This document shows, piece by piece, positions 1-64,000 of a DNA stretch of 64,000 nt; within the stretch, counting starts at the first letter, position 1, and each line of letters starts with the position of its first letter. Made by a program: the position numbers and the translations under genes. Below the pieces are notes generated by a model. It searched no databases. It was not told the DNA's origin and saw only the letters and a list, made by a program, of their open reading frames with translations. Source of the DNA: Blattabacterium sp. (Mastotermes darwiniensis) str. MADAR. GTDB taxonomy: Bacteria; Bacteroidota; Bacteroidia; Flavobacteriales; Blattabacteriaceae. The stretch is from positions 97,701 through 161,700 of the forward strand of contig NC_016146.1 in assembly GCF_000233435.1 (NCBI RefSeq). The letters run 5' to 3'.

Positions 1-328
1 GGATAATTTTTTCTACAATGTTAATTTTTTTACTAATGGAATCAACTAATATAAATTCTGTATGAGGAAAAATTATAGATAAAGGTATTCCTGGAAAACC
101 ACCTCCCGTTCCTAAATCCATAACACACGATCCAGGAAAAAAAGAAAATACTTTAGCAATTCCTAAACAAAAAAGAACATGTTGTTGATAAAAATTGTAT
201 AATTTTCTTCTAGAAATAATATTTACATAAGAATTCCAATAGGCATACAAATCTTTCAATAAAGACAATTTATTGATTTGTTGATCCAATAAATCTGGAA
301 AATACTTTTTAATTAATTCCATAATCAT
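1..328 (-). CDS. rsmG: 16S rRNA (guanine-527-N7)-methyltransferase RsmG, N-terminal part
   Basis: The gene is cut by the left edge of the window, so only about the first 109 residues are present. RsmG (GidB) uses S-adenosylmethionine to methylate N7 of G527 in 16S rRNA. The reverse strand reads MIMELIKKYFPDLLDQQINK and then, near residues 70-83, the SAM-binding motif I 'VMDLGTGGGFPGIPL', which is highly characteristic of this family, followed by 'LVDSISKKI' (motif II region). Start codons at 328 and 322 are both possible; a Bacteroidota-type promoter ends about 10 bases upstream, so transcripts are nearly leaderless and 322 is equally plausible. It is divergent from aspC. Confidence 0.9.
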   Translation of the reverse strand, partial: MIMELIKKYFPDLLDQQINKLSLLKDLYAYWNSYVNIISRRKLYNFYQQHVLFCLGIAKVFSFFPGSCVMDLGTGGGFPGIPLSIIFPHTEFILVDSISKKINIVEKII

Positions 329-338
329 AATTTATAAT

Positions 339-369
339 CAAATTTATTTAGATTTGCCATCATTTCAAA
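339..369 (-). promoter_or_regulatory. Promoter of rsmG (Bacteroidota sigma-ABfA type)
   Basis: On the minus strand TTTG (369-366) lies 19 bases before TAAATTTG (346-339), matching the Bacteroidota consensus TTTG-(17-23)-TAnnTTTG exactly. Transcription would start near 332, within 10 bases of the rsmG start codons. Seen in sequence; activity is inferred. Confidence 0.6.
349..356 (+). promoter_or_regulatory. Candidate -7 box of aspC
   Basis: TAGATTTG fits the Bacteroidota -7 consensus TAnnTTTG and sits 24 bases before the aspC ATG. No TTG/TTTG is seen 17-23 bases upstream, so the -33 element is missing or degenerate. It lies 3 bases from the divergent rsmG -7 box. Confidence 0.35.
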
Positions 370-379
370 TTTTCTATCT

Positions 380-1570
380 ATGAAAAATAGATTATTATCC
401 AAACGGATACAAAATATATCTTTTTCGCAAACTTTAGCTATGTCTAGTAAAGCTAGAGAATTAAAAAATAAAGGAGAAGACATCATTAACTTAAGTGTAG
501 GGGAACCTAACTTTTCCCCACCTTATTTCGTTTTGAATGCTGCAAAAAAGGCTATTGATGAAGGATATCATTACTATACTCCAGTTTCCGGATATTTAGA
601 ACTTAGAGAAATAATATGCAAAAAATTTTATCGTGATAATGGGTTGAAATATTTTCCTTCTCAGATTGTAATTTCTACTGGAGGGAAACAATCTATTATG
701 AATGTTCTTTTATCTTTACTGGATAAAAATGATGAAGTTATCATTCCCTCTCCATATTGGGTTAGTTATTATCAAATGGTTAAATTGTGTGAAGCGACTC
801 CTGTTATCATTCCTACAACTATAACAAACAATTTTAAAATTCATAAAAAACAATTAGAAGAAGCTATTACCCAAAAAACAAAATTATTTATTTTTAATAC
901 CCCATGCAATCCTACAGGAAGTGTTTACTCCTATAAAGAATTAAAAGATTTAGTAGAAATTTTAAAAAAACATCCAAAAGTAATTATTCTTTCTGATGAG
1001 ATTTATGAACATATCTGTTATTCTGAAAAACATACTAGTATTGCTGTTTTTCCTGATATTCATCATAGAGTCATTACACTCAATGGATTGTCTAAAGCTT
1101 TCTCTATGACAGGATGGAGAATTGGATATATTGGAGCTCCAGAATGGATTGCTAGGTCTTGTGATAAAATACAGGGGCAAATGACTTCTTGTGCTAATTC
1201 TATCGCACAACGTGCAGCTATTTCCGCATTAAAAGCTTCCCCAATTGAAATAGAATATATGATCAAGGAGTTTAAAAAAAGGAGAAATTTAGTTTTGGAT
1301 ATGATAAAGGAAATTCCTGGAATTAAAACTAATAAGCCAAATGGAGCTTTTTATATATTTCCAAAGGTTTCAGATCTTTTTGGAAAAAAATTTTATGGAA
1401 GAATTATCCATAATTCAGAAGATTTATCTTCATTTTTACTTGATAAAGCTAAAGTTGCCACTGTTAGTGGAAGTTCTTTTGGAAATGATGAATGTTTACG
1501 TATTTCTTATGCTTCCACAGAAGATAAAATTATAGAAGCCTTTACAAGAATAAAAAAAGTATTGAATTAA
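380..1570 (+). CDS. aspC: Aspartate aminotransferase, PLP-dependent (class I fold)
   Basis: A 396-residue fold-type I aminotransferase, probably the aspartate/2-oxoglutarate enzyme that links oxaloacetate and glutamate to aspartate. Visible motifs: N-terminal 'INLSVGEPNFSPP' (substrate loop), 'FNTPCNPTGSVYS' near 174-186, 'LSDEIYEHICY' (PLP contact Asp and Tyr), the Schiff-base lysine K239 in 'NGLSKAFSMTGWRIGY', and a C-terminal 'LRISYAST' with the carboxylate-binding arginine. Length is normal for the subgroup I-gamma enzymes of Bacteria. The substrate could also include other acidic or aromatic amino acids. It converges on tRNA-His, seven bases downstream. Confidence 0.88.
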   Translation: MKNRLLSKRIQNISFSQTLAMSSKARELKNKGEDIINLSVGEPNFSPPYFVLNAAKKAIDEGYHYYTPVSGYLELREIICKKFYRDNGLKYFPSQIVISTGGKQSIMNVLLSLLDKNDEVIIPSPYWVSYYQMVKLCEATPVIIPTTITNNFKIHKKQLEEAITQKTKLFIFNTPCNPTGSVYSYKELKDLVEILKKHPKVIILSDEIYEHICYSEKHTSIAVFPDIHHRVITLNGLSKAFSMTGWRIGYIGAPEWIARSCDKIQGQMTSCANSIAQRAAISALKASPIEIEYMIKEFKKRRNLVLDMIKEIPGIKTNKPNGAFYIFPKVSDLFGKKFYGRIIHNSEDLSSFLLDKAKVATVSGSSFGNDECLRISYASTEDKIIEAFTRIKKVLN

Positions 1571-1577
1571 TTTTTTG

Positions 1578-1653
1578 GGTGGACGACCGGATTCGAACCG
1601 GCGACCCTCAGAACCACAATCTGATGCTCTAAACCAACTGAGCTACGTCCACC
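1578..1653 (-). tRNA. tRNA-His (GTG anticodon)
   Basis: The minus strand folds as a full cloverleaf: acceptor GTGGACG/CGTCCAC, D stem GCTC/GAGC, anticodon stem TCAGA/TCTGA around loop TTGTGGT with anticodon GTG, and T stem GCCGG/CCGGT with loop TTCGAAT. The extra G at position -1 (base 1653) faces C73 (base 1578), the identity hallmark of bacterial tRNA-His. CCA is not encoded: only one C and then a T-run on the plus strand follow. Confidence 0.96.
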
Positions 1654-1669
1654 ATTTCCTTCTTTCTAA

Positions 1670-1703
1670 CAAATATAGACAATCGATTAATTTATTGACA
1701 AAA
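1670..1703 (-). promoter_or_regulatory. Promoter of tRNA-His
   Basis: On the minus strand a TTTG element (1702-1699) is followed after 21 bases by TATATTTG (1677-1670), a perfect Bacteroidota -7 box, 17 bases before the first tRNA base. It overlaps the 3' end of mvaD (stop at 1692-1694), so the promoter is embedded in the neighbour's coding end. Confidence 0.6.
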
Positions 1704-2758
1704 ACTTTCTATAATTTTTTTACAATAAGAGAAAAGATCCCTATAGATCCATCTTCTGATGGATCCTCTTTCTTGTATAGGATATAAAAGGTGAACATTG
1801 GATCCTGCATCTAGTGTAAAATAGATATTGCTTTTGCTTTTTCTTCTAAAATCCCATACTTTATAAAGTACATGAAGTGTATTTGGTTTCATCCATAAAA
1901 AATATGGATTAGAGGTCATAATCAGAGCATGAAGAGTCAAAGCTTCATGTTCTATTAATTCTCCAAAATTTTTTAAATCCCCCATTTTCAATATAGATAT
2001 TAGTCTTTCCATATTTCTATTAGCACATTTTAATCTATCCTTAGCATAAGGATGGTTATTCATTAACTGATGTCCTTTTGAACTCAAAATTGGTTTAGGT
2101 TCTTCATCTATTACCAAAATAGTATCTATAATACTTGTAAAAATAGGGTGAACTTTATAGGGATAGGGAATTGCATAAAGATTATTGCTGCCTTTTATGG
2201 ATTTATGTCTACCCCAAACTACAAGTCCAGGGTATATAGATCTACAAGCACTTCCAGATCCTAATCTGGCTAAAAAAGAAGCTTTTCTTAAAAAAAAATC
2301 TTTTTTTAAAGAAGAATCTAGTTTTTTTTCTATTTCCATGATACACAAAGCTAAAGCACTCATGGAGGAAGCTGAAGAAGCAATTCCACTACTATGTGGA
2401 AAAGTATTCTCGGTTTCTATAACAAAATTAAAATATCGAATATAAGAACAATACAATGATATTCTATGAAAAAATTCCAATATTTTTGGAAGGAAACTAG
2501 TTTTTTCTTTTCCGGAAAAAAAAATCCTTATAGATCTTTTTTTTTTCTTTCTCCAAGAGAATAAATAACTTTTGTTATCGTGTAAACATTTTCTAGAGAA
2601 TAACTAATAGACGAATTCAATGGAATTTGAATCCTATTTTTCTGCTTCCCCCAATATTTTATTAGAGCTATATTAGAAGGACTTTTTTTTGTTATTACTC
2701 CGTTTGAAACGATAAAATCGTTTTGATCTTTTTTATAAAAAAAACAATTACTTCTCAA
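1692..2758 (-). pseudogene. mvaD: Diphosphomevalonate decarboxylase, interrupted by a one-base frameshift in a poly(A) tract
   Basis: MvaD makes isopentenyl diphosphate by ATP-dependent decarboxylation of mevalonate diphosphate (mevalonate pathway, GHMP kinase superfamily). The 5' part (2758-2528) carries '[13 protein letters not shown]'; the 3' part carries 'PHSSGIASSASSMSAL' (GHMP ATP loop) and 'FTLDAGSNVHLLYP'. They are in different frames. The break lies at ten A residues (2546-2537, minus strand): with ten, the frame ends soon at a TAA after 'ERKKKDL'; with eleven, it runs through '[18 protein letters not shown]' into 'ILEFFHRISLY', a normal MvaD junction, giving about 355 residues, the usual length. 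The start is TTG (2758); a stop lies two codons upstream and no ATG is available. It may be a decaying gene, a slippage-rescued gene or a sequencing error. Confidence 0.85.
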
Positions 2759-2792
2759 AATTTACGTAATAAAAAAATACTTATTAAATTCA

Positions 2793-4202
2793 TCAATCAT
2801 TATTCTCACGTTTTTTTCCTATATAATTTAACATTTTTTTATCATCAAATTCTCCTTCAGAACGAGCAATCACACAACTAGCTAATCCATTTCCTATAAC
2901 ATTTACGGTAGTACGAGCCATATCCATTAATTCATCTATTCCTATAATGGCTAATATAGGCCAGTTAGGTAAACCAAAAGAAGCTACAGTAGCTAAAAGA
3001 ATTACTAAAGAAGCTCTAGGAACACCAGCAACCCCTTTACTAGTTAAAATTAAAGTTAAACCTATAAATATTTGTTGACTAAAACTTAAAGGAATTCCAG
3101 AAGCTTGTGCTACAAAAATAGTAGCTAAAGATAAATAAAGAGTAGTCCCATCTAAGTTAAAACTGTAACCAGTAGGAATCACAAAAGCAATAATTTTTCT
3201 AGGAACTCCTAATTTTTCTAAATTCTCCATAAGAAGAGGTAAAGCGGATTCTGAACTTGTAGTGGCAAACGCTAATGATACAGGTTCCATTAAGGCTTTT
3301 ACAAATCCTTTCAAAGGAACTTTAATCCATAAGAGTATGGGAAGTAAAACCAGTATTAAAAATAGAAACAAAGCGATATAAAGCGTCAATAACAATTGAA
3401 AAAGATTATATAATATATCCAACCCCATATGTCCTACTGTATAAGCTATAGCAGATCCAACCCCTATAGGAGCAAAATACATGATTATTTTGGTAAATTT
3501 AAACATGATCTCTGAAAGGCTCTCTGCCAATATCAATATTGGTATACGTTTTTTTTTATCCAAGAATACCATAGATATTCCAAAAATTACGGAAAAAACT
3601 ACAATAGGTAATACCTCTCCATGATATATAGATTTAATGAAATTTTCTGGAAAAACGTGAAGTATGGTATCTTGCCAAGTTTTACTTTCTACTTTTGGCA
3701 ATTGGTTTCCTGTTATTCCTGAAGGCATAACAATTCCTACTCCAGCTTGGGATACATTAATAGCAATAAGACCAATGAATAAGGCTAAAGTTGTAACTAT
3801 TTCAAAATATAATAGGGATTTCCATCCCATATTCCCTAATTGTTTAATATTGGAGTGACTTGCTATGCCAACTACTAAAGTGGAAAATAATATTGGAGCT
3901 ATAATAGTTTTGATAAGCCTCAAAAATATTTGAGATAAGAATCTCATTTCCATAGCTATTTTCGGTTGATCTATTCCGAATTCTATTCCTATGATAATGG
4001 ATAACAATATCCAAGTCGTTAAGTCCTTTTTCAAAAAGGAATAAAATATGAAAATAGAGATGACAACACATCTTAATAGACAAAGAGTCAATGGATTTAA
4101 TCCCAAAAAATTTTTGGATAAGTGTATGACCACATATGCAAAAAAACTTAAAAATGCTATTAGTAAAATTTTTTTTTTTTTTATTTTCATTCCAATATTC
4201 AT
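2793..4202 (-). CDS. gltP: Dicarboxylate/amino acid:cation symporter (DAACS family, glutamate/aspartate type)
   Basis: A 469-residue inner-membrane protein of the sodium or proton:dicarboxylate symporter family, expected to import glutamate, aspartate or C4-dicarboxylates. It has many hydrophobic segments, 'RLIKTIIAPILFSTLVVGIA' near residue 90, the serine-rich re-entrant loop 'AFATTSSESALPLLMENLEK', the substrate-binding 'PTGYSFNLDGTTLYLSLATIF', and 'NVIGNGLASCVIARSEGEFD' at the end. These are all family signatures. A 14-base A tract encodes the lysines after the start and keeps frame. The two-helix N-terminal extension is typical of Bacteroidota members. Exact substrate cannot be told from sequence. 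Confidence 0.85.
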   Translation of the reverse strand: MNIGMKIKKKKILLIAFLSFFAYVVIHLSKNFLGLNPLTLCLLRCVVISIFIFYSFLKKDLTTWILLSIIIGIEFGIDQPKIAMEMRFLSQIFLRLIKTIIAPILFSTLVVGIASHSNIKQLGNMGWKSLLYFEIVTTLALFIGLIAINVSQAGVGIVMPSGITGNQLPKVESKTWQDTILHVFPENFIKSIYHGEVLPIVVFSVIFGISMVFLDKKKRIPILILAESLSEIMFKFTKIIMYFAPIGVGSAIAYTVGHMGLDILYNLFQLLLTLYIALFLFLILVLLPILLWIKVPLKGFVKALMEPVSLAFATTSSESALPLLMENLEKLGVPRKIIAFVIPTGYSFNLDGTTLYLSLATIFVAQASGIPLSFSQQIFIGLTLILTSKGVAGVPRASLVILLATVASFGLPNWPILAIIGIDELMDMARTTVNVIGNGLASCVIARSEGEFDDKKMLNYIGKKRENND

Positions 4203-4245
4203 TTTGTAATAAAATCCAACCTAAAAAAAAAGGATAATTCGGTGA

Positions 4246-4316
4246 CAGACCCGTGAGGACTCGAACCCCAACTAACAGAACCAAAATCTGCTGTGCTACC
4301 GTTACACAACGGGTCT
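4246..4316 (-). tRNA. tRNA-Gln (TTG anticodon)
   Basis: The minus strand folds as acceptor AGACCCG/CGGGTCT, D stem GTGT/GCAC, anticodon stem GCAGA/TCTGT with loop TTTTGGT (anticodon TTG), T stem TGGGG/CCTCA with loop TTCGAGT, and discriminator G73. Length is 71 bases and CCA is not encoded. A near-consensus -7 box (TATATTTA, 4334-4327) lies upstream, with no well-spaced -33 element. Confidence 0.95.
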
Positions 4317-4430
4317 ATGAAAAATGTAAATATATACCATTTTTTTTCAAAAACATTAATCCGGATGCGTGCAACGAATTATCCATATATATTTTATATT
4401 TACCGTAATTGTAATTCATTCATCAAAATT

Positions 4431-4763
4431 ATGTCTGTTAAAATACGATTAAAAAGAATTGGAAAAAAACATAGGCCTATTTACCATATAGTAGTAGCCG
4501 ATTCCCGTTCTCCAAGAAATGGAAAATTTATTGAAAAAATAGGAACTTATAATCCTCATACGGATCCTCCTTCAACTGTACTAAGAATAGAAAATTCTGT
4601 ATCATGGTTGATAAAAGGAGCACAACCTACAGATACAGTGAAATCTATTTTTAGAAGAAATGGAGTGTACCTCAAAAAACATTTATTAGAAGGAGTTAAA
4701 AAAGGAGTATTAAGGGATGAAGAAGCACATCAAAAATTCCATCTTTGGAAAAAGAAAAATTAG
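4431..4763 (+). CDS. rpsP: 30S ribosomal protein S16
   Basis: A protein of 110 residues beginning [20 protein letters not shown], with the S16 signature '[20 protein letters not shown]' and '[20 protein letters not shown]'. S16 binds 16S rRNA and helps assemble the 30S 5' domain. The ATG at 4431 is chosen because the protein family starts just before 'VKIRLKR'; the frame stays open upstream but that part overlaps the divergent tRNA-Gln. The C-terminal tail is lysine-rich and somewhat longer than the minimal family length, as in other Bacteroidota. rimM, often next to rpsP, is not here. It converges on uppP with a 14-base gap. Confidence 0.97.
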
Positions 4764-4777
4764 TAGTATGGACCGTT

Positions 4778-5629
4778 TTAATCATTTCCAATTGGTTTAA
4801 CCAAATAATGTATAACAATAAAGAAAAATCCCAAAATAATTCTATAATATCCGAATAGTTTAAAATTCTTTCTTTCTATATAGGACATAAAACATTTTAT
4901 GGATATGATTCCTGTAATAAAAGCTATTATATTTCCAATCAATAATAATCCTATTTCTTGCAAAATAAGTTCTTTTGAAAAAAGAAAACCTATACGGAAA
5001 TCAAATAAGGAAAAACTTAAATAAATTGAGGGGAAGTAATGTTCCATTAATTTTTTACATGTAGCAATTACAATAACCGGAATAGATAAAAAAAAGGAAA
5101 ATTCAATAGCTTTTTTTCTTTCAATATTTTGAAGCATACAAGATGTTATAGTAGCAGCACTTCTAGATACTCCTGGAATTAGAGAAAGACATTGAAATAA
5201 TCCAATAATAAAAGCTTTAAAATAAGTAAGATTATGATTCTTTTTTTTAGAAAAATTTTTTTCATAATAATTTTCTGCTTTCAAAATAACTAGTCCTCCT
5301 ATAAGAAGAGAAATAGCTACAATAAGTGGATTTTCTAAAAAAAAAGTTATTCTACTGTTGAAGAAAAAACCAAACAATCCTATGGGAAAACTAGCTATAA
5401 AAATTTTTAAATAAAAATCCAATTTTTGAAAAAAAAACTTTTTTCTATATAAAAGAACAACCGAAAAAACAGCTCCAAGTTGAACCGATATTAGGAATAA
5501 TTTTGTTATCCTTTTATTCAGTATTCCCATTAAGGAAGATGCAAGGATCATATGTCCTGTAGAAGAAATAGGAAAAAATTCTGTAATCCCTTCAATAATA
5601 CCTAATAGGATTGACTGAATATAATTCAT
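4778..5629 (-). CDS. uppP: Undecaprenyl-diphosphatase (BacA/UppP)
   Basis: A 283-residue polytopic membrane enzyme that dephosphorylates undecaprenyl pyrophosphate so that the lipid carrier can be reused for peptidoglycan. The two catalytic signatures are present: 'GIIEGITEFFPISSTGHMI' near residues 10-28 (E and SSTGH) and 'LSLIPGVSRSAATITSCML' in the middle (PGVSRS). Length is about normal (265-290). Hydrophobic segments are separated by short lysine-rich loops. It lies downstream of gyrB on the same strand with a 35-base gap. Confidence 0.94.
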   Translation of the reverse strand: MNYIQSILLGIIEGITEFFPISSTGHMILASSLMGILNKRITKLFLISVQLGAVFSVVLLYRKKFFFQKLDFYLKIFIASFPIGLFGFFFNSRITFFLENPLIVAISLLIGGLVILKAENYYEKNFSKKKNHNLTYFKAFIIGLFQCLSLIPGVSRSAATITSCMLQNIERKKAIEFSFFLSIPVIVIATCKKLMEHYFPSIYLSFSLFDFRIGFLFSKELILQEIGLLLIGNIIAFITGIISIKCFMSYIERKNFKLFGYYRIILGFFFIVIHYLVKPIGND

Positions 5630-5664
5630 TAAAAAATTGTTTTACACGATGGATAAAAAATATT

Positions 5665-7596
5665 CTAAACATCAATTTTTGCATGTATTGCATTTTTTTC
5701 TATGAAATTTCTACGTGGAGGAACTTCATCTCCCATAAGAATGGAAAATATTTTATCAGCTTTCGAAAGGTTTTCTATATTCACTTTTCGTAAGGTTCTT
5801 TTTTTTGGATTCATAGTAGTATCCCAAAGTTGTTCTGCATTCATTTCTCCTAATCCTTTGTAACGTTGTACATTTACATTTTTCCTACCCCCTAATTGGT
5901 GAAGAATATTTTCTCTTTCCTGATCACTCCAAGCATAATATTGAAAACGATTTCCTTTTCGGATTAAATAAAGTGGAGGGGTAGCAATATAAATGTGTCC
6001 TTTTTCTATTAATGGTTTCATATAACGAAAAAACAATGTCAAAATCAAAGTAGAAATATGACTACCATCTATATCCGCATCTGTCATAATAATAATTTTA
6101 TTATATCTAAGTTTTTTGATATTTAAATTATTTTGATTGTTTTCAGTTTCAATAGAAACCCCTAAGGAGGTAAATATATTTCTTATTTCCTCATTTTCAA
6201 ATATTTTATACTGAACGGCCTTTTCTACATTTAGTATCTTACCTCGCAGAGGCAAGATGGCTTGAAATTTTCTATCTCTACCTTGTTTAGCAGTTCCACC
6301 TGCAGAATCTCCTTCTACCAAATAGATTTCGCAATCTTCTGGTTTATTGAAGGAACAGTCCGCTAATTTTCCAGGTAAAAAACTATTGTGGATTGGATTA
6401 TTTTTTTGTATAAATTCTCTTGCTTTTTTAGCAGCTTGACGAGCTTTAGCGGATAAGATCACTTTTTCTATAATTTTTTTTCTATCACTAGGATGTTCTT
6501 CTAAATAAATATTCAATCTTTCCCCAACTATTTTTTCTACAACTCCTCCTACTTCGTGATTGCTTAATTTTGTTTTAGTTTGTCCTTCAAATTGAGGTTC
6601 CATCACCCTGACAGAAATAATAGCTGTAATTCCTTCTCGGAAATCATCTCCTGTTAATTCTATTTTTTTATCTTTATTGGATAATGAACCATATACATCC
6701 GCGTATTTCTTTAACGTTCTTGTTAAAGCTCTTCGAAATCCAGATATATGAGTCCCTCCATCATAAGTATGGATATTATTAACATAAGAATAAATTTTTT
6801 CTTTGAAAGAAGTATTGTATTGCATCGCTATTTCTACAATGGTACTTTCTCTCTCTCCTTCAATGGAAATAATGTTTTTGGTTAATGTATCTTTATTTTT
6901 ATCCAAAATAGAAAGGTATTCTTTTAATCCATTTTTAGAGGAAAAATATTCCTTCTTTTTATTCCTTTCATCTTTTAAAAACAAGTGTAATCCTTTATTT
7001 AGAAAAGATAATTCTTTCAAACGTTTGGATAATATGTCATAATCATATGTGATAGAACTAAAAATAGAATGATCAGCCAAATAATGGATTTTTGTTCCTT
7101 TATTATTGGTTCTTCCTAAACATTTTACATCATAAAGAGCTTTTCCTTTAAAATATTCCTGTTGGTAAACTTTTCCATTACGATAAATGGTGACTATAAG
7201 AGTTCTGGATAAGGCATTTACGCAGGATATCCCTACTCCATGCAATCCTCCAGAAACTTTATAGGAGTTTTTATCGAATTTTCCTCCTGCTCCAATTTTA
7301 GTCATTACTACTTCAAGAGCTGATTTACCTTCTTTTTTATGAATATCTATTGGAATTCCACGACCATTGTCAAGAACTGTAATAAATCCATCCTTGTGAA
7401 TTGTTACCCATATTTTATCACAAAAACCGGCTAAGGATTCATCTACGGAATTATCTATCACTTCGTAAGCCAAATGATGTAATCCTCTAATTCCTACGTC
7501 TCCAATATACATAGAAGGTCTAATCCTTATGTGTTCTATTCCTTCTAAAGATTGTATACTATCTGCCGTATAATCTTTTGTTTCACTTTTCCTCAT
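5665..7596 (-). CDS. gyrB: DNA gyrase subunit B
   Basis: A 643-residue type IIA topoisomerase subunit that supplies the ATPase for negative supercoiling. Domain order: GHKL ATPase ('YEVIDNSVDESLAGFCDKIW', 'DNGRGIPIDIH', 'GGLHGVGISCVNALS'), transducer with 'GGTHISGFRRALTR', and the TOPRIM part with 'CEIYLVEGDSAGGTAKQGRD' near 417-436, 'ILPLRGKILNVEKA' and 'IMTDADIDGSHI'. The C-terminus has 'QRYKGLGEMNAEQLWDTTMN'. The short overall length, without the enterobacterial insert, fits Bacteroidota GyrB. GyrB is preferred over ParE from the 'GYLG-like' length and the RYKGLGEM context, though the two families are related. A 12-base palindrome lies 27 bases upstream. Confidence 0.94.
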   Translation of the reverse strand: MRKSETKDYTADSIQSLEGIEHIRIRPSMYIGDVGIRGLHHLAYEVIDNSVDESLAGFCDKIWVTIHKDGFITVLDNGRGIPIDIHKKEGKSALEVVMTKIGAGGKFDKNSYKVSGGLHGVGISCVNALSRTLIVTIYRNGKVYQQEYFKGKALYDVKCLGRTNNKGTKIHYLADHSIFSSITYDYDILSKRLKELSFLNKGLHLFLKDERNKKKEYFSSKNGLKEYLSILDKNKDTLTKNIISIEGERESTIVEIAMQYNTSFKEKIYSYVNNIHTYDGGTHISGFRRALTRTLKKYADVYGSLSNKDKKIELTGDDFREGITAIISVRVMEPQFEGQTKTKLSNHEVGGVVEKIVGERLNIYLEEHPSDRKKIIEKVILSAKARQAAKKAREFIQKNNPIHNSFLPGKLADCSFNKPEDCEIYLVEGDSAGGTAKQGRDRKFQAILPLRGKILNVEKAVQYKIFENEEIRNIFTSLGVSIETENNQNNLNIKKLRYNKIIIMTDADIDGSHISTLILTLFFRYMKPLIEKGHIYIATPPLYLIRKGNRFQYYAWSDQERENILHQLGGRKNVNVQRYKGLGEMNAEQLWDTTMNPKKRTLRKVNIENLSKADKIFSILMGDEVPPRRNFIEKNAIHAKIDV

Positions 7597-7622
7597 AATC
7601 CTAATTTTTTTATTTTGTTTTG

Positions 7623-7634
7623 TATCGATCGATA
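7623..7634. other. 12-base perfect palindrome upstream of gyrB
   Basis: TATCGATCGATA reads the same on both strands and sits 27 bases before the gyrB start, in the 110-base spacer between trmD and gyrB. It could be an operator or chance in an A+T-rich spacer. The same spacer also holds a tandem GGACCATA pair at 7679-7694. Confidence 0.3.
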
Positions 7635-7706
7635 AAGATAGATATAAAAAAGTGAAAATATAGAACGATTAATTTATGGGACCATAGGACCATATTGTAT
7701 TTCTTC

Positions 7707-8336
7707 TTATGGATTGGATTGTTTACGGATCCACTCTTTTATTTTTTGATGATGTCCAGATAAAAGTATTTTTGGAACGGATAACCCTTTATAAATTACC
7801 GGACGAGTGTAAATAGAACCTCTTTGAAGCGAATCCGTCATCATGGAATCTGGATTATTAAGTACTCCAGGTAACAATCTGGTTATAGCATCTACTACAA
7901 CAGCTGCCGCTAGTTCTCCCCCAGATAAAATATAAGGTCCGATAGATATTTCTTTGGAAATTAAGTGATCTCTAATTCTCTGATCAATTCCTTTATAACG
8001 ACCACAAAGAATAAGAATATTTTTTTTGTAAGTTAATTCTTTAGCATCCTTTTGTGAAAAAATATTACCATCAGGAGTCATGAAAATTTTTTCATCGTAA
8101 TTTCTTTCTGAGAATAGTTTGTGAAAACACCTATATACAGGTTCTATTCGAATAACCATTCCGGATCCCCCTCCATAAGGATAATCGTCCACTTTCTTAC
8201 ATATTCCTAAACCATAATCTCGTAAATCATGAATATAAATCTCCATAATTCCTTTATATATAGCTCTTTTAATGAGAAAATTATACAAGGTCCCCTTTAG
8301 TATTTCAGGAGCTACGCTAACAATATCTATACGCAT
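7707..8336 (-). CDS. trmD: tRNA (guanine-37-N1)-methyltransferase TrmD
   Basis: A 209-residue SPOUT methyltransferase making m1G37, which prevents frameshifting. Visible: N-terminal 'MRIDIVSVAPEIL', 'DDYPYGGGSGMVIRIEPVYR', the trefoil-knot cofactor sites 'LILCGRYKGIDQRI' and 'IGPYILSGGELAAAVVVDAI', then 'RLLPGVLNNPDS' and 'YTRPVIYKGLSVPKILLSGH'. The C-terminal linker domain is shortened relative to the usual 220-250 residues, a common feature in Bacteroidota and symbionts. It is divergent from der with a 72-base spacer. Confidence 0.96.
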   Translation of the reverse strand: MRIDIVSVAPEILKGTLYNFLIKRAIYKGIMEIYIHDLRDYGLGICKKVDDYPYGGGSGMVIRIEPVYRCFHKLFSERNYDEKIFMTPDGNIFSQKDAKELTYKKNILILCGRYKGIDQRIRDHLISKEISIGPYILSGGELAAAVVVDAITRLLPGVLNNPDSMMTDSLQRGSIYTRPVIYKGLSVPKILLSGHHQKIKEWIRKQSNP

Positions 8337-8379
8337 TTTTTTTTGAATTAATATTTAACGTAAAATAGTGAAAAAATTC

Positions 8380-8387
8380 TACCTTTG
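8380..8387 (+). promoter_or_regulatory. Candidate -7 box of der
   Basis: TACCTTTG matches TAnnTTTG and lies 21 bases before the der ATG, predicting a short leader. No TTG is found at proper spacing upstream. Confidence 0.4.
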
Positions 8388-8408
8388 TTAATATAATAAT
8401 TTTTTAAA

Positions 8409-9716
8409 ATGAGTTATTTAGTCTCCATAGTAGGACGTCCCAATGTAGGAAAATCGACATTGTTTAACCGTCTTGTAGGAAAAAGAAAAGCTATAGTACA
8501 TGTTAAAAGTGGAGTAACAAGGGATCGTATTTATGGAAATTCTGAATGGAATGGAGTTACTTTTTCTGTAGTAGATACAGGAGGATATAATAATAAGATG
8601 GATATTCTGGATACAGAAATTAGGAAACAAATTTTAATAGCTGTAAAAGAATCTGATGTAATTTTGTTTTTGATCGATATGAAAATAGGCTTACTCGATG
8701 TAGAGATAGAAATTTCTCAAATACTAAGAAAGTATCAAAAATCAATTCTATTGATCGTGAATAAAGTAGATAACGGAACATACATGTATCATAATACAGA
8801 TTTTTTTCGTTTAGGATTTAGTAATTATTATTTTATTTCCGCTATAAATGGGAGTGGAACTGGAGACATGTTGGATGGATTGGTAGAAATATTGAAGGAA
8901 TTAGAAGAAAAAAAAATAATGGAAAAAGGTTATTTTCCACGTTTTTCGGTTATCGGACGTCCCAATGTAGGGAAATCCACATTGATCAATTCCTTTTTAG
9001 AAAAAAATCATCATATTGTAACAAATATTTCTGGAACAACTAGAGATAGTCTAGATGTTTTCTACCAAAAATTTGGATATCGATGTATTTTAGTCGATAC
9101 ACCTGGAGTAAGAAAGAGATCAAAAATAAGTGAAAGTATAGATTTTTATTCTACTATGAGGACGGTTAAAACAATTGAATACACAGATATCTGTCTTTTG
9201 ATGGTTGATGCTGTTCGTGGATGGGAATCGCAAGACAGGAATATTTTTAGATTAGTTGAAAAAAATCAGAAAGGAATAATAATTATTATTAATAAATGGG
9301 ATTTATTACATGTAAACTGTTCCAGGAAGAAAAATTTCGAAATTTTTATTCGAAAAAATATTGCCCCATTTGATAATGTTCCTATACTTTTTGTATCGGC
9401 TAAAAATAAGGAGGGGATAAATAAAATTATCCCCATAGCTTATCATATTTTTAAAATACGTAAAAAAAAATTAAAAACGAATTTATTGAATAGAGTGATG
9501 TTACCCATTTTTAAAATAAATCCTCCTACTTATAAAAAAAAGTTGATTAAAATAAAATATTGTACTCAGTTGCCTACATCTACACCTAAATTTATTTTTT
9601 TTTCTAATTATCCTCAGTATATAAAAGAATCTTATAAAAGATTTATCGAAAATAAAATTCGTTATTACTTCGATTTCAGAGGAGTTCCTATAAGAATTTT
9701 TTTTAGAAAAAAATAA
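8409..9716 (+). CDS. der: Ribosome-assembly GTPase Der (EngA)
   Basis: A 435-residue protein with two tandem GTPase domains and a C-terminal KH-like domain, needed for 50S subunit maturation. Domain 1 starts MSYLVSIVGRPNVGKSTLFN (G1), then 'GVTRDRIYG' (G2), 'VVDTGGYN' (G3) and 'IVNKVDN' (G4). Domain 2 starts near residue 180 with 'FSVIGRPNVGKSTLINSF', 'GTTRDSLDVFYQ', 'LVDTPGVRKRSKI', and 'IIINKWDLL'. The KH end has 'PTYKKKLIKIKYCTQLP' and 'RGVPIRIFFRKK'. All G motifs look intact. ruvA follows after 13 bases. Confidence 0.97.
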   Translation: MSYLVSIVGRPNVGKSTLFNRLVGKRKAIVHVKSGVTRDRIYGNSEWNGVTFSVVDTGGYNNKMDILDTEIRKQILIAVKESDVILFLIDMKIGLLDVEIEISQILRKYQKSILLIVNKVDNGTYMYHNTDFFRLGFSNYYFISAINGSGTGDMLDGLVEILKELEEKKIMEKGYFPRFSVIGRPNVGKSTLINSFLEKNHHIVTNISGTTRDSLDVFYQKFGYRCILVDTPGVRKRSKISESIDFYSTMRTVKTIEYTDICLLMVDAVRGWESQDRNIFRLVEKNQKGIIIIINKWDLLHVNCSRKKNFEIFIRKNIAPFDNVPILFVSAKNKEGINKIIPIAYHIFKIRKKKLKTNLLNRVMLPIFKINPPTYKKKLIKIKYCTQLPTSTPKFIFFSNYPQYIKESYKRFIENKIRYYFDFRGVPIRIFFRKK

Positions 9717-9729
9717 CTTTCTATATTAA

Positions 9730-10329
9730 GTGATAACACATCTAAGAGGAAAGTTAATTGAAAAAAATAAATCTTATTTAATAATAGATTGTAATGGAAT
9801 CGGTTATTACATTCATATATCCTCTTACACTTATTCTTCTTTATTGGTAGAAAAAGAAGGAGAAGATATATATATCTATACTTATCTTTTTATAAAGGAA
9901 AACCAACATGTTCTATATGGTTTTTTTGATAGGAGAGAAAGAAAAATATTTTCTCATTTGATATCTGTGAATGGGATAGGACCGAGTTCTGCTATAACCT
10001 TATTGTCTTCCTTAACTCCATATGAAATAGAAAAATCTATATCAGAAGAAGATATAGAAGCATTTAACAGAGTTAAAGGAATCGGAATAAAAACGGCTCA
10101 TAGAATTATAATAGAACTTAAAGATAAAATTCCTAAAGGAATTATTCCTAAAAAAGAAAAAAACGTAAAAATGAATACTCCTTCTGTAATAAGAAAGGAA
10201 GCTTTAAGTGCTTTGATTGTTCTAGGTTTTTCTCCTAAAGAATCTAAAAAAGTATTAGAAGATATTTTAGATAATAATCCAGAATTTACTGTGGAAAATC
10301 TAATCAAAGAATCTTTGAAAAAATTGTAA
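9730..10329 (+). CDS. ruvA: Holliday junction branch migration subunit RuvA
   Basis: A 199-residue protein that binds four-way junctions as a tetramer and recruits RuvB. Domain I (OB fold) begins MITHLRGKLIEKNKSYLIID and includes 'NGIGYYIHIS'; domain II has two helix-hairpin-helix motifs, 'VNGIGPSSAITLLSSL' and 'VKGIGIKTAHRIIIELKDKI'; the C-terminal domain III ('ALSALIVLGFSPKESKKV') contacts RuvB. Length is normal. The start codon is GTG at 9730, in frame with the conserved first residues, 13 bases after der; the two are probably cotranscribed. Confidence 0.96.
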   Translation: MITHLRGKLIEKNKSYLIIDCNGIGYYIHISSYTYSSLLVEKEGEDIYIYTYLFIKENQHVLYGFFDRRERKIFSHLISVNGIGPSSAITLLSSLTPYEIEKSISEEDIEAFNRVKGIGIKTAHRIIIELKDKIPKGIIPKKEKNVKMNTPSVIRKEALSALIVLGFSPKESKKVLEDILDNNPEFTVENLIKESLKKL

Positions 10330-10334
10330 AATAG

Positions 10335-10368
10335 TCAAAAATTATTGACAATTTTTGATAATATCAAA
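10335..10368 (+). terminator. Two overlapping hairpins between ruvA and the phosphate permease
   Basis: CAAAAATT (10336-10343) pairs with AATTTTTG (10350-10357) around a six-base loop, extended by one T-A pair. A second stem, TTTGAT (10354-10359) with ATCAAA (10363-10368), shares bases with the first, so only one can form at a time. No U-run follows directly, so intrinsic termination is uncertain; an mRNA 3'-end stabiliser for ruvA is also possible. Confidence 0.35.
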
Positions 10369-10377
10369 TTGCTTTTA

Positions 10378-10410
10378 TTGAAAAAAAACAAACCAAATAA
10401 TATACTTTTG
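10378..10410 (+). promoter_or_regulatory. Promoter of the phosphate permease gene
   Basis: ATTG (10377-10380) is followed after 22 bases by TACTTTTG (10403-10410), a full Bacteroidota -7 box. Transcription would start near 10417, giving a leader of about 33 bases before the ATG at 10450. Confidence 0.5.
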
Positions 10411-10449
10411 TTTTTTTCGTGAAATTTATTAATTAATACTTACCTCTTT

Positions 10450-12783
10450 ATGAAACTTTTTTATCCATCAATTATAGTGATTCTTTTTGTATTATCCGTT
10501 TTTGATCTTATTGTTGGTTTGATTAATGATTCCGTAAATTTTCTTAATTCCGCTATTGGATCTAAAGTAGCTTCTCGTAAAACTATCATGGTTTTTTCTA
10601 GTTTAGGTATTTTATTGGGAGCTTTTTTATCCAGTGGAATGATGGAAGTAGCGAGAAAGGGTGTTTTTGATCCGTCTTTTTTTTCTTTTTCCGATCTTAT
10701 TTTTATTTTTTTAGCTGTTATGATATCCGATATTATTTTATTGGATGTTTTTAACACTTTCGGATTACCTACTTCTACCACAGTATCGATGGTTTTCTGT
10801 TTATTAGGTGGAGCATTTAGTCTATCCATGATAAAAATGGCTTCTCCATTAAGTAATGAACCACTTCATCATTTGAGTCAATACATTAAAGCGGAAAAAA
10901 CATTAACAATAGGAATAGGAATTTTTTTATCCATTATAATTTCTTTTTTTTCCGGAGCTTTTATTCATTATTTCATACGACTTTTATTAAGTTTTGAATA
11001 TGAAAGTAGATTAAAATATGTAGGAGTGATATGGGCCTCTATTTCATTGAGTAGTATGACTTACTTTTTGATTGTAAAAGGATTGCATAGTCCTTTACAA
11101 GTAGTAGTGGATGATCATCCAACAGGATTGCCCTTATTGATCCAAAATTTTATGAGGTGGGTGAATCACCATTTTTTTGTTTTTTTTCTTGTACTATTTA
11201 CAACCTGGATCTTTGTGACGAAGGTATTCTTTTTTTTAGGATATAATATCTTAAAATTTGTCGTATTATATGGAACATTTTCCTTAGCAATGGCTTTTGC
11301 AGGTAATGATTTAGTCAACTTTATAGGGGTTCCTATAGCTAGTATACAATCTTATAATATATGGAAAGCAGCAGGAAGTCCTCCTGCTGAAAAATTTAAT
11401 ATGAAAAGTTTATCTGGAAATGTACAAGTTCCATCTTTAATTTTGATATTCTCAGGTATAATTATGATATTGACACTTTGGTTTTCTAAAAAAACAAAAA
11501 CAATCACCAATACGGAAATTAATTTAAGTCGACAGAATGAAGTTCAAGAAAAATTTTTATCCAATTCTTTTTCAAGAGGAATAGTTCGATTTTTTTTATA
11601 TTTCGGAAATAAATTTTTTAATTTATTTCCGAAACGATTTTTGGTTAGAATAGAAAAAAATTTTAAGCAACCAACACAAAAAGATGACAACGTAGCTTTT
11701 GACCTAGTTAGGGCTTCTTCTAATTTAACTATATCTAGTATATTGATCTCTATAGCTACTGTTCAAAAATTACCACTATCCACTACTTTCGTAACTTTTA
11801 TGGTGGCTATGGGAACTTCTCTTTCAGATAGAGCGTGGGATAGAGAAAGTGCTGTTTACAGAGTATCAGGAGTACTAAAAGTAATAAGAGGCTGGTTTTT
11901 AACAGGTCTTATAGCATTTATCATGGCAGGGATCACGGTGTCGTTTTTGTATTTGATAAAAGTATGGGCACTGATATTTTTTATTGTTTTATTGATTGTT
12001 GTTTTTTACAAGAGTTATAAAAACTCTCAAAAAGTACAATATCAAAAAATTGAAGAGGAAAAAACACTTTTAGGCCCCTTTACTTTAGGGAAAACTTTAA
12101 AAAACAAAAATTCCGATAATTCGGATCTCTTAGGTCCTATACTGGAATCTATAGAACAGATTTATAAAAGTAGTATAGAAGGAATTACTAAATATAATTT
12201 AAAAAGCCTTCAATATAGTAGAAAAAGCTTTTTAAAAGTAAAGGAAAATTTTACGTGGATACAAAATTCTTTAATTAGAGTGATTAGAAAAAATAGGACT
12301 ATTGAACCTTTTTTTGGAATACTTTATATACGGATATATAACAAAACTAAAGAAATCATGAACTCTTCAGATATTATTACCAATAGAACTTTATTTCATG
12401 TGATTAATAGCCATAAACCTTTAAAATTCCATCAGAAAAAGAATTTGCTTACGATTGAGCATTTTATGCTGGAACATTTCCATATCATAAAAAAAATAAC
12501 CATAAATAAAAGTTTTAAGAAACATGTGGGACAAGTTAATCGTACCATAAAAATTAAAATTATCAAAAAGATAGAGGAACAAATGAATCAACAGGTGATG
12601 GGAATTCTCCATAAAAAATATGGAACAAAAAATACCTTATTAATGTTGGACATCCTTTTACAATCAAAAAATATTACAGAAAATATAGAAGAAATACTTT
12701 TATTATATACCGATTTTTTATCCCATTTTTCCTCATCAAGAAAAGACGATTCTATTTTGTTGTTGAAACACATAAAAATTTAA
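10450..12783 (+). CDS. pit: Inorganic phosphate transporter, PiT (PHO4) family, with long C-terminal extension
   Basis: A 777-residue membrane protein expected to import inorganic phosphate with a cation. The duplicated PHO4 signatures are seen near residues 23-34 ('GLINDSVNFLNSAIGS') and 282-296 ('AFAGNDLVNFIGVPIASIQ'); another conserved element is 'FGLPTSTTVSMVFCLLGGAF', with its counterpart 'LPLSTTFVTFMVAMGTSLSD'. About 500 residues of membrane segments are followed by roughly 250 mostly polar, lysine-rich residues that look helical, similar in placement to the PhoU-like tail of Bacteroidota PiT proteins; that identity is inference. It converges on the LuxE-like gene with a 4-base overlap in which the two stop codons share TTTAAA-type sequence. 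Confidence 0.88.
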   Translation: MKLFYPSIIVILFVLSVFDLIVGLINDSVNFLNSAIGSKVASRKTIMVFSSLGILLGAFLSSGMMEVARKGVFDPSFFSFSDLIFIFLAVMISDIILLDVFNTFGLPTSTTVSMVFCLLGGAFSLSMIKMASPLSNEPLHHLSQYIKAEKTLTIGIGIFLSIIISFFSGAFIHYFIRLLLSFEYESRLKYVGVIWASISLSSMTYFLIVKGLHSPLQVVVDDHPTGLPLLIQNFMRWVNHHFFVFFLVLFTTWIFVTKVFFFLGYNILKFVVLYGTFSLAMAFAGNDLVNFIGVPIASIQSYNIWKAAGSPPAEKFNMKSLSGNVQVPSLILIFSGIIMILTLWFSKKTKTITNTEINLSRQNEVQEKFLSNSFSRGIVRFFLYFGNKFFNLFPKRFLVRIEKNFKQPTQKDDNVAFDLVRASSNLTISSILISIATVQKLPLSTTFVTFMVAMGTSLSDRAWDRESAVYRVSGVLKVIRGWFLTGLIAFIMAGITVSFLYLIKVWALIFFIVLLIVVFYKSYKNSQKVQYQKIEEEKTLLGPFTLGKTLKNKNSDNSDLLGPILESIEQIYKSSIEGITKYNLKSLQYSRKSFLKVKENFTWIQNSLIRVIRKNRTIEPFFGILYIRIYNKTKEIMNSSDIITNRTLFHVINSHKPLKFHQKKNLLTIEHFMLEHFHIIKKITINKSFKKHVGQVNRTIKIKIIKKIEEQMNQQVMGILHKKYGTKNTLLMLDILLQSKNITENIEEILLLYTDFLSHFSSSRKDDSILLLKHIKI

Positions 12784-13775
12784 AAAAAGGTCATCATATT
12801 GCATCCACGCAAATCTGATAAATCCATTCTTCCTAATACTTCAAATTCATCGTCATTGATTTTTTTTCCTAAATCATTGGTAGAAATAAAAGGACAGGAT
12901 AAATAATTAGATAAATCGATGATATCAATTCCACCAATTTTATTTTTTCCTATATGAATAAAAGGATCTTCCTGGTCTCTGATGTATACTTTCATCCAAG
13001 GAGGACATCTAAATATCCCGTTTTTTTTTGCATATGCTTGAGAAAGCAATTCCGTCATTCCATATTCCGAGTGAATATTTTTTAGAGAAAAACCTTTTCT
13101 TAAAAGATGGTGTAACTCTTCGCGAATTATTTCTTTTCTTTTTCCCTTCATTCCTCCTGTCTCCATGAGAATAATATTTTTTTTTCCAGACTCTTCTATA
13201 GTATAAGTATACTTATTATTTTCTATAAAATCTAATAAAGAAAAACTTAGTCCAAAAAGTAAAATATTTTTTTTTTCATGAAAATGAAGGGAGAGAGGTT
13301 TTCTTTCTTTTAAGGAAACAAAATGACTGTTATTTTTATATGTTTGTTGTATCAAATATTTTATCATATAAATTAAGGAAGAATCCTTTCTATGGATAAG
13401 AGGAAAGAAGGCTAAAAATTGGAAGTTTTCTATTGGACCATAAAAGTATTCAAATCCTTTACAAATACTATTAATATAAACATTCAAATCAGCTACATAA
13501 TGCCTACTTTTTATTCCTGTAGTTCCAGTACTGGTGAAAATTATTTCTGGTACGATACTTTTTGGACTACTCCAAACACTATGTGTTTTAAAAAAAGAAA
13601 TAGGTAAAAAAGGTATTTCATAAATATTTTGAATACGATATGGATTAATTTTTAATGATTGAAGATAATCTCTATAAATTTTGTTATTTTCTACTTGAAA
13701 ATTGAATATATCCAAGGTTAAAGTTTCAAATTCTTTTTTGGATCTTATAGAAAAAATATTTCTTTTAAAGTTCAT
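12780..13775 (-). CDS. LuxE-family acyl-protein synthetase
   Basis: A protein of 331 residues resembling LuxE, the acyl-protein synthetase that activates a fatty acid with ATP and holds it as a thioester or passes it on. It shows the adenylate-forming-like loop 'FTSTGTTGIKSRHYV' near residues 80-94, then 'LMETGGMKGKRKEIIRE' and 'HSEYGMTELLSQAYAKKNG', followed by 'TNDLGKK' and 'LGRMDLSDLRGC', all in the order known for the family. The ATG at 13775 is chosen because it begins the homologous part (MNFKRNIF) and overlaps the upstream cvpA-like stop by only 11 bases; the frame stays open upstream. No luxC or luxD partner is in the window, so the acyl substrate and acceptor are unknown. Confidence 0.78.
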   Translation of the reverse strand: MNFKRNIFSIRSKKEFETLTLDIFNFQVENNKIYRDYLQSLKINPYRIQNIYEIPFLPISFFKTHSVWSSPKSIVPEIIFTSTGTTGIKSRHYVADLNVYINSICKGFEYFYGPIENFQFLAFFPLIHRKDSSLIYMIKYLIQQTYKNNSHFVSLKERKPLSLHFHEKKNILLFGLSFSLLDFIENNKYTYTIEESGKKNIILMETGGMKGKRKEIIREELHHLLRKGFSLKNIHSEYGMTELLSQAYAKKNGIFRCPPWMKVYIRDQEDPFIHIGKNKIGGIDIIDLSNYLSCPFISTNDLGKKINDDEFEVLGRMDLSDLRGCNMMTFF

Positions 13776-14277
13776 TTGAAAATAAAAAGTATAATTCTTC
13801 CAGTTGATTAAAAATTGGACCTTTTCTAATATATTGAAATTCTTTTTCAAAGGAATTTTGAAAAAAATTATAAGGAATTAAATTTATTTTTTCATTTGCT
13901 TCTTTAAGTAAAAGAATACATATTGATAGATAAAAAAAATATTTGATCAATCCTAATAGACCACCTAACCATTTATCAAGTGGATTGATCCATGTAATTC
14001 TAAAAATAAATTCTATGATTTTTTTAGTGAAAAAAGCTATAATAATTATAAAAAAAAATAAAATTATTAGAGAAAAAACTGTTGAAAATGGTTTTTCCTT
14101 CCTTATATTTACTTTTTTTGGTAATATTTCTGAAAATAAGTGAAATAAATCGATTCCCTTATATATAAGCATGAAAAATATCATGAATACAAATAACTGG
14201 GATAATAACCCTTTTCTATACCCCTTGTATCCCCCATAAATAACTATAATTAAAATAATTATATCTGTTAAAATCAT
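13765..14277 (-). CDS. CvpA family membrane protein
   Basis: A 170-residue protein with about four hydrophobic segments, beginning MILTDIIILIIVIYGGYKGY, the typical CvpA start (D-hydrophobic-G-x-x-G-x-x-x-G), followed by 'KGLLSQLFVFMIFFM' and the later 'RITWINPLDKWLGGLLGLIKYFFYLSICILL', which matches the family's 'D..lG...G...g......' part. CvpA was named for colicin V production but is mostly of unknown role, perhaps in envelope maintenance. It is translationally coupled to the LuxE-like gene (11-base overlap), which suggests one transcript. Identification rests on pattern and length. Confidence 0.72.
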   Translation of the reverse strand: MILTDIIILIIVIYGGYKGYRKGLLSQLFVFMIFFMLIYKGIDLFHLFSEILPKKVNIRKEKPFSTVFSLIILFFFIIIIAFFTKKIIEFIFRITWINPLDKWLGGLLGLIKYFFYLSICILLLKEANEKINLIPYNFFQNSFEKEFQYIRKGPIFNQLEELYFLFSNEL

Positions 14278-14306
14278 AAATTAAATATTTTTAAGAACAT
14301 AATAAT

Positions 14307-14654
14307 ATGAAAAAAGAATTTCATATAAATTGGAATAAAGTAGTTTTATATATACGTAATCATTTTTACATAGAAGGAAAAATTGATCTCATTGGAATTA
14401 TTTACCTGATAGGAATCCAAGAGCTAGGAAAAGGAAAAAATAGATTCTTTAAAAGGGAAGAGAAAATGAACCTTTTACATATCGCAATATGTAGAATTTT
14501 AGAACCTTTTGGGTATTATGTTTTTATTGGAAAGGATAAAGAAGGATGGCCACATTATCTATCTAAAAAAAAAATTCCTAAGGGAGAACAATCTTTTTTA
14601 ATTAAAAAAGCTATCATTCGTTATATGATTGAGGAAAATATTATTGATGGATGA
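14307..14654 (+). CDS. Conserved small protein of unknown function next to pheS
   Basis: A 115-residue soluble protein starting MKKEFHINWNKVVLYIRNHF. It has no signal peptide or membrane segment. Recognisable features are an acidic-basic middle ('QELGKGKNRFFKREEKMNLL'), 'HIAICRILEPFGYY', and 'KEGWPHYLSKKKIPKG' with a Trp-Pro-His-Tyr element, ending in a helical 'LIKKAIIRYMIEENIIDG'. I recall similar short uncharacterised proteins in Flavobacteriia, but I cannot assign a family. The coding style (codon use, good length, ATG start) and its position 23 bases before pheS on the same strand argue that it is real and cotranscribed with pheS. Confidence 0.72.
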   Translation: MKKEFHINWNKVVLYIRNHFYIEGKIDLIGIIYLIGIQELGKGKNRFFKREEKMNLLHIAICRILEPFGYYVFIGKDKEGWPHYLSKKKIPKGEQSFLIKKAIIRYMIEENIIDG

Positions 14655-14677
14655 TAAAAAAAAAATGATCATTTTTT

Positions 14678-15676
14678 ATGGATAAAAAAATGGATAAAAT
14701 AAAAGAAGAAATAAAATTTTTTCAGGCTCAAACATCTGAGGACTTAGAAAGATTCAGAATTAAATTTTTGGGAAAAAAAAAAGGTATTTTAACAATGTTG
14801 TTTAAAGAATTAAAAAAAGAACCCATTCATAAAAGAAAGATTTTTGGGAAAATTATCAATGATTTAAAAAAGAAGGTTCAAGAAAAAATACAAAGGAATC
14901 ATTCAAGATATTTCATGAAAAATGAAAATATTCTAAATTTCGATCCTACAATGCCAGGAATATCTATAGAAATAGGATCTTTACATCCCATATCGATTAT
15001 AAAAAATCGAATTATAGAAATTTTTAGAAAAATTGGTTTTTCTTATGTAGAAGGACCTGAAATTGAAGACGATTGGCATAACTTCACGGCTTTAAATATT
15101 CCTATAGATCACCCATCCAGGGATATGCAGGATACATTTTTTTTATACAAAAATCCAGATATTTTGTTGCGTACACATACTTCTTCTGTGCAAATACGAT
15201 ATATGAAAGAAAATAGTCCTCCTTTTCGTGTTTTGTCTATAGGAAAAGTATATAGAAATGAAACAATTTCCTCACGTTCCCATTTTATGTTTCATCAGGC
15301 AGAAGGTTTTTCTATAGATAAAAAAGTATCCTTTTCAGATCTCAAACAAACCATTCAGTATTTGATAAAATCCCTTTTTGGAAAAATAAAAATACGATTC
15401 CGTCCTTCGTATTTTCCATTTACAGAACCTAGTGCTGAAGTGGATGTATATTATTGTGACCATAATAATAATACAGGATGGTTAGAAATTATGGGATGTG
15501 GGATGATAGATCCAAAAGTATTGAACAACGTAAACATTGATTCAGAAACTTATTCTGGATTTGCTTTTGGAATAGGAATAGAACGCCTTGCCATACTGAT
15601 TTATAAAATCCATGATATTAGAATTTATTTTGATAACGATATTCGTTTTTTAAGACAATTTAAAAGTGATTTTTAA
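14678..15676 (+). CDS. pheS: Phenylalanyl-tRNA synthetase alpha subunit
   Basis: A 332-residue catalytic subunit of the class II alpha2beta2 enzyme that charges tRNA-Phe. The N-terminal coiled-coil arm ('RFRIKFLGKKKGILTMLFKE') binds tRNA. The catalytic core has motif 1 around 'GFSYVEGPEIEDDWHNFTAL', 'DTFFLYKNPDILLRTHTSSV', motif 2 'RVLSIGKVYRNETISSRSHF' leading to 'MFHQAEGFSID', 'PFTEPSAEVDV' and motif 3 'FAFGIGIERLAILIYKIHDI'. Length is normal. pheT is not in the window, so the two subunits are encoded apart, as in many Bacteroidota. The start ATG is 23 bases after the small upstream gene. Confidence 0.97.
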   Translation: MDKKMDKIKEEIKFFQAQTSEDLERFRIKFLGKKKGILTMLFKELKKEPIHKRKIFGKIINDLKKKVQEKIQRNHSRYFMKNENILNFDPTMPGISIEIGSLHPISIIKNRIIEIFRKIGFSYVEGPEIEDDWHNFTALNIPIDHPSRDMQDTFFLYKNPDILLRTHTSSVQIRYMKENSPPFRVLSIGKVYRNETISSRSHFMFHQAEGFSIDKKVSFSDLKQTIQYLIKSLFGKIKIRFRPSYFPFTEPSAEVDVYYCDHNNNTGWLEIMGCGMIDPKVLNNVNIDSETYSGFAFGIGIERLAILIYKIHDIRIYFDNDIRFLRQFKSDF

Positions 15677-15697
15677 AGGATCCATTTGATTTTTAAA

Positions 15698-16458
15698 TTA
15701 TCTTTTAATGAATTTTCTTTGTCGTAATATTTCATATAAAAGTATTCCACAAGCTACGGCAACATTTAAAGAAGATATTCCTTTTTTTCCTACTGGTATT
15801 TTTGCTTTTTCATAGGAAAGTTCTAAATATTTATGGTGGATTCCATTTTCCTCATTTCCTAAAATTAAAGCCGTAGGAGATGAAAAATCAATATCATACC
15901 AATATTTATTGGATTTTTTTGTAGCAGAAACAATATTTAATCCTGATTCAATCAAATATTCTATAGTTCTTAAAATGTTTTTCTCTTGACATATCGGAAC
16001 TTTAAATAAAGCTCCTGAAGAAGTTTTGATTGAATCAGATCCAACCATAGCTGTATTTTTTTTTGGAATGATGACAGCATCTACCCCTGCACAGGCAGAA
16101 GTACGAATTATAGATCCAAAATTTCTGACATCTGTAATACAATCTAAAATGAGCAAAATTGGATTTTTTCCTTGTTCATAAAACACAGGAAGTAAATCTT
16201 CTATATGATAAGTTTCTATTGGAGAAAGAATAGCAAAAACTCCTTGATGATTTTTATTTTTAAATCGATGAAATTTCTGTTTCGTAACAGTATAAATGGG
16301 TATGTTATTTTCTTTTGAAATACTGATTAATTTTTTTTTTTATAAGTATTAGATCCTTGTTCCCAGCCTCTTTGAAAAAAGAGCTTTTTTATAATAGTTT
16401 TTTTAGATTTAATGGCTTCTATTAATGGATGTATGCCATAAATAACTTCTAATTTCAT
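15698..16458 (-). pseudogene. rlmB: 23S rRNA 2'-O-ribose methyltransferase RlmB/TrmH family, interrupted by a one-base frameshift in poly(A)
   Basis: The SPOUT methyltransferase RlmB modifies G2251 of 23S rRNA; the site is inferred from family. From ATG 16458 the frame reads 'MKLEVIYGIHPLIEAIKSKK' (substrate-binding domain) and stops at a TAA just after 11 A residues (16341-16331, minus strand). With 12 A it continues 'KKKKLISISKENNIPIYTV', 'HQGVFAILSP' and on into the catalytic domain: 'LILDCITDVRNFGSIIRTSA' (motif 1), 'ALILGNEENGIHHKY' (motif 2) and 'IPVGKKGISSLNVAVACGIL' (motif 3). The joined product would be 253 residues, the normal length, and both halves look conserved, as in mvaD. A GTG at 16186 could start only a catalytic fragment. 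Confidence 0.85.
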
Positions 16459-16466
16459 TTTTTTTT

Positions 16467-16784
16467 TTATTTTCCTCTATTAAAAATTTTAAGAAGGGAA
16501 TTTTTTATAAAACATCGTATAAAATCTTTACAGAAAAAAAATAATACCAACAGAAGAATAAAATATAAAAAAGTAATAATTCCAAATCCTAAAATATAAC
16601 TTCCAAAATAATAGGATAGTAAAAAAGAGAAATAAAGGCTACCTAAAAAAAAAATAATTATGAAAAATATAAGTAAAAAAAAGTTCATGAATATTTCGGT
16701 CATTAGGGATACTATCACTTTTATAGCTTCATTTTGAAAGTATTCCAATTTTCTATTGATAAAATTTTTAATAAAAGTGAACAT
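16467..16784 (-). CDS. Small membrane protein, holin-like/DUF1469-type
   Basis: A 105-residue protein with a basic N-terminal amphipathic stretch (MFTFIKNFINRKLEYFQNE), two long hydrophobic segments (about 33-55 and 62-88) and a basic tail. The architecture resembles the small two-helix proteins (phage-holin-3-6-like, formerly DUF1469) that follow YtxH-type genes in Flavobacteriia; this is by shape and neighbourhood, not by a clear motif. It lies 14 bases after the YtxH-like gene and 8 bases before rlmB, all on the same strand, probably one transcript. No sign of a lysis module is present, so a real holin function is not suggested. Confidence 0.6.
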   Translation of the reverse strand: MFTFIKNFINRKLEYFQNEAIKVIVSLMTEIFMNFFLLIFFIIIFFLGSLYFSFLLSYYFGSYILGFGIITFLYFILLLVLFFFCKDFIRCFIKNSLLKIFNRGK

Positions 16785-16798
16785 TAAAAAAAAACTTA

Positions 16799-17068
16799 TT
16801 AAGTCCCCAATTCTTCTTCTACTTTGTCATTTTTATCATCTATTTTATTTTTTTTCCACTTTGATTCAAATTCAGATTTAATTCTATGTACCTTTTTTCC
16901 AATTTTTTTACTTATTTCTTGTAAATTATCTCTCAGTTCTTCTGTTTTTTTCCCTAGTATATTTTTAATTTTATGCTCTTTTTTTTGAGGATATAAAAGA
17001 ATTCCTACTATTATACCTGCCATAGTTCCAAGAATAAAACCCCAAAAAAAACTTCCTCCTTTTTTCAT
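16799..17068 (-). CDS. YtxH-like small membrane-anchored protein
   Basis: An 89-residue protein starting MKKGGSFFWGFILGTMAGII, with one glycine-rich membrane segment ('GFILGTMAGIIVGILLYP') followed by a basic, coiled-coil-prone tail 'KTEELRDNLQEISKKIGKKV' and an acidic end. This is the YtxH/gas-vesicle-like architecture ('G.l.Ga..Ga..gLLlaP..G'). In other Bacteria such proteins are stress-related envelope proteins of unclear role. It is the first gene of a leftward group with the holin-like gene and rlmB, and is divergent from murB across 100 bases. Confidence 0.65.
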   Translation of the reverse strand: MKKGGSFFWGFILGTMAGIIVGILLYPQKKEHKIKNILGKKTEELRDNLQEISKKIGKKVHRIKSEFESKWKKNKIDDKNDKVEEELGT

Positions 17069-17168
17069 AATAATGATTTTGTTAAATAAATAATAAACGA
17101 ATAAATTTAATCATACAATATTTACGTACAAAATTGTCTTTGTTGATTTATGAAAATATTTTTCTATT

Positions 17169-18191
17169 ATGTTAGATTTTCAAAAAAACTTCTCTCTAAG
17201 AAATTTTAATACATTTGGAATAAATGTTTATGCCCATTATTTTGTAAATGTGAAAAGTATAGGAGAGATACAAAAAACTTTTTGTAGATATCCTTATATT
17301 AAAAAATTTTTTTTGGGAAATGGAAGTAATATTCTTTTTTTAAAAAATTATTATCAAGGACTAGTAATAAAAATTGGGATAAAAGGGAAGAAAGTGATTA
17401 AGGAAACCAATTCTCAAGCAATTGTTCAAGCTTTTGCTGGAGAAAATTGGAATAAATTCGTAGGTTGGACTATAAAAAAAGGATTCATTGGTTTAGAGAA
17501 TTTATCCTTTATTCCTGGTACAGTTGGGGCTTCCCCAATTCAAAACATTGGAGCCTATGGAGTGGAAGTAAAGGATACTTTATTAGAAGTAAAAGTCTAT
17601 GAAACCGATAATGGAATAATAAAAAGTTTCACACGGGAAGAATGTAAACTGGAATATAGAAACTCTTTTTTTAAGCATCCACATTACAGAAATAAATTTA
17701 TTGTTTTATCTGTTACTTTCCTATTAGGTAAAAAAAATAAAAAGTTGAATACATCCTACATTGAAATTAGAAAGGAATTAGAAAACATGAATATCAAACA
17801 ACCTACTCCTTACGATTTAAGGAAGGCTATATTCAACATTAGAAAAAGAAAACTTCCAAAAAAAAAAATCGGAAATGCTGGTAGTTTTTTCATGAATCCT
17901 ATAGTAGGAATACTGTATTTAAAAAGATTACAATATAAACATCCAACTATTACTTATTGGAAAAATAAAAATAAAGTAAAATTATCTGCTAGTTCCTTGA
18001 TTGAAACAATAGGATGGAAAGGGAAAAAGATAGGGGATGTGGGGGTCTATGAAAAAAATCCTATAGTTTTAGTTAACTATGGAAAAGCTAGTGGGATGGA
18101 TGTCTATTCTTTTTCAAAAAAAATAAATAAAGAACTCAAAAAAAAATTGGGTATTGTTTTACCCATAGAAGTAAATATCATAAAATACTGA
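17169..18191 (+). CDS. murB: UDP-N-acetylenolpyruvoylglucosamine reductase
   Basis: A 340-residue FAD flavoenzyme that uses NADPH to reduce UDP-GlcNAc-enolpyruvate to UDP-MurNAc, the second committed step of peptidoglycan synthesis. Visible: 'SLRNFNTFGINVYAHYFVNV' at the start, 'FLGNGSNILFLKNYYQGLVI' (FAD pyrophosphate), 'LSFIPGTVGASPIQNIGAYG' near 110-130, 'ECKLEYRNSFFK' and the catalytic serine in 'GNAGSFFMNPI', with the C-terminal Glu in 'LPIEVNIIKY'. The length and the YRxSxFK-type loop fit type I MurB. It stands alone on its strand; a near-consensus -7 box (TGTCTTTG) lies about 30 bases upstream. Confidence 0.95.
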   Translation: MLDFQKNFSLRNFNTFGINVYAHYFVNVKSIGEIQKTFCRYPYIKKFFLGNGSNILFLKNYYQGLVIKIGIKGKKVIKETNSQAIVQAFAGENWNKFVGWTIKKGFIGLENLSFIPGTVGASPIQNIGAYGVEVKDTLLEVKVYETDNGIIKSFTREECKLEYRNSFFKHPHYRNKFIVLSVTFLLGKKNKKLNTSYIEIRKELENMNIKQPTPYDLRKAIFNIRKRKLPKKKIGNAGSFFMNPIVGILYLKRLQYKHPTITYWKNKNKVKLSASSLIETIGWKGKKIGDVGVYEKNPIVLVNYGKASGMDVYSFSKKINKELKKKLGIVLPIEVNIIKY

Positions 18192-18256
18192 AAATACTTT
18201 CTTTCTCCTTGAATTTTATTTACCTTTTCAATCTTTAAAAAAAAATTGGATCATCA

Positions 18257-19120
18257 ATGACTTTAGAGACTTTATTAGAAAAATCAAAAAAATACATACA
18301 AAAAAAAATAAAATACATCCCTGATTTTGGAATAATATTATTGGGATATCAGTTTAATGAACTAATCGAAGAAATAAAAAATCCTATAGATATTTCTTAC
18401 GAAGAAATCCCAGACTTAAAGGAAAAAAAAATCTATGTAAAATTTATTTTCGGAAAAATAGAAGAAAAAAAAGTAGTATTTTTTATCCCTTTGTATTCTT
18501 TCTATGAGGAAAATGGGAACAACCATTTTCCTATTCTTCTGTTTAAAAAAATGAGAGTGAATAAATTAATATTAATTAATATTTCTGGATCAGTGAATCC
18601 CAATTACAAAATTGGAGACATAATGTTGGTCAAAGACCATATCAATTTTTTTCCAGAAAGTTATGAAATGAAAAAAATATTAGAAAATAATAGGTTTTTT
18701 GGTATTACAGAAACATACGATCAAAAAATGCTGGAAATTGCAGAGAATATTGCGATGAATCATAATATCATTATACAGAAAGGGGTTTATGTCGCTTTTC
18801 CCTATCCAAATTATAAAACTACCGCAGAATATGCAATGATACGATCTATTGGAGGAGATAGTGTAGGAATGAATATCGTTCCATACGTAATCACAGCTAA
18901 ATGGATGAATTTACGAGTATTTTCCATATCTATCATGGTCGGATTAGGGGAAGAACAAGAACATAATAAAAAGGGGTCTTACAATTGGATGACCTCCTTT
19001 TTTCAAGAAACAGCAAACTCTATTCCTATTCTAATATTAATGGTCAAAGAATTTATAAAATATTATGATAATTTTTCTATTATATTTTTAGTTATTTTTT
19101 CAAAAATTTTTTTTATTTGA
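18257..19120 (+). CDS. Purine nucleoside phosphorylase relative with degenerate active site
   Basis: A 287-residue protein that aligns by eye with trimeric purine nucleoside phosphorylase (PNP): 'GIILLGYQFNELIEEI' (where PNP has the phosphate loop GSGLG), 'NPNYKIGDIMLVKDHINFF', 'GVYVAFPYPNYKTTAEYAMI' (where PNP has PGPxYET) and 'GGDSVGMNIVPYVITAKWM'. Four phosphate ligands of human PNP (Ser33, Arg84, His86, Ser220) are all replaced (around residues 29-33, L79, S81, N206), as is the purine-binding Asn243 (G229). Tyr83, Glu84 and Glu191 remain. The reading frame is intact and about normal length, but its C-terminal end runs 58 bases into the convergent mrp gene. It may be a relaxed enzyme, a new activity, or an early pseudogene. 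Confidence 0.75.
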   Translation: MTLETLLEKSKKYIQKKIKYIPDFGIILLGYQFNELIEEIKNPIDISYEEIPDLKEKKIYVKFIFGKIEEKKVVFFIPLYSFYEENGNNHFPILLFKKMRVNKLILINISGSVNPNYKIGDIMLVKDHINFFPESYEMKKILENNRFFGITETYDQKMLEIAENIAMNHNIIIQKGVYVAFPYPNYKTTAEYAMIRSIGGDSVGMNIVPYVITAKWMNLRVFSISIMVGLGEEQEHNKKGSYNWMTSFFQETANSIPILILMVKEFIKYYDNFSIIFLVIFSKIFFI

Positions 19121-20109
19121 TCATTTTTTAAAACTACGGGAATCCCTAAATCAGAATATTCTCGTATTTCTTGTAACAGAGGGATCTCTCCAAGAAAAAA
19201 AATATTCATTTCATTGGCAAAATTTTTAACTCCATTTTTTCCAAATAAATAATATTTCTTTTTTGTTTCCTTCTCCTTCGTAAGAAGGAAAGACATATTT
19301 TCTATGATCCCAAGTATTGGAACCTTTATGGATGGAATACGAAACATTCCCACAGATCTATGGACATCTGATAAAGCAATTTTTTGAGGTGTACTAACAA
19401 TAACAATCCCTTTTAATGAAATTTCTTGCAGAATAGATAAATGTATATCCCCTGTTCCTGGAGGTAAATCTACAATTAAAAAATCTAATAAACCCCAATT
19501 GGTTTCATGAATCAATTGTCTTAAAGCCTTAGTAGCCATTGGTCCCCTCCAAACAATGGCCTCCCCATATTTAGAAAAAAAACCTAATGATAGAATTTTA
19601 ACCCCATAACTAGTTATAGGATTCATTCCATACAAACCCTTATTTTTTTTAATAATACAGGAATGTACCTTTTCTTCTTCTAGGTTAAACATTAATGGAA
19701 TAGAAGGACCATAAATATCAGCATCTAATAAACCAACATGAAAACCCATTTTCATTAAAGAAACCGATATATTGGTGGATATCGTAGATTTTCCAACTCC
19801 TCCTTTTCCCGAAGCTACAGCTATTATATTTTTTATTCCAGGTATTTTTCTCTCAGTATCTTTATCTTCTAATTGAATTTCTATTTTTATACGTATTTTT
19901 TTGGTATCTATATTTTGATATTTTATACTTTTGTAGATATCTTTTTCTAATTTTTTTTTGATATGCATTGTAGGATTGTATAAACTTATATATATTCTTA
20001 TTTCATCCTTAAATACATCTATTTTTTTTACTATTCCAGATTCAATAATATTTTTTTTATTTTCAATAATAAAAACATTTTCTAATGCTTTCTCAATTTT
20101 TTGTTTCAT
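19063..20109 (-). CDS. mrp: Fe-S cluster carrier ATPase, Mrp/ApbC (NBP35 family)
   Basis: A 348-residue P-loop ATPase that holds and delivers Fe-S clusters. The N-terminal MIP18-like domain covers about residues 1-85; the deviant Walker A 'SGKGGVGKSTISTNI' is near 100-114, then 'VGLLDADIYGPSIPLMF', 'MNPITSYGVKILSLGF', 'WRGPMATKALRQL' and 'LDFLIVDLPPGTGDIHLSI' (Walker B). The CxxC motif of proteobacterial Mrp after 'IIENMSF' is absent; I recall the same in other Bacteroidota, so it is not necessarily damage. The 3' end overlaps the convergent phosphorylase-like gene by 58 bases. Confidence 0.92.
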   Translation of the reverse strand: MKQKIEKALENVFIIENKKNIIESGIVKKIDVFKDEIRIYISLYNPTMHIKKKLEKDIYKSIKYQNIDTKKIRIKIEIQLEDKDTERKIPGIKNIIAVASGKGGVGKSTISTNISVSLMKMGFHVGLLDADIYGPSIPLMFNLEEEKVHSCIIKKNKGLYGMNPITSYGVKILSLGFFSKYGEAIVWRGPMATKALRQLIHETNWGLLDFLIVDLPPGTGDIHLSILQEISLKGIVIVSTPQKIALSDVHRSVGMFRIPSIKVPILGIIENMSFLLTKEKETKKKYYLFGKNGVKNFANEMNIFFLGEIPLLQEIREYSDLGIPVVLKNDQIKKIFEKITKNIIEKLS

Positions 20110-20210
20110 ACAAAAAAAACAGTTATAACCAACCTATTTTCACAATAGTACAAAAAAAATGGATAGATTTAATTGATTTCTTAACAAGAAAAGTATGAAT
20201 TTCTGGGAAT

Positions 20211-20825
20211 ATGTTTATTTTTAAAAAATTTCATTCTATGATTATTGTTTTTAGATGGGGACATTTAAAAACTATGTGGTTGGAAAAATTGATTCTTTCT
20301 ACGAAAGAAAAAAGGTTTTTTTTATCTTTATCCAAAAAACGTAAAAAAGAATTTTTAGGAGTACGTTACGCTCTAAGATATATAGGAATCAACATGAATA
20401 TTTTTTACAATGAAAAAAGAAAACCTTTTCTTTTTCCTCAAGAGAAATATATTTCCTTAAGTCATTCTTTTGACAAGATTGCTATAGCAATTAGCTCCTA
20501 TCATATAGGAATAGATATAGAAAGAATAAGAAAAAAAATAGTAATAATAAAGAAAAAATTCCTTAGAGAAGATGAATCTCTTTTTATACATCCAAATTAC
20601 GAAGAAGATTATCTTCATATCATATGGGGGGTTAAAGAAAGTTTATATAAGTTAGAAGGTGGTATTTCATCAAGTTTTTTAACTAACTATAAAGTATCTC
20701 CTTTTTTCCTAAAAAGCGATTCTTGCATATCCTGTTGGATTATGAAAGATTCTTATAGTAAAAGGTTTTCTGCTTTTTACAGAAAAATAGATGATCATTA
20801 CCTAGTGTACATTATAGATAGATAA
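20211..20825 (+). CDS. 4'-phosphopantetheinyl transferase (Sfp/AcpT type)
   Basis: A 204-residue enzyme expected to move phosphopantetheine from CoA to a carrier-protein serine. It carries the family signatures 'HIGIDIERIRKKIV' (Mg2+ binding Asp/Glu, about residues 101-115) and 'IIWGVKESLYKLEGG' (WxxKExxxK). 'SLSHSFDKIAIAIS' supplies the conserved SxSH motif. This is the longer, Sfp-like class seen in Bacteroidota, not the short AcpS, and probably the activator of the acyl carrier protein. Starts at 20211 or 20238 (MIIVFRWGHL) are both possible. It ends one base before pnuC and is divergent from mrp. Confidence 0.88.
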   Translation: MFIFKKFHSMIIVFRWGHLKTMWLEKLILSTKEKRFFLSLSKKRKKEFLGVRYALRYIGINMNIFYNEKRKPFLFPQEKYISLSHSFDKIAIAISSYHIGIDIERIRKKIVIIKKKFLREDESLFIHPNYEEDYLHIIWGVKESLYKLEGGISSSFLTNYKVSPFFLKSDSCISCWIMKDSYSKRFSAFYRKIDDHYLVYIIDR

Positions 20826-20826
20826 T

Positions 20827-21432
20827 ATGTTTGTATTCCCTTATCATAATAATATAAGTTTGGTTTCTATAATTTTAGAATTTATAGCTATAGGGTTTAG
20901 TATTTCTAGTGTTGTCTTTGCACAAAAAAATCATATATACTTATATCCAATAGGAATAGTGAGTACTACTATATACAGTTATTTAACTTTCGTTACTTCT
21001 CTTTATGGAGATTTTATTATTAATATATATTATACAGGAATGAGTTTTTATGGATGGTATATATGGATCTACAAAAAAGATAAAAAAAATAAAAAAATTT
21101 CTATAACCTTTTCCAATAAAAAAGATTATTTTTATACTGCTTTATTGTTTGTATTCACTTGTATTTTCAGTTCTATGGTTTATTCTTTCAATGGAAAAAT
21201 TAAAAACAATTCCGATTGGATGGATGTATTTACAACGGGAATTTTCTTTTCTGGAATGTATCAAATGGCTATGAAGAAAGTAGAGAATTGGATATTTTGG
21301 ATAGTTGGAAACATAATTTCTATTCCCCTTTATTTTTTGAAAGGTCTTGTATTAACAGGTTTATTATTTATTTTACTTACAGTATTGGCTATAGAGGGTT
21401 ATGTTATCTGGAATAAAGAAGCAAAAAATTAA
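20827..21432 (+). CDS. pnuC: Nicotinamide riboside transporter PnuC
   Basis: A 201-residue protein with about seven membrane segments, of the PnuC family of vitamin facilitators. The substrate motif near residue 155 reads 'NWIFWIVGNIISIPLYF' (WxxWxxxN), the form associated with nicotinamide riboside (the thiamine type has Asp instead of Asn). Other family features are 'YPIGIVSTTIYSYLTF', 'GDFIINIYYTGMSFYGWYIW' and the C-terminal 'LKGLVLTGLLFILLTVLAIE'. Riboside import would feed NAD synthesis; no kinase partner is in the window. It follows the phosphopantetheinyl transferase after one base and overlaps convergent hisS by 4 bases. Confidence 0.88.
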   Translation: MFVFPYHNNISLVSIILEFIAIGFSISSVVFAQKNHIYLYPIGIVSTTIYSYLTFVTSLYGDFIINIYYTGMSFYGWYIWIYKKDKKNKKISITFSNKKDYFYTALLFVFTCIFSSMVYSFNGKIKNNSDWMDVFTTGIFFSGMYQMAMKKVENWIFWIVGNIISIPLYFLKGLVLTGLLFILLTVLAIEGYVIWNKEAKN

Positions 21433-22844
21433 ATATCTTGCGAATTTAATTGATGAACTACCTCATTGATATTGTCATATTCTATTTCTATTCTTTTTTT
21501 TATATTTTTCACTCGTATTTTATTTCTTTCTATTTCATTTTTCCCTATACTAATAGTAAATGGAATATTATTATCGTTGGCATATCTAAATTGTTTATTG
21601 ATTTTCACAGAATTAGGATACAATTGAGTGGAAATTCCTTTTTCTCTTAAAAAATTTATCATATTGTATGCATATAAAACTTCTTCATCTCCAAAATTAA
21701 TAAACAAAACCTTTGAAGGATAAATAGAAATTTTTTGGAATAAATTTTTTTTTTCCATAGATAAATAGATTCTATCCAAACCTAAAGAAACTCCTACTCC
21801 AGAAAGTTTGTTAATTCCAAAATATTTAGATAATTGATCATATCTTCCCCCTCCTCCAATAGAATTTTTAGTACGTAATCCATTATCTGGAAATATTTCA
21901 AATATGGTTCCTGTATAATAATTCATTCCTCTAGCTAAAGAAATATTCCATTCCAATTTTGTATTTTTTAAGGAAATATTTTTTATCTTTAGAAAGATAA
22001 AATTAAGATCTTTTATTCCTTTTTTTCCTCTTTTATAACCTTTGAATGCTGAATCTAAATATTCTATTTTTTTGGAAAAATCTTCTTTCATATCCAAAAA
22101 AAATTCTATTTTTTCAAAAGATTTAGAAGAAATACCTTTATGTAGCATTTCTTTTTTTACTAGATGTTTTCCTATCTTATTCCATTTGTCTAAAGATGTA
22201 GTAAAATCTTTCCATAAAGAATTTTCTATTCCAGAAATTTCCACTAATCCTCCTAAAATATCTCTATGATTAATATGAATAATTATAGGAAAATTTAGTT
22301 TGGTAAAAATTTCGTCACAAAGTTTAATTAATTCAATTTCTTGCCATAAGGAGTAAGGGGGGCCGGGGCCTATTATATCCGCATCGCATTGATAGAACTC
22401 TCTAAATCTTCCTTTTTGTGGTTTATCGGCACGCCATACTGGTTGTATTTGATATCTCTTAAAAGGAAAAACAATTTCATTTCTATGCATTCCTACATAA
22501 CGTACAAAAGGAACCGTTAAATCATATCTAAGTGCTTTATTGGATACATGTTCGGTCAAAAATTTAGTAATAATATCCACTGTAATTTCTTTATTTTCCC
22601 TCAATAAATTTGAAATTACTCTTCTTAAAAGATCACCGGAATGCAGTAACCTAAACATTAGGGTATCTCCTTCTTTCCCATATTTTCCAATAAGAGTAGA
22701 AAGATTTTCAAAAGAAGGGGTTTCTATGGAATAGTAACCAAAAAGTTCAAATTTATTTCGAATAATTTCAATCAAATAGTTTCTTTTATTCATATCCACA
22801 AAAGAAAAATCTCTTGTCCCTTTTGGAATTCTAGGATTTTCCAT
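21429..22844 (-). CDS. hisS: Histidyl-tRNA synthetase
   Basis: A 471-residue class II synthetase charging tRNA-His. Motif 1 region at the start ('RIPKGTRDFSFVDMNKRNYL'), 'LRYDLTVPFVRYVG', motif 2 'FKRYQIQPVWRADKPQKGRF' with 'REFYQCDADIIG', the histidine-specific loops 'LARGMNYYTGTIFEIF' (usually GLxYYTGxVFE) and 'GGGGRYDQLSKYFG', and motif 3 'GVGVSLGLDRIYLSM'. A C-terminal anticodon-binding domain completes it. Length fits Bacteroidota HisS, which is longer than the E. coli form. It lies 9 bases after ftsZ on the same strand. Confidence 0.96.
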   Translation of the reverse strand: MENPRIPKGTRDFSFVDMNKRNYLIEIIRNKFELFGYYSIETPSFENLSTLIGKYGKEGDTLMFRLLHSGDLLRRVISNLLRENKEITVDIITKFLTEHVSNKALRYDLTVPFVRYVGMHRNEIVFPFKRYQIQPVWRADKPQKGRFREFYQCDADIIGPGPPYSLWQEIELIKLCDEIFTKLNFPIIIHINHRDILGGLVEISGIENSLWKDFTTSLDKWNKIGKHLVKKEMLHKGISSKSFEKIEFFLDMKEDFSKKIEYLDSAFKGYKRGKKGIKDLNFIFLKIKNISLKNTKLEWNISLARGMNYYTGTIFEIFPDNGLRTKNSIGGGGRYDQLSKYFGINKLSGVGVSLGLDRIYLSMEKKNLFQKISIYPSKVLFINFGDEEVLYAYNMINFLREKGISTQLYPNSVKINKQFRYANDNNIPFTISIGKNEIERNKIRVKNIKKRIEIEYDNINEVVHQLNSQDI

Positions 22845-22853
22845 AGAATTTAT

Positions 22854-24230
22854 CTAAAAATTATTAATGTCTTCATTTTTACTTTTTTTATTATAATAAG
22901 AAAGAGGATGAGAACGTTTCCTCTTACTTGTCTTATTTTTTTCTTTGTAGTAAATAGGGAGATCAAAATGATCTTCCAACATATATCTTTTCTTTTCTCC
23001 CAAAGAAGAACTGGAATCATGATTAATAGATTTATTAAAAATATTTTCTTTTGGATTGAAATTGAAGGATTTCTTATTATGGATTCCTGAATCACTACTA
23101 ATAGTTTTCTTTTTGTAATAAAAAGGTTCTTGAGAATAAGAATGTATTTCCTCTATTTTCGTTAATGTTTGTTTATAAGGTTCTTCTAACCTATGAAATA
23201 TTTTTTTTTCTTCGTGATTAATAGCCCTTTGTACTTCCGTTGGAAACCCAGTTGCTACTATAGTAACTGAAATACTTTCTTCCAAATTTTCGTCTTCTCC
23301 AATTCCCATAATAATATTGGCATTGTTTCCCGCTTCTGCTTGTATATAATCACTGATAATTCCTATTTCATCTATAGTAATTTCAATTTTTCCTGAAACA
23401 ATAAGCAAAAGAACATTTTTTGCTCCAGTTATCTTATTATCATTCAATAATGGAGAATCTAAAGCTTGTACAACTGCTTCCTTTGCTCTATTTTCGCCAA
23501 TAGAAATAGCAGACCCCATAACAGCCGTCCCACTTTCTTTAAGAACCGTTCTAGTATCTCTTAAATCTATATTTTGTTTATAATGATGAGTAATGACTTC
23601 TGCAATTCCCTTAGCTGCAGTGGTAAGAACTTCATCTGCTTTTGAAAATCCTGCTTTAAATCCAAGATTTCCATACAATTCTCTCAATTTATCATTATTA
23701 ATGACAATAAGAGAATCCACATTTTTTCTTAATGCTTCTATTCCTTTTTGAGCTTGTTGTAATCTCATTTTTCCCTCAAAATGAAAAGGAATAGTGACAA
23801 TTCCTACAGTAAGAATTCCTTTTTCCTTAGAAATACCTGCAATAATTGGAGCTGCACCAGTTCCTGTCCCTCCTCCCATTCCTGCTGTAATGAAGGTCAT
23901 TTTTGTATTAGAATCTAAAATACTTTTTATTTCTTCTAGACTTTCTAAGGCTGCTTTTTCTCCTATTTCTGGATCCGCTCCAGCACCTAACCCTTCTGTA
24001 ATAGAAGCTCCTAATTGAATTTTTACTGGCACAGGATTATTATTCAACGCTTGAGAATCCGTATTACAAGCTATAAAATCTACACCAGTAATTCCTTGTT
24101 CAAACATATAACTTAAAGCATTACTTCCTCCACCTCCTACACCAATGACTTTTATAGCAGCTGAACGATTTTTCTGAAATCCAAATGGGACGTTCTCTTT
24201 TTTTTGTATAAAAATATTTTCTTTTTTCAT
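22854..24230 (-). CDS. ftsZ: Cell division GTPase FtsZ
   Basis: A 458-residue tubulin homologue that forms the division ring. The GTP-binding signature 'GMGGGTGTGAAPIIAGISKE' spans residues 117-136, with 'IGVGGGGSNALSYMF' near 29-43 and 'NNDKLRELYGNLGFKAGFSK'. The core (to about residue 325) is well conserved. After it comes a long lysine-rich linker; a DLP-type sequence resembling the FtsA-binding peptide ('LEDHFDLPIYYK') is not at the end but is followed by roughly 30 basic residues. Last gene of the dcw cluster, 8 bases after ftsA. Confidence 0.97.
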   Translation of the reverse strand: MKKENIFIQKKENVPFGFQKNRSAAIKVIGVGGGGSNALSYMFEQGITGVDFIACNTDSQALNNNPVPVKIQLGASITEGLGAGADPEIGEKAALESLEEIKSILDSNTKMTFITAGMGGGTGTGAAPIIAGISKEKGILTVGIVTIPFHFEGKMRLQQAQKGIEALRKNVDSLIVINNDKLRELYGNLGFKAGFSKADEVLTTAAKGIAEVITHHYKQNIDLRDTRTVLKESGTAVMGSAISIGENRAKEAVVQALDSPLLNDNKITGAKNVLLLIVSGKIEITIDEIGIISDYIQAEAGNNANIIMGIGEDENLEESISVTIVATGFPTEVQRAINHEEKKIFHRLEEPYKQTLTKIEEIHSYSQEPFYYKKKTISSDSGIHNKKSFNFNPKENIFNKSINHDSSSSLGEKKRYMLEDHFDLPIYYKEKNKTSKRKRSHPLSYYNKKSKNEDINNF

Positions 24231-24238
24231 TGTTTATT

Positions 24239-25609
24239 CTATTCTGTATCATTCAGTATTTTACGGAACTTATCCGCCCAAATTTCAAGAAAAGATTTAG
24301 ATTTATTCTTATTTTTTTTCTTTTTTTTATCCTCTTTGTCCTCATTATGAGAATATCGACGTTTTTTATCGTATAATTTTGTATAGAATAATTCTGAAGT
24401 ATTCTCTACATCATATTTGGATCCAATTTCAGTGCAAATATATTTTTTTTTATCTTCAAGTCCCTTGATCACTAAACCTATAGACGTCGCATATTCTGGA
24501 TTGCTGATCATTCCATTTTCTCCTCCTGCAATATGTTCATTGGAATAACCTATACGAACATCCATTCCAGTAATATATTCTGTTAAAGGTCTAATATGTT
24601 TAAGTTGAGATCCTCCTCCTGTCATCACTATTCCTGCTATAAGCCGTTTTTTTTGTTCTTCATTCCCATAATTCTTTATTTCTATATTAACTTGTTCCAA
24701 AATTTCACCAACTTTTGAATGAATAATTTTGGAAAGACGTTTCAAGGTAATCTCCTTAGGTTCACGACCTCTTAATCCAGGAATGCAAACAATTTCTGTT
24801 TCTTTATTTTCTCCTGGCCACGCAGATCCAAACTTTATTTTTAGTAGTTCTGCTTGTCGTTCGATGATTAAACAATCCGTTTTAATATTCTCCGTAATTA
24901 CATTTCCACCAAAAGGAATGACGGCAGTATGACGAATGATGTTATCTTTAAATATTGCAATATCCGTAGTTCCTCCTCCTATATCCACTAAAGCAACACC
25001 GGCTTCTCTTTCTTCTGTATTCAAAACAGCTTCTGCAGAGGCTAAAGGTTCTAAAGTAAGACCGGATAAATTCAATCCTGCAGCTTTTACACATCTTCCT
25101 ATATTTCTAATTGAAGAAACTTGTCCTACTACTACATGAAAATTAGCCTCTAAACGACTTCCATACATTCCTATAGGTTCTCCTATTTCTGATTGACTAT
25201 CGACTTTATATTCTTGTGGAAGTACGTGAATTATTTCTTCTCCTGGAAGCATAACTAGTTTATGTACCTGATCGATTAATTGTTGGATATCCTTCTGATT
25301 AATCACGTTTTCAAAATCTAATCTTGTAATATAATCATTGTGTTGTAGGCTTCTAATATGCTGTCCAGCAATTCCAACAATAACTTCTCTTATTTTTAAA
25401 CCAGAACTATGTTCTGCCTCATTGACGGCTTCACGAATAGCTTCAATTGTCTGAGTGATATTGTTGACCACTCCTCTATGTACACCTATACTTTTAGATC
25501 TACCTATCCCTAAAATTTCAATTTTATTATATTCATTTTTCCTTCCTACCATAGCTACAATCTTTGTGGTCCCCACATCAAGACCTATAGCTATATCTTG
25601 ATATTCCAT
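24239..25609 (-). CDS. ftsA: Cell division protein FtsA
   Basis: A 456-residue actin-like protein that anchors FtsZ to the membrane. The phosphate-1 loop 'DIAIGLDVGTTKIVAMVG' opens the protein; 'GVALVDIGGGTTDIAIFKDN' is phosphate 2 and 'GIVMTGGGSQLKHIRPL' the adenosine motif; the 1C subdomain contains 'KIREVIVGIAGQHIRSL'. The ATG at 25609 is preferred because the protein family starts there (MEYQDIAIGL); an in-frame TTG seven codons upstream would overlap ftsQ. The C-terminus ends in a basic stretch and a short amphipathic helix, 'FLEIWADKFRKILNDTE', fitting the usual membrane anchor. Confidence 0.96.
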   Translation of the reverse strand: MEYQDIAIGLDVGTTKIVAMVGRKNEYNKIEILGIGRSKSIGVHRGVVNNITQTIEAIREAVNEAEHSSGLKIREVIVGIAGQHIRSLQHNDYITRLDFENVINQKDIQQLIDQVHKLVMLPGEEIIHVLPQEYKVDSQSEIGEPIGMYGSRLEANFHVVVGQVSSIRNIGRCVKAAGLNLSGLTLEPLASAEAVLNTEEREAGVALVDIGGGTTDIAIFKDNIIRHTAVIPFGGNVITENIKTDCLIIERQAELLKIKFGSAWPGENKETEIVCIPGLRGREPKEITLKRLSKIIHSKVGEILEQVNIEIKNYGNEEQKKRLIAGIVMTGGGSQLKHIRPLTEYITGMDVRIGYSNEHIAGGENGMISNPEYATSIGLVIKGLEDKKKYICTEIGSKYDVENTSELFYTKLYDKKRRYSHNEDKEDKKKKKNKNKSKSFLEIWADKFRKILNDTE

Positions 25610-25613
25610 AGAC

Positions 25614-26351
25614 TTATCTTTTTTTTGCAACTACTTGGTCTTTATATTGTAAATCAATACTTTTGTATCGATTAATATCTATTTTATTTAGATACTGCTT
25701 ATAAAAAGCTTTTAATTTATTCAATTTTATTTTAAAATCTTTTAGGTTTCCTAATATAATATGATGATTTCCTATTTTTGGAATTAAAATAAATAAATCG
25801 GTTTTTTTTATACCAATAATTTGGTTTTTCAATAACTCATCAGAGTTTATGGTTTGTACTAAATCAGATAAATGTTTTTTTTCTTCCTTTGAAAAGGATC
25901 CTTTTGCTAAAAGAACTTTTGAAGAATAAAAAGAAGAAAGCTTTAAATTTTCCGCATCTTTAGTAAGATAATATTCTTCATTTCCATTTTTTATTCTTAA
26001 AATTGGTTCCTTTTGCCAAACTTTAATATTTAGAATTCCATCTACACTAAGAAATACTTCAGATTTTTTTATAAAAGGGGAATTATTTAATTTTTGTTCC
26101 ATTTTTAATATACACAATTGACCGATTTTTTTTTCAATTTTTTCTATTCTAGGAAATAGAATATTTTTAATAATTTCTTCATTCAAAAAATGATTTTTGG
26201 ATAATGGATCAATGATAATATTTAATTTCTCTAAATTTCTATTTTTATGTATTTTTTGAGAAAAATAAAAAAAGAATATCATAAGACTCATATATAAAAA
26301 AAATAAAATAGGGATAAAGGGTCTTTTATATTTTTTCATTGATTTATCCAT
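25614..26351 (-). CDS. ftsQ: Cell division protein FtsQ
   Basis: A 245-residue bitopic protein that connects early and late division proteins. It has a short basic N-terminus, one membrane segment ('PFIPILFFLYMSLMIFFFYF', about residues 12-31), then a periplasmic part with a POTRA-like segment ('INSDELLKNQIIGIKKT' lies in the later beta domain). Sequence conservation in FtsQ is low; identification rests on topology, length and its place between murC and ftsA. It overlaps murC by 8 bases; an ATG four codons in (26339) would avoid the overlap. Confidence 0.85.
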   Translation of the reverse strand: MDKSMKKYKRPFIPILFFLYMSLMIFFFYFSQKIHKNRNLEKLNIIIDPLSKNHFLNEEIIKNILFPRIEKIEKKIGQLCILKMEQKLNNSPFIKKSEVFLSVDGILNIKVWQKEPILRIKNGNEEYYLTKDAENLKLSSFYSSKVLLAKGSFSKEEKKHLSDLVQTINSDELLKNQIIGIKKTDLFILIPKIGNHHIILGNLKDFKIKLNKLKAFYKQYLNKIDINRYKSIDLQYKDQVVAKKR

Positions 26352-27741
26352 ATTTTTTATGCAACCATTTTTTGATTGGTTGAATCAATGTATCTATATT
26401 TCCCGCACCTATTGTAAGTAGAATATCAAAATTCTTTTTTGGAATTATTTCTAAAACTTTGGATATAGTAGACAATTCTTTATTTTTATAATTCATTTTT
26501 ATTTTATCTAATAAATTATTGGAACTAATGCCATCAATGGGTAGTTCTCTGGCTGGATAAATATCCAATAAAATTAAAAGGTCAAGATTTTCTAAACTTT
26601 TGGCAAAATCTTTTTCAAAGAATTTTGTTCTACTAAATAAATGAGGTTGAAAAATTCCTAATATTTTTTTATCCGGAAAACACTTTCTTATAGTACTAAT
26701 CAATGCGTTAATTTCTGTAGGATGATGAGCATAATCATCTATATATATTTTTTTTCTAGATTTATAATGGATAGAATATCTCCTTTTAATCCCTTTAAAT
26801 AAAAATAAGGATTTACGTATTTTTTCACTGTTTATTTTCAGATAATCAGATATAGCCAATGCAGCAGTCACATTTTTTAAATTATGCAAACCTGGAATAG
26901 GTAAGAATAGAGATTTCCATGTTTCTTTTGGAGTATGAAAATCGAAATACCATTTATTTTCTTTTATAGAAATATTATTCGAATAATAATCTCCTTCTTT
27001 TTCTTCTACAGAATAATGGATAACGTTGTTCTTAACATACGGAAAATATTCTTCTTCTTGACAAAGAAAAAGTTTCTTATATGGATTTTCTAGTTTATTG
27101 TAAAAGTCTACATAAGCCTTTATCAAGGCCTCTTTTTTAGGATAAGTATCTATATGATCTCTGTCTAAAGAGGTAATACATGCGATATTTGGAGATAAAT
27201 ATAAAAAAGAATGATCAAATTCATCGGCTTCTACCAAGAAAATTTCCGTTCCATTTAAAATAAGATTAGATTGATAATTTTCAGAAATTCCTCCTAAAAA
27301 AGCTGTAAACTTTTTTCCAGCACTATATAAAATATGTCCTAGTAAGGTACAAGTGGTTGTTTTTCCATGTGTTCCTCCTATAGCTATACAAGTTTTATTT
27401 TTTGTAATTAGAGCTAATACCTGAGAACGTTTTTTGATATTTTTTCCATATCTTTTTTTTAGAAAAATCCATTGTCTATGATTATCTGGAATAGATGGGG
27501 TATAGACAATTAAACATTGTGTAGAAGAAGAATTAATCCATTTGGGTAACATTTCTGTATCATCCTTATAATTTATGAATATTCCTTCTTTTTCTAATTC
27601 TGTGGTTAAAGAGGTCCTATATCTATCATAACCAGAAACTTTTTTACCCATAGAATGAAAATATCTTGCTAAGGAACTCATTCCTATTCCACCTATTCCT
27701 AAAAAGTAAAAGGCCTCAATTTTATTGAGATTCAATATCAT
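26344..27741 (-). CDS. murC: UDP-N-acetylmuramate--L-alanine ligase
   Basis: A 465-residue Mur ligase adding L-Ala to UDP-MurNAc. The N-terminal Rossmann part begins 'FYFLGIGGIGMSSLARYFHS'; the ATP loop is 'CIAIGGTHGKTTTCTLLGHI'; 'ADEFDHSFLYLSPNIACITS' and 'DDYAHHPTEINALISTI' are family signatures, the latter near residue 330. All expected motifs look intact. It overlaps murG by 4 bases (ATGA) and ftsQ by 8, showing translational coupling. The D-Ala ligase gene (ddl) that often follows murC is absent here. Confidence 0.97.
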   Translation of the reverse strand: MILNLNKIEAFYFLGIGGIGMSSLARYFHSMGKKVSGYDRYRTSLTTELEKEGIFINYKDDTEMLPKWINSSSTQCLIVYTPSIPDNHRQWIFLKKRYGKNIKKRSQVLALITKNKTCIAIGGTHGKTTTCTLLGHILYSAGKKFTAFLGGISENYQSNLILNGTEIFLVEADEFDHSFLYLSPNIACITSLDRDHIDTYPKKEALIKAYVDFYNKLENPYKKLFLCQEEEYFPYVKNNVIHYSVEEKEGDYYSNNISIKENKWYFDFHTPKETWKSLFLPIPGLHNLKNVTAALAISDYLKINSEKIRKSLFLFKGIKRRYSIHYKSRKKIYIDDYAHHPTEINALISTIRKCFPDKKILGIFQPHLFSRTKFFEKDFAKSLENLDLLILLDIYPARELPIDGISSNNLLDKIKMNYKNKELSTISKVLEIIPKKNFDILLTIGAGNIDTLIQPIKKWLHKKYG

Positions 27742-28850
27742 AAAATAATCTGTAAAATTTCGTTGACAATATCGTTCGTTGCTTTAGGTTTTCCTAACTG
27801 TAAAATATTTCTGCTCATTTTTTTTTTCCTGTTAGGATCATTCAGGAGTTTTATAGTGGTATCCACTAATTTTTTATCTATTTCTTCATTTTTAATTATC
27901 ATAGCCGCCTCTTTATCCTCCAATATTTTAGCATTTCTATTTTGATGATCATCTGAAGACCAAGGTAAAGGAATCAATATGTAGGGTTTTCCTATCAAAC
28001 ATATTTCTGATATGGTTAAAGCTCCAGCTCTAGACACAATAATATCTGCTGCAGCATAACAGATCGGAATATTTTCAATAAATTCCATTACAATAAAATT
28101 TTTATGATAGGAAAGTGTATGGTTTCTTTTTATTTTATGAATATCCATTCTTCCTACTTGCCAAATAAGTTGGATATCAAAATGTATCAATTTTTTTAAC
28201 CCATTTATCCAAGCGTTGTTAATACTATTGGATCCCTGACTCCCTCCCATAGATAGAATAATAGGTCTATCCATTTTTAATCCTAAATAGAAACAAGCTT
28301 TTTCTCTACTAGGTAATTGTAATATTTCAGATCTTACTGGATTTCCAGTTATTATAGTCTTTTCCTTTGGAAAATATTTTTTCGATTCTTCAAAAGCAAT
28401 ACATACTTTCTTAGCATAAGAAGAGAATATTCTATTGGTAAACCCAGGAAAGGAATTTTGTTCTTGAATAAAAATGGGAATTTTATTTTTTTTTGCAGCA
28501 TATAAAGTAGGAAAACTAACGTATCCACCTGTTCCAATAACTATATCAGGAGAAAACTTTTTTAAAATTCTCCTTGAGAAAAAGAAGCTATACATTAATT
28601 CCATAGATAAAATAAAAAATCCTGATAAAGAAAAAAATTTATCTCTTCCACCTGAAATACAAATCCCTTCAATTTTATATCCAAATTTAGGGATTTCTTG
28701 CATTTCCATATTATTTTTAGATCCAATAAATAAAATATTTACTTTTGGAATCTGTTTTTTCAGTTCATCTGCTATAGCTATTCCAGGATAGATATGTCCT
28801 CCTGTTCCTCCACTTACAATAATTATTCTAGGTGTAAAAATCTTATTCAT
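27738..28850 (-). CDS. murG: Peptidoglycan glycosyltransferase MurG (lipid II synthase)
   Basis: A 370-residue GT-B fold enzyme that adds GlcNAc to lipid I at the inner face of the membrane. Glycine-rich loops: 'IIVSGGTGGHIYPGIAIADE' at the start and 'ILSMGGSQGSNSINNAW' near residue 195. The C-terminal domain shows 'ADIIVSRAGALTISEICLIG' and 'PYILIPLPWSSDDHQNRNAK', the UDP-GlcNAc site with a few substitutions such as SRAGA. Start ATG lies 8 bases inside the ftsW 3' end. Confidence 0.97.
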   Translation of the reverse strand: MNKIFTPRIIIVSGGTGGHIYPGIAIADELKKQIPKVNILFIGSKNNMEMQEIPKFGYKIEGICISGGRDKFFSLSGFFILSMELMYSFFFSRRILKKFSPDIVIGTGGYVSFPTLYAAKKNKIPIFIQEQNSFPGFTNRIFSSYAKKVCIAFEESKKYFPKEKTIITGNPVRSEILQLPSREKACFYLGLKMDRPIILSMGGSQGSNSINNAWINGLKKLIHFDIQLIWQVGRMDIHKIKRNHTLSYHKNFIVMEFIENIPICYAAADIIVSRAGALTISEICLIGKPYILIPLPWSSDDHQNRNAKILEDKEAAMIIKNEEIDKKLVDTTIKLLNDPNRKKKMSRNILQLGKPKATNDIVNEILQIIL

Positions 28851-30030
28851 TATTAATTTTTTTTCTTTGGTCTATAGGATTATCATATATGATTCTGCTA
28901 ACACTAAGTATTATTCCAAAACTGAAAAATGTAACCCACATAGAAGTTCCTCCTGCACTAATTAGTGGTAAAGTTTGTCCCGTTACAGGAAATAAACCAA
29001 CAGCTATTCCCATATTAATGAGTGCTTGATTAATAATAGGCAAACCTACAGAAAGGACCAATAAAGTACAAAAATAATTTGGGACTTTCGTAGCAATTAC
29101 CATAATTCTAAGCAAAATAAGGATATAAATGAACAGAAGAAGTATCCCTCCAAAAGATCCATATTCTTCTATAACAATAGAATAGATAAAATCTGAAGAA
29201 GATTGTGGAAGGAAAGCCTTAAAAACGCTTTTCCCTGGTCCACGACCAAATTTATTGCCTAAAACAATAGCCATTTTAGATTGTTTTATTTGATAACTTT
29301 CTTCAGAATCCTTATCCAAAAAATTTTCTATACGATTTTTCCATGTATAAACTCGATTCATTGGTTTTTTTTCTCCCCATTTTATTACTGAGTAAATATA
29401 TATTCCTGCTGCTACAATTCCCATCAATAAAATTCCTATAACCCCTGTAAAAGGATATCCTCCTATCAAAAGAATAATTAAAACTGAAATAAAAACAATT
29501 ACAGCCGTAGAACCATTTGCTGGAAATATCAGTCCAAGAATGAAAAAAATAGGAAAAATTAAAGGAAAAAAGGAATGTATAAAGTTCATACGTTCTTTAT
29601 TTTTGGATGCTAAATATCTAGCACAGTAAATAAAAAGAACTAGTCCAGCAATGTTGGAAGTTTGAAAGGATATATTAAGGATGGGAATATGCAACCAACG
29701 AGATGCATTGACCCCATCTAGTTCTTTTTCCTGGATGATTGTAAAAAAAAGCAAAACTAAAATTATAGGAATGGTAAGTATAGACATACGATAAAAATAT
29801 TTATAGTCTATAAACTGAGTCAAAAAAAGAATGCAAAAACCAACTAGCAAAAAAAGAGCATGCTTGAATAAATAACGGAATACTGTATTTGTCCCTCCAT
29901 ACGTAGTAACTAAATTGGTACTGGCTGAATAGACTGGGAGAAAGGAAAAGATGGATAATAAGGTAATGAAAGCCCATAAATATCTATCTCCTTTTATATA
30001 TCTATTCAAAAAAATATCTATTTTTCTCAT
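28843..30030 (-). CDS. ftsW: SEDS-family septal peptidoglycan polymerase FtsW
   Basis: A 395-residue polytopic membrane protein of the SEDS family (about ten membrane segments) acting with FtsI in septal wall synthesis. Seen: 'DGVNASRWLHIPILNISFQT' (around the periplasmic loop start), 'NGSTAVIVFISVLIILLIGG' and 'PQSSSDFIYSIVIEEYGSFG' (family 'P...tDFiFa...EE.G') and 'GLFPVTGQTLPLISAGGTSM' (family 'lp.TG..LPfiS.GgSs'). Length is normal. The start lies 29 bases inside the end of murD, the longest same-strand overlap in the cluster. Confidence 0.95.
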   Translation of the reverse strand: MRKIDIFLNRYIKGDRYLWAFITLLSIFSFLPVYSASTNLVTTYGGTNTVFRYLFKHALFLLVGFCILFLTQFIDYKYFYRMSILTIPIILVLLFFTIIQEKELDGVNASRWLHIPILNISFQTSNIAGLVLFIYCARYLASKNKERMNFIHSFFPLIFPIFFILGLIFPANGSTAVIVFISVLIILLIGGYPFTGVIGILLMGIVAAGIYIYSVIKWGEKKPMNRVYTWKNRIENFLDKDSEESYQIKQSKMAIVLGNKFGRGPGKSVFKAFLPQSSSDFIYSIVIEEYGSFGGILLLFIYILILLRIMVIATKVPNYFCTLLVLSVGLPIINQALINMGIAVGLFPVTGQTLPLISAGGTSMWVTFFSFGIILSVSRIIYDNPIDQRKKINNE

Positions 30031-31384
30031 AGAAAAGTTTTCTTACTTCTTGTTTAAATTTATGACCTCTTTCCTTATAATCTTTAAAAAGATTAAAGCT
30101 GGAACATGCAGGAGATAACAGAATATTATCTCCATGAATGGATAACAGATAAGCTATACGAACAGCTTGTCTAAGACTTTCTGTTTCCACCATAATATCA
30201 ATAACATCTTGAAAAAAATTTACAAATTTTTTATTTTCCTTTCCTAAAAAAATTATGGCTTTCACTTTTTCTTTCACCAATGGAAGGAGTTCTTCATAAT
30301 CATTGCCTTTATCTTGTCCTCCTGCAATCCATATCGTAGGAGCATTCATACTTTTCAATGCATAAAAAACGGAATTCACATTAGTAGCTTTAGAATCATT
30401 AATAAATTGTACTCCATTAATATTTAGTACTTTTTCCATACGATGTTCTATAGGGGTCAACTCTAATATAGTAGAAATGATTGATTTTTTTTGAACATTT
30501 AATGTCGATGAAACAAGAACTGCAGCCATAACATTGGATAAATTATGATCCCCTTTTAAAGGAATTTTTTCTACATTGAGAATACCTATTTCTTCTTGAT
30601 TTTTATTCCGAAAAAAAATATGATTCCATTTTATATAAGCACCTACGTGTAACTTCTCTTTTATAGAAAAAGGAATACAATTGGATACAATTGGATATTT
30701 TTTAAATTCTTTTCTTATAATGGGATCATCATGATTATAAATAAAAATATCTTCCTTATTTTGATGAGTAGCAATTCTAAATTTAGAAAAAATATACTTT
30801 TCAAAGGAATTATTATATCTATTTAAATGATCCCTTGTAATGTTTAATAATACTGCAATATTTGAACGAAATTTGAAGCAATCATCCAGTTGAAAACTGC
30901 TAACTTCCAATACATAAACATCTTTTTTTTTATTTAGGACTTCTCGTGAAAAACTACGTCCAATATTTCCTGCAATTCCTACATGGATTCCCTCTTTTTT
31001 AAGAATTTTGTAAACTATGTGACTGGTAGTTGTTTTTCCATTACTTCCTGTAATGCTAATAATATAGGAAGTATTCCGATAATTTTTTCCAAATTCTAAT
31101 TCAGAAACAATGGGAATCCCAAGATAATTAATTTTCTTGATCAATGGATCTTCTCTAGAAATTCCAGGACTCTTTATAACTTTGATAGATTTCTGAATAA
31201 TTATATTTTCTGTATGTCCCTTTTCCTCAAAAGAAATTCCATTTTCTACTAAAATTTTTTTGTATTTATTGAGAATAACTCCAGAATCAGATACAAATGG
31301 TTTAAATCCCATCTTTTTAGACAATAAAGCGGCTCCTACCCCACTTTCTCCTCCACCCAATACAACGATTAAATTTTTTTTCAT
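30002..31384 (-). CDS. murD: UDP-N-acetylmuramoylalanine--D-glutamate ligase
   Basis: A 460-residue Mur ligase that adds D-Glu, made by MurI (also in this window). Rossmann start 'LIVVLGGGESGVGAALLSKK', ATP loop 'IISITGSNGKTTTSHIVYKI', 'LEVSSFQLDDCFKFRSNIAV', 'LNITRDHLNRYNNSF' and 'INDSKATNVNSVFYALKSMN' (family 'NDSKaTN'), then 'IAGGQDKGNDYEELLPL'. All catalytic motifs are present. It is 3 bases from mraY and overlaps ftsW by 29 bases. Confidence 0.96.
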   Translation of the reverse strand: MKKNLIVVLGGGESGVGAALLSKKMGFKPFVSDSGVILNKYKKILVENGISFEEKGHTENIIIQKSIKVIKSPGISREDPLIKKINYLGIPIVSELEFGKNYRNTSYIISITGSNGKTTTSHIVYKILKKEGIHVGIAGNIGRSFSREVLNKKKDVYVLEVSSFQLDDCFKFRSNIAVLLNITRDHLNRYNNSFEKYIFSKFRIATHQNKEDIFIYNHDDPIIRKEFKKYPIVSNCIPFSIKEKLHVGAYIKWNHIFFRNKNQEEIGILNVEKIPLKGDHNLSNVMAAVLVSSTLNVQKKSIISTILELTPIEHRMEKVLNINGVQFINDSKATNVNSVFYALKSMNAPTIWIAGGQDKGNDYEELLPLVKEKVKAIIFLGKENKKFVNFFQDVIDIMVETESLRQAVRIAYLLSIHGDNILLSPACSSFNLFKDYKERGHKFKQEVRKLFYEKNRYFFE

Positions 31385-31387
31385 TAT

Positions 31388-32569
31388 TTATAAGGTTAAT
31401 AAAATAAATACAATCATAGAAAGTATCATTTGTATGATAAAAAAACGGTAGGCTATCTTACTTTCATGATAACCTAGTTTTTGAAAATGATGATGTAAAG
31501 GAGCCATCAGAAAAATCCTTTTTCCTATTCCATATTTTTTTTTATAGAATCTAAAATACAATACTTGTACTATTACAGAAATATTTTCTACAAAAAAAAT
31601 TCCACCTAGAATAGGAAGAATTAATTCTTTTTTAGTTAGGATGGATATTGTTGCAATTACACTCCCTATAGTTAAACTTCCACTATCTCCCATAAAAATT
31701 TCTGCTGGATAAATATTATACCAAAGAAAACCAATTAAAGATCCCAAAAAAGAAAAAGAGAATATTAAGATTTCTTCTATATGAGGAATATAGATAAAAT
31801 GAAAATGAGAGGAATATGTTTTATTGCTGGAAACTAAGGAGAATAAGGATAAGGTAGCCAAAATTATAGAAGAAATTCCAGCCGTTAAACCATCAATTCC
31901 ATCGGTTATGTTTGCTCCGTTGGATAGAAATGTAACCATGAAAATAACGATAGGAATAAAAATAATCCATGCATATTTTTTCCATTTTTGATTATACCAA
32001 CTTAAAATATAGGCATAGTCGAATTCATTATTAGAAACAATAAGAGGAAGAGTCGTATTAAAACGATGTTCTTCCACTTCAGTATTCATTTCAGTGGTGA
32101 GGATATTATTGTTATTAAAAGACATGATACTTCCGATAAAAAGTCCTAAGAGGATTTGACCTAATATTTTTCCCAGGATACTAAGCCCATTTTTATTATA
32201 TTTTATTTTTATGTAATCATCTATAAAACCAATCGATCCAATCCATAATGTAGTTATTATCAAAATAATAACATATAAATTGTTCAATTTTGAAAAAAAA
32301 ATTGTAGGAATTAAAGTAGAAATTATAATGAGTATTCCTCCCATTGTAGTCGTTCCTTCTTTTTCTTTTTGTCCAGTAATCCCAAGATCTCGTACTCGTT
32401 CTCCTATACTTTTTTTTCTTTCATTCCATGCAATCATTTTCTTATTAACAATCAATGATATAATCATTGATAAAAAAAAAGAGATTCCAGATCTTAAAAG
32501 AATAGAATTAATACCAGGAATTAAATGCTTAAAAATATGACAAAAGATTATCATAGCCATAGCCATCAA
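31388..32569 (-). CDS. mraY: Phospho-N-acetylmuramoyl-pentapeptide-transferase
   Basis: A 393-residue ten-helix membrane enzyme making lipid I from UDP-MurNAc-pentapeptide and undecaprenyl phosphate. Motifs: 'GTTTMGGILIIISTLIPTIF', 'GFIDDYIKI', 'LSNGANITDGIDGLTAGISS' (catalytic Asp region), 'GDSGSLTIGSVIATISIL' and 'MAPLHHHFQKLGYHESKIAY'. A roughly 55-residue insert between helices 4 and 5, including 'NTTLPLIVSNNEFDYAYILS', is typical of Bacteroidota MraY. Several ATGs cluster at the start (MMAMAMII), so the exact first residue is uncertain. Confidence 0.96.
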   Translation of the reverse strand: MMAMAMIIFCHIFKHLIPGINSILLRSGISFFLSMIISLIVNKKMIAWNERKKSIGERVRDLGITGQKEKEGTTTMGGILIIISTLIPTIFFSKLNNLYVIILIITTLWIGSIGFIDDYIKIKYNKNGLSILGKILGQILLGLFIGSIMSFNNNNILTTEMNTEVEEHRFNTTLPLIVSNNEFDYAYILSWYNQKWKKYAWIIFIPIVIFMVTFLSNGANITDGIDGLTAGISSIILATLSLFSLVSSNKTYSSHFHFIYIPHIEEILIFSFSFLGSLIGFLWYNIYPAEIFMGDSGSLTIGSVIATISILTKKELILPILGGIFFVENISVIVQVLYFRFYKKKYGIGKRIFLMAPLHHHFQKLGYHESKIAYRFFIIQMILSMIVFILLTL

Positions 32570-32573
32570 TCAA

Positions 32574-34052
32574 TCATTTTCTTAAATTTTTTAAGAACTT
32601 TTTAGCAATTTTCATATCGTCAAAAGGATAACGTTTCCCTTGAATTTCTTGATAATTTTCGTGTCCTTTTCCTGCTATAACAATTATATCTTTTCTTTTT
32701 GCAATTCGAATAGCGGTTTGAATGGCTAATTTTCGATTAACAATCGTTAAAATATCCTTTTTATTTTTCTTATTGGATATAAACTTTTTCATATCTATTA
32801 ATATTTTTTCTGGATCTTCTTCCCTAGGATTATCCGATGTAAAAATAGATCTATCACATGTTTCATAAACAATTTTTCCCATTAAGGAACGTTTTTCTTT
32901 GTCTCTATTTCCTCCACAACCTATTACGCAAATTAATTTTTCCTCTTTTTTTTTGATTCCTTTAATAGTATTTAAAACTGTCTTTATTCCATCTGGATTA
33001 TGGGCGTAATCCACAATAATACGAATTCCGGAATTTGAAAAAAATTGTTCACAACGTCCTTTTATAGGTTTGATAGTATTTATTGTTTTCAATATTTCAT
33101 GTTTGTTTTTGCCCAATAATATAGATGTAGCGTAACTGGCCAATAGATTGTAAACATTAAATTCTCCAATAAAACCTGTAAAAAATGAATGACCATTAAT
33201 TATCAATCGATTTCCATTGATATTATTTATCAAAATTTTAATCCTAAAATCTGCTTTCTTTTTCAATCCATAAAAATAGGTTTTAGCAAAAACATTTTTT
33301 ATTATTTCATGTGAATTTTTATCGTCTGCATTGATTAATGCAAAGGAATTTTTCTGCAAATAATTTTCAAAAAAAAACCTTTTAACTGATAGATAATTTT
33401 CAAAGGATTGATGATAATCTAAATGGTCATGTGTAATATTGGTAAATACTCCTCCTGCAAATAACAATCCTTCAATTCTTTTTTGATGAATTCCATGTGA
33501 ACTCACTTCCATAAATCCATATTTACATCCTTGTTTCATCGAAATATTTAAATATTTATTAATATCAATGATATTTGGAGTAGTATGTTCAGTAGTAAAT
33601 TTTTTAGATAAGATTTTAATTCCAATGGTAGAAATAAGAATGGTTTTTTCTCCCATCTTATAAAATAAAGAATGAAGCATGGTAGCCACAGAGGTTTTTC
33701 CATTTGTTCCAGTAATTCCTACCAATTTTATTTTCCTTGTAGGATTATCATAAAAATTAGAAGAAATAGTTCCTAAAGCGATTATTGAATCTTGCACAAG
33801 TACATAAGTGATAGATTTTTGGATTAAAAAAGGTTTTTTTTCGCAAACTATTGTGTTAGCTCCATTTTGGATAGCCTCTATAATAAATCTATGTCCGTCT
33901 GTCCTTGTTCCTTTATGAGCGAAAAAAATCATATTTTTTTTCTTTATCATTTTGGAGCATATCGAAAGCCCTTCTATCCATTTATTAGAAGAAAATCCTA
34001 TCATTTTTAATACATCTACTTCTCTTAGAATATCTTCTAATAGTTTTTTCAT
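32574..34052 (-). CDS. murE: UDP-MurNAc-L-Ala-D-Glu--meso-diaminopimelate ligase
   Basis: A 492-residue Mur ligase adding the third amino acid. ATP loop 'LVGITGTNGKTSVATMLHSL', 'TTPNIIDINKYL' (UDP-sugar contacts), 'TNITHDHLDYHQSFENYL' and 'DYAHNPDGIKTVL' are present. The specificity motif reads 'TSDNPREEDPEKILIDM': DNPR near residue 405 marks meso-diaminopimelate, not lysine, as substrate. The wall is thus expected to be DAP-type, in line with dapF at 41.3 kb. It overlaps ftsI by 4 bases. Confidence 0.97.
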   Translation of the reverse strand: MKKLLEDILREVDVLKMIGFSSNKWIEGLSICSKMIKKKNMIFFAHKGTRTDGHRFIIEAIQNGANTIVCEKKPFLIQKSITYVLVQDSIIALGTISSNFYDNPTRKIKLVGITGTNGKTSVATMLHSLFYKMGEKTILISTIGIKILSKKFTTEHTTPNIIDINKYLNISMKQGCKYGFMEVSSHGIHQKRIEGLLFAGGVFTNITHDHLDYHQSFENYLSVKRFFFENYLQKNSFALINADDKNSHEIIKNVFAKTYFYGLKKKADFRIKILINNINGNRLIINGHSFFTGFIGEFNVYNLLASYATSILLGKNKHEILKTINTIKPIKGRCEQFFSNSGIRIIVDYAHNPDGIKTVLNTIKGIKKKEEKLICVIGCGGNRDKEKRSLMGKIVYETCDRSIFTSDNPREEDPEKILIDMKKFISNKKNKKDILTIVNRKLAIQTAIRIAKRKDIIVIAGKGHENYQEIQGKRYPFDDMKIAKKFLKNLRK

Positions 34053-36034
34053 TCTTCTAGTTTAAGAAATATAATTTTATTCTTTATCAATTTATTTCCA
34101 GGTTTTAAGGACTGATGAATAATTTTTCCTATTCCTTGATATCGGATATTCCATCCTCTATTTTCCAATAAAGGAATGATCTCTTTTCCAGGAAATGAAA
34201 TAACATTAGGCATTCTTTTTTGATCCAAAGAATGGTTCAATGAATAATAGTTTTTGGACTCTTTAATTTTTTTGATTAAATCATTATCTACTTTCGTTTG
34301 GTCAAGTATTTTTTTTCCTATTATTGGATAAATATACCTAGCTATTTTGTCAAAAACTGGGACTGCTGCTTCTATTCCGTAATATCCTCTTTCTGGTCTT
34401 GAAATGATTACAATACAAGAATATTTTGGTTTTTTTGCAGGAAAATACCCTACAAAAGAACTATTGTAAGATAGAGGAGTACTTTTTATCCAATAATCTA
34501 ACTGTGTAGTTCCAGTTTTTCCTGCATAAGGATATTCTGGATGATAATATTTTTTAGCTGTTCCATTTTTTACGACTCCTTCTAGCATATTTTTAATTTT
34601 TTTTAAGGATTCTTTTGAAGCTATAGAAGGATTCATAACAATAGGTTTGGTATACTTTTTAACACTTTTTCCATGAAATTTAATTTCTCTAATGAAAACA
34701 GGTTTAATCATTTTTCCTTCGTTAGCAATAGCATTATAAAAAGTGAGAATTTGTAAAGGAGTTAGTTTTAGGTTATATCCGAAAGTCATCCATGGCAACG
34801 TAATACTGCTCCAATTTTTTTTTCCAGGTTTTGGGATAAAAGGTCTACTTTCTCCTGGAATATCTATTCCTATTTTTTTATCTAATTTCCATTTAATCAA
34901 ATGTTCTATGAATTTTTCTGGATGATTTTTGTAATTCTCATAAATAATTTTTGCTATTCCTACATTTGAAGAATTTTCCAATATTTGTTTAGGATTCATT
35001 TTTACATATCCTCTGTAATGACTATCGCGTATTATTTTTCCTTTTAATTCCATAACTCCACCTTTTGTATTCACCATCATGTTCGTATCTATTTTTTTAT
35101 CTTCTAAAGCTGCAAGAATAGCCATTGTTTTAAAAGTAGATCCAGGTTCATTTCCTTCCCATACCGAAAAATTTCTTAAATCTTCATAAGTATTTTTTTT
35201 CGTTCTTTCTAGATTAATCATAGCCGTTATTTCTCCACTTCTTACATCCATGAGAACAACACATCCGTGATCTGCATGAGAAATGTATAATTCTTTAAGT
35301 AAGGCATGATAAGCAATATCCTGTAAAGATGTATCTATGGTAGAATAAACGTCTTTTCCATCTTCTGGATCAATTACTGAATCCAATGGTTTCCATATTT
35401 TAGAGCTAATACGTTGTTCCAATCGTTTGCCATCCCTTCCTTTAAGATATTTACTAAAGGCTCCTTCTAGTCCAGCTTTTCCTCTATGATCATCGTATCC
35501 TAATGTTCTTTTTCCTATATTTTCTAGTGTATGGACTCTGCTCGTTTTCTTTTCGACAATAAAACCTCCTCGTATTTGTCCTTTATTAAAAATGGGAAAT
35601 CTTCGTAATATTTTTAAATGTGGATAATCTAAATTTTTCGCTAATAAAAAATATCTATTTCCCTTTTTTTTTTCGTATTGGAATTTATTATAAAAAAAAG
35701 ACTTTGGTTTATTAAATAAGGAGGACAAAGAATCACACAAAAAGGAAATATTTTCTCGAAACACTTTTTCCGATATTGATCTAAAATCAATATGAATATC
35801 ATACCTTATAATGGACATGGCTAAAATACTGCTATCTGAAGCATAAATATTACCACGTTTGGCCTTAATTAAATTGGTTCTAATTGTTTGTCCTATAACA
35901 GACTTTTTGTACTTTTCTGAACAATTTTGAATATGGAATAAATTAAAAATAATTAGAGAGGCAATAAAAATGAATAAACAACCAATTAAGTAGGATTTAT
36001 ACAATAAAATATATCTTTTCCGTTTCATTTTCAT
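34049..36034 (-). CDS. ftsI: Septal transpeptidase FtsI/PBP3 with C-terminal PASTA domain
   Basis: A 661-residue class B penicillin-binding protein. It has one N-terminal membrane segment ('YLIGCLFIFIASLIIFNLF', about 15-33), the pedestal domain, then the transpeptidase with SxxK in 'GNEPGSTFKTMAILAALEDK', SxN in 'ILENSSNVGIAKI' and KTG in 'YAGKTGTTQLDYW'. The C-terminal 55 residues, from 'RMPNVISFPGKEIIPLLENR', form a PASTA domain, usual for Bacteroidota FtsI. All catalytic residues are intact, so septal cross-linking should work. ATGs at 36034 and 36028 both serve. Confidence 0.96.
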   Translation of the reverse strand: MKMKRKRYILLYKSYLIGCLFIFIASLIIFNLFHIQNCSEKYKKSVIGQTIRTNLIKAKRGNIYASDSSILAMSIIRYDIHIDFRSISEKVFRENISFLCDSLSSLFNKPKSFFYNKFQYEKKKGNRYFLLAKNLDYPHLKILRRFPIFNKGQIRGGFIVEKKTSRVHTLENIGKRTLGYDDHRGKAGLEGAFSKYLKGRDGKRLEQRISSKIWKPLDSVIDPEDGKDVYSTIDTSLQDIAYHALLKELYISHADHGCVVLMDVRSGEITAMINLERTKKNTYEDLRNFSVWEGNEPGSTFKTMAILAALEDKKIDTNMMVNTKGGVMELKGKIIRDSHYRGYVKMNPKQILENSSNVGIAKIIYENYKNHPEKFIEHLIKWKLDKKIGIDIPGESRPFIPKPGKKNWSSITLPWMTFGYNLKLTPLQILTFYNAIANEGKMIKPVFIREIKFHGKSVKKYTKPIVMNPSIASKESLKKIKNMLEGVVKNGTAKKYYHPEYPYAGKTGTTQLDYWIKSTPLSYNSSFVGYFPAKKPKYSCIVIISRPERGYYGIEAAVPVFDKIARYIYPIIGKKILDQTKVDNDLIKKIKESKNYYSLNHSLDQKRMPNVISFPGKEIIPLLENRGWNIRYQGIGKIIHQSLKPGNKLIKNKIIFLKLEE

Positions 36035-36059
36035 TATTCTCTTTTTATACTACATCCAT

Positions 36060-36380
36060 TTATTGTTTTTCTTCTTCTACAATCAATTCGTATGGAGGTT
36101 CTTCTAAATATTTTAACCCGTTAATATTTACTAATTTATTCAAAACGGAATATTGTTGCTTTTGCAGACATCGACTATGTATATCCACGTATTCAGATTT
36201 CAATTCTTTTATTTCTTCTCCAAGATTTGTAATTATTCTAATTTTTCGATCCATCATATGGGAACTTGTTATGCTTATTAAAGATAGTACAGTAACAAAG
36301 ACAATGAAATTCCAACTACGAGATGCATACTCCTTCACTAAAAACTTTCCTTTCAGTATATCTTTTATATTAGTTTCCAT
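36060..36380 (-). CDS. ftsL: FtsL-like cell division protein
   Basis: A 106-residue bitopic protein: cytoplasmic 'METNIKDILKGKFLVKEYAS', a membrane segment ('WNFIVFVTVLSLISITSSHM', about 23-42), then a charged, probably coiled-coil periplasmic part ('KIRIITNLGEEIKELKSEYV'). This is the arrangement of the FtsL-like family found between rsmH and ftsI in Bacteroidota. Primary sequence of FtsL is poorly conserved, so the name leans on position and topology. It begins 3 bases after rsmH and ends 25 bases before ftsI. Confidence 0.85.
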   Translation of the reverse strand: METNIKDILKGKFLVKEYASRSWNFIVFVTVLSLISITSSHMMDRKIRIITNLGEEIKELKSEYVDIHSRCLQKQQYSVLNKLVNINGLKYLEEPPYELIVEEEKQ

Positions 36381-36383
36381 GAT

Positions 36384-37286
36384 TTATAGTTTTTCCGCAA
36401 TTCTTAATCTAGCACTTCTTGATCTTGGATTTTCTCTAATTTCTTGAGGACTTGGTTTGATTACTTTTTTATGGATAATTTTAAATGGAATTGTATCTAT
36501 ATTGTTTGTTTCTTTAAAAAAAAAACCTCTTTTAAGAAAATATTTGGTAATTCTATCTTCTATTGAATGATATGAAATTACGGAAATCCTACCTCCTGGT
36601 AGAATTATTTCAGAAGATTTTAGTAGAAGATCTTTTAAAATATTTATTTCATTATTAACTTCCATTCGGATGGATTGAAAAAGTCTAGCAAAAAATCTTT
36701 TTCTTTCCTTAAAAGATGATTTTTTTAGAATAAAAATATTCCTTAAATCGAAGGTTGTTTTAATGGGTTTTTTTAAACGTCTTGCTAATATTTTTTCAGA
36801 AATTTTTGCTGCATTTTTGAATTCTCCATATTTGTAAAATACATGAATTAATTCCTTTTTTGAATATTCATTGAGAACATGTAAAGCCGAATAAGTATTT
36901 TCTTGGTTCATTCTCATATCCAAAGTACAATTTAATTGATGAGAAAAACCTCTTATAGGGTTATCCATTTGTAAAGAGGATAGTCCTAAATCAGCTAATA
37001 AACCTGACACTTTTTTAATATGAAGAACTTTCAATACCTGTTTTAGGTGTATAAAATTTTTGTGAAATAAATGGAATCGTCCATCCTTGATGAGATTATT
37101 TTTTATGGATTCTTTATCTTGATCCAAAGCTATTAAAGTAGCTCCTTTATCTAATCTTTTTAAAATTTCATAAGAATGTCCTCCACCACCAAATGTAACG
37201 TCGATATAAATTCCATTTCTATCTGTAACAAGATTATCTATACTTTCTTTTATTAGAACTGGTTTATGATAAGGTTTTAAATTCAT
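36384..37286 (-). CDS. rsmH: 16S rRNA (cytosine-1402-N4)-methyltransferase RsmH (MraW)
   Basis: A 300-residue SAM-dependent enzyme. It starts with 'YHKPVLIKESIDNLVTDRNG', then motif I 'YIDVTFGGGGHSYEILKRLD', 'LIALDQDKESI', 'VSGLLADLGLSSLQMDNPIR' (catalytic region), 'RGFSHQLNCTLDMRMNQ' and 'RISVISYHSIEDRITKYFLK', and ends 'NPRSRSARLRIAEKL'. First gene of the dcw cluster here. mraZ, which usually precedes it, is missing: 21 bases upstream lies the divergent tgt leader. Confidence 0.97.
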   Translation of the reverse strand: MNLKPYHKPVLIKESIDNLVTDRNGIYIDVTFGGGGHSYEILKRLDKGATLIALDQDKESIKNNLIKDGRFHLFHKNFIHLKQVLKVLHIKKVSGLLADLGLSSLQMDNPIRGFSHQLNCTLDMRMNQENTYSALHVLNEYSKKELIHVFYKYGEFKNAAKISEKILARRLKKPIKTTFDLRNIFILKKSSFKERKRFFARLFQSIRMEVNNEINILKDLLLKSSEIILPGGRISVISYHSIEDRITKYFLKRGFFFKETNNIDTIPFKIIHKKVIKPSPQEIRENPRSRSARLRIAEKL

Positions 37287-37394
37287 TTTTTAGGTTTTTC
37301 TTTTCCTATGAAGACTAAATTATGCTTTATACTCATATGTTGCACATATGAATCTGTGAAATTTTTATTTAATTTTTATAAAAAAAATTTTTTA

Positions 37395-38522
37395 ATGAAA
37401 TTCTCTTTAATCAAGACGGATAGATTTTCTAAAGCAAGAGCAGGTATAATAGAAACAGATCATGGAAAAATAGAAACTCCTATTTTTATGCCAGTAGCTT
37501 CAAAAGGAAGTGTAAAATCCATACCAAAACATGAACTATACGATATAGGATCAAAGATTATTCTCGGGAATACTTATCATTTGTATTTTCGTCCTGGAAT
37601 TGAAGTATTACATCATGCAGGAGGAATTCACTCCTTCATGAATTGGAAGGAATCCATATTAACAGATAGTGGAGGTTTTCAAGTTTATTCTATGAGAAAA
37701 TCGAATAAAAAAACCGAAGATGGTGTAATATTTAAATCTTTTATTAATGGTTCTTCCCATTTTTTTTCTCCTGAAAAATCTATGGAAATCCAACGTTTTA
37801 TAGGTGGGGATATGATTATGGCTTTTGATGATTTTCCGCCTTATCCATGTAGTTATAAAGAAGCAAAAGATTCTCTAAAAATAACACATTTTTGGTTAAA
37901 AAGATGTTGTTCTTACTTAAAAAGTCATCCAGAAAAGTATAATTACAAACAAAGTTTTTTTCCCATTGTTCAAGGAAGTATTTATACCGATCTAAGAAGA
38001 TATTCTGCGGAAGAGATATCCTTATTGGAAACTGAAGGCAATGCTATAGGAGGTTTAAGCTTAGGAGAGGATAAAGAAAAAACACAGTATATTACCGATA
38101 TAGTTACCGATATTTTACCTAAAGATAAACCTAGATATTTAATGGGGGTAGGAAATCCTGTAGATATTTTAGAGGGAATATCTCTTGGGATAGACATGTT
38201 TGATTGTGTGATTCCTACAAGAAATGGACGTCATGGAACCTTATTCACCTGGAAAGGGGTTCTGAATATCAAAAATAAAAAGTGGGAAAAAGATTTTTCC
38301 TGTTTGGATGAATTAGGAAATTCTTATGTAGATAAAAACTACAGCAAATCTTATGTAAGACATCTTTTTTCTTCAAAAGAATATTTGGCCAAACAAATTG
38401 CTTCCATACACAACCTTTCTTTTTATTTTAATCTAATAAAAGTAGCTAGGAATCATCTGATGAAAAATACCTTTTATTCTTGGAAAAAATCTACAATTCC
38501 TTTATTACAAGAACGTTTATAA
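37395..38522 (+). CDS. tgt: Queuine tRNA-ribosyltransferase (tRNA-guanine transglycosylase)
   Basis: A 375-residue TIM-barrel enzyme that swaps G34 for a queuine precursor in GUN anticodons, including that of the tRNA-His in this window. Key parts: 'KARAGIIETDHGKIETPIFM', 'SILTDSGGFQVYSMRK' (active-site Asp), 'DDFPPYP', 'PIVQGSIYTDLRRYSAEE', 'GLSLGE', 'RYLMGVGNPVDILEGISLG', and the catalytic 'DMFDCVIPTRNGRHGTLFTW'. The zinc ligands of the C-terminal CxCxxC motif are not clear: 'KKWEKDFSCLDELGNS' has one Cys where CxxxCxC is expected. The start is set at 37395 (MKFSLIKTDRFSKA), the family start; the frame is open 29 codons upstream. Confidence 0.93.
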   Translation: MKFSLIKTDRFSKARAGIIETDHGKIETPIFMPVASKGSVKSIPKHELYDIGSKIILGNTYHLYFRPGIEVLHHAGGIHSFMNWKESILTDSGGFQVYSMRKSNKKTEDGVIFKSFINGSSHFFSPEKSMEIQRFIGGDMIMAFDDFPPYPCSYKEAKDSLKITHFWLKRCCSYLKSHPEKYNYKQSFFPIVQGSIYTDLRRYSAEEISLLETEGNAIGGLSLGEDKEKTQYITDIVTDILPKDKPRYLMGVGNPVDILEGISLGIDMFDCVIPTRNGRHGTLFTWKGVLNIKNKKWEKDFSCLDELGNSYVDKNYSKSYVRHLFSSKEYLAKQIASIHNLSFYFNLIKVARNHLMKNTFYSWKKSTIPLLQERL

Positions 38523-38523
38523 A

Positions 38524-39624
38524 ATGAAAATACTTGATCGTTATATTATTCGAAATATTCTTGTTTACTTTCTATTCATTACCATTTCCTTACAAATACT
38601 ATCTGTTGTAATAGATATTTCTCAACGTATGCACAGGTTGGAAAATAATCAAGGATCAATCAAGGAGGCTTTAATCCTTTATTATCCATTTTGGTCTATA
38701 TGGTTGGCCAATACTTTTTCCCCAATTTCCGTTTTTTTTTCCATTATTTTTTTTACATCTAGATTAACTAAAAATTCAGAGATGAACGCTATTTTATGCA
38801 GCGGAATTAGTTTTAAGAGAATAACTATTCCTTATTTAATTTCAGCTTTCATTATAGGGTTTCTTTCTTTAATCATCAATTTCTATTTTTTGCCTATAGC
38901 TAATAAAATGAAAAATAAATTTCATTATCAATATTTATTGAGTTCAATAAAAAAGAATAAATACGAAAACAATAAGTCCATAAGTTCTAAAATTTCAAAG
39001 AATGAATATTTATTCATAAGAAATTTTTCTATGAAAGAAAATATAGGACACGAATGTGTCTATCAAAAATTTGATGGAAAAGAATTAGTATATCTTCTAA
39101 AGGCTAAAAATATTCATTGGGTAAAAAAAAATCGCATATATATCTTACAGAATTATATGGAAACCTATATAAGAAAAAATGGAAAAGATCTATTTATTAA
39201 AGGTTTTTCTATAAAGAAAAATTTTTACATGACACCGGAAGAACTTTTCCCGGAAGAATATATAGCAGAAAACATGACCATTTCAAAACTGAAAAAATTT
39301 ATAGATGTAGAAAGAAAGATAGGAAACCGTAACATAAATACGTATTTAAATGAATATTATCAAAGGATTAGTTTTCCTTTTTCTACTTTTATATTTTCTA
39401 TTCTAGGATTATCGATGTCCTCAAGAAGGAGTAAAAAAAAAGGTGGAATAGGGGAAAATATCCTTATCGGATTAATATTGGCTTTTTTATATATTTTTTT
39501 CATAGAAATATCTAAAGTATACTCTACAAAAGATTATATTCCTTCTTATTTATCTTTTTGGATGCCAAATATAATTATTGGAATGATCACATTTTTTATT
39601 TATTGGAATAGAAGTAAACATTAA
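38524..39624 (+). CDS. lptG: LptF/LptG-family permease (YjgP/YjgQ)
   Basis: A 366-residue membrane component of the ABC machine that extracts lipopolysaccharide from the inner membrane. The first segment 'MKILDRYIIRNILVYFLFIT' is the family start; three N-terminal membrane helices are followed by a periplasmic beta-jellyroll (about residues 130-270) and three C-terminal helices, with 'RISFPFSTFIFSILGLSMSS' as a recognisable part. LptG versus LptF cannot be firmly separated; G is chosen from length. It lies one base after tgt and is probably cotranscribed. It converges on degP with a 5-base gap. Confidence 0.85.
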   Translation: MKILDRYIIRNILVYFLFITISLQILSVVIDISQRMHRLENNQGSIKEALILYYPFWSIWLANTFSPISVFFSIIFFTSRLTKNSEMNAILCSGISFKRITIPYLISAFIIGFLSLIINFYFLPIANKMKNKFHYQYLLSSIKKNKYENNKSISSKISKNEYLFIRNFSMKENIGHECVYQKFDGKELVYLLKAKNIHWVKKNRIYILQNYMETYIRKNGKDLFIKGFSIKKNFYMTPEELFPEEYIAENMTISKLKKFIDVERKIGNRNINTYLNEYYQRISFPFSTFIFSILGLSMSSRRSKKKGGIGENILIGLILAFLYIFFIEISKVYSTKDYIPSYLSFWMPNIIIGMITFFIYWNRSKH

Positions 39625-39629
39625 TTTAA

Positions 39630-41135
39630 TCAATTCATTTCAAATCCTGCTATGTATACTTGACCATTTTGTTTAATGGATTTTATAGTTACATCTCCTG
39701 AGTGATTTTTTAATACACGATCTACATCCTTAGAATTTCTCATTTTTTCTCCATTAATGGATAAAATAATGTCTCCTTCTTCCATTCCTATAGCACTCAA
39801 ACGACCTGTTCTTATTTCTGTTATTCTTATCCCATAATCAATTCCAAAATCTTTTTTATACTCTTTTCCAAGAGTTTCAAAGGATGCTCCTAGTAACTCC
39901 GATGGAGTTATTTCCTCTTTCCTTCTGATTCTTGTTCTTCCTTGTGAATCTTTTAGAATTACGTTAAAGGTTTTTATTTCTCCGTTACGTATAAGATTCA
40001 CTTTTACTTTATCTCCTGGATGTCTTGTACCAACAATGAAAGATAAATCCGCAACATTTTGAATCGATTTTCCGTCTATGCTTTTAATAATATCTCCTTT
40101 TTTAATACCAGCATCATAGGCTCCACTTCCTTCCAATACCTCTCCAATTAAAAAACCCTGTTGTGGTTTTATATTTTGATGATTTTCCTTATTATAAGCT
40201 TTCAAATATTCAGATTTGGAAAGATCCATTCCTCTAACTCCTAAATACGCACGTTGTACGCTTCCATACTTTTTGATATCCCGTATTACTTTTCCCACTA
40301 GATTTGAAGGAGCAGCAAAACTATATCCTATAAAATTTCCTGAATTGGAAGAAATAGCTGTATTAATTCCAATTAATTCTCCATTTGTATTGACTAAAGC
40401 TCCTCCACTGTTTCCAGGATTAACAGCGGCATCTGTTTGAAAAAAAGATTCTATAGCTGCTTGTGTTTCTCCTCTTAAAATTCCTAAACTTCTATTTTTA
40501 GCACTTATGATTCCTGCGGTAACAGTAGAATTTAAATCAAAAGGATTTCCTATCGCTAAAACCCATTCTCCTACTTTCACTTTATTAGAATCCGAAAAAT
40601 AAATGAAAGGTAAATTTTTTTCATTTATTTTTAACAAGGCTATATCTGTACTTGGATCTGTTCCAATAAGTTTGGCTCTATAAGTTCTTTGATCACTAAG
40701 AGTAACTTCTATTTTATCAGCCTCTCTAATAACATGATTATTGGTAACAATATATCCATCAGGAGATATTATGACTCCAGATCCATGAAGTCCTGGTAAA
40801 TCATTTCTTTGAGGTATTTTTCCTCTTTCTCCAAAATCATCAGGGAAACCGAAAAAAAAGTCAAATGGATCAAAATGCAATTTATTACTATATTTTTTAG
40901 AATAATTTTTTACATTAACAACCGTATGTATTGTCTTTTCTACTACTCTTGTAAAATCAGGCAATCCAGAAGAACTAATCAATGAAGATGGATTAGAGGA
41001 GTTTCTTTTTTCGAACGAAGATCCATAATATGGAAAAATGGTTGGTTCTTCTTTAGTATATTTTTTGTATGCAGCAATAGTCATTATTGAACTCATAATA
41101 CTGCTAATAACAATAGAAACCACTATTTTCTTCAT
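39630..41135 (-). CDS. degP: Periplasmic serine protease/chaperone Do (DegP/HtrA)
   Basis: A 501-residue protein with a signal-anchor ('MKKIVVSIVISSIMSSIMTI'), trypsin-like domain and two PDZ domains. The catalytic triad is His134 ('VTNNHVI'), Asp164 ('STDIALL') and Ser243 ('NPGNSGGALV'). PDZ1 starts near 'RAYLGVRGMDLSKSEY' with 'QQGFLIGEVLEGSGAYDAGI'; PDZ2 ends 'SGDVTIKSIKQNGQVYIAG'. The protein degrades or refolds damaged envelope proteins. A -7 box lies 50 bases upstream. It is divergent from dapF. Confidence 0.95.
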   Translation of the reverse strand: MKKIVVSIVISSIMSSIMTIAAYKKYTKEEPTIFPYYGSSFEKRNSSNPSSLISSSGLPDFTRVVEKTIHTVVNVKNYSKKYSNKLHFDPFDFFFGFPDDFGERGKIPQRNDLPGLHGSGVIISPDGYIVTNNHVIREADKIEVTLSDQRTYRAKLIGTDPSTDIALLKINEKNLPFIYFSDSNKVKVGEWVLAIGNPFDLNSTVTAGIISAKNRSLGILRGETQAAIESFFQTDAAVNPGNSGGALVNTNGELIGINTAISSNSGNFIGYSFAAPSNLVGKVIRDIKKYGSVQRAYLGVRGMDLSKSEYLKAYNKENHQNIKPQQGFLIGEVLEGSGAYDAGIKKGDIIKSIDGKSIQNVADLSFIVGTRHPGDKVKVNLIRNGEIKTFNVILKDSQGRTRIRRKEEITPSELLGASFETLGKEYKKDFGIDYGIRITEIRTGRLSAIGMEEGDIILSINGEKMRNSKDVDRVLKNHSGDVTIKSIKQNGQVYIAGFEMN

Positions 41136-41184
41136 GTTTATTGATTTATTTCCTTTATCTTTTATCTTTATTGTCCATTTACCA

Positions 41185-41192
41185 CAAATATA
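41185..41192 (-). promoter_or_regulatory. Candidate -7 box of degP
   Basis: On the minus strand TATATTTG (41192-41185) is a perfect Bacteroidota -7 match 50 bases upstream of the degP ATG. A -33 element at the usual distance is not seen. The 120-base degP/dapF spacer also holds imperfect TATAG/TAAAG repeats near 41215-41235. Confidence 0.4.
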
Positions 41193-41255
41193 GAGATTAA
41201 TAGTAAATTCATAATATAGTATAGTAAAGTAAAAAGATAAAGGTTAAATTTTTTT

Positions 41256-42038
41256 ATGAAAATCTATTTCTTTAAGTATCAAGGAACGGGAAATGATTTC
41301 ATTATGCTAGATATTCGGAAAAAAAAAATTCCGGAAGAGGATCCTTCTTTTTTTCCAAAACTATGTAATAGGAATTTTGGAATTGGAGCAGATGGTATTA
41401 TTTTAATTAAAAACGATTGTAAAAGTGATTTTTATATGAAGTATTATAATTCTAATGGAAAGGAAAGTACAATGTGTGGAAATGGAGGACGTTGTGCTGT
41501 TTCTTTTTCCAAAAAGTTAGGAATCACAAAAAAAAATAAGATTTTTTTTAGAGCTATAGATGGAAATCATTATGGAATAATACAGGATAAGGAGATGATA
41601 TCCATAAATCTAATAGATATAGAAGTCGATACAATAAAAATTCATCAAAAATATGTTTTTTTAAATACTGGATCGCCACATCATGTCATTTTTGTGAAAA
41701 ACATAAAAAAAATAGATGTTTATAAAAAAGGGAGAAAAATTAGATTTCATAGAGGAGTAAATGTTAATTTTGTCGAAGTCCTTGGAAAGAATACGCTAAA
41801 AGTACGTACTTATGAGAGAGGTGTAGAAAATGAAACTTTATCCTGTGGAACAGGAGTTACGGCTTCTGTTATTGCGGCATATGAAACTGGAGCACTTTCT
41901 TTCAATAATGGAATTTTTTTAGTATACACTTTAGGAGGAAAGTTATGGGTTTCCTTTCAAAAAATACAAAATAGATACGAAAATATTTATTTAACTGGAT
42001 CTGTTAAGTTTATATTTGAGGGATGGATCAATATATAA
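41256..42038 (+). CDS. dapF: Diaminopimelate epimerase
   Basis: A 260-residue enzyme that converts LL- to meso-diaminopimelate, feeding both lysine and peptidoglycan (MurE). The two catalytic cysteines are C74 in 'ESTMCGNGGRCAVSFSK' and C197 in 'NETLSCGTGVTASVIAAY'. The N-terminus 'MKIYFFKYQGTGNDFIMLD' is typical. It shares strand with the M42 peptidase gene 5 bases downstream. Length is normal. Confidence 0.96.
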   Translation: MKIYFFKYQGTGNDFIMLDIRKKKIPEEDPSFFPKLCNRNFGIGADGIILIKNDCKSDFYMKYYNSNGKESTMCGNGGRCAVSFSKKLGITKKNKIFFRAIDGNHYGIIQDKEMISINLIDIEVDTIKIHQKYVFLNTGSPHHVIFVKNIKKIDVYKKGRKIRFHRGVNVNFVEVLGKNTLKVRTYERGVENETLSCGTGVTASVIAAYETGALSFNNGIFLVYTLGGKLWVSFQKIQNRYENIYLTGSVKFIFEGWINI

Positions 42039-42043
42039 AATAG

Positions 42044-43144
42044 ATGAAAAATAAAAATTTTTATTCAATAAGTGGGAAATCCATAAAATTTATTGAAAAA
42101 TATTTAAATAGTTTTTCCCCAACTGGATACGAAAGTGAAGGACAAAAAATATGGAAAACTTACATAGGTCCTTATGTAGAAGAAATACAAACAGATTTGT
42201 ATGGAACTGTTGTAGGAATCATTAATCCTAATAATTCTTCATACAAATTAATTATTGAAGCTCATGCAGATGAAATTTCTTGGTATGTGAATTATATAAC
42301 GGAAGATGGAATAATATATGTTTCTCGTAATGGAGGATCCGATTATCAAATAGCTCCATCTAAACGAGTAGTTATACATACAGAAAAAGGCTTGGTGCAT
42401 GGATTATTTGGTTGGCCAGCTATTCATACAAGAAGAAAACATTCAGAAGAAAAAAAACCTAATATAAATAATATTTTTGTGGATATTGGAGCATTGGACA
42501 GAAAAGAAGTAGAGAAAATGGGAGTTCATATAGGTTGTATGATCACCTATCCTGATGAGTTTTTTATCATGAATCAGAATTATTTTGTTGGTAGATCTTT
42601 GGATAATAAAATAGGGGGATTTATAATTGCAGAAGTAGCAAAAATGATAATAGAGCATGAAATTGATTTACAATTTGGATTGTATGTGGTTAATTCTGTT
42701 CAAGAAGAAGTAGGATTGAAAGGGGCTAAAATGATCTCAAAATCTATAAAACCTCATATGGCTATTGTTACTGATGTGACACATGATACTTCCACTCCGA
42801 TGATTGATAAAAAAATACATGGAGATATTAAATGTGGATTAGGACCTGTGATTGGATATGCTCCTTCGATACAAAAGAATCTTAGAGAATTTATTATTAA
42901 TACTGCTAATCAAAAAAAAATTTCTTTTCAACGTTTGGTTTCATCCATGTATACTGGAACAGATACGGATGCATTTGCTTATTCCAATAAGGGAGTAACC
43001 TCATCTTTAATTTCAATTCCTCTTAGATATATGCATACTACAGTAGAAATGGTTCATAAAAAAGATATAGAAAACACTATACAATTAATTTTTGAAACCT
43101 TAAAAGGAATTAATTCCTACAAAGAAAAATTTTTCATCGATTGA
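42044..43144 (+). CDS. M42 family metallopeptidase (glutamyl aminopeptidase/endoglucanase-like)
   Basis: A 366-residue di-metal aminopeptidase of the M42 family (PepA/FrvX/YsdC relatives), expected to trim peptides in the cytoplasm. Metal ligands and catalytic residues appear in 'LIIEAHADEISWYVNYI' (His and Asp), 'GRSLDNKIGGFIIAEVAKMI' (bridging Asp), 'VVNSVQEEVGLKGAKM' (catalytic Glu pair), 'AIVTDVTHDT' (Asp) and the final 'PLRYMHTTVEMVHKKDIE' (His). All ligands look present. Substrate is not predictable. Overlaps the convergent ychF end by 11 bases. Confidence 0.88.
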   Translation: MKNKNFYSISGKSIKFIEKYLNSFSPTGYESEGQKIWKTYIGPYVEEIQTDLYGTVVGIINPNNSSYKLIIEAHADEISWYVNYITEDGIIYVSRNGGSDYQIAPSKRVVIHTEKGLVHGLFGWPAIHTRRKHSEEKKPNINNIFVDIGALDRKEVEKMGVHIGCMITYPDEFFIMNQNYFVGRSLDNKIGGFIIAEVAKMIIEHEIDLQFGLYVVNSVQEEVGLKGAKMISKSIKPHMAIVTDVTHDTSTPMIDKKIHGDIKCGLGPVIGYAPSIQKNLREFIINTANQKKISFQRLVSSMYTGTDTDAFAYSNKGVTSSLISIPLRYMHTTVEMVHKKDIENTIQLIFETLKGINSYKEKFFID

Positions 43145-44162
43145 ATCTAAAATGGATAATGTCTCCATCTCTAATAAGGTATTCTCTTCCTACCAAAAAC
43201 ATTCTTCCTGCTCTTTTTGCTTTTTCTTTGGATCTATATTTAATAAAGTCCTTGTAATGAATGACTTCAGCACAAATAAATCCTTTTTTTAAATCTGTAT
43301 GTATGATAGAAGAAGCTTGATAAGCAGTCCAATGATTTGGAATAGCCCAAGCACGTATTTCTTTTTTTCCTATTGTAAAAAAGCTTTGTAATTTTAACAA
43401 CTTATATGCTTCTTGGATCACCTTATCAATTATTGAAATCCCATTTTTTTTCTGGGACGTAGATTCTTTTTTCAAGGAGACAACAACTAAATTGGATTTT
43501 TCCTTTCCTACCATTTTTTTTATTTCTTTTAAATAATTATCCTTCTTATCGCATACATCTATATTGCATACATAAAGAATAGGTTTAATGGTTAATAAAT
43601 GTAAATCCTCTATGTACTTTTTTTCCTCCTTTTTAAATGGAAACATTCTAATATTTTTTCCTTCTTTTAGAAAAGAAAAAATTTTTTGTAGTAGAGTGTT
43701 TTCTCTAATAGAGTTCTTATACTTTTTATTTTTTTCTAGTCTTTTTTCTATAGTCTCTAGATCTTTTAATTGTAATTCTATATCTATAATTTCTTTATCT
43801 CTAATAGGATTTATGGATCCTTCTACATGAAGGACTCTCATATCCCTAAAAAAACGAATCATATGAATAATAGCATTTGTTTCACGAATATGAGATAGAA
43901 ATTTATTTCCTAATCCTTCTCCTTTATGTGATCCTTTAATTAATCCAGCGATATCTATAATTTTTATTGTTGATGGAACTATTTTCATTGGATTAATAAA
44001 TATTCTTAGTTCATCTAATCTTGAATCTGGAACTTTCGTTACTCCATAATTAGGTTCTTTGGTACAAAAAGGAAAGTTTTCTGATAAAGCTTTAGAATTA
44101 GAAATTAGGTTAAAAAGTGTTGATTTTCCTATATTTGGAAGACCAATAATTCCACATTTCAT
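43134..44162 (-). CDS. ychF: Obg-family ATPase/GTPase YchF
   Basis: A 342-residue P-loop protein of the YchF/OLA1 family, binding ATP and linked to ribosomes and oxidative stress. G1 'CGIIGLPNIGKSTLFNLISN', G3 'DIAGLIKGSHKGEGLGNKFL', and the TGS domain at the end ('FFTIGKKEIRAWAIPNHWTA', 'GFICAEVIHYKDFIKY', 'YLIRDGDIIHFRFN'). The protein is about 20 residues shorter than the usual 363, the loss lying before 'GISIIDKVIQEAY'. The family NxxE element reads 'CNIDVCDK', so its usual Glu is replaced by Val. Divergent from tatC. Confidence 0.92.
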   Translation of the reverse strand: MKCGIIGLPNIGKSTLFNLISNSKALSENFPFCTKEPNYGVTKVPDSRLDELRIFINPMKIVPSTIKIIDIAGLIKGSHKGEGLGNKFLSHIRETNAIIHMIRFFRDMRVLHVEGSINPIRDKEIIDIELQLKDLETIEKRLEKNKKYKNSIRENTLLQKIFSFLKEGKNIRMFPFKKEEKKYIEDLHLLTIKPILYVCNIDVCDKKDNYLKEIKKMVGKEKSNLVVVSLKKESTSQKKNGISIIDKVIQEAYKLLKLQSFFTIGKKEIRAWAIPNHWTAYQASSIIHTDLKKGFICAEVIHYKDFIKYRSKEKAKRAGRMFLVGREYLIRDGDIIHFRFNR

Positions 44163-44217
44163 TGGATTATTTTGATTAAAATTTAACCTTTTTTAAATTT
44201 ACAATTTTTTGTTTGAT

Positions 44218-45000
44218 ATGAAAAATGAAAAAAAAGAAATGCTTTTTTGGGAACATATTGAGGAGCTCAGAAAACATATGATTCATAGTTTATGTGCAAT
44301 TATAATTGCTATGATTATTTTAATGAATAATCAATATGTTTTATTTGATTATATTCTTTTTGGTCCAGCAAAAACGGATTTCATCACTTACCGTATATTA
44401 AAAAACATTTTTTTTGATGGGCATTATGATACAATTCCTTTTTTTTCCAAAAATTTGGAAATTCAAAATAGACAAATATTTGGACAATTCAATATGTATG
44501 TATGGACCTGTTTGATTGGAGGAGTTATTTTATCTTTTCCTTATGTATTCTATGAATTTTGGAAATTTATAAAACCTGCTCTTTCTGATGAGGAAAGAAA
44601 ATATTCTCGAGGAATTATTTTCATGGTTACGTTTTTATTTGTATTAGGGATTTTTTTTGGTTATTTTGTATTATGTCCTTTTTTAATAAATTTTGGTTAT
44701 ACTTTTAGGATTAGTTCTTTTCCAAAAAATATATTTGATTTATCGGATTATATATCTTTGATGATGAATTCTATGTTATCCATGGGTTTCACTTTTTTAT
44801 TTCCCCTTTTTATATACTTTCTTACTAAAATAGGATTAATATCCTATACCTTTCTCAAAGAATATAGAAAACATGCTTTTTTGATCATATTAATCATTGC
44901 TTCAGCAATTACTCCTGGCGATATATTAAGTACAATAATAGTTTTAATTCCTCTACTGATTCTTTATCAATTAAGTCTTTATATCTCTAGAAAATCATAG
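44218..45000 (+). CDS. tatC: Sec-independent protein translocase TatC
   Basis: A 260-residue six-helix membrane protein, the receptor core of the twin-arginine export system. It has the N-terminal 'MLFWEHIEELRKHMIHSLCA' (family E-L-R-x-R/H region), 'FYEFWKFIKPALSDEERKYS' (the F..P.L...E signature), 'GIFFGYFVLCPFLINFGYTF' and 'SAITPGDILSTIIVLIPLLI' (family 'aD...P'-type end). The ATG at 44218 is chosen; an in-frame TTG three codons earlier is possible. tatA is not in the window. It ends 5 bases before the convergent OmpA gene. Confidence 0.94.
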   Translation: MKNEKKEMLFWEHIEELRKHMIHSLCAIIIAMIILMNNQYVLFDYILFGPAKTDFITYRILKNIFFDGHYDTIPFFSKNLEIQNRQIFGQFNMYVWTCLIGGVILSFPYVFYEFWKFIKPALSDEERKYSRGIIFMVTFLFVLGIFFGYFVLCPFLINFGYTFRISSFPKNIFDLSDYISLMMNSMLSMGFTFLFPLFIYFLTKIGLISYTFLKEYRKHAFLIILIIASAITPGDILSTIIVLIPLLILYQLSLYISRKS

Positions 45001-45005
45001 AGGTT

Positions 45006-46199
45006 TTATTTTTTTATTGTTATTTCCACCCGTCTTCCTTTCTTTTTTCCTAATCCTCTAACTTCCATTCTAGAAGGATCTACTCCTTTGGAAACCAAAA
45101 TTTTAAATACATAATTCGCTCTTTTTAGAGATAATACTTTGTTATAAGAACTTTTTCCATAAGAATCTGTGTATCCATTTATATAAAATTTATCATTAGG
45201 AAGTTTTTTCATCATGATTTCATAAATTTCATCAATGATGACTAATGAACTAGGAGATAATGTAAATTTTCCAAAATTAAATAAAATAGGTTTAAAAACT
45301 ATTTGATCAGGACATCCATTATTTTCTTTACTTCCATATTTTTTTGGACATAAATCCTCGGAATCTGGAATATTGTCGGAATCCGTATCAGGACATCCTT
45401 TAAATTTTTTTAATCCAAATTTATCAGGACAGGAATCCTCTTTATCTAAAATACCATCGTTGTCTAAATCCTCTTTTTTAGAAATTTCTGTTTCTAAAGG
45501 TTTTTTTTCTTCTTCAGGAAAATAAGAATTTTCTTTATCTTGTATTTCCACTGTTTGGTTTTCATCATTATCAGAAAGATAATTTTCTCCGAAACGAAAT
45601 GCTAAACCTATGGTATTTTTCCAAAAATTTGCTTTTTCAGTTAAAAAATAAGGAGAAGGAACAACCTGATTGTAGGTGCTTTGTAAATTTAGCCCTAAAT
45701 TAGATACGATCCAAAAATTCATTCCAAATCCTCCATCCAATAGAAAAAAATTTTTTCTATTCAACTTATAATATTTGGAATCGGAAACTGTTAATGTTTT
45801 ATTGCTATAATCAAATTGATGATAACCACCTCCTAATCTCATATAAGGATCCAACCAGTATTTAGGGAAAAAATGAAAATTAATTCCAGGACCAAGTTTT
45901 AAAAAAAAACTTTCTTTGATTTTCCATCTCTCATTGTCAACCATTCCCAACGTACCTTCCAAATATAAACCAATGTTTGGATTGATATTATGCCCCAATT
46001 CTATATTGGGAACAAGAGAATTTACGTTATGGTTTTTTTTCTGTAAAAAACATTTAAAAGGATTATCCATTGGATAATAGTTCATATCATTATATCCTAT
46101 TCGAATGTACCATTTTTTTTGGTCATATTGAGCGAATACAAATGAAAATAAAGAAAATAAAGCAATAATAAAGAAATTAACTTTTTTCATATTTTTCAT
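45006..46199 (-). CDS. OmpA-family outer-membrane protein with thrombospondin-3 repeats
   Basis: A protein of about 397 residues. Signal peptide: 'MKKVNFFIIALFSLFSFVFA' followed by QYDQKK. Residues about 20-205 form a probable eight-strand beta-barrel ending 'IGLAFRFG'. Then come two calcium-binding thrombospondin type-3 repeats ('DLDNDGILDKEDSCPDKFG', 'TDSDNIPDSEDLCPKKYG') and a C-terminal OmpA domain that binds peptidoglycan ('FYINGYTDSYGKSSYNKVLS', 'LSLKRANYVFKILVSKGVDP'). ATG at 46199 is used; 46190 also gives a signal peptide. The most likely role is anchoring the outer membrane to the wall. Confidence 0.9.
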   Translation of the reverse strand: MKNMKKVNFFIIALFSLFSFVFAQYDQKKWYIRIGYNDMNYYPMDNPFKCFLQKKNHNVNSLVPNIELGHNINPNIGLYLEGTLGMVDNERWKIKESFFLKLGPGINFHFFPKYWLDPYMRLGGGYHQFDYSNKTLTVSDSKYYKLNRKNFFLLDGGFGMNFWIVSNLGLNLQSTYNQVVPSPYFLTEKANFWKNTIGLAFRFGENYLSDNDENQTVEIQDKENSYFPEEEKKPLETEISKKEDLDNDGILDKEDSCPDKFGLKKFKGCPDTDSDNIPDSEDLCPKKYGSKENNGCPDQIVFKPILFNFGKFTLSPSSLVIIDEIYEIMMKKLPNDKFYINGYTDSYGKSSYNKVLSLKRANYVFKILVSKGVDPSRMEVRGLGKKKGRRVEITIKK

Positions 46200-46220
46200 A
46201 AAAATTTCTTTGAATATCAA

Positions 46221-46228
46221 CAAATATA
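46221..46228 (-). promoter_or_regulatory. Candidate -7 box of the OmpA gene
   Basis: On the minus strand TATATTTG (46228-46221) lies 21 bases upstream of the ATG at 46199. It fits TAnnTTTG, but no TTG is seen at the -33 distance, where smpB ends. Confidence 0.4.
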
Positions 46229-46247
46229 TGATTTTAAAAATTTTAAA

Positions 46248-46676
46248 TTAAAAATTATTAAACTTTTCTTCCCGAAGAAGATCTCTCTTACGAATAAATT
46301 CACGCTTATCATATATTTTTTTACCTTTTGACAAAAAAATTTGTACTTTAGCATATCCTTTATCGTTAAAAAATAATTTAGTAGGAATAATAGTAAATCC
46401 AGGCTCCTTCAATTTTTTTTCTATTCTCATTAATTCTTTTTTAGTTAATAATAGTTTTCTTTCTCTTTTACTTTTATGATTAATTCCTAATTGATATTCA
46501 GCTATGTACATGTTAATGGAATACAATTCTCCATTTTTTATTTGACAAAAACTTTCCGTTATATTAGCTCGGTTTTGTCTTATAGATTTTACTTCAGTTC
46601 CAAGTAGCTGAATCCCAGCTATATATTCTTCTAAAAACTGGTATTGAAATCTTGCTTTTTTGTTGATAATACTCAT
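46248..46676 (-). CDS. smpB: tmRNA-binding protein SmpB
   Basis: A 142-residue RNA-binding protein that with tmRNA rescues stalled ribosomes. It begins 'MSIINKKARFQYQFLEEYIA' and contains 'GIQLLGTEVKSIRQNRANIT', 'SFCQIKNGELYSINMYIAEY', 'RERKLLLTKKELMRIEKKL', 'IPTKLFFNDKGYAKVQIFLS' and the basic C-terminal 'KGKKIYDKREFIRKRDLLRE', in the order of the family. Slightly short (E. coli 160). tmRNA itself is not in the window. Confidence 0.96.
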   Translation of the reverse strand: MSIINKKARFQYQFLEEYIAGIQLLGTEVKSIRQNRANITESFCQIKNGELYSINMYIAEYQLGINHKSKRERKLLLTKKELMRIEKKLKEPGFTIIPTKLFFNDKGYAKVQIFLSKGKKIYDKREFIRKRDLLREEKFNNF

Positions 46677-46694
46677 ATACTCATAATTAATTGT

Positions 46695-46702
46695 TACTTT
46701 TG
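46695..46702 (+). promoter_or_regulatory. Candidate -7 box of the transketolase operon
   Basis: TACTTTTG matches TAnnTTTG, 29 bases before the ATG at 46732. The nearest upstream TTG is 29 bases away, beyond normal spacing, so the -33 part is uncertain. Confidence 0.4.
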
Positions 46703-46731
46703 TGCAAAAATAAAATTTTATAAATTTTAAT

Positions 46732-47607
46732 ATGAATGTACGTGTACGTTATTTAAAGAACTTATGTACTCAAGTAAGAAGAGATATATTACGTATGGTA
46801 AACAACGCAAATTCTGGACATCCTGGTGGATCCTTAGGATGTACAGAATTCTTTGTAGCTTTATATCAGGAAATAATGCATTACGATCCAAAAAAATTTT
46901 CTATGGATGGTCAATATGAAGATCTTTTTTTTCTATCCAATGGACACATTTCTCCTGTTTATTACAGTATATTAGCTCGTTCTGGTTTTTTTCCTATAGA
47001 AGAATTATCTACTTTTAGAAAATTGAATTCTCGTTTACAAGGACATCCTTCTGTCCATGGATCCCTTCCAGGAATACGAATTTCTTCAGGATCCTTAGGT
47101 CAAGGAATGTCTGTAGCAATTGGTGCTGCTCTATCCAAAAAACTTAGTGGAGAAGATTATAGTCTTATTTACAGTTTACATGGAGATGGGGAACTGAACG
47201 AAGGACAAATATGGGAATCTGTTTTATATGCGGGATCAAAAAATATAGATAATTATATAGCTACTGTAGATTATAATGGACAACAAATAGATGGAACTAC
47301 TGATGAAGTTTTACCTCTCGGTAATATGAAAAAAAAATTCCAATCTTTTGATTGGAAAGTATTGGAAGAATTAGAAGGAAATAATATTGAGAAGGTTATT
47401 AATATTTTAAAAAAAGCAAAAAGTGAGACTGGAAAAGGACAACCTGTTTTAATTATCTTATATACCAAAATGGGATACGGGGTCGATTTTATGGTAGGAA
47501 GTAATGTATGGCATGGAAAATCTCCTAATGAAGAAGAATTAAAAGAAGCGTTATCTCAACTTACTGTTCCTCCTAAAATTTTAGGAGATTATCCAATAAA
47601 AAAATAA
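46732..47607 (+). CDS. tktA: Transketolase, N-terminal (TPP-binding) subunit
   Basis: A 291-residue subunit equal to the first half of transketolase. Visible: 'NNANSGHPGGSLGCTEFFVA' near residue 25, 'GHISPVYYSILARSG', 'GSLGQGMSVAIGAALSKKLS', and the thiamine-diphosphate motif 'SLHGDGELNEGQIWESVLYA' (GDGE...N). The second half is the next gene; in Bacteroidota and other Bacteria, split transketolase is common. Function: two-carbon transfer in the non-oxidative pentose phosphate pathway, feeding erythrose-4-phosphate to the shikimate route (aroA and aroK are also here). The two genes are 2 bases apart and cotranscribed. Confidence 0.95.
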   Translation: MNVRVRYLKNLCTQVRRDILRMVNNANSGHPGGSLGCTEFFVALYQEIMHYDPKKFSMDGQYEDLFFLSNGHISPVYYSILARSGFFPIEELSTFRKLNSRLQGHPSVHGSLPGIRISSGSLGQGMSVAIGAALSKKLSGEDYSLIYSLHGDGELNEGQIWESVLYAGSKNIDNYIATVDYNGQQIDGTTDEVLPLGNMKKKFQSFDWKVLEELEGNNIEKVINILKKAKSETGKGQPVLIILYTKMGYGVDFMVGSNVWHGKSPNEEELKEALSQLTVPPKILGDYPIKK

Positions 47608-47609
47608 TT

Positions 47610-48584
47610 ATGATGAAAATATATGAGAATAAAGGATTGAAAGAAACAAGAGCTGGATTTGGAAATGCTTTGACGTTCCTAGGTAGGACAAACAATAAAG
47701 TTGTTGCCCTATGTGCTGATCTTACCAATTCTCTATTTATGAATCGATTTTCTAAAGAATTTCCTGAACGATTCTTCCAAATTGGAATCGCAGAGGCAAA
47801 TATGATTGGAATAGCTGCTGGACTTAGCATTGGTAAATATATTCCTTTTGCTGGTACATTTGCCAATTTTGCAACATCTCGTGTCTATGATCAGATACGT
47901 CAATCCATTGCTTATTCTTATAAAAATGTAAAAATATGCGCTTCTCACTCAGGATTAACTATTGGAGAAGACGGAGCTACACATCAAAGTCTGGAAGATA
48001 TCGGAATGATGAAAATGCTACCTGGAATGACCGTAATTAATACTTGTGATTACAATCAAACTTATGCAGCTACTATAGCTATAGCCAATCATTTAGGTCC
48101 GGTATATTTACGATTCGGAAGACCTCCTGTAGCTAATTTTACGGATGAAAATCAAATATTCGAAATAGGAAAGGCTATTCTTCTAACAGAAGGCCAAGAT
48201 ATTACTATTGTTAGTACTGGTCATTTAGTCTGGGAATCTTTAGAAGCCGCTAGAATATTGTATGAACAAGAAGGAATTTCCTGTGAGGTTATTAATGTTC
48301 ATACCATCAAACCATTAGATGAAAGAACCATTTTAAATTCCATTGAGAAAACCAAATGTATTGTAACCGCAGAAGAACATAATTATTGGGGAGGTTTAGG
48401 AGAGAGCATAGCCAGAATTATTACTACTAAAAAAAGATTCTCCGTTCATCAAAGTTTGGTAGCTGTAAACGATACTTTTGGAGAAAGTGGAAAACCGATG
48501 GAGTTGTTAAAAAAATATCGAATTGATCGCAATTCCATTGTGAATCATGTAAAAATTTTACTTGAAGAAAAAAGAAATCAATAA
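47610..48584 (+). CDS. tktB: Transketolase, C-terminal (pyrimidine-binding) subunit
   Basis: A 324-residue subunit equal to the second half of transketolase. It shows 'ETRAGFGNALTFLGRTNNKV', 'RFFQIGIAEANMIGIAAGLS' (the catalytic Glu binding the aminopyrimidine), 'FATSRVYDQIRQSIAYSYKN', 'HSGLTIGEDGATHQSLEDIG', 'YLRFGRPPV', and 'VTAEEHNYWGGLGESIARII' in the C-terminal domain. It needs the preceding gene product to make active enzyme. Length is normal for split forms. Followed after 2 bases by the MazG-like gene. Confidence 0.95.
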   Translation: MMKIYENKGLKETRAGFGNALTFLGRTNNKVVALCADLTNSLFMNRFSKEFPERFFQIGIAEANMIGIAAGLSIGKYIPFAGTFANFATSRVYDQIRQSIAYSYKNVKICASHSGLTIGEDGATHQSLEDIGMMKMLPGMTVINTCDYNQTYAATIAIANHLGPVYLRFGRPPVANFTDENQIFEIGKAILLTEGQDITIVSTGHLVWESLEAARILYEQEGISCEVINVHTIKPLDERTILNSIEKTKCIVTAEEHNYWGGLGESIARIITTKKRFSVHQSLVAVNDTFGESGKPMELLKKYRIDRNSIVNHVKILLEEKRNQ

Positions 48585-48586
48585 AA

Positions 48587-48916
48587 TTGAAGATAAAAAA
48601 TATACAAAAATTAGTTCATAATTGGATTGAACATCATGGAATACGTTATTTTGATGTATTAACCAACACTATTCTTTTATCTGAAGAAGTAGGTGAAGTT
48701 TCTAGAATTATTGCTAGAAATTATGGAGAACAATCCAAAAAGAAAAATTGTAAGAAAATAGAAGATCTTGGAGAAGAATTATCCGATGTTTTGTTTGTAT
48801 TAATTTGTTTGGCTAATCAAACTGGAATTAATTTGGAAAAATCTTTCAATAAAAAATTAAAAAAGAAGGAAACAAGAGATCATGAAAGACATCATGAAAA
48901 TGAAAAATTAAAATAA
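48587..48916 (+). CDS. MazG-like nucleotide pyrophosphohydrolase
   Basis: A 109-residue all-alpha NTP-PPase-like protein, reading 'KIKNIQKLVHNWIEHHGIRY', then 'LLSEEVGEVSRIIARNYGEQ' (metal-binding EExxE) and 'KIEDLGEELSDVLFVLICLA' (ExxD), the two acidic motifs of the MazG superfamily. It presumably hydrolyses a (d)NTP or a damaged nucleotide; substrate unknown. The start is TTG at 48587, two bases after tktB, because no ATG is available before the motifs. It lies between transketolase and aroA, an order I recall from other Flavobacteriia. Confidence 0.85.
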   Translation: MKIKNIQKLVHNWIEHHGIRYFDVLTNTILLSEEVGEVSRIIARNYGEQSKKKNCKKIEDLGEELSDVLFVLICLANQTGINLEKSFNKKLKKKETRDHERHHENEKLK

Positions 48917-48917
48917 T

Positions 48918-50171
48918 ATGTCTTCTTACATAAAGATTTATAAAAAAAGGAAAACTTTATACGGTTCTATATCTATAACAGGATCTAAAAGTATATCCAA
49001 CCGTCTTTTAATTTTAAAAGCTATTTATACAGAAGATATTCACATCGATAATAATATTTCTAATTGTGAGGATACAAAAGTTTTAAAAAAAAGTTTGAAT
49101 AGTTCTTCTAACCTATTGGATATTCATCATGCAGGAACTGCTATGCGTTTTTTAACTTCCTATTTCTCTATACAAGAAGGAAAAGAAGTAGTATTGACAG
49201 GGTCAAATAGAATGAAAGAAAGGCCTATTTACGTTCTTGTAGAGGCTTTAAAAAAGTTAGGGGCGGAAATTACCTATTTAGAAAAAGTTGGATATCCACC
49301 AATAAAAATTATTGGAAAAAAAATTTTAGGAGGGAAAATAGATGTCAATGCTAAAATTAGTAGCCAGTATATTAGTTCTTTAATGTTAATAGCTAGCAAA
49401 TTTAAGATGGGTCTAAAGATATTTTTAAAAGAAAATATAACATCTATTCCCTATATAAAAATGACTTTTAATTTATTGACCTTAGCAGGTATAACAGCTA
49501 CTTGGAAAGAAAAAGTCATTCATATTCATCCAGGAAAAGAGAAGGGAAAAAAATATTTTTCTATAGAATCGGATTGGAGTTCTGCCTCTTACTACTATTC
49601 AATGGCTACCATTTCAAAAAAAAGCCATATAATTTTAAAATCTTATAATAATGAAAGTTTGCAAGGAGATAAAGAAGTTACTTCCATATATGAAAAATAT
49701 TTTGGAATATCCACAATTTTTGATAGAAGAAAAATCATATTGAATAAAAAGTTTCATTTTATTCCACCTAAATTCGTTAGTTTAGATTTAAATAAAACTC
49801 CAGATCTTGCGCAAACTATTGTTGTCACTTGTGCTGTTCTTGGAATAAAGTGTTGTTTAAAAGGGTTAGAAACATTAAAGATTAAAGAAACAGATCGTTT
49901 GCAAGCTTTAAGGAATGAATTATTCAAATTCGGGATAAAAATAAAAATTACAAGTTCTTGTTTAGAAATAATCGATTTTATTCCAAAAAAAATCGATTCC
50001 TCCATAAGAATAAAAACTTATCAAGATCACAGAATGGCTATGGCTTTTTCTCCATTTGGTTTATATTATTCTCTACAAATAGAGAATCCAAAAGTTGTAG
50101 AAAAGTCATATCCAAATTTTTGGATAGACTTGCAATATTTAGGTTTTTTAATAAATTTTTATGAAGAATAA
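48918..50171 (+). CDS. aroA: 3-phosphoshikimate 1-carboxyvinyltransferase (EPSP synthase)
   Basis: A 417-residue shikimate-pathway enzyme joining PEP and shikimate-3-phosphate. Signatures: 'SISITGSKSISNRLLILKAI' near residue 20, 'LDIHHAGTAMRFLTSYFSIQ' (usually AGTAxR), 'GSNRMKERPIYVLVEALKKL', 'KISSQYISSLMLIASKF', 'ESDWSSASYYYSMATI', 'KIKETDRLQALRNELFKFG' and 'IKTYQDHRMAMAFSPFGLYY'. This set matches the Bacteroidota form, which is diverged from the E. coli sequence. It overlaps the convergent NlpC gene by 13 bases. Confidence 0.95.
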   Translation: MSSYIKIYKKRKTLYGSISITGSKSISNRLLILKAIYTEDIHIDNNISNCEDTKVLKKSLNSSSNLLDIHHAGTAMRFLTSYFSIQEGKEVVLTGSNRMKERPIYVLVEALKKLGAEITYLEKVGYPPIKIIGKKILGGKIDVNAKISSQYISSLMLIASKFKMGLKIFLKENITSIPYIKMTFNLLTLAGITATWKEKVIHIHPGKEKGKKYFSIESDWSSASYYYSMATISKKSHIILKSYNNESLQGDKEVTSIYEKYFGISTIFDRRKIILNKKFHFIPPKFVSLDLNKTPDLAQTIVVTCAVLGIKCCLKGLETLKIKETDRLQALRNELFKFGIKIKITSSCLEIIDFIPKKIDSSIRIKTYQDHRMAMAFSPFGLYYSLQIENPKVVEKSYPNFWIDLQYLGFLINFYEE

Positions 50172-50680
50172 AGAATTCTCCTTGCCGTAATAAATCTATT
50201 ATTCCAATATTTTTGATACAATCTGGATATGATTACTCCATTGGATGTAGAGGAATGAATAAAGAATATGTTATTAGGATTGACTTTAACGACCATACCG
50301 ACATGATTTATTTTTTTTCTAGATATTCCTGTAGCAAAAAATAATAGATCTCCTTTTTCTATATGTTTTTTTGAGACAAAAGAACCTTTTTTTGCTTGAT
50401 GGGAAGATATACGTGGTAACAAAATCTTATAAGAAGCAAAGACTTTCTTGATAAAAGCGGAACAATCTATTCCATCTTTATTATTTCCACCATATCTATA
50501 CGGAGTAGATATATAATCTTTGGCTTCTTCAATAAGAAAATCTGTTGGCCTTTTATTAAGAAAAAAAAGTTTTTTATTGATTGGAAAATAGTTTTTATTG
50601 TAGTATAGATCGTCATATGAAATAGGAGTAGTATTTTTCCTATTTTTTCTAAAATAAATTCTTTCATATTTATAAATCAT
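50159..50680 (-). CDS. NlpC/P60 (C40) cysteine peptidase
   Basis: The protein of 173 residues from ATG 50680 has the catalytic Cys in 'GNNKDGIDCSAFIKKVFASY' and His in 'KINHVGMVVKV', with a third polar ligand in 'FFIHSSTSNGV'. Such enzymes cut peptide stems of peptidoglycan. The annotated ATG lies after the expected secretion signal: the frame stays open upstream and from 50752 reads ATA then 'NSKIILFFVFYSHFFSIPLS', an ideal signal peptide, but without ATG, GTG or TTG. The true start may be a rare codon such as ATA, ATC or ATT. The protein as annotated would otherwise be cytoplasmic. Overlaps aroA by 13 bases. Confidence 0.82.
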   Translation of the reverse strand: MIYKYERIYFRKNRKNTTPISYDDLYYNKNYFPINKKLFFLNKRPTDFLIEEAKDYISTPYRYGGNNKDGIDCSAFIKKVFASYKILLPRISSHQAKKGSFVSKKHIEKGDLLFFATGISRKKINHVGMVVKVNPNNIFFIHSSTSNGVIISRLYQKYWNNRFITARRILYSS

Positions 50681-50823
50681 ATCTCCATATGATAATGGAA
50701 TAGAGAAAAAATGAGAATAAAAAACAAAAAATAAGATAATTTTAGAATTTATGATCGGAATAATTTTTATTTTTTTTTTTGAAAAAGAAATACCAATTAT
50801 AGGATCAAATGTAAGTAAAATAC

Positions 50824-50853
50824 TTGTATTAAATACAAAAAAAATTAAATTTG
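50824..50853 (+). promoter_or_regulatory. Promoter of tRNA-Glu
   Basis: CTTG (50823-50826) is followed after 19 bases by TAAATTTG (50846-50853), a perfect -7 box, 13 bases before the first tRNA base. The -33 part is flanked by short inverted repeats AATAC-TT-GTATT-A-AATAC (50819-50836). Confidence 0.6.
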
Positions 50854-50866
50854 TATTCTATTTTAA

Positions 50867-50938
50867 GGCCCATTCGTCTATTGGTAAGGACGTCAGGTTT
50901 TCATCCTGGAAAGAGGGGTTCGATTCCCCTATGGGCTA
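50867..50938 (+). tRNA. tRNA-Glu (TTC anticodon)
   Basis: The acceptor GGCCCAT pairs with ATGGGCT, anticodon stem TCAGG/CCTGG encloses loop TTTTCAT with anticodon TTC, T stem GGGGT-type with loop TTCGATT is seen, and base 73 is A. Total 72 bases with no encoded CCA. The tRNA is followed after 15 bases by rpsT on the same strand and may be cotranscribed with it. Confidence 0.95.
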
Positions 50939-50953
50939 TTAATGTATTTTTTT

Positions 50954-51196
50954 ATGGCCAATCATTCCTCATCTTTAAAGAGAATTAGACAAAGTAATAT
51001 TAGACGTTTGCGTAATAAATATGTATATAAAAGTACAAGAACAGCTATTAAGCAATTAATAAATGGAAAAAAAAATAAGGATAAGTATTCTAAGGTCATT
51101 TCTATGATAGATAAATTAGCTAAAAAAAATATTATACATATGAATAAAGCAGCAAGATTAAAAAATAGATTAATCAAAAGATTATGGAGAACCTAA
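50954..51196 (+). CDS. rpsT: 30S ribosomal protein S20
   Basis: An 80-residue, very basic, helical protein that binds 16S rRNA. It starts MANHSSSLKRIRQSNIRRLR (family 'MANhkSAlKRirq...R'), followed by 'YKSTRTAIKQLI' and 'NIIHMNKAARLKNRLIKRLW' (family 'gvihkNkAARkKSrL.k.l'). The ATG at 50954 is chosen because the family begins there; four upstream codons (MYFF) are open. Runs of AAA codons reflect base composition. Confidence 0.97.
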   Translation: MANHSSSLKRIRQSNIRRLRNKYVYKSTRTAIKQLINGKKNKDKYSKVISMIDKLAKKNIIHMNKAARLKNRLIKRLWRT

Positions 51197-51206
51197 TTTT
51201 AGTTGT

Positions 51207-51231
51207 CCTAAAATAGGTTTTTTGTTTTAGG
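51207..51231 (+). terminator. Weak hairpin pair after rpsT
   Basis: A small stem CCTA (51207-51210)/TAGG (51214-51217) precedes six T residues, like a minimal intrinsic terminator. The same left arm can instead form CCTAAAA (51207-51213) with TTTTAGG (51225-51231). Both are short, so termination is uncertain. Confidence 0.3.
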
Positions 51232-51288
51232 GAATTGAAATTTTCATTTTTGTATTATAAAATGGGACCTAAAAAAAAAATAAGTAAA

Positions 51289-52104
51289 ATGAAAATAAGT
51301 TCCTATTCTCCGATAGGAATATTTGATTCCGGAATCGGAGGACTTCTTATCGCTAAAGAAATTAAAACCCATATGCCTAATGAATGTATTATTTATTTTG
51401 GAGACACAAAAAACATGCCTTATGGAGATAAATCTAAAGAATTTATTAGAAATCATTCCATAAAAATTGCTTCTTTTCTTTATAAAAAAAAATGTAAAGC
51501 TATAGTAATAGCTTGTAATTCTATAACTTCTAATGCTTTAGATTTGATTCAAAAAGAATTTTATAAAAAAATATTAATATTTAATGTTATAGATCCAATA
51601 GTAAAAAATAAAATATTTCTTTCTTCCAAAAAAATAGGAATAATAGCTACACCTGCTACTATACGTTCCAATTTTTATCAAAAAAAAATAAAAAAATATT
51701 TTCCTCATTTAGAGATTATTCAAATATCTACAGCTTTATTAGCTGTAATCATTGAAAATGGATTTGAAAAAAAAAAGATAAATTCCATAATCGAATACTA
51801 TTTGAATCATTTTCAATCAATAGATACGCTATTATTAGCTTGCACTCACTATTTATTCCTAAAAAATAAAATCGATAATTTTTATCATGGAAAAGTTCGT
51901 TTAATAAATATACCAAAAATCGTGGTTCAAGAAATAAAAAATAAATTATTAGAAAATAATTTATTGTGTCTTCATCCAAAATGGAATAACCCTACAGTTT
52001 TTTATACTACATCTAATTCTATTTCTCCGTTTTTTAACGAACAGGTTAGAATTCTTTTTGGGGAAAAAATTTTATTTAAAAAATATTTTTTTAACTTATT
52101 CTAA
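51289..52104 (+). CDS. murI: Glutamate racemase
   Basis: A 271-residue enzyme making D-glutamate for MurD. It has 'SPIGIFDSGIGGLLIAKEI' at the start, 'IIYFGDTKNMPYGDKS' (substrate loop), the first catalytic Cys in 'AIVIACNSITSNALDL' and the second in 'LLLACTHYLFLKN' near residue 185. The usual LGCTHYP reads LACTHYL, a mild change. Start at 51289 (MKISSYSPIG) fits the family; ATG at 51262 and TTG at 51235 are further upstream. It overlaps the convergent malic enzyme gene by 14 bases. Confidence 0.93.
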   Translation: MKISSYSPIGIFDSGIGGLLIAKEIKTHMPNECIIYFGDTKNMPYGDKSKEFIRNHSIKIASFLYKKKCKAIVIACNSITSNALDLIQKEFYKKILIFNVIDPIVKNKIFLSSKKIGIIATPATIRSNFYQKKIKKYFPHLEIIQISTALLAVIIENGFEKKKINSIIEYYLNHFQSIDTLLLACTHYLFLKNKIDNFYHGKVRLINIPKIVVQEIKNKLLENNLLCLHPKWNNPTVFYTTSNSISPFFNEQVRILFGEKILFKKYFFNLF

Positions 52105-53395
52105 TTTTTACAGAACTTATTCTATCAAGTAATTTTTCTTTATATATTTCCCAATCTAAAATAGGAGTCTTCGCTACTCCAGAATCCATTGCGGCTTTAG
52201 CTACAGCAGTGGATACACGAGTAATTAACCGATTATCAAAAGGTTTGGGTATAATGTATTCTTTTCCAAAAGAAATATGTTTTTGATTATAAACAATGTT
52301 TATCTGTTCTGGGACAGGTTCTTTTGCTAAAGTTGCTATAGCATGAACAGCTGCTAATTTCATTTCATCGTTGATAATACTTGCATGAACATCCAATGCC
52401 CCTCTAAAAATATAAGGAAATCCTAATACATTATTAACTTGATTAGGATAATCACTTCTTCCAGTAGCTATAATAACGTCCGGACGGACTTTTACAGCTA
52501 AGTTATAATCTATTTCAGGATCCGGATTGGCCATAGCAAACACAATGGGATTCTTGGACATACTTCTTAACATATCTGGAGTTAATATTCCACCTATGGA
52601 TAATCCTATAAAAACATCCGAATCTTTAATTGATTCTTCTAAATTTTGAATAAAAGATGTGTTTATTGCAAATTCTTTCTTTTCTTTATTTAAATCTTTT
52701 CTTGAAACATGTAATAAACCCTTACTATCAAACATAATTATATTTTCAGGTTTCACTCCAAGTTTTTTATAAGTTCTTGCACAGGAAATAGCAGCAGCTC
52801 CAGCTCCATTAATCACCATTTTTATATTATGTATTTTTTTTCCAACATAGGTTATAGCATTCAGCAATGCTGCTCCTGAAATAATAGCAGTTCCATGTTG
52901 GTCATCATGCATTACTGGAATATTCAATTCTTTTTTAAGTCTTCGTTCTATTTCAAAAGCTTCTGGAGCTTTTATATCTTCTAAATTTATTCCTCCAAAA
53001 GTTGGAGCAATAGATTTTACCACATCTATGAACTTGCTAGGATCAGATTCATCAATTTCTATATCGAATACATCAATTCCAGAGAATACTTTAAACAGAA
53101 GAGCCTTTCCTTCCATGACAGGTTTAGATGCCAAAGCTCCAATATCTCCAAGACCTAACACAGCTGTTCCATTAGTAATAACAGCTACAAGATTCCCCTT
53201 AGATGTATATTTATATACTTTTCTAGAAAAACGAGCTATTTCTTTGCAAGGTTCTGCTACTCCTGGAGAATATGCAAGAGATAAATCCCTTTGACTACTG
53301 TATTTTTTTGTTGGAGATATTTGTATTTTTCCAGAAGGAAATTGACTATGATAATTTAGAGATTCTTCACGAAGACTGTTGATGTTTTTTCTCAT
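52091..53395 (-). CDS. maeB: Malic enzyme (NADP-dependent MaeB type), catalytic part only
   Basis: A 434-residue enzyme that oxidatively decarboxylates malate to pyruvate. The start 'MRKNINSLREESLNYHSQFP' is the family start (53395); upstream codons overlap the fixH-like gene. Seen: 'SQRDLSLAYSPGVAEPCKEI', 'AVITNGTAVLGLGDIGALAS' (tyrosine/lysine and metal-site region), 'NLEDIKAPEAFEIERRLK', 'MHDDQHGTAIISGAALLNAI' (metal-binding), and the NAD(P) loop 'KMVINGAGAAAISCARTYKK'. Related Bacteroidota enzymes usually carry a C-terminal phosphotransacetylase-like domain (total about 760 residues); here the protein ends soon after the malic domain, so that half is lost. Overlaps the convergent murI by 14 bases. 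Confidence 0.93.
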   Translation of the reverse strand: MRKNINSLREESLNYHSQFPSGKIQISPTKKYSSQRDLSLAYSPGVAEPCKEIARFSRKVYKYTSKGNLVAVITNGTAVLGLGDIGALASKPVMEGKALLFKVFSGIDVFDIEIDESDPSKFIDVVKSIAPTFGGINLEDIKAPEAFEIERRLKKELNIPVMHDDQHGTAIISGAALLNAITYVGKKIHNIKMVINGAGAAAISCARTYKKLGVKPENIIMFDSKGLLHVSRKDLNKEKKEFAINTSFIQNLEESIKDSDVFIGLSIGGILTPDMLRSMSKNPIVFAMANPDPEIDYNLAVKVRPDVIIATGRSDYPNQVNNVLGFPYIFRGALDVHASIINDEMKLAAVHAIATLAKEPVPEQINIVYNQKHISFGKEYIIPKPFDNRLITRVSTAVAKAAMDSGVAKTPILDWEIYKEKLLDRISSVKIRIS

Positions 53396-53432
53396 TCTAC
53401 TAAAAAATATTAAATATACAGATAAAAAAACA

Positions 53433-53885
53433 TTAGTATTCCCAAAATAAATCCTTCTCAAAAAAATATCTTTTTCTATCAGATTCCCATCTAATTATAA
53501 GTTTATAATATCCTCTTTTTAAAAAAGATTTAGGAATAAATAATACTTTTTTGGAATCTTTCCAAATATTAAAAGACTGTCTCACATCTAAATCCTTGGA
53601 CGAAGATCGTAATAAAGTAAAAAAACCATGGATATTATCCAAAATTTTTGGAAATGTAATTCTAATTCCAGAAGATAAAAGAACTATTTGAATTTTATTA
53701 GGAAGTTTTGATACATTTTTTTTCTCATTTATAATTTCTTGATATCTCATTTCTTCTTCATAATACCTATCGGATACAAGTTCACTTTCCACATGAGGAA
53801 AAAAAAACGCGATATAAATAATGAAAATTATAAAAAGAACCAAAGATAAAACTATCCCTTTTTCCCATATAAATTTAATTTTCAT
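53433..53885 (-). CDS. ccoH: FixH/CcoH family cbb3 oxidase assembly protein
   Basis: A 150-residue membrane-anchored protein with one N-terminal hydrophobic segment ('GIVLSLVLFIIFIIYIAFFF', about residues 10-29), then an 'HVESELVSDRYYEEEMRYQE' element: 'LV..dYYeqE..YQ' is a FixH signature of Bacteroidota. A beta-rich periplasmic domain follows ('GFFTLLRSSSKDLDVRQSFN', 'LFIPKSFLKRGYYKLIIRWE'). FixH helps insert copper or stabilise the cbb3 oxidase. Directly downstream of ccoP with 5 bases between. The expected ccoG between them is missing. Confidence 0.88.
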   Translation of the reverse strand: MKIKFIWEKGIVLSLVLFIIFIIYIAFFFPHVESELVSDRYYEEEMRYQEIINEKKNVSKLPNKIQIVLLSSGIRITFPKILDNIHGFFTLLRSSSKDLDVRQSFNIWKDSKKVLFIPKSFLKRGYYKLIIRWESDRKRYFFEKDLFWEY

Positions 53886-53890
53886 AATAG

Positions 53891-54769
53891 TTAATTATTC
53901 CAATTCATGATTTTTTTTCCTTGAGGATCCTTGTGGTTAATAGGTTTTTTTAATTTTGTATTGATAAAATAAACATAACTGGATATTTTCTGAATATCAT
54001 TCCCTTTAATTTCTCCTGATTGACCAAAAGCACGCATAGTAGGATTATTCTTACTCCCATACCAGATAATAGAAAATATATTTTTAAATAAATCTTTTTC
54101 CATTATGTTGATCCAATAATCATCCGTTAAGTTAGGACCTATATTTCCACTTCCATCAGATTTATGACAAGTGGCACAATTTTCTTCAAAAAGAGTCTTT
54201 CCACTATCAACAAATTTTGCATTAAAAGAAGAATTTTCTATAGTTACTTGTGGCATACTTTTCTCAAACCTTTCTATTTCTTTTAACTGATTTTTATAAG
54301 ATATTTCATACTCCTTATAAGGATTAGAAAAATCTATTAGTAAATAAGAAAAAAAATAAATGAAGGAAAAAACAATTGTAATAGAAAAAAGATGCATCCA
54401 CCACATCGGTAATTTATTATCTAATTCTAGAATTCCATCAAATCCATGATCTATTTTTTTTACCCCTTGATTTATTTTTTTAGGATCATGAAATAGAAAT
54501 TTATAGATTCTATAAAAATAATTTCCTTCATTCTCTTCAATAATTTTACGTCTTTCTTCCTCTGTAAGAAATTTTAATTTTTTTCGGTATATTAAATTAT
54601 CAATGGAATCTAAAATAAACAACAATATAATAATAACAATAAAAAAGGATATAGTGACTGGATGAACTATGTACGAACTATTATCGATACCAAACAAAAC
54701 ATAGAACATGAATATTAGAACTGATAAAATAGAAGGAATCATAATAAAGGAAGAAATTTTTGATCTCAT
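53891..54769 (-). CDS. ccoP: cbb3-type cytochrome c oxidase subunit III (CcoP)
   Basis: A 292-residue membrane-anchored c-type cytochrome passing electrons to CcoN. Two hydrophobic segments occupy the N-terminus ('IPSILSVLIFMFYVLFGIDN', 'VTISFFIVIIILLFILDSID'), a third lies around 130-150, and one haem c site, 'LFEENCATCHKSDGSGNIGP' (CxxCH), with distal Met probably in 'NPTMRAFGQSGEIKGNDIQK'. Proteobacterial CcoP has two haems; the single-haem form is common in Bacteroidota. Preceded by ccoQ after 3 bases. Confidence 0.94.
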   Translation of the reverse strand: MRSKISSFIMIPSILSVLIFMFYVLFGIDNSSYIVHPVTISFFIVIIILLFILDSIDNLIYRKKLKFLTEEERRKIIEENEGNYFYRIYKFLFHDPKKINQGVKKIDHGFDGILELDNKLPMWWMHLFSITIVFSFIYFFSYLLIDFSNPYKEYEISYKNQLKEIERFEKSMPQVTIENSSFNAKFVDSGKTLFEENCATCHKSDGSGNIGPNLTDDYWINIMEKDLFKNIFSIIWYGSKNNPTMRAFGQSGEIKGNDIQKISSYVYFINTKLKKPINHKDPQGKKIMNWNN

Positions 54770-54772
54770 ATT

Positions 54773-54952
54773 TTATTTTTTTTCTTTTCCTTCTAAAGGA
54801 AGAATACTTATTTTTTTATAATACTTTTTAGATTTTGAACAAACAACAAATAAAATGAAAAAAAAAGAGAAAAGAAAAAGAACTAACATAATGGATTGAA
54901 ATATCCCTATATATTTTTCCGTTGTAAAATATTGTTTAAAAAAACTTATCAT
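54773..54952 (-). CDS. ccoQ: cbb3 oxidase small subunit CcoQ/FixQ
   Basis: A 59-residue protein starting MISFFKQYFTTEKYIGIFQS, with one membrane segment ('IMLVLFLFSFFFILFVVCS', about 21-39) and a lysine-rich tail. Size, topology and position between ccoNO and ccoP match CcoQ, which stabilises the complex in other Bacteria. Sequence conservation is low, so the call leans on context. The stop is 3 bases before the ccoP start. Confidence 0.8.
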   Translation of the reverse strand: MISFFKQYFTTEKYIGIFQSIMLVLFLFSFFFILFVVCSKSKKYYKKISILPLEGKEKK

Positions 54953-54956
54953 TAAA

Positions 54957-57143
54957 TTAAGATTTAATATCTGTCCCTAAACGTTGTAAATAAGCAATTA
55001 TGGCTATAACCTCTCTTTTTTCCAAAGGAATAAACTTATCTTTTTCCATTTTTTTCTGTCTATCCATTTCTTTCTTCAAACTTGGATATTCCTGATAGAT
55101 ATCAGCGACAATCTTACTAGCTTGAATATCCATATCATGATATACATTTTGTATGTATTCAAAAGTATATGGAACTCCTAATTTTACCATAGCTTTTATT
55201 TTTTTTTCTGTTTTTGACCTATCTAATTCATTAAAAATTAGCCAAGGATATCTTGGCATGATAGATCCAGGAGAAGTGGAACGAGGATTATACATATGGT
55301 TGAAATGCCATGAATTAGGATTTTTTCCTCCTTCTCTAGCTAAATCAGGTCCTGTACGTTTAGATCCCCAAAGAAATGGATGATCGTATATAAATTCTCC
55401 TGCTTTAGAATATTCTCCATAACGAACCACTTCGTCTCGAAAAGGACGAACTTGTGCACTATGACAGGAATTACATCCTTCTCTTACAAATAAGTCTCTT
55501 CCTTCCAATTCAAGAGCTTTATAAGGTTTTATACTGTAAATAGTAGGAACATTAGATTTTATCACTAAAGTAGGAATTATTTCTATAAAACCTCCAACAG
55601 CTACTGCTAGGAAAGAAAGAATAGTGAATTGTATAGGTTTTTGTTCTAACCAATTATGAAATTTTTCCTTTTCTTCTATTTTATTATTCAAAGGAATTAT
55701 TCGAAAAGCTTCATTATTAATAAAATTTCCTTTTTTTATGGTTTTATAGACGTTATAAATCATTATAATAAAACCTAAAAAATAAATTAGTCCACCGATA
55801 AATCTTATTTTATAAAAAGGAATAATGGATGAAACGGTATCCAAAAAATTTTTGTATGCTAGGGTTCCATCGGGGTTAAATTTTTTCCACATTCCAGCTT
55901 GTAAAATAGATCCAAAATAAAGAGGAAAGATATAAAATATGAGTCCAAATATCCCTAACCAAAAGTGAATATTGGCTAACGAAATAGAATAGAGTTTGGT
56001 ATTCCATAATTTTTGTGTTAACCAATAAATGATTCCAAAAGCCATGAATCCATTCCAACCTAAAGTTCCTAAATGAACATGAGCAATAACCCAATCTGTA
56101 AAATGGCCAATGGAATTTAAAGTTTTAGTTGCTAACATAGGCCCTTCAAAAGTAGCCATTCCATAACAAGTAATTCCTACTGCAAAAAATTTTAAAATTG
56201 GATCTTTTTTTACTTTTTCCCAATCCCCTCTTAAAGTAAGTAATCCATTGATCATCCCACCCCAAGAAGGAGCAATTAGCATAATGGAAAAAATAGTCCC
56301 TAAAACTTGAGCCCAATTAGGAAGAGAGGTATACATGAGATGGTGTGGTCCAGCCCATATGTATATAAAGATTAAGGACCAAAAATGAATAATAGAAAGT
56401 TTATAAGAAAAAATGGGTTGATTAGAGGCTTTTGGAACAAAGTAATACATTAATCCAAGTATAGGAGTGGTTAAAATGAAAGCAACTGCATTATGTCCAT
56501 ACCACCATTGCATTAAAGCATCTTGAACTCCAGCATATATGGAATAACTTTTAAAAGATAGAACATCAATAGGTAATTCAAGATTGTTGAAGACATGCAA
56601 CATAGCTACAGCAACCCATGTTCCTAAAAAAAACCAAATGCTTACATATAAATGTTTAATTTTTCTTTTTAAAATGCTTCCTATCATATTTATTCCATAA
56701 ACCATCCAAATACAAAAAATAGCTATATCTATAGGCCATTCATGTTCTGCGTATTCTTTACTAGTATTTATTCCAAGTAAAAAAGTAATCCAAGTAGAAA
56801 AAATAAAAATTTGCCATCCCCAAAAGTGTATCCAACTAAGAATATCACTAAATATTCTAGTTTTTAACAAACGTTGTAAAGAATAGTAGGATCCTGTAAA
56901 AATAATATTGCCAACAAAAGCAAAAACTACTGTACTAGTATGCAACATTCGCCAACGACCAAAACCCATTATTCCTTGAGAATTTTTCAATTTACTACCT
57001 AATAAAAAATCAGGGATATCAGGACAAAATAATAGAATAGCAATAAATAATCCTGCAAAAAATCCAATAATAGCCCAAAATATGGTAGCATATAGAAAAG
57101 CTTTTACAATACGATTGTTGTAGTAGTATGTTTCCATTTTCAT
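54957..57143 (-). CDS. ccoNO: Fused cbb3 oxidase subunits I and II (CcoN-CcoO)
   Basis: A 728-residue fusion. CcoN (about residues 1-480) carries about twelve membrane segments and the haem-copper ligands: 'GRWRMLHTSTVVFAFVGNII' (low-spin haem His), 'ALMQWWYGHNAVAFILTTPI' (copper site His), 'PHHLMYTSLPNWAQVLG' and 'VIAHVHLGTLGWNGFMAFGI'. CcoO (about 500-728) has a membrane anchor ('FTILSFLAVAVGGFIEIIPT') and a c-haem site 'REGCNSCHSAQVRPFRDEVV', with a methionine ligand in 'PGSIMPRYPWL'. Such fusion is characteristic of Bacteroidota. It is the core proton pump of respiration at low oxygen. Confidence 0.97.
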   Translation of the reverse strand: MKMETYYYNNRIVKAFLYATIFWAIIGFFAGLFIAILLFCPDIPDFLLGSKLKNSQGIMGFGRWRMLHTSTVVFAFVGNIIFTGSYYSLQRLLKTRIFSDILSWIHFWGWQIFIFSTWITFLLGINTSKEYAEHEWPIDIAIFCIWMVYGINMIGSILKRKIKHLYVSIWFFLGTWVAVAMLHVFNNLELPIDVLSFKSYSIYAGVQDALMQWWYGHNAVAFILTTPILGLMYYFVPKASNQPIFSYKLSIIHFWSLIFIYIWAGPHHLMYTSLPNWAQVLGTIFSIMLIAPSWGGMINGLLTLRGDWEKVKKDPILKFFAVGITCYGMATFEGPMLATKTLNSIGHFTDWVIAHVHLGTLGWNGFMAFGIIYWLTQKLWNTKLYSISLANIHFWLGIFGLIFYIFPLYFGSILQAGMWKKFNPDGTLAYKNFLDTVSSIIPFYKIRFIGGLIYFLGFIIMIYNVYKTIKKGNFINNEAFRIIPLNNKIEEKEKFHNWLEQKPIQFTILSFLAVAVGGFIEIIPTLVIKSNVPTIYSIKPYKALELEGRDLFVREGCNSCHSAQVRPFRDEVVRYGEYSKAGEFIYDHPFLWGSKRTGPDLAREGGKNPNSWHFNHMYNPRSTSPGSIMPRYPWLIFNELDRSKTEKKIKAMVKLGVPYTFEYIQNVYHDMDIQASKIVADIYQEYPSLKKEMDRQKKMEKDKFIPLEKREVIAIIAYLQRLGTDIKS

Positions 57144-57296
57144 TTATTTTTTTTCAGAAGTATCATCTATTAACATTCTAATTCTAGGAGATTCATAATC
57201 ATCAAATTGACCAGAATAAAGACTAATTAAAAAAATTATAAGAAAAATACCTCCTAAAGAAATACTAGACAATATCATAATAATTAATATATCCAT
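57144..57296 (-). CDS. ccoS: cbb3 oxidase maturation protein CcoS
   Basis: A 50-residue protein starting MDILIIMILSSISLGGIFLI, with one membrane segment and the signature 'SGQFDDYESPRIRML' (family 'GQFDD...pa.Ril'). It is required to insert cofactors in CcoN in other Bacteria. It begins 23 bases after ccoI and its TAA abuts the ccoN ATG. Too short for many gene finders but very well supported by motif and position. Confidence 0.93.
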   Translation of the reverse strand: MDILIIMILSSISLGGIFLIIFLISLYSGQFDDYESPRIRMLIDDTSEKK

Positions 57297-57319
57297 ATCA
57301 TAAATAATTTTCCGTAAAT

Positions 57320-59548
57320 CTAAGATATAAATCTTCTATAAACTAGCCAAGTAGATAGTAGAGAAAAAGTGATGACGGATAAGGAACTCAAAGGCATTAA
57401 AACAGCAGCGACAAAAGGTCTTAAATGACCGGTAATAGCAAACGTAATTCCTATGAAATTGTAAAGTAAACTAATCATAAAATTAACCATAACCAATCTA
57501 ATAGATATTCTGGATATTTTTAAAAACAAAAAAATTTTATCCAAATAATTAGATTGAATAAAAGCATCACAATTAGGAAAAAAGCTAGTTGGTTTTTCTG
57601 ATATGGAAATTCCTACTTCACTTTGATTTAATGCAGAAGAATCATTTATCCCATCCCCAATCATCATTACTTTCTCTCCACTATTTTGTATTTTTATAAC
57701 ATAATCCAGTTTTTCTTCTGGACTCTGATTAAAAAGTATTTTACTTGATTTTGGGAGAATAGATTCTAAGTATTTTTTTTCTAATTCATTATTATCTCCG
57801 GATAAAATAATGATTTTATATCTTTCTTTTAGATTTTTGAATATCTTTTCTATTCCTTTACGATAATAATTTATAAAGTAAAAATAACCTATAAATTGTT
57901 TGTTCATAGAAATAGCAACAATTGTTTTCTTATTACAATTATTACTATTTATTGTAACTCCTAAATATTTTGGAGATCCAATTTTAACTAAAACGTTATT
58001 TACAATTCCTTCCATTCCCTTTCCTATAATCTCCTGAAAATTTTTTGTAGAATAATACTCTTGTATGGATAATTCTGAAAATATTCTTTTACTTAATGGG
58101 TGATTCGAATTTCTTAATAAAGAGGCAATAATTTTTTTATCCTTATCCTTAAGGAAAGGACCTAAAAAAAAAATTTTTTCTTTATCTGGATCTGTAAGAG
58201 TTCCTGTTTTGTCAAAAATTAAAGTACTTATTGTGGCAATTCGTTCCATTGTAAAAATATCTTTCACATAAAATCCTTTTTTAGAAAAAAATCGTATGAT
58301 ATTCCAAAGTATAAATGGAGCAGAAAGAACGACAGCACAAGGACAAGTAATAATTAACACAGAAAATACAGTTTGAAATACTTTTGTTGGATCAATAAAA
58401 AACCAACATATTCCAGTTGTTATAGAAATGATTAAAACAATAGGAGTAAAATATTGACTAAATTTATTGGATATCGAATTTAAGAGTTTTTTTTTACGAA
58501 ACCTTTTCTTATTCCATAATAAACTTAGATAACTTTTATCTACTTCTTTAATGACTTTTAAACAAATAGCTTCTCCTTTTTGTTTAGATCCAGCATAAAT
58601 ACGTTCTCCAATTTTTTTTCTTATTAAATAAGATTCTCCTGTAATAAAGCTGTTATCCAATAGAGCGTTTCCTTTTATTAGGATGGAATCTACAGGGATA
58701 ATTTCTTCATTTCTAATTATTATTATATCCCCCTTTTTTAAGGAGGAAAGTAAAATATTTTCTTCTTGGTTATTATTTTTAATCTTGGATACTGAAATAG
58801 GATAAAAAGACTTATAATTTTTTTCAAAAGAAAGTATTTGACTATGAGTATGAACTTGAAACATTTTGCTGATTAGCAAAAAAAAGTAAAAACCCGCAAG
58901 ACTATCAAAATATCCATATCCTAAATCAAAAAAAACTTCATAACAACTCCATGAAAAAAGTACCAATACTCCAATAGAAATAGGAACATCTATATTAAAA
59001 ATATGTTTTTTTATCCCTAAAAAAGCGGATTGAACATGATCTACAAATGAAAAGAAAACAATAGGTAAAGAAAGAATTAACATTAAATAACGGAAAAAAT
59101 GACGTTTTTCTAAAAACCATAGATCTTCCTTGGCTCCTCCTATGTATTCTGGAATGGCTAATAACATAATATTTCCAAAGCAGAAAAAAGAAACGGCTAA
59201 TTTCCCTATTAATTTTCTATCGAATATTTTTTTTTTTTTTTTTTTTTCTAAAGATTCAAAATTAATAGACGGTTTATAACCGATATTTTTAAGAAATAAG
59301 GCCAATTCACTCAATCTTAATTCCCTATTATTGAATGTTATTCCAACTTCCTTACTGGAAAAATCAACAGTAGATTCAAGAATACTTTTATGAATATTGG
59401 ACAAATTTTCCAAAATAAGGACACATGAACTACAGTGAATGGAAGGTATGAAAAAACGAACGAAAGTAATATCTTCATTTTTAAAATCAATTATCTTTCC
59501 TGCAATTTTTTCATCGTCAAGAAAATAAAAACTTTCAGTTTTTTTCAT
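57320..59548 (-). CDS. ccoI: Copper-transporting P-type ATPase of the cbb3 cluster (CcoI/FixI)
   Basis: A 742-residue P1B-ATPase supplying copper for cbb3 assembly. N-terminal metal-binding domain with 'RFFIPSIHCSSCVLILENLS' (CxxC), eight hydrophobic segments, 'NALLDNSFITGESYLI' (TGES actuator), the CPC membrane motif in 'VLIITCPCAVVLSAPFILWN' near residue 402, 'LIFDKTGTLTDPDKEKIF' near 444 (phosphorylated Asp) and 'MMIGDGINDSSALNQSEVGI' near 630. All catalytic motifs are intact. A 21-base A tract (59247-59227, minus strand) encodes the lysine run around residue 102 and stays in frame. First gene of the leftward cco cluster. Confidence 0.95.
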   Translation of the reverse strand: MKKTESFYFLDDEKIAGKIIDFKNEDITFVRFFIPSIHCSSCVLILENLSNIHKSILESTVDFSSKEVGITFNNRELRLSELALFLKNIGYKPSINFESLEKKKKKKIFDRKLIGKLAVSFFCFGNIMLLAIPEYIGGAKEDLWFLEKRHFFRYLMLILSLPIVFFSFVDHVQSAFLGIKKHIFNIDVPISIGVLVLFSWSCYEVFFDLGYGYFDSLAGFYFFLLISKMFQVHTHSQILSFEKNYKSFYPISVSKIKNNNQEENILLSSLKKGDIIIIRNEEIIPVDSILIKGNALLDNSFITGESYLIRKKIGERIYAGSKQKGEAICLKVIKEVDKSYLSLLWNKKRFRKKKLLNSISNKFSQYFTPIVLIISITTGICWFFIDPTKVFQTVFSVLIITCPCAVVLSAPFILWNIIRFFSKKGFYVKDIFTMERIATISTLIFDKTGTLTDPDKEKIFFLGPFLKDKDKKIIASLLRNSNHPLSKRIFSELSIQEYYSTKNFQEIIGKGMEGIVNNVLVKIGSPKYLGVTINSNNCNKKTIVAISMNKQFIGYFYFINYYRKGIEKIFKNLKERYKIIILSGDNNELEKKYLESILPKSSKILFNQSPEEKLDYVIKIQNSGEKVMMIGDGINDSSALNQSEVGISISEKPTSFFPNCDAFIQSNYLDKIFLFLKISRISIRLVMVNFMISLLYNFIGITFAITGHLRPFVAAVLMPLSSLSVITFSLLSTWLVYRRFIS
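59227..59247 (-). repeat. 21-base poly(A) tract inside ccoI
   Basis: On the minus strand 21 consecutive A residues code for six lysines between 'ESLE' and 'IFDRK'. It is the longest homopolymer I noticed in the window and is in frame as read. It is prone to replication and transcription slippage and to sequencing error. Confidence 0.9.
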
Positions 59549-59567
59549 GGTTTCTGAAAAATAGATT

Positions 59568-59975
59568 TCATTTCTTTTTCCCTATATATTTTTTATATTC
59601 TTCCAACGACATCAATTCGTGGTATTCTTTTTTATTCAAAATTTTTATTTGGAGTATCCATCCTTTATCATAAGAATTTTTGTTGATATACTCCGGATGA
59701 GACAATAAATTTTTATTAAATTCAAGGATAATTCCTGAAACTGGCATAAATAAATCTGAAACAGTTTTTACCGCTTCTATTGTTCCAAAAACATTTCCTC
59801 CTTTTATTTTTGTTCCTACAATGGAATCCTCTATATCCAAATAGACAATATCTCCTAACTCATTTTGAGCAAAATGAGTAATTCCCACGTAGGCTTTTTC
59901 ATTTTTATTTACAGTCTCCATATCCAATCCTATCCATTCATGATTTTTGCTATACTTTAAATTATTGGGGTTCAT
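59568..59975 (-). CDS. gcvH: Glycine cleavage system H protein
   Basis: A 135-residue lipoyl carrier of the glycine cleavage system. It starts 'MNPNNLKYSKNHEWIGLDME' and shows 'YVGITHFAQNELGDIVYLDI', then the lipoylation site in 'GNVFGTIEAVKTVSDLFMPV' (Lys in EAVK) and 'GWILQIKILNKKEYHELMSL'. Length is normal. gcvT and gcvP are not in the window. It lies between the glucosaminidase and ccoI genes on the same strand, 19 bases from ccoI. Confidence 0.96.
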   Translation of the reverse strand: MNPNNLKYSKNHEWIGLDMETVNKNEKAYVGITHFAQNELGDIVYLDIEDSIVGTKIKGGNVFGTIEAVKTVSDLFMPVSGIILEFNKNLLSHPEYINKNSYDKGWILQIKILNKKEYHELMSLEEYKKYIGKKK

Positions 59976-60002
59976 TTTATCTATCTTTCTTGTCGGTTTA
60001 TT

Positions 60003-60641
60003 TTAATTTTTTTTTTTAAAAAAAAGGAAAATTTTATCTAAAAAATGAATCCAAAAAAAAGAACCGATATGCTCGGTTTTATCTTTTTTTATTTCGATTA
60101 AATATTGATCTATTTTTTTTTCTATTTCTCTAGAATTTTCTTTATCCAATTTCCATAAAAAGTACTTCTCTATTTGATGAATTAATCTCTCCGAATAATT
60201 TAATGACGTGGCATAACCAGCTTTTTTCAATCCTATAGCCCAAGCTTTATAATCGTTTTTTTCAAGATCAAATAATTCAGAATAACGCGGATTTTTCAAA
60301 AACTTTGAATGATCATTAAAAGATTCCCGAACTGAATTGTATTTTCGAAAACATTCTCTTGGAAGATCGTCGTCATGATAATAAATATTGCCCTTCCAAT
60401 TTCTTCCACATTTTATTCCAAAGTGGTTATTGGCATCTTTAGCTAGAATACTATTTCCCATAGATGATTCTAAGATCCCTTGTCCTAATTTAATACTAGC
60501 TGGTATTCCAAATTTTTCCATTTCTTCAACAGCAAATAAAGCATACTTTTTAATATAGATGATAACATCTTTTCTTTCTTTTTTTTCATCCATTGAAAAT
60601 AGAAAGTGGATGAAAAACAAAAAGTAAAAAAAATTTTTCAT
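60003..60641 (-). CDS. Secreted glucosaminidase-type peptidoglycan hydrolase
   Basis: A 212-residue protein with an N-terminal signal peptide ('MKNFFYFLFFIHFLFSMDEK') and a glucosaminidase (FlgJ/GH73-like) domain: 'FGIPASIKLGQGILESSMGN' (catalytic Glu region), 'DANNHFGIKCGRNWKGNIYY', 'REFYNSVRESFNDHSKFLK'-type loop reading 'FRKYNSVRESFNDHSKFLKN', 'YSELFDLEKNDYKAWAIGLK' and 'GYATSLNYSERLIHQIEKY'. It likely cleaves glycan strands during growth or division. A lysine-rich C-terminal extension ends in hydrophobic 'IGSFFWIHFLDKIFLFFKKK'. The LysM domain found in many relatives is absent. Confidence 0.87.
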   Translation of the reverse strand: MKNFFYFLFFIHFLFSMDEKKERKDVIIYIKKYALFAVEEMEKFGIPASIKLGQGILESSMGNSILAKDANNHFGIKCGRNWKGNIYYHDDDLPRECFRKYNSVRESFNDHSKFLKNPRYSELFDLEKNDYKAWAIGLKKAGYATSLNYSERLIHQIEKYFLWKLDKENSREIEKKIDQYLIEIKKDKTEHIGSFFWIHFLDKIFLFFKKKN

Positions 60642-60697
60642 TTTTTTCCGTAAAATTACAGATCTTTCGTATAGGGGAATAGATGAATAGATTCAGT

Positions 60698-60705
60698 CAA
60701 AAGTA
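60698..60705 (-). promoter_or_regulatory. Candidate -7 box of the glucosaminidase gene
   Basis: On the minus strand TACTTTTG (60705-60698) matches TAnnTTTG and lies 56 bases upstream of the ATG at 60641, just before the 3' end of the YggS-family gene. No -33 element is clear. Confidence 0.4.
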
Positions 60706-60715
60706 ATGAATGACT

Positions 60716-61369
60716 TTATTTTCTATTTCCGAAAATAACCGTTCCTAAACGAATAATGGTGCTTCCATATTCTATAGCAATTGGATAATCTTTACTCATT
60801 CCCATGGAAAGAACATTGTGTCGATATTTATTTTTACATTCATAATATATTTTATTCAAACCATCAAATTCGTGACGTATTTGTTGAATAGATCCATGAA
60901 GAGTTCCCATTCCCATTATTCCAATAATTTTTACATTTTTCATATTTCTATAATTGTCATCTTCCAAAATATCATAGGCTTCTTTATTTGTGATGCCATA
61001 TTTATTAGTTACATTTCCAATGTTTATTTGTAACAAGCAGTTTATGATACGATTATGTTTTAATGCTATTTTATTTATTATTTGAATATGTTCAATTTTT
61101 TGAACACTATGAATTAGATGAATGAAAGGAATTATATATTTCAATTTGTTACTTTGTATTTTTCCAATCATATGCCAACGAATATCCTTTGGTAATTTTT
61201 GATATTTTTGAATCATTTCTTGAACATAACTTTCTCCAAAATCTCTATGTCCTATTTTATACAGTTTTTTGATAGAAGATATTTCTTGCTTTTTAGATAC
61301 GGCTAAAATATTTATGTTTTTAGGAATTGATTTTCTTATAGAAAGAAAACGATATTCGATGTCATTCAT
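60716..61369 (-). CDS. YggS/PLPBP family pyridoxal-phosphate-binding protein
   Basis: A 217-residue single-domain PLP protein (PLP homeostasis protein family), like the N-terminal barrel of alanine racemase. It has the PLP-lysine in 'NINILAVSKKQEISSIKKLY', then 'GHRDFGESYVQEMIQKYQKL', 'IRWHMIGKIQSNKLKYIIPF', 'LLQINIGNVTNKYGITNKEA' and 'VLSMGMSKDYPIAIEYGSTI' with 'IRLGTVIFGNR' (family 'SMGMS.D...Ai..Gst.vRiG..iFG'). It regulates free PLP and amino-acid balance in other Bacteria. Followed in the same direction by serC upstream (2-base gap). Confidence 0.93.
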   Translation of the reverse strand: MNDIEYRFLSIRKSIPKNINILAVSKKQEISSIKKLYKIGHRDFGESYVQEMIQKYQKLPKDIRWHMIGKIQSNKLKYIIPFIHLIHSVQKIEHIQIINKIALKHNRIINCLLQINIGNVTNKYGITNKEAYDILEDDNYRNMKNVKIIGIMGMGTLHGSIQQIRHEFDGLNKIYYECKNKYRHNVLSMGMSKDYPIAIEYGSTIIRLGTVIFGNRK

Positions 61370-61371
61370 GT

Positions 61372-62436
61372 TTACGAAAATTTTTTTTCAAATTCTTTCA
61401 TTATAGAAATTAAAAACTGAACACTTTCTAATGGAAGGGCGTTGTATATACTAGCACGATATCCACCTAAAGATCTATGTCCATCCAATCCAACTATATT
61501 CTCTTTCTCCCATGTTTCATTAAATTTACTTTCTAAATGTTTTTTCTTTAAAAAAAAAGTAACATTCATGTTAGAACGATCCTCTTTGTGAATTTTGTTT
61601 TCGAATAGATTATTTCTATCTATTTCCTCATACAATAATTTTGCTTTTTGTTGATTTTCTTTTTCCAAAATAGAAATTCCTCCTTTTTTTTCTATCCATT
61701 CTAAGGTTAACATGGAAGTATAAATAGAAAATATATTTGGTGTATTTAAAATGCTTTTATTTTTGATATGAATTTTATAATCCAAATAAGAAGGGATTTC
61801 TTTTTTTATTTTTCCTAAAATTTCTTTTCTCACAATAACGATAGTCATTCCTGCAGAACTAATATTTTTTTGTGCAGAAGCATAGATTAAACCAAACTGA
61901 CAAAAATCCAATTTCCTACTAAAAATATCTGAGGACATATCACAAATCATTGGTATAGAAGAGATAGGAAAATTTTTCATTTGTGTTCCAACAATAGTAT
62001 TATTGGAAGTGCAATGAAAATAATCTACATGATCTGGAATGTGGTAATTTTTAGATATATAGGAATAGTTTTTTTCTATTCCTGAAAAAATAATTCTTAC
62101 TTTTCCAAATTTTCTAGCTTCTTGAATAGCCTTATTAGCCCATATTCCTGTATCTAAATAAGCTGCTTCTTTTTTCATTAAATTATATGGGACCATTGTA
62201 AATTGTAAAGTGGCTCCTCCTTGAAGAAAAAGAACGGCATAACCGTCATTTAAATTCATCAATCGTTTGACTAAATTTGTAGTTTTTTCCAATATTTCTA
62301 GAAAATCTTTACTTCTATGAGATATTTCAAGCAAAGATAAACCATGTTGATGATAATCTATGACAGCTTGAGCTGATTTTTTAATCACTGTTTCTGGTAA
62401 AACAGAAGGACCTGCATTGAAATTATATATTTTCAT
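61372..62436 (-). CDS. serC: Phosphoserine aminotransferase
   Basis: A 354-residue PLP enzyme of serine synthesis (and of pyridoxal phosphate synthesis in some Bacteria). It starts 'KIYNFNAGPSVLPETVIKKS' and has 'ISHRSKDFLEILEKTTNLVK', 'LFLQGGATLQFTMVPYNLMK', 'CDMSSDIFSRKLDFCQFGLI', the Schiff-base Lys in 'GLIYASAQKNISSAGMTIVI' and the C-terminal 'GLDGHRSLGGYRASIYNALP' (family 'GHRsvGG.RaSiYNa'). Length is normal. serA and serB are not in the window. Confidence 0.96.
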   Translation of the reverse strand: MKIYNFNAGPSVLPETVIKKSAQAVIDYHQHGLSLLEISHRSKDFLEILEKTTNLVKRLMNLNDGYAVLFLQGGATLQFTMVPYNLMKKEAAYLDTGIWANKAIQEARKFGKVRIIFSGIEKNYSYISKNYHIPDHVDYFHCTSNNTIVGTQMKNFPISSIPMICDMSSDIFSRKLDFCQFGLIYASAQKNISSAGMTIVIVRKEILGKIKKEIPSYLDYKIHIKNKSILNTPNIFSIYTSMLTLEWIEKKGGISILEKENQQKAKLLYEEIDRNNLFENKIHKEDRSNMNVTFFLKKKHLESKFNETWEKENIVGLDGHRSLGGYRASIYNALPLESVQFLISIMKEFEKKFS

Positions 62437-62502
62437 AATAACTAATTTTTTCCAAAATTAAAAAAATACTGATTGAATTTATTTTATTCTGGAATACAAA
62501 AG

Positions 62503-63828
62503 TTATATTTTTACTCCTAATATCCTCTTTGTTTTCTCTGTAATTTTGAATCTATCATCCAAACGATTTCCTATGACCAAAATAATATTTCCATTTCCAT
62601 TAACCAATAACCATGTTTGTTCTTTTTCCAAAAAAGAAAATTTTTTATCCTTATAATACTTGCTTAATTTTTTTTTCCCTTTCATATTCAAAGGAAAAAA
62701 AAAGTCGCCTTTTCTCCATGTTCTTAATTGTAAAGGAAATTGAATCTTGTCAAAATCTATGAAGGACATATTCTTGTAATTTTCTTTCTTTGGATCCAAA
62801 AAAAATTCTATTCTAATTGGCAAAAAGTCCATTATACAACAAAATTTTATATTTTGTATAATATGGACTTTTTTATTTTTTGCTTCAAGAAACTTTTTTT
62901 CTACTAAAATCCAATAATCTCTATTTTTGACGATACGATATTTTTTTGATAGTAGTTGTTTTCCAGATTGTGCATGAAGAAGATGTTTTAAATTTTTTAT
63001 ATCACAAAATCCATATGGAAAAAAAAATTTGAATAAATAAAAAGACAAGGGTTGTAAATTTTTTATTTTTTTGCATTCTATTTTCCAAAGAAATGGATTA
63101 TTTTTTTTTTCCACTGTTATCTCTTGATGGATTCTTTGAATCTCTTTTTCTATAAAAGAATTTTCCTGATTAAGATATTCTATACTTTTTTTAAACCCCT
63201 TATAAAATAGATCTGAAAAAGTAGATGAAACCAAACGAATTTTATTTCTTATATATTTTTCATTTTTATTAGTACTATCCAATCTCCATTTTATATTTTT
63301 TATTTGAGCATAATGTAAAATTTCTTTTTTAGTAAAATTAGAAAGAGGACGAATAAATTTTCTTTTTTTTCTAGGAATTCCTAACAATCCTTTAATTCCT
63401 GTTCCTCTCATCATATTGATAAAAAAAGTTTCTATAGAATCGTTTAAATGATGTCCTAATGCTATATATTCATAATATTTTAATAGCTCCTCAAACCAAT
63501 CATATCTAAGTTTTCTAGCAGCCATTTGTATGGATAATTTTCGTTTTTTAGAAAAATCCAAAGTATTAAACCGCTTAATATGACATAAAATATGTTTTCT
63601 AACACAAAAATTTCTTACAAAAATTTCATCTTCATTAGATTCTTGATCTCTTAGGGTAAAATTACAGTGAGCCACACTTAATGTAATATTAGGAACATTT
63701 AGTAATAAATTCAGAAGAACCATACTGTCTACCCCTCCGCTTACAGCAACACAAATATTTTTTTTCTGATTATCAAAGGAAAAATATCTTATGATTTCCT
63801 CTAAAAAAAAATGATCATCTAACGTCAT
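62503..63828 (-). CDS. tilS: tRNA(Ile)-lysidine synthase
   Basis: A 441-residue ATP-pyrophosphatase that turns C34 of the AUA-reading tRNA-Ile into lysidine. The PP loop 'NICVAVSGGVDSMVLLNLLL' (SGGxDS) is near residues 22-41, with 'VAHCNFTLRDQESNEDEIFV', 'YIALGHHLNDSIETFFINMM' and 'GTGIKGLLGIPRKKRKFIRP'. The TilS C-terminal domain follows ('LQLRTWRKGDFFFPLNMKGK', 'KKLSKYYKDKKFSFLEKEQT'). Length is normal. It lies 2 bases after aroK and is probably cotranscribed with it. Confidence 0.95.
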   Translation of the reverse strand: MTLDDHFFLEEIIRYFSFDNQKKNICVAVSGGVDSMVLLNLLLNVPNITLSVAHCNFTLRDQESNEDEIFVRNFCVRKHILCHIKRFNTLDFSKKRKLSIQMAARKLRYDWFEELLKYYEYIALGHHLNDSIETFFINMMRGTGIKGLLGIPRKKRKFIRPLSNFTKKEILHYAQIKNIKWRLDSTNKNEKYIRNKIRLVSSTFSDLFYKGFKKSIEYLNQENSFIEKEIQRIHQEITVEKKNNPFLWKIECKKIKNLQPLSFYLFKFFFPYGFCDIKNLKHLLHAQSGKQLLSKKYRIVKNRDYWILVEKKFLEAKNKKVHIIQNIKFCCIMDFLPIRIEFFLDPKKENYKNMSFIDFDKIQFPLQLRTWRKGDFFFPLNMKGKKKLSKYYKDKKFSFLEKEQTWLLVNGNGNIILVIGNRLDDRFKITEKTKRILGVKI

Positions 63829-63830
63829 AA

Positions 63831-64000
63831 TTAAACGATTAAATATTTTATAATTTCTTGAACTATTTCGTCTTTGGATTTTTCGGTCACATTAATTTTT
63901 TTATAAGATTTTTCATAAAAAAAAATTCTTTTTGAGAAATGCTTCATAATAAATTTAAATAATTCATTCTTAGAAAAATGAGATATTAATGGTCTATTCT
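63831..64000 (-). CDS. aroK: Shikimate kinase, C-terminal part
   Basis: Only about 55 C-terminal residues lie in the window; the gene continues beyond the right edge. The reading is 'NRPLISHFSKNELFKFIMKH' followed by 'FSKRIFFYEKSYKKINVTEK', the shikimate kinase lid region and end (family 'RPLl......l..l...R.p.Y.e.Ad..i.v'). It phosphorylates shikimate at the 3 position, upstream of AroA. The start and nucleotide loop are outside the window. It is followed by tilS after 2 bases. Confidence 0.8.
   Translation of the reverse strand, partial: NRPLISHFSKNELFKFIMKHFSKRIFFYEKSYKKINVTEKSKDEIVQEIIKYLIV

Follow-up and report, generated by a model that had tools for sequence, protein, structure and literature searches.

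Does the purine nucleoside phosphorylase (PNP)-like gene lying next to murB in Blattabacterium, which lives as a symbiont in cockroaches and a few termites, still encode a phosphorylase, or does it now serve another purpose? The question is raised by an open reading frame in a 64,000-nucleotide stretch of the genome of Blattabacterium sp. (Mastotermes darwiniensis) str. MADAR, hereafter the window. A preliminary description had reported that the frame is intact and that its phosphate ligands are replaced, and had proposed either a slowly decaying gene or a new role. The frame is indeed intact (Table 1). It begins 65 bases after murB, on the same strand, and its 3' end overlaps that of the convergent mrp by 58 bases, because the window copy lacks the stop codon seen near residue 268 in most sister species. 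The MADAR genome consists of a 587,248-bp chromosome and a small second contig.

Table 1. Features of the PNP-like gene and its neighbours. Positions are those of the window; aa, residues of the 287-residue protein.
Feature	Position	Strand	Basis
murB	17169..18191	+	same-strand upstream neighbour; order kept in all 41 carriers
PNP-family putative pseudoenzyme ORF, 287 aa	18257..19120	+	frame, PF01048 match, alignment; sole PF01048 gene of the genome
Phosphate loop: GYQFN (aa 30-34) in place of GSGLG	18344..18358	+	alignment; Gln32 and Phe33 nearly fixed in genus
Loop with His64 (STVEGH), 3 residues shorter, around aa 59-61	18431..18439	+	alignment
Leu-Tyr-Ser (aa 79-81) in place of the RFH motif	18491..18499	+	alignment; shortened in most sister species
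Asp-His-Ile-Asn (aa 127-130), kept and genus-invariant; Asn130 = interface Asn137	18635..18646	+	alignment; PMC9916683
Most constrained stretch, aa 154-205, AENIAMNHNIIIQKGVYVAxPYxNYKTxAE	18716..18871	+	omega; newly constrained relative to flavobacterial PNPs
Y183-P-N-Y-K187: Tyr for Gly197, Lys for catalytic Glu201	18803..18817	+	alignment, site rates
Glu191 = human Glu205 (trimer interface)	18827..18829	+	alignment; PMC9916683
Asn206 in place of phosphate ligand Ser220	18872..18874	+	alignment
Base-binding loop lacking Thr242-Asn243 (aa 227-229)	18935..18943	+	alignment
C-terminal extension, about 19 codons, over the mrp 3' end	19063..19120	+	most sister copies end near aa 268
mrp/apbC	19063..20109	-	convergent downstream neighbour, conserved in carriers

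The protein matched the Pfam family PF01048 (PNP_UDP_1) with an E-value of 2e-24 (86.7 bits for a cut-off of 25.1), as did all 16 genus copies sampled, and no second PF01048 protein was found in the MADAR genome. Its best NCBIfam match was PRK08202 purine-nucleoside phosphorylase (NF006054), at 168.4 bits and thus under the cut-off of 218. The TIGR01700 score was also too low (153.7 for a cut-off of 293.35), and none of the eight Blattabacterium copies tested reached a curated PNP cut-off. Membership of the MTAP family (TIGR01694) failed as well, with 47.2 bits for a cut-off of 274.85. Sequence and profile searches both identified trimeric PNPs as the nearest solved relatives, the first being that of Bacteroides fragilis. 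The best explanation is that the gene descends from a flavobacterial PNP.

Active-site residues were compared in an alignment of 41 genus copies, human PNP and 31 PNPs taken as references, of which 30 come from the order and one from Gastranaerophilales. The human sequence served as a ruler and provides the numbering of reference residues; its key residues, verified position by position, agree with alignments to solved PNPs. In the window copy, the phosphate ligand Ser33 is replaced by Tyr31, His64 is deleted (this column is gapped in all Blattabacterium copies), Arg84 and His86 are Leu79 and Ser81, and Ser220 is Asn206. The last three replacements had been correctly named in the preliminary description. 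Replacement of the phosphate loop had also been recognized, with a register one residue off (LGYQF, 29-33, instead of the segment given in Table 1).

The base and ribose sites are altered as well. Catalytic Glu201 (PSFETVAE in human PNP) corresponds to Lys187 (YPNYKTTAE in the window), the ribose ligand His257 is Met245, Ala116 is Ile109, and Thr242-Asn243 are deleted. Position 243 is Asn in human PNP and Asp in flavobacteria. The loss of a base-binding Asn had thus been rightly noticed; its assignment to Gly229 holds only if the loop is aligned without a gap, as Val-Gly, a reading which likewise leaves no Asn or Asp. Glu191 had been taken for a surviving mark of the active site. It aligns to Glu205, not to Glu201, and Glu205 belongs with Asn137 and Asn199 to the subunit interface of calf PNP (PMC9916683). 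More of the active site is therefore lost than had been claimed.

An ordinary PNP whose ligands sit at shifted positions could in principle be mistaken for a dead one, since the sequence is divergent and AT-rich and several loops have changed length. However, comparing the 41 orthologs with the 31 PNPs revealed no conserved substitute His, Arg, Glu or Asn/Asp in the altered loops, a profile search against solved PNPs yielded the same register, and the genus copies tested score below the curated PNP cut-off, as described above. We regard such a misalignment as barely credible. With these ligands absent, phosphorolysis by the protein appears very unlikely, in agreement with the preliminary description.

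The loss of ligands had been described for MADAR; it proved to be common to all 41 gene-carrying genomes. When eight canonical ligands were scored, 27 of the 41 Blattabacterium copies kept none and the other 14 kept a single one (Ser at 33), versus eight out of eight in 28 of the 31 reference PNPs and seven in the remaining three. At the phosphate site (Ser33, His64, Arg84, His86 and Ser220), the last four ligands are missing from every copy, as are Glu201, Asn243 (or Asp) and His257 at the base/ribose site. Some of the replacements are nearly fixed. Among 40 copies counted, Gly197 has become Tyr in all and Glu201 has become Lys in 38, Gln32 is present in 37, and position 206, the site of Ser220, is occupied by Asn (32), Asp (7) or His (1). 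The equivalents of Asn137 and Glu205 (Asn130 and Glu191) are invariant in the same 40 copies. Of the other trimer-interface columns, Asn is the commonest residue at 199 and Phe159 is retained in 35 copies; the Met87, Tyr91 and Arg148 positions have changed. The residues kept suggest that the trimer contact may be retained.

A genus profile run against 295 genomes of the class detected no similar dead PNP outside Blattabacterium. The best outside hit had an E-value of 2.5e-63 (4e-133 for the window copy). No intermediate was found, as the nine best outside hits carry canonical motifs. G064 (300 kb), which alone represented the rest of the family in the sample, has no PNP. Most simply, the ligands would have been lost before the genus radiated.

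Selection on the gene was analyzed with a codon model on 25 genomes. The omega value of 0.152 is close to those of the neighbouring mrp (0.129) and murB (0.140), and constraining omega to 1 worsened the fit by 428.7 lnL. Residues 158-207 gave an omega of 0.051, equal to the lowest stretch of Mrp, and ten close pairs ranged from 0.07 to 0.20. No internal stop was present in any of the 41 copies, the frames being open over the homologous length; according to a rough estimate, hundreds of nonsense hits would be expected under neutrality. The gene is thus under purifying selection in the genus and is not decaying. The window copy itself could be drifting, because its terminal branch is about 2.3 times longer than its neighbours' average, it departs from the genus at five otherwise near-invariant positions (K21I, G61V, E78P, G100R and I262M), and it reads through at the C-terminus. 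For a triple including this copy, omega was 0.14.

The gene was detected in 41 of 49 Blattabacterium genomes, in every case between murB and mrp. On a murB+mrp tree, its absence from the other eight corresponds to three independent losses: one in G006 and G014, one in G030, and one in the clade formed by G010, G040, G011, G023 and G015. Most deletions are clean: in six of the eight genomes the murB and mrp matches lie about 20 to 60 bases apart (226 in G030 and 623 in G015), and tblastn found no remnant of the gene in the genomes lacking it. In G015, the smallest genome, the slot contains about 600 very AT-rich non-coding bases (L109, about 1133-1737). Chromosomes without the gene do not exceed 586,065 bp, and the smallest carrier has 586,140 bp. 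Losses are confined to the smallest genomes, so the function seems to be useful yet dispensable in the most reduced ones.

These three clean losses in small genomes, the accelerated window copy and the relaxed active-site columns described below are what would be expected if the gene were a relic, a decaying pseudogene left open by chance. But the genus-wide omega, the lack of internal stops, the rejection of omega = 1 and a stable new pattern of constraint all argue against it. For the genus as a whole we reject a pseudogene, which is highly improbable as an explanation of the locus. Of the two fates first proposed, selection and shifted constraint thus favour the new role over decay.

Other absences partly coincide with that of the PNP-like gene. 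An HDIG-domain protein (about 676 residues; G000:C1:31538-33337, L156) was not found in G002, G006, G010, G011, G014, G015, G030, G039 and G040, nor was diadenylate cyclase (PF02457) found in G006, G010, G014, G015 and G040. c-di-AMP signalling may thus have been lost in the smallest genomes. Co-loss with these proteins was considered as a hint to function and discarded, the overlap being imperfect and explained by general reduction.

A structural model was calculated with AF2 from an input alignment of six sequences (the window copy, four other Blattabacterium copies and one PNP). It reached a pLDDT of 71.7 and a pTM of 0.76. Confidence is low chiefly in the altered loops; weak loops (pLDDT below 50) surround the pocket, at residues 82-88, 130-137, 144-151 and 231-243. 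The PDB matches listed by Foldseek were all PNPs, the first being B. fragilis PNP (8swt, E-value 1.1e-20, TM 0.78). According to the model, the PNP fold is kept.

To describe where constraint now lies, per-site rates were estimated separately for flavobacterial PNPs and Blattabacterium copies over 256 columns. Within each set the rates were reproducible, with Spearman correlations of 0.77 between halves of the PNPs and 0.68 between halves of the Blattabacterium copies. Between the two sets the correlation was 0.03 (-0.03 to 0.05 for halves). With the same treatment, mrp, the only between-clade rate control, still gave 0.52 between sets; therefore, AT bias or fast symbiont evolution alone is insufficient to account for the difference. 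The mean rate rose from 0.24 to 1.15 in the former active-site columns and fell from 1.61 to 0.42 in those corresponding to human residues 163-191, neither shift being reached in 10,000 random draws. The new constraint covers residues 150-200 approximately and, in the old pocket, Tyr183 and Lys187. Within the former cleft, four residues have become fixed anew (Gln32, Phe33, Tyr183 and Lys187), and position 206 is held by Asn or Asp.

Altogether, we consider it likely that in this ancient endosymbiont, which discards genes it cannot use, the only PNP became a neofunctionalised pseudoenzyme specific to this lineage, with a new conserved surface, a rebuilt pocket and a new function in most species. 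With somewhat less assurance, we favour a repurposed pseudoenzyme in which the fold would be kept, phosphorolysis lost, and a new surface for binding or for a partner acquired.

The rebuilt pocket might instead belong to a new enzyme catalyzing another reaction around Gln32, Tyr183, Lys187 and Asn/Asp206, for example on an acidic ligand given the change of Glu201 to Lys. The near fixation of these polar residues and the very low omega of residues 158-207 would fit this proposal. Against it, some of the highest rates fall in other pocket columns (the Arg84, Gly118 and His257 sites), loops 82-91 and 242-259 have become shorter and differ in length between copies, and at residue 78, where 39 of 40 copies have Glu, the window has Pro. 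We hold a new enzyme to be the less likely solution, though one deserving attention, and our preference goes to a scaffold or partner surface over a new catalytic site.

A nucleoside-binding protein (a sensor or buffer) using the original pocket, the example of a new role suggested at first, is still less probable. It would accommodate the kept fold, the mostly retained Ser117 and Gly118, and Tyr88, which is present in 24 of 40 copies. However, the base ligands Glu201 and Asn243 are gone from all 41 copies (Lys and a deletion, respectively, in the window), Ala116 is Ile in most of them, and the ribose ligand His257 is lost.

The metabolic context may explain why phosphorolysis would have been lost. 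A PF00156 search of the MADAR genome found no base-salvage phosphoribosyltransferase of the hpt/apt type; the matches, named by reading the sequences, were PRPP synthetase, purF and pyrE only. Free purine bases released by a PNP would therefore not be salvageable by that route, which would explain how phosphorolysis could be given up. In iCG238, a published metabolic model of another Blattabacterium strain, the gene BLBBGE_377, which annotation names purine-nucleoside phosphorylase, was given seven reactions (EC 2.4.2.1). All seven are blocked, and pending further data the authors left the gene out (PMC3819652). BLBBGE_377 is taken to be the ortholog of the gene studied here, since each carrier showed one copy of this kind, in the syntenic position. 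No earlier description of the gene as inactive was found in the literature searched.

We therefore propose, as a scenario, that base salvage probably became useless first in the stem lineage of Blattabacterium, and that the PNP was then stripped of all its phosphate, base and ribose ligands. The fold would have been retained during this loss, and the protein then repurposed, with purifying selection maintaining it in most species of the genus. The present protein would still be a PNP-like trimer, given the invariant Asn137 and Glu205 and the mostly kept Phe159. It would not carry out phosphorolysis; its most likely mode of action would be binding or scaffolding, by way of a predicted surface made of the helix and strand at residues 156-180 approximately and the remodelled pocket at Gln32, Tyr183, Lys187 and Asn206. 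In the most reduced genomes, this role would have become dispensable and the gene been deleted.

Compared with trimeric PNPs (PunA/PNP I, TIGR01700, NF006054; B. fragilis 8swt), the protein shares full-length homology, the predicted fold, Asn137/Glu205 and the DHIN motif; it differs by its replaced or deleted ligands, its scores below family cut-offs and an unrelated map of constraint. Prozyme-type dead paralogs, which activate an active partner, are similar in that a dead homolog is kept by selection, but MADAR has no second PF01048 protein to activate. The vegetative and bark storage proteins of Populus, related to the Blattabacterium protein at the level of the superfamily, are nucleoside-phosphorylase-like proteins used outside nucleoside salvage (PMC3751785). 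The plant proteins store nitrogen, whereas the strong site-specific constraint on the Blattabacterium protein suggests a binding surface and not bulk storage.

What remains in a reduced endosymbiont genome is generally taken for leftovers of ancestral functions. Here, a gene named as an enzyme by annotation is very probably not that enzyme, yet it is conserved, and a new function seems to have emerged as the genome shrank. Pseudoenzymes are already a known kind of protein; what would be particular to this one is its repurposing during endosymbiotic genome reduction. This is also the likely answer to the published puzzle of a PNP gene without a role in the Blattabacterium metabolic model (PMC3819652). 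Moreover, the 41 sequences form a well-sampled natural series in which to follow constraint as it leaves an active site for another surface.

Some other genes showed features of their own. In MADAR, pyrE and pyrF (orotate phosphoribosyltransferase and OMP decarboxylase) form one fused frame of 464 residues (L155, 559-1953, minus strand). In G008, murB (L102, 2983-3561, minus strand) has only a 192-residue open frame matching query residues 1-189, and looks truncated or frameshifted. In G003, a single mrp frame (L030, 763-1527, plus strand; 254 residues) matches residues 92-347 only, and the 5' part of the gene may be broken.
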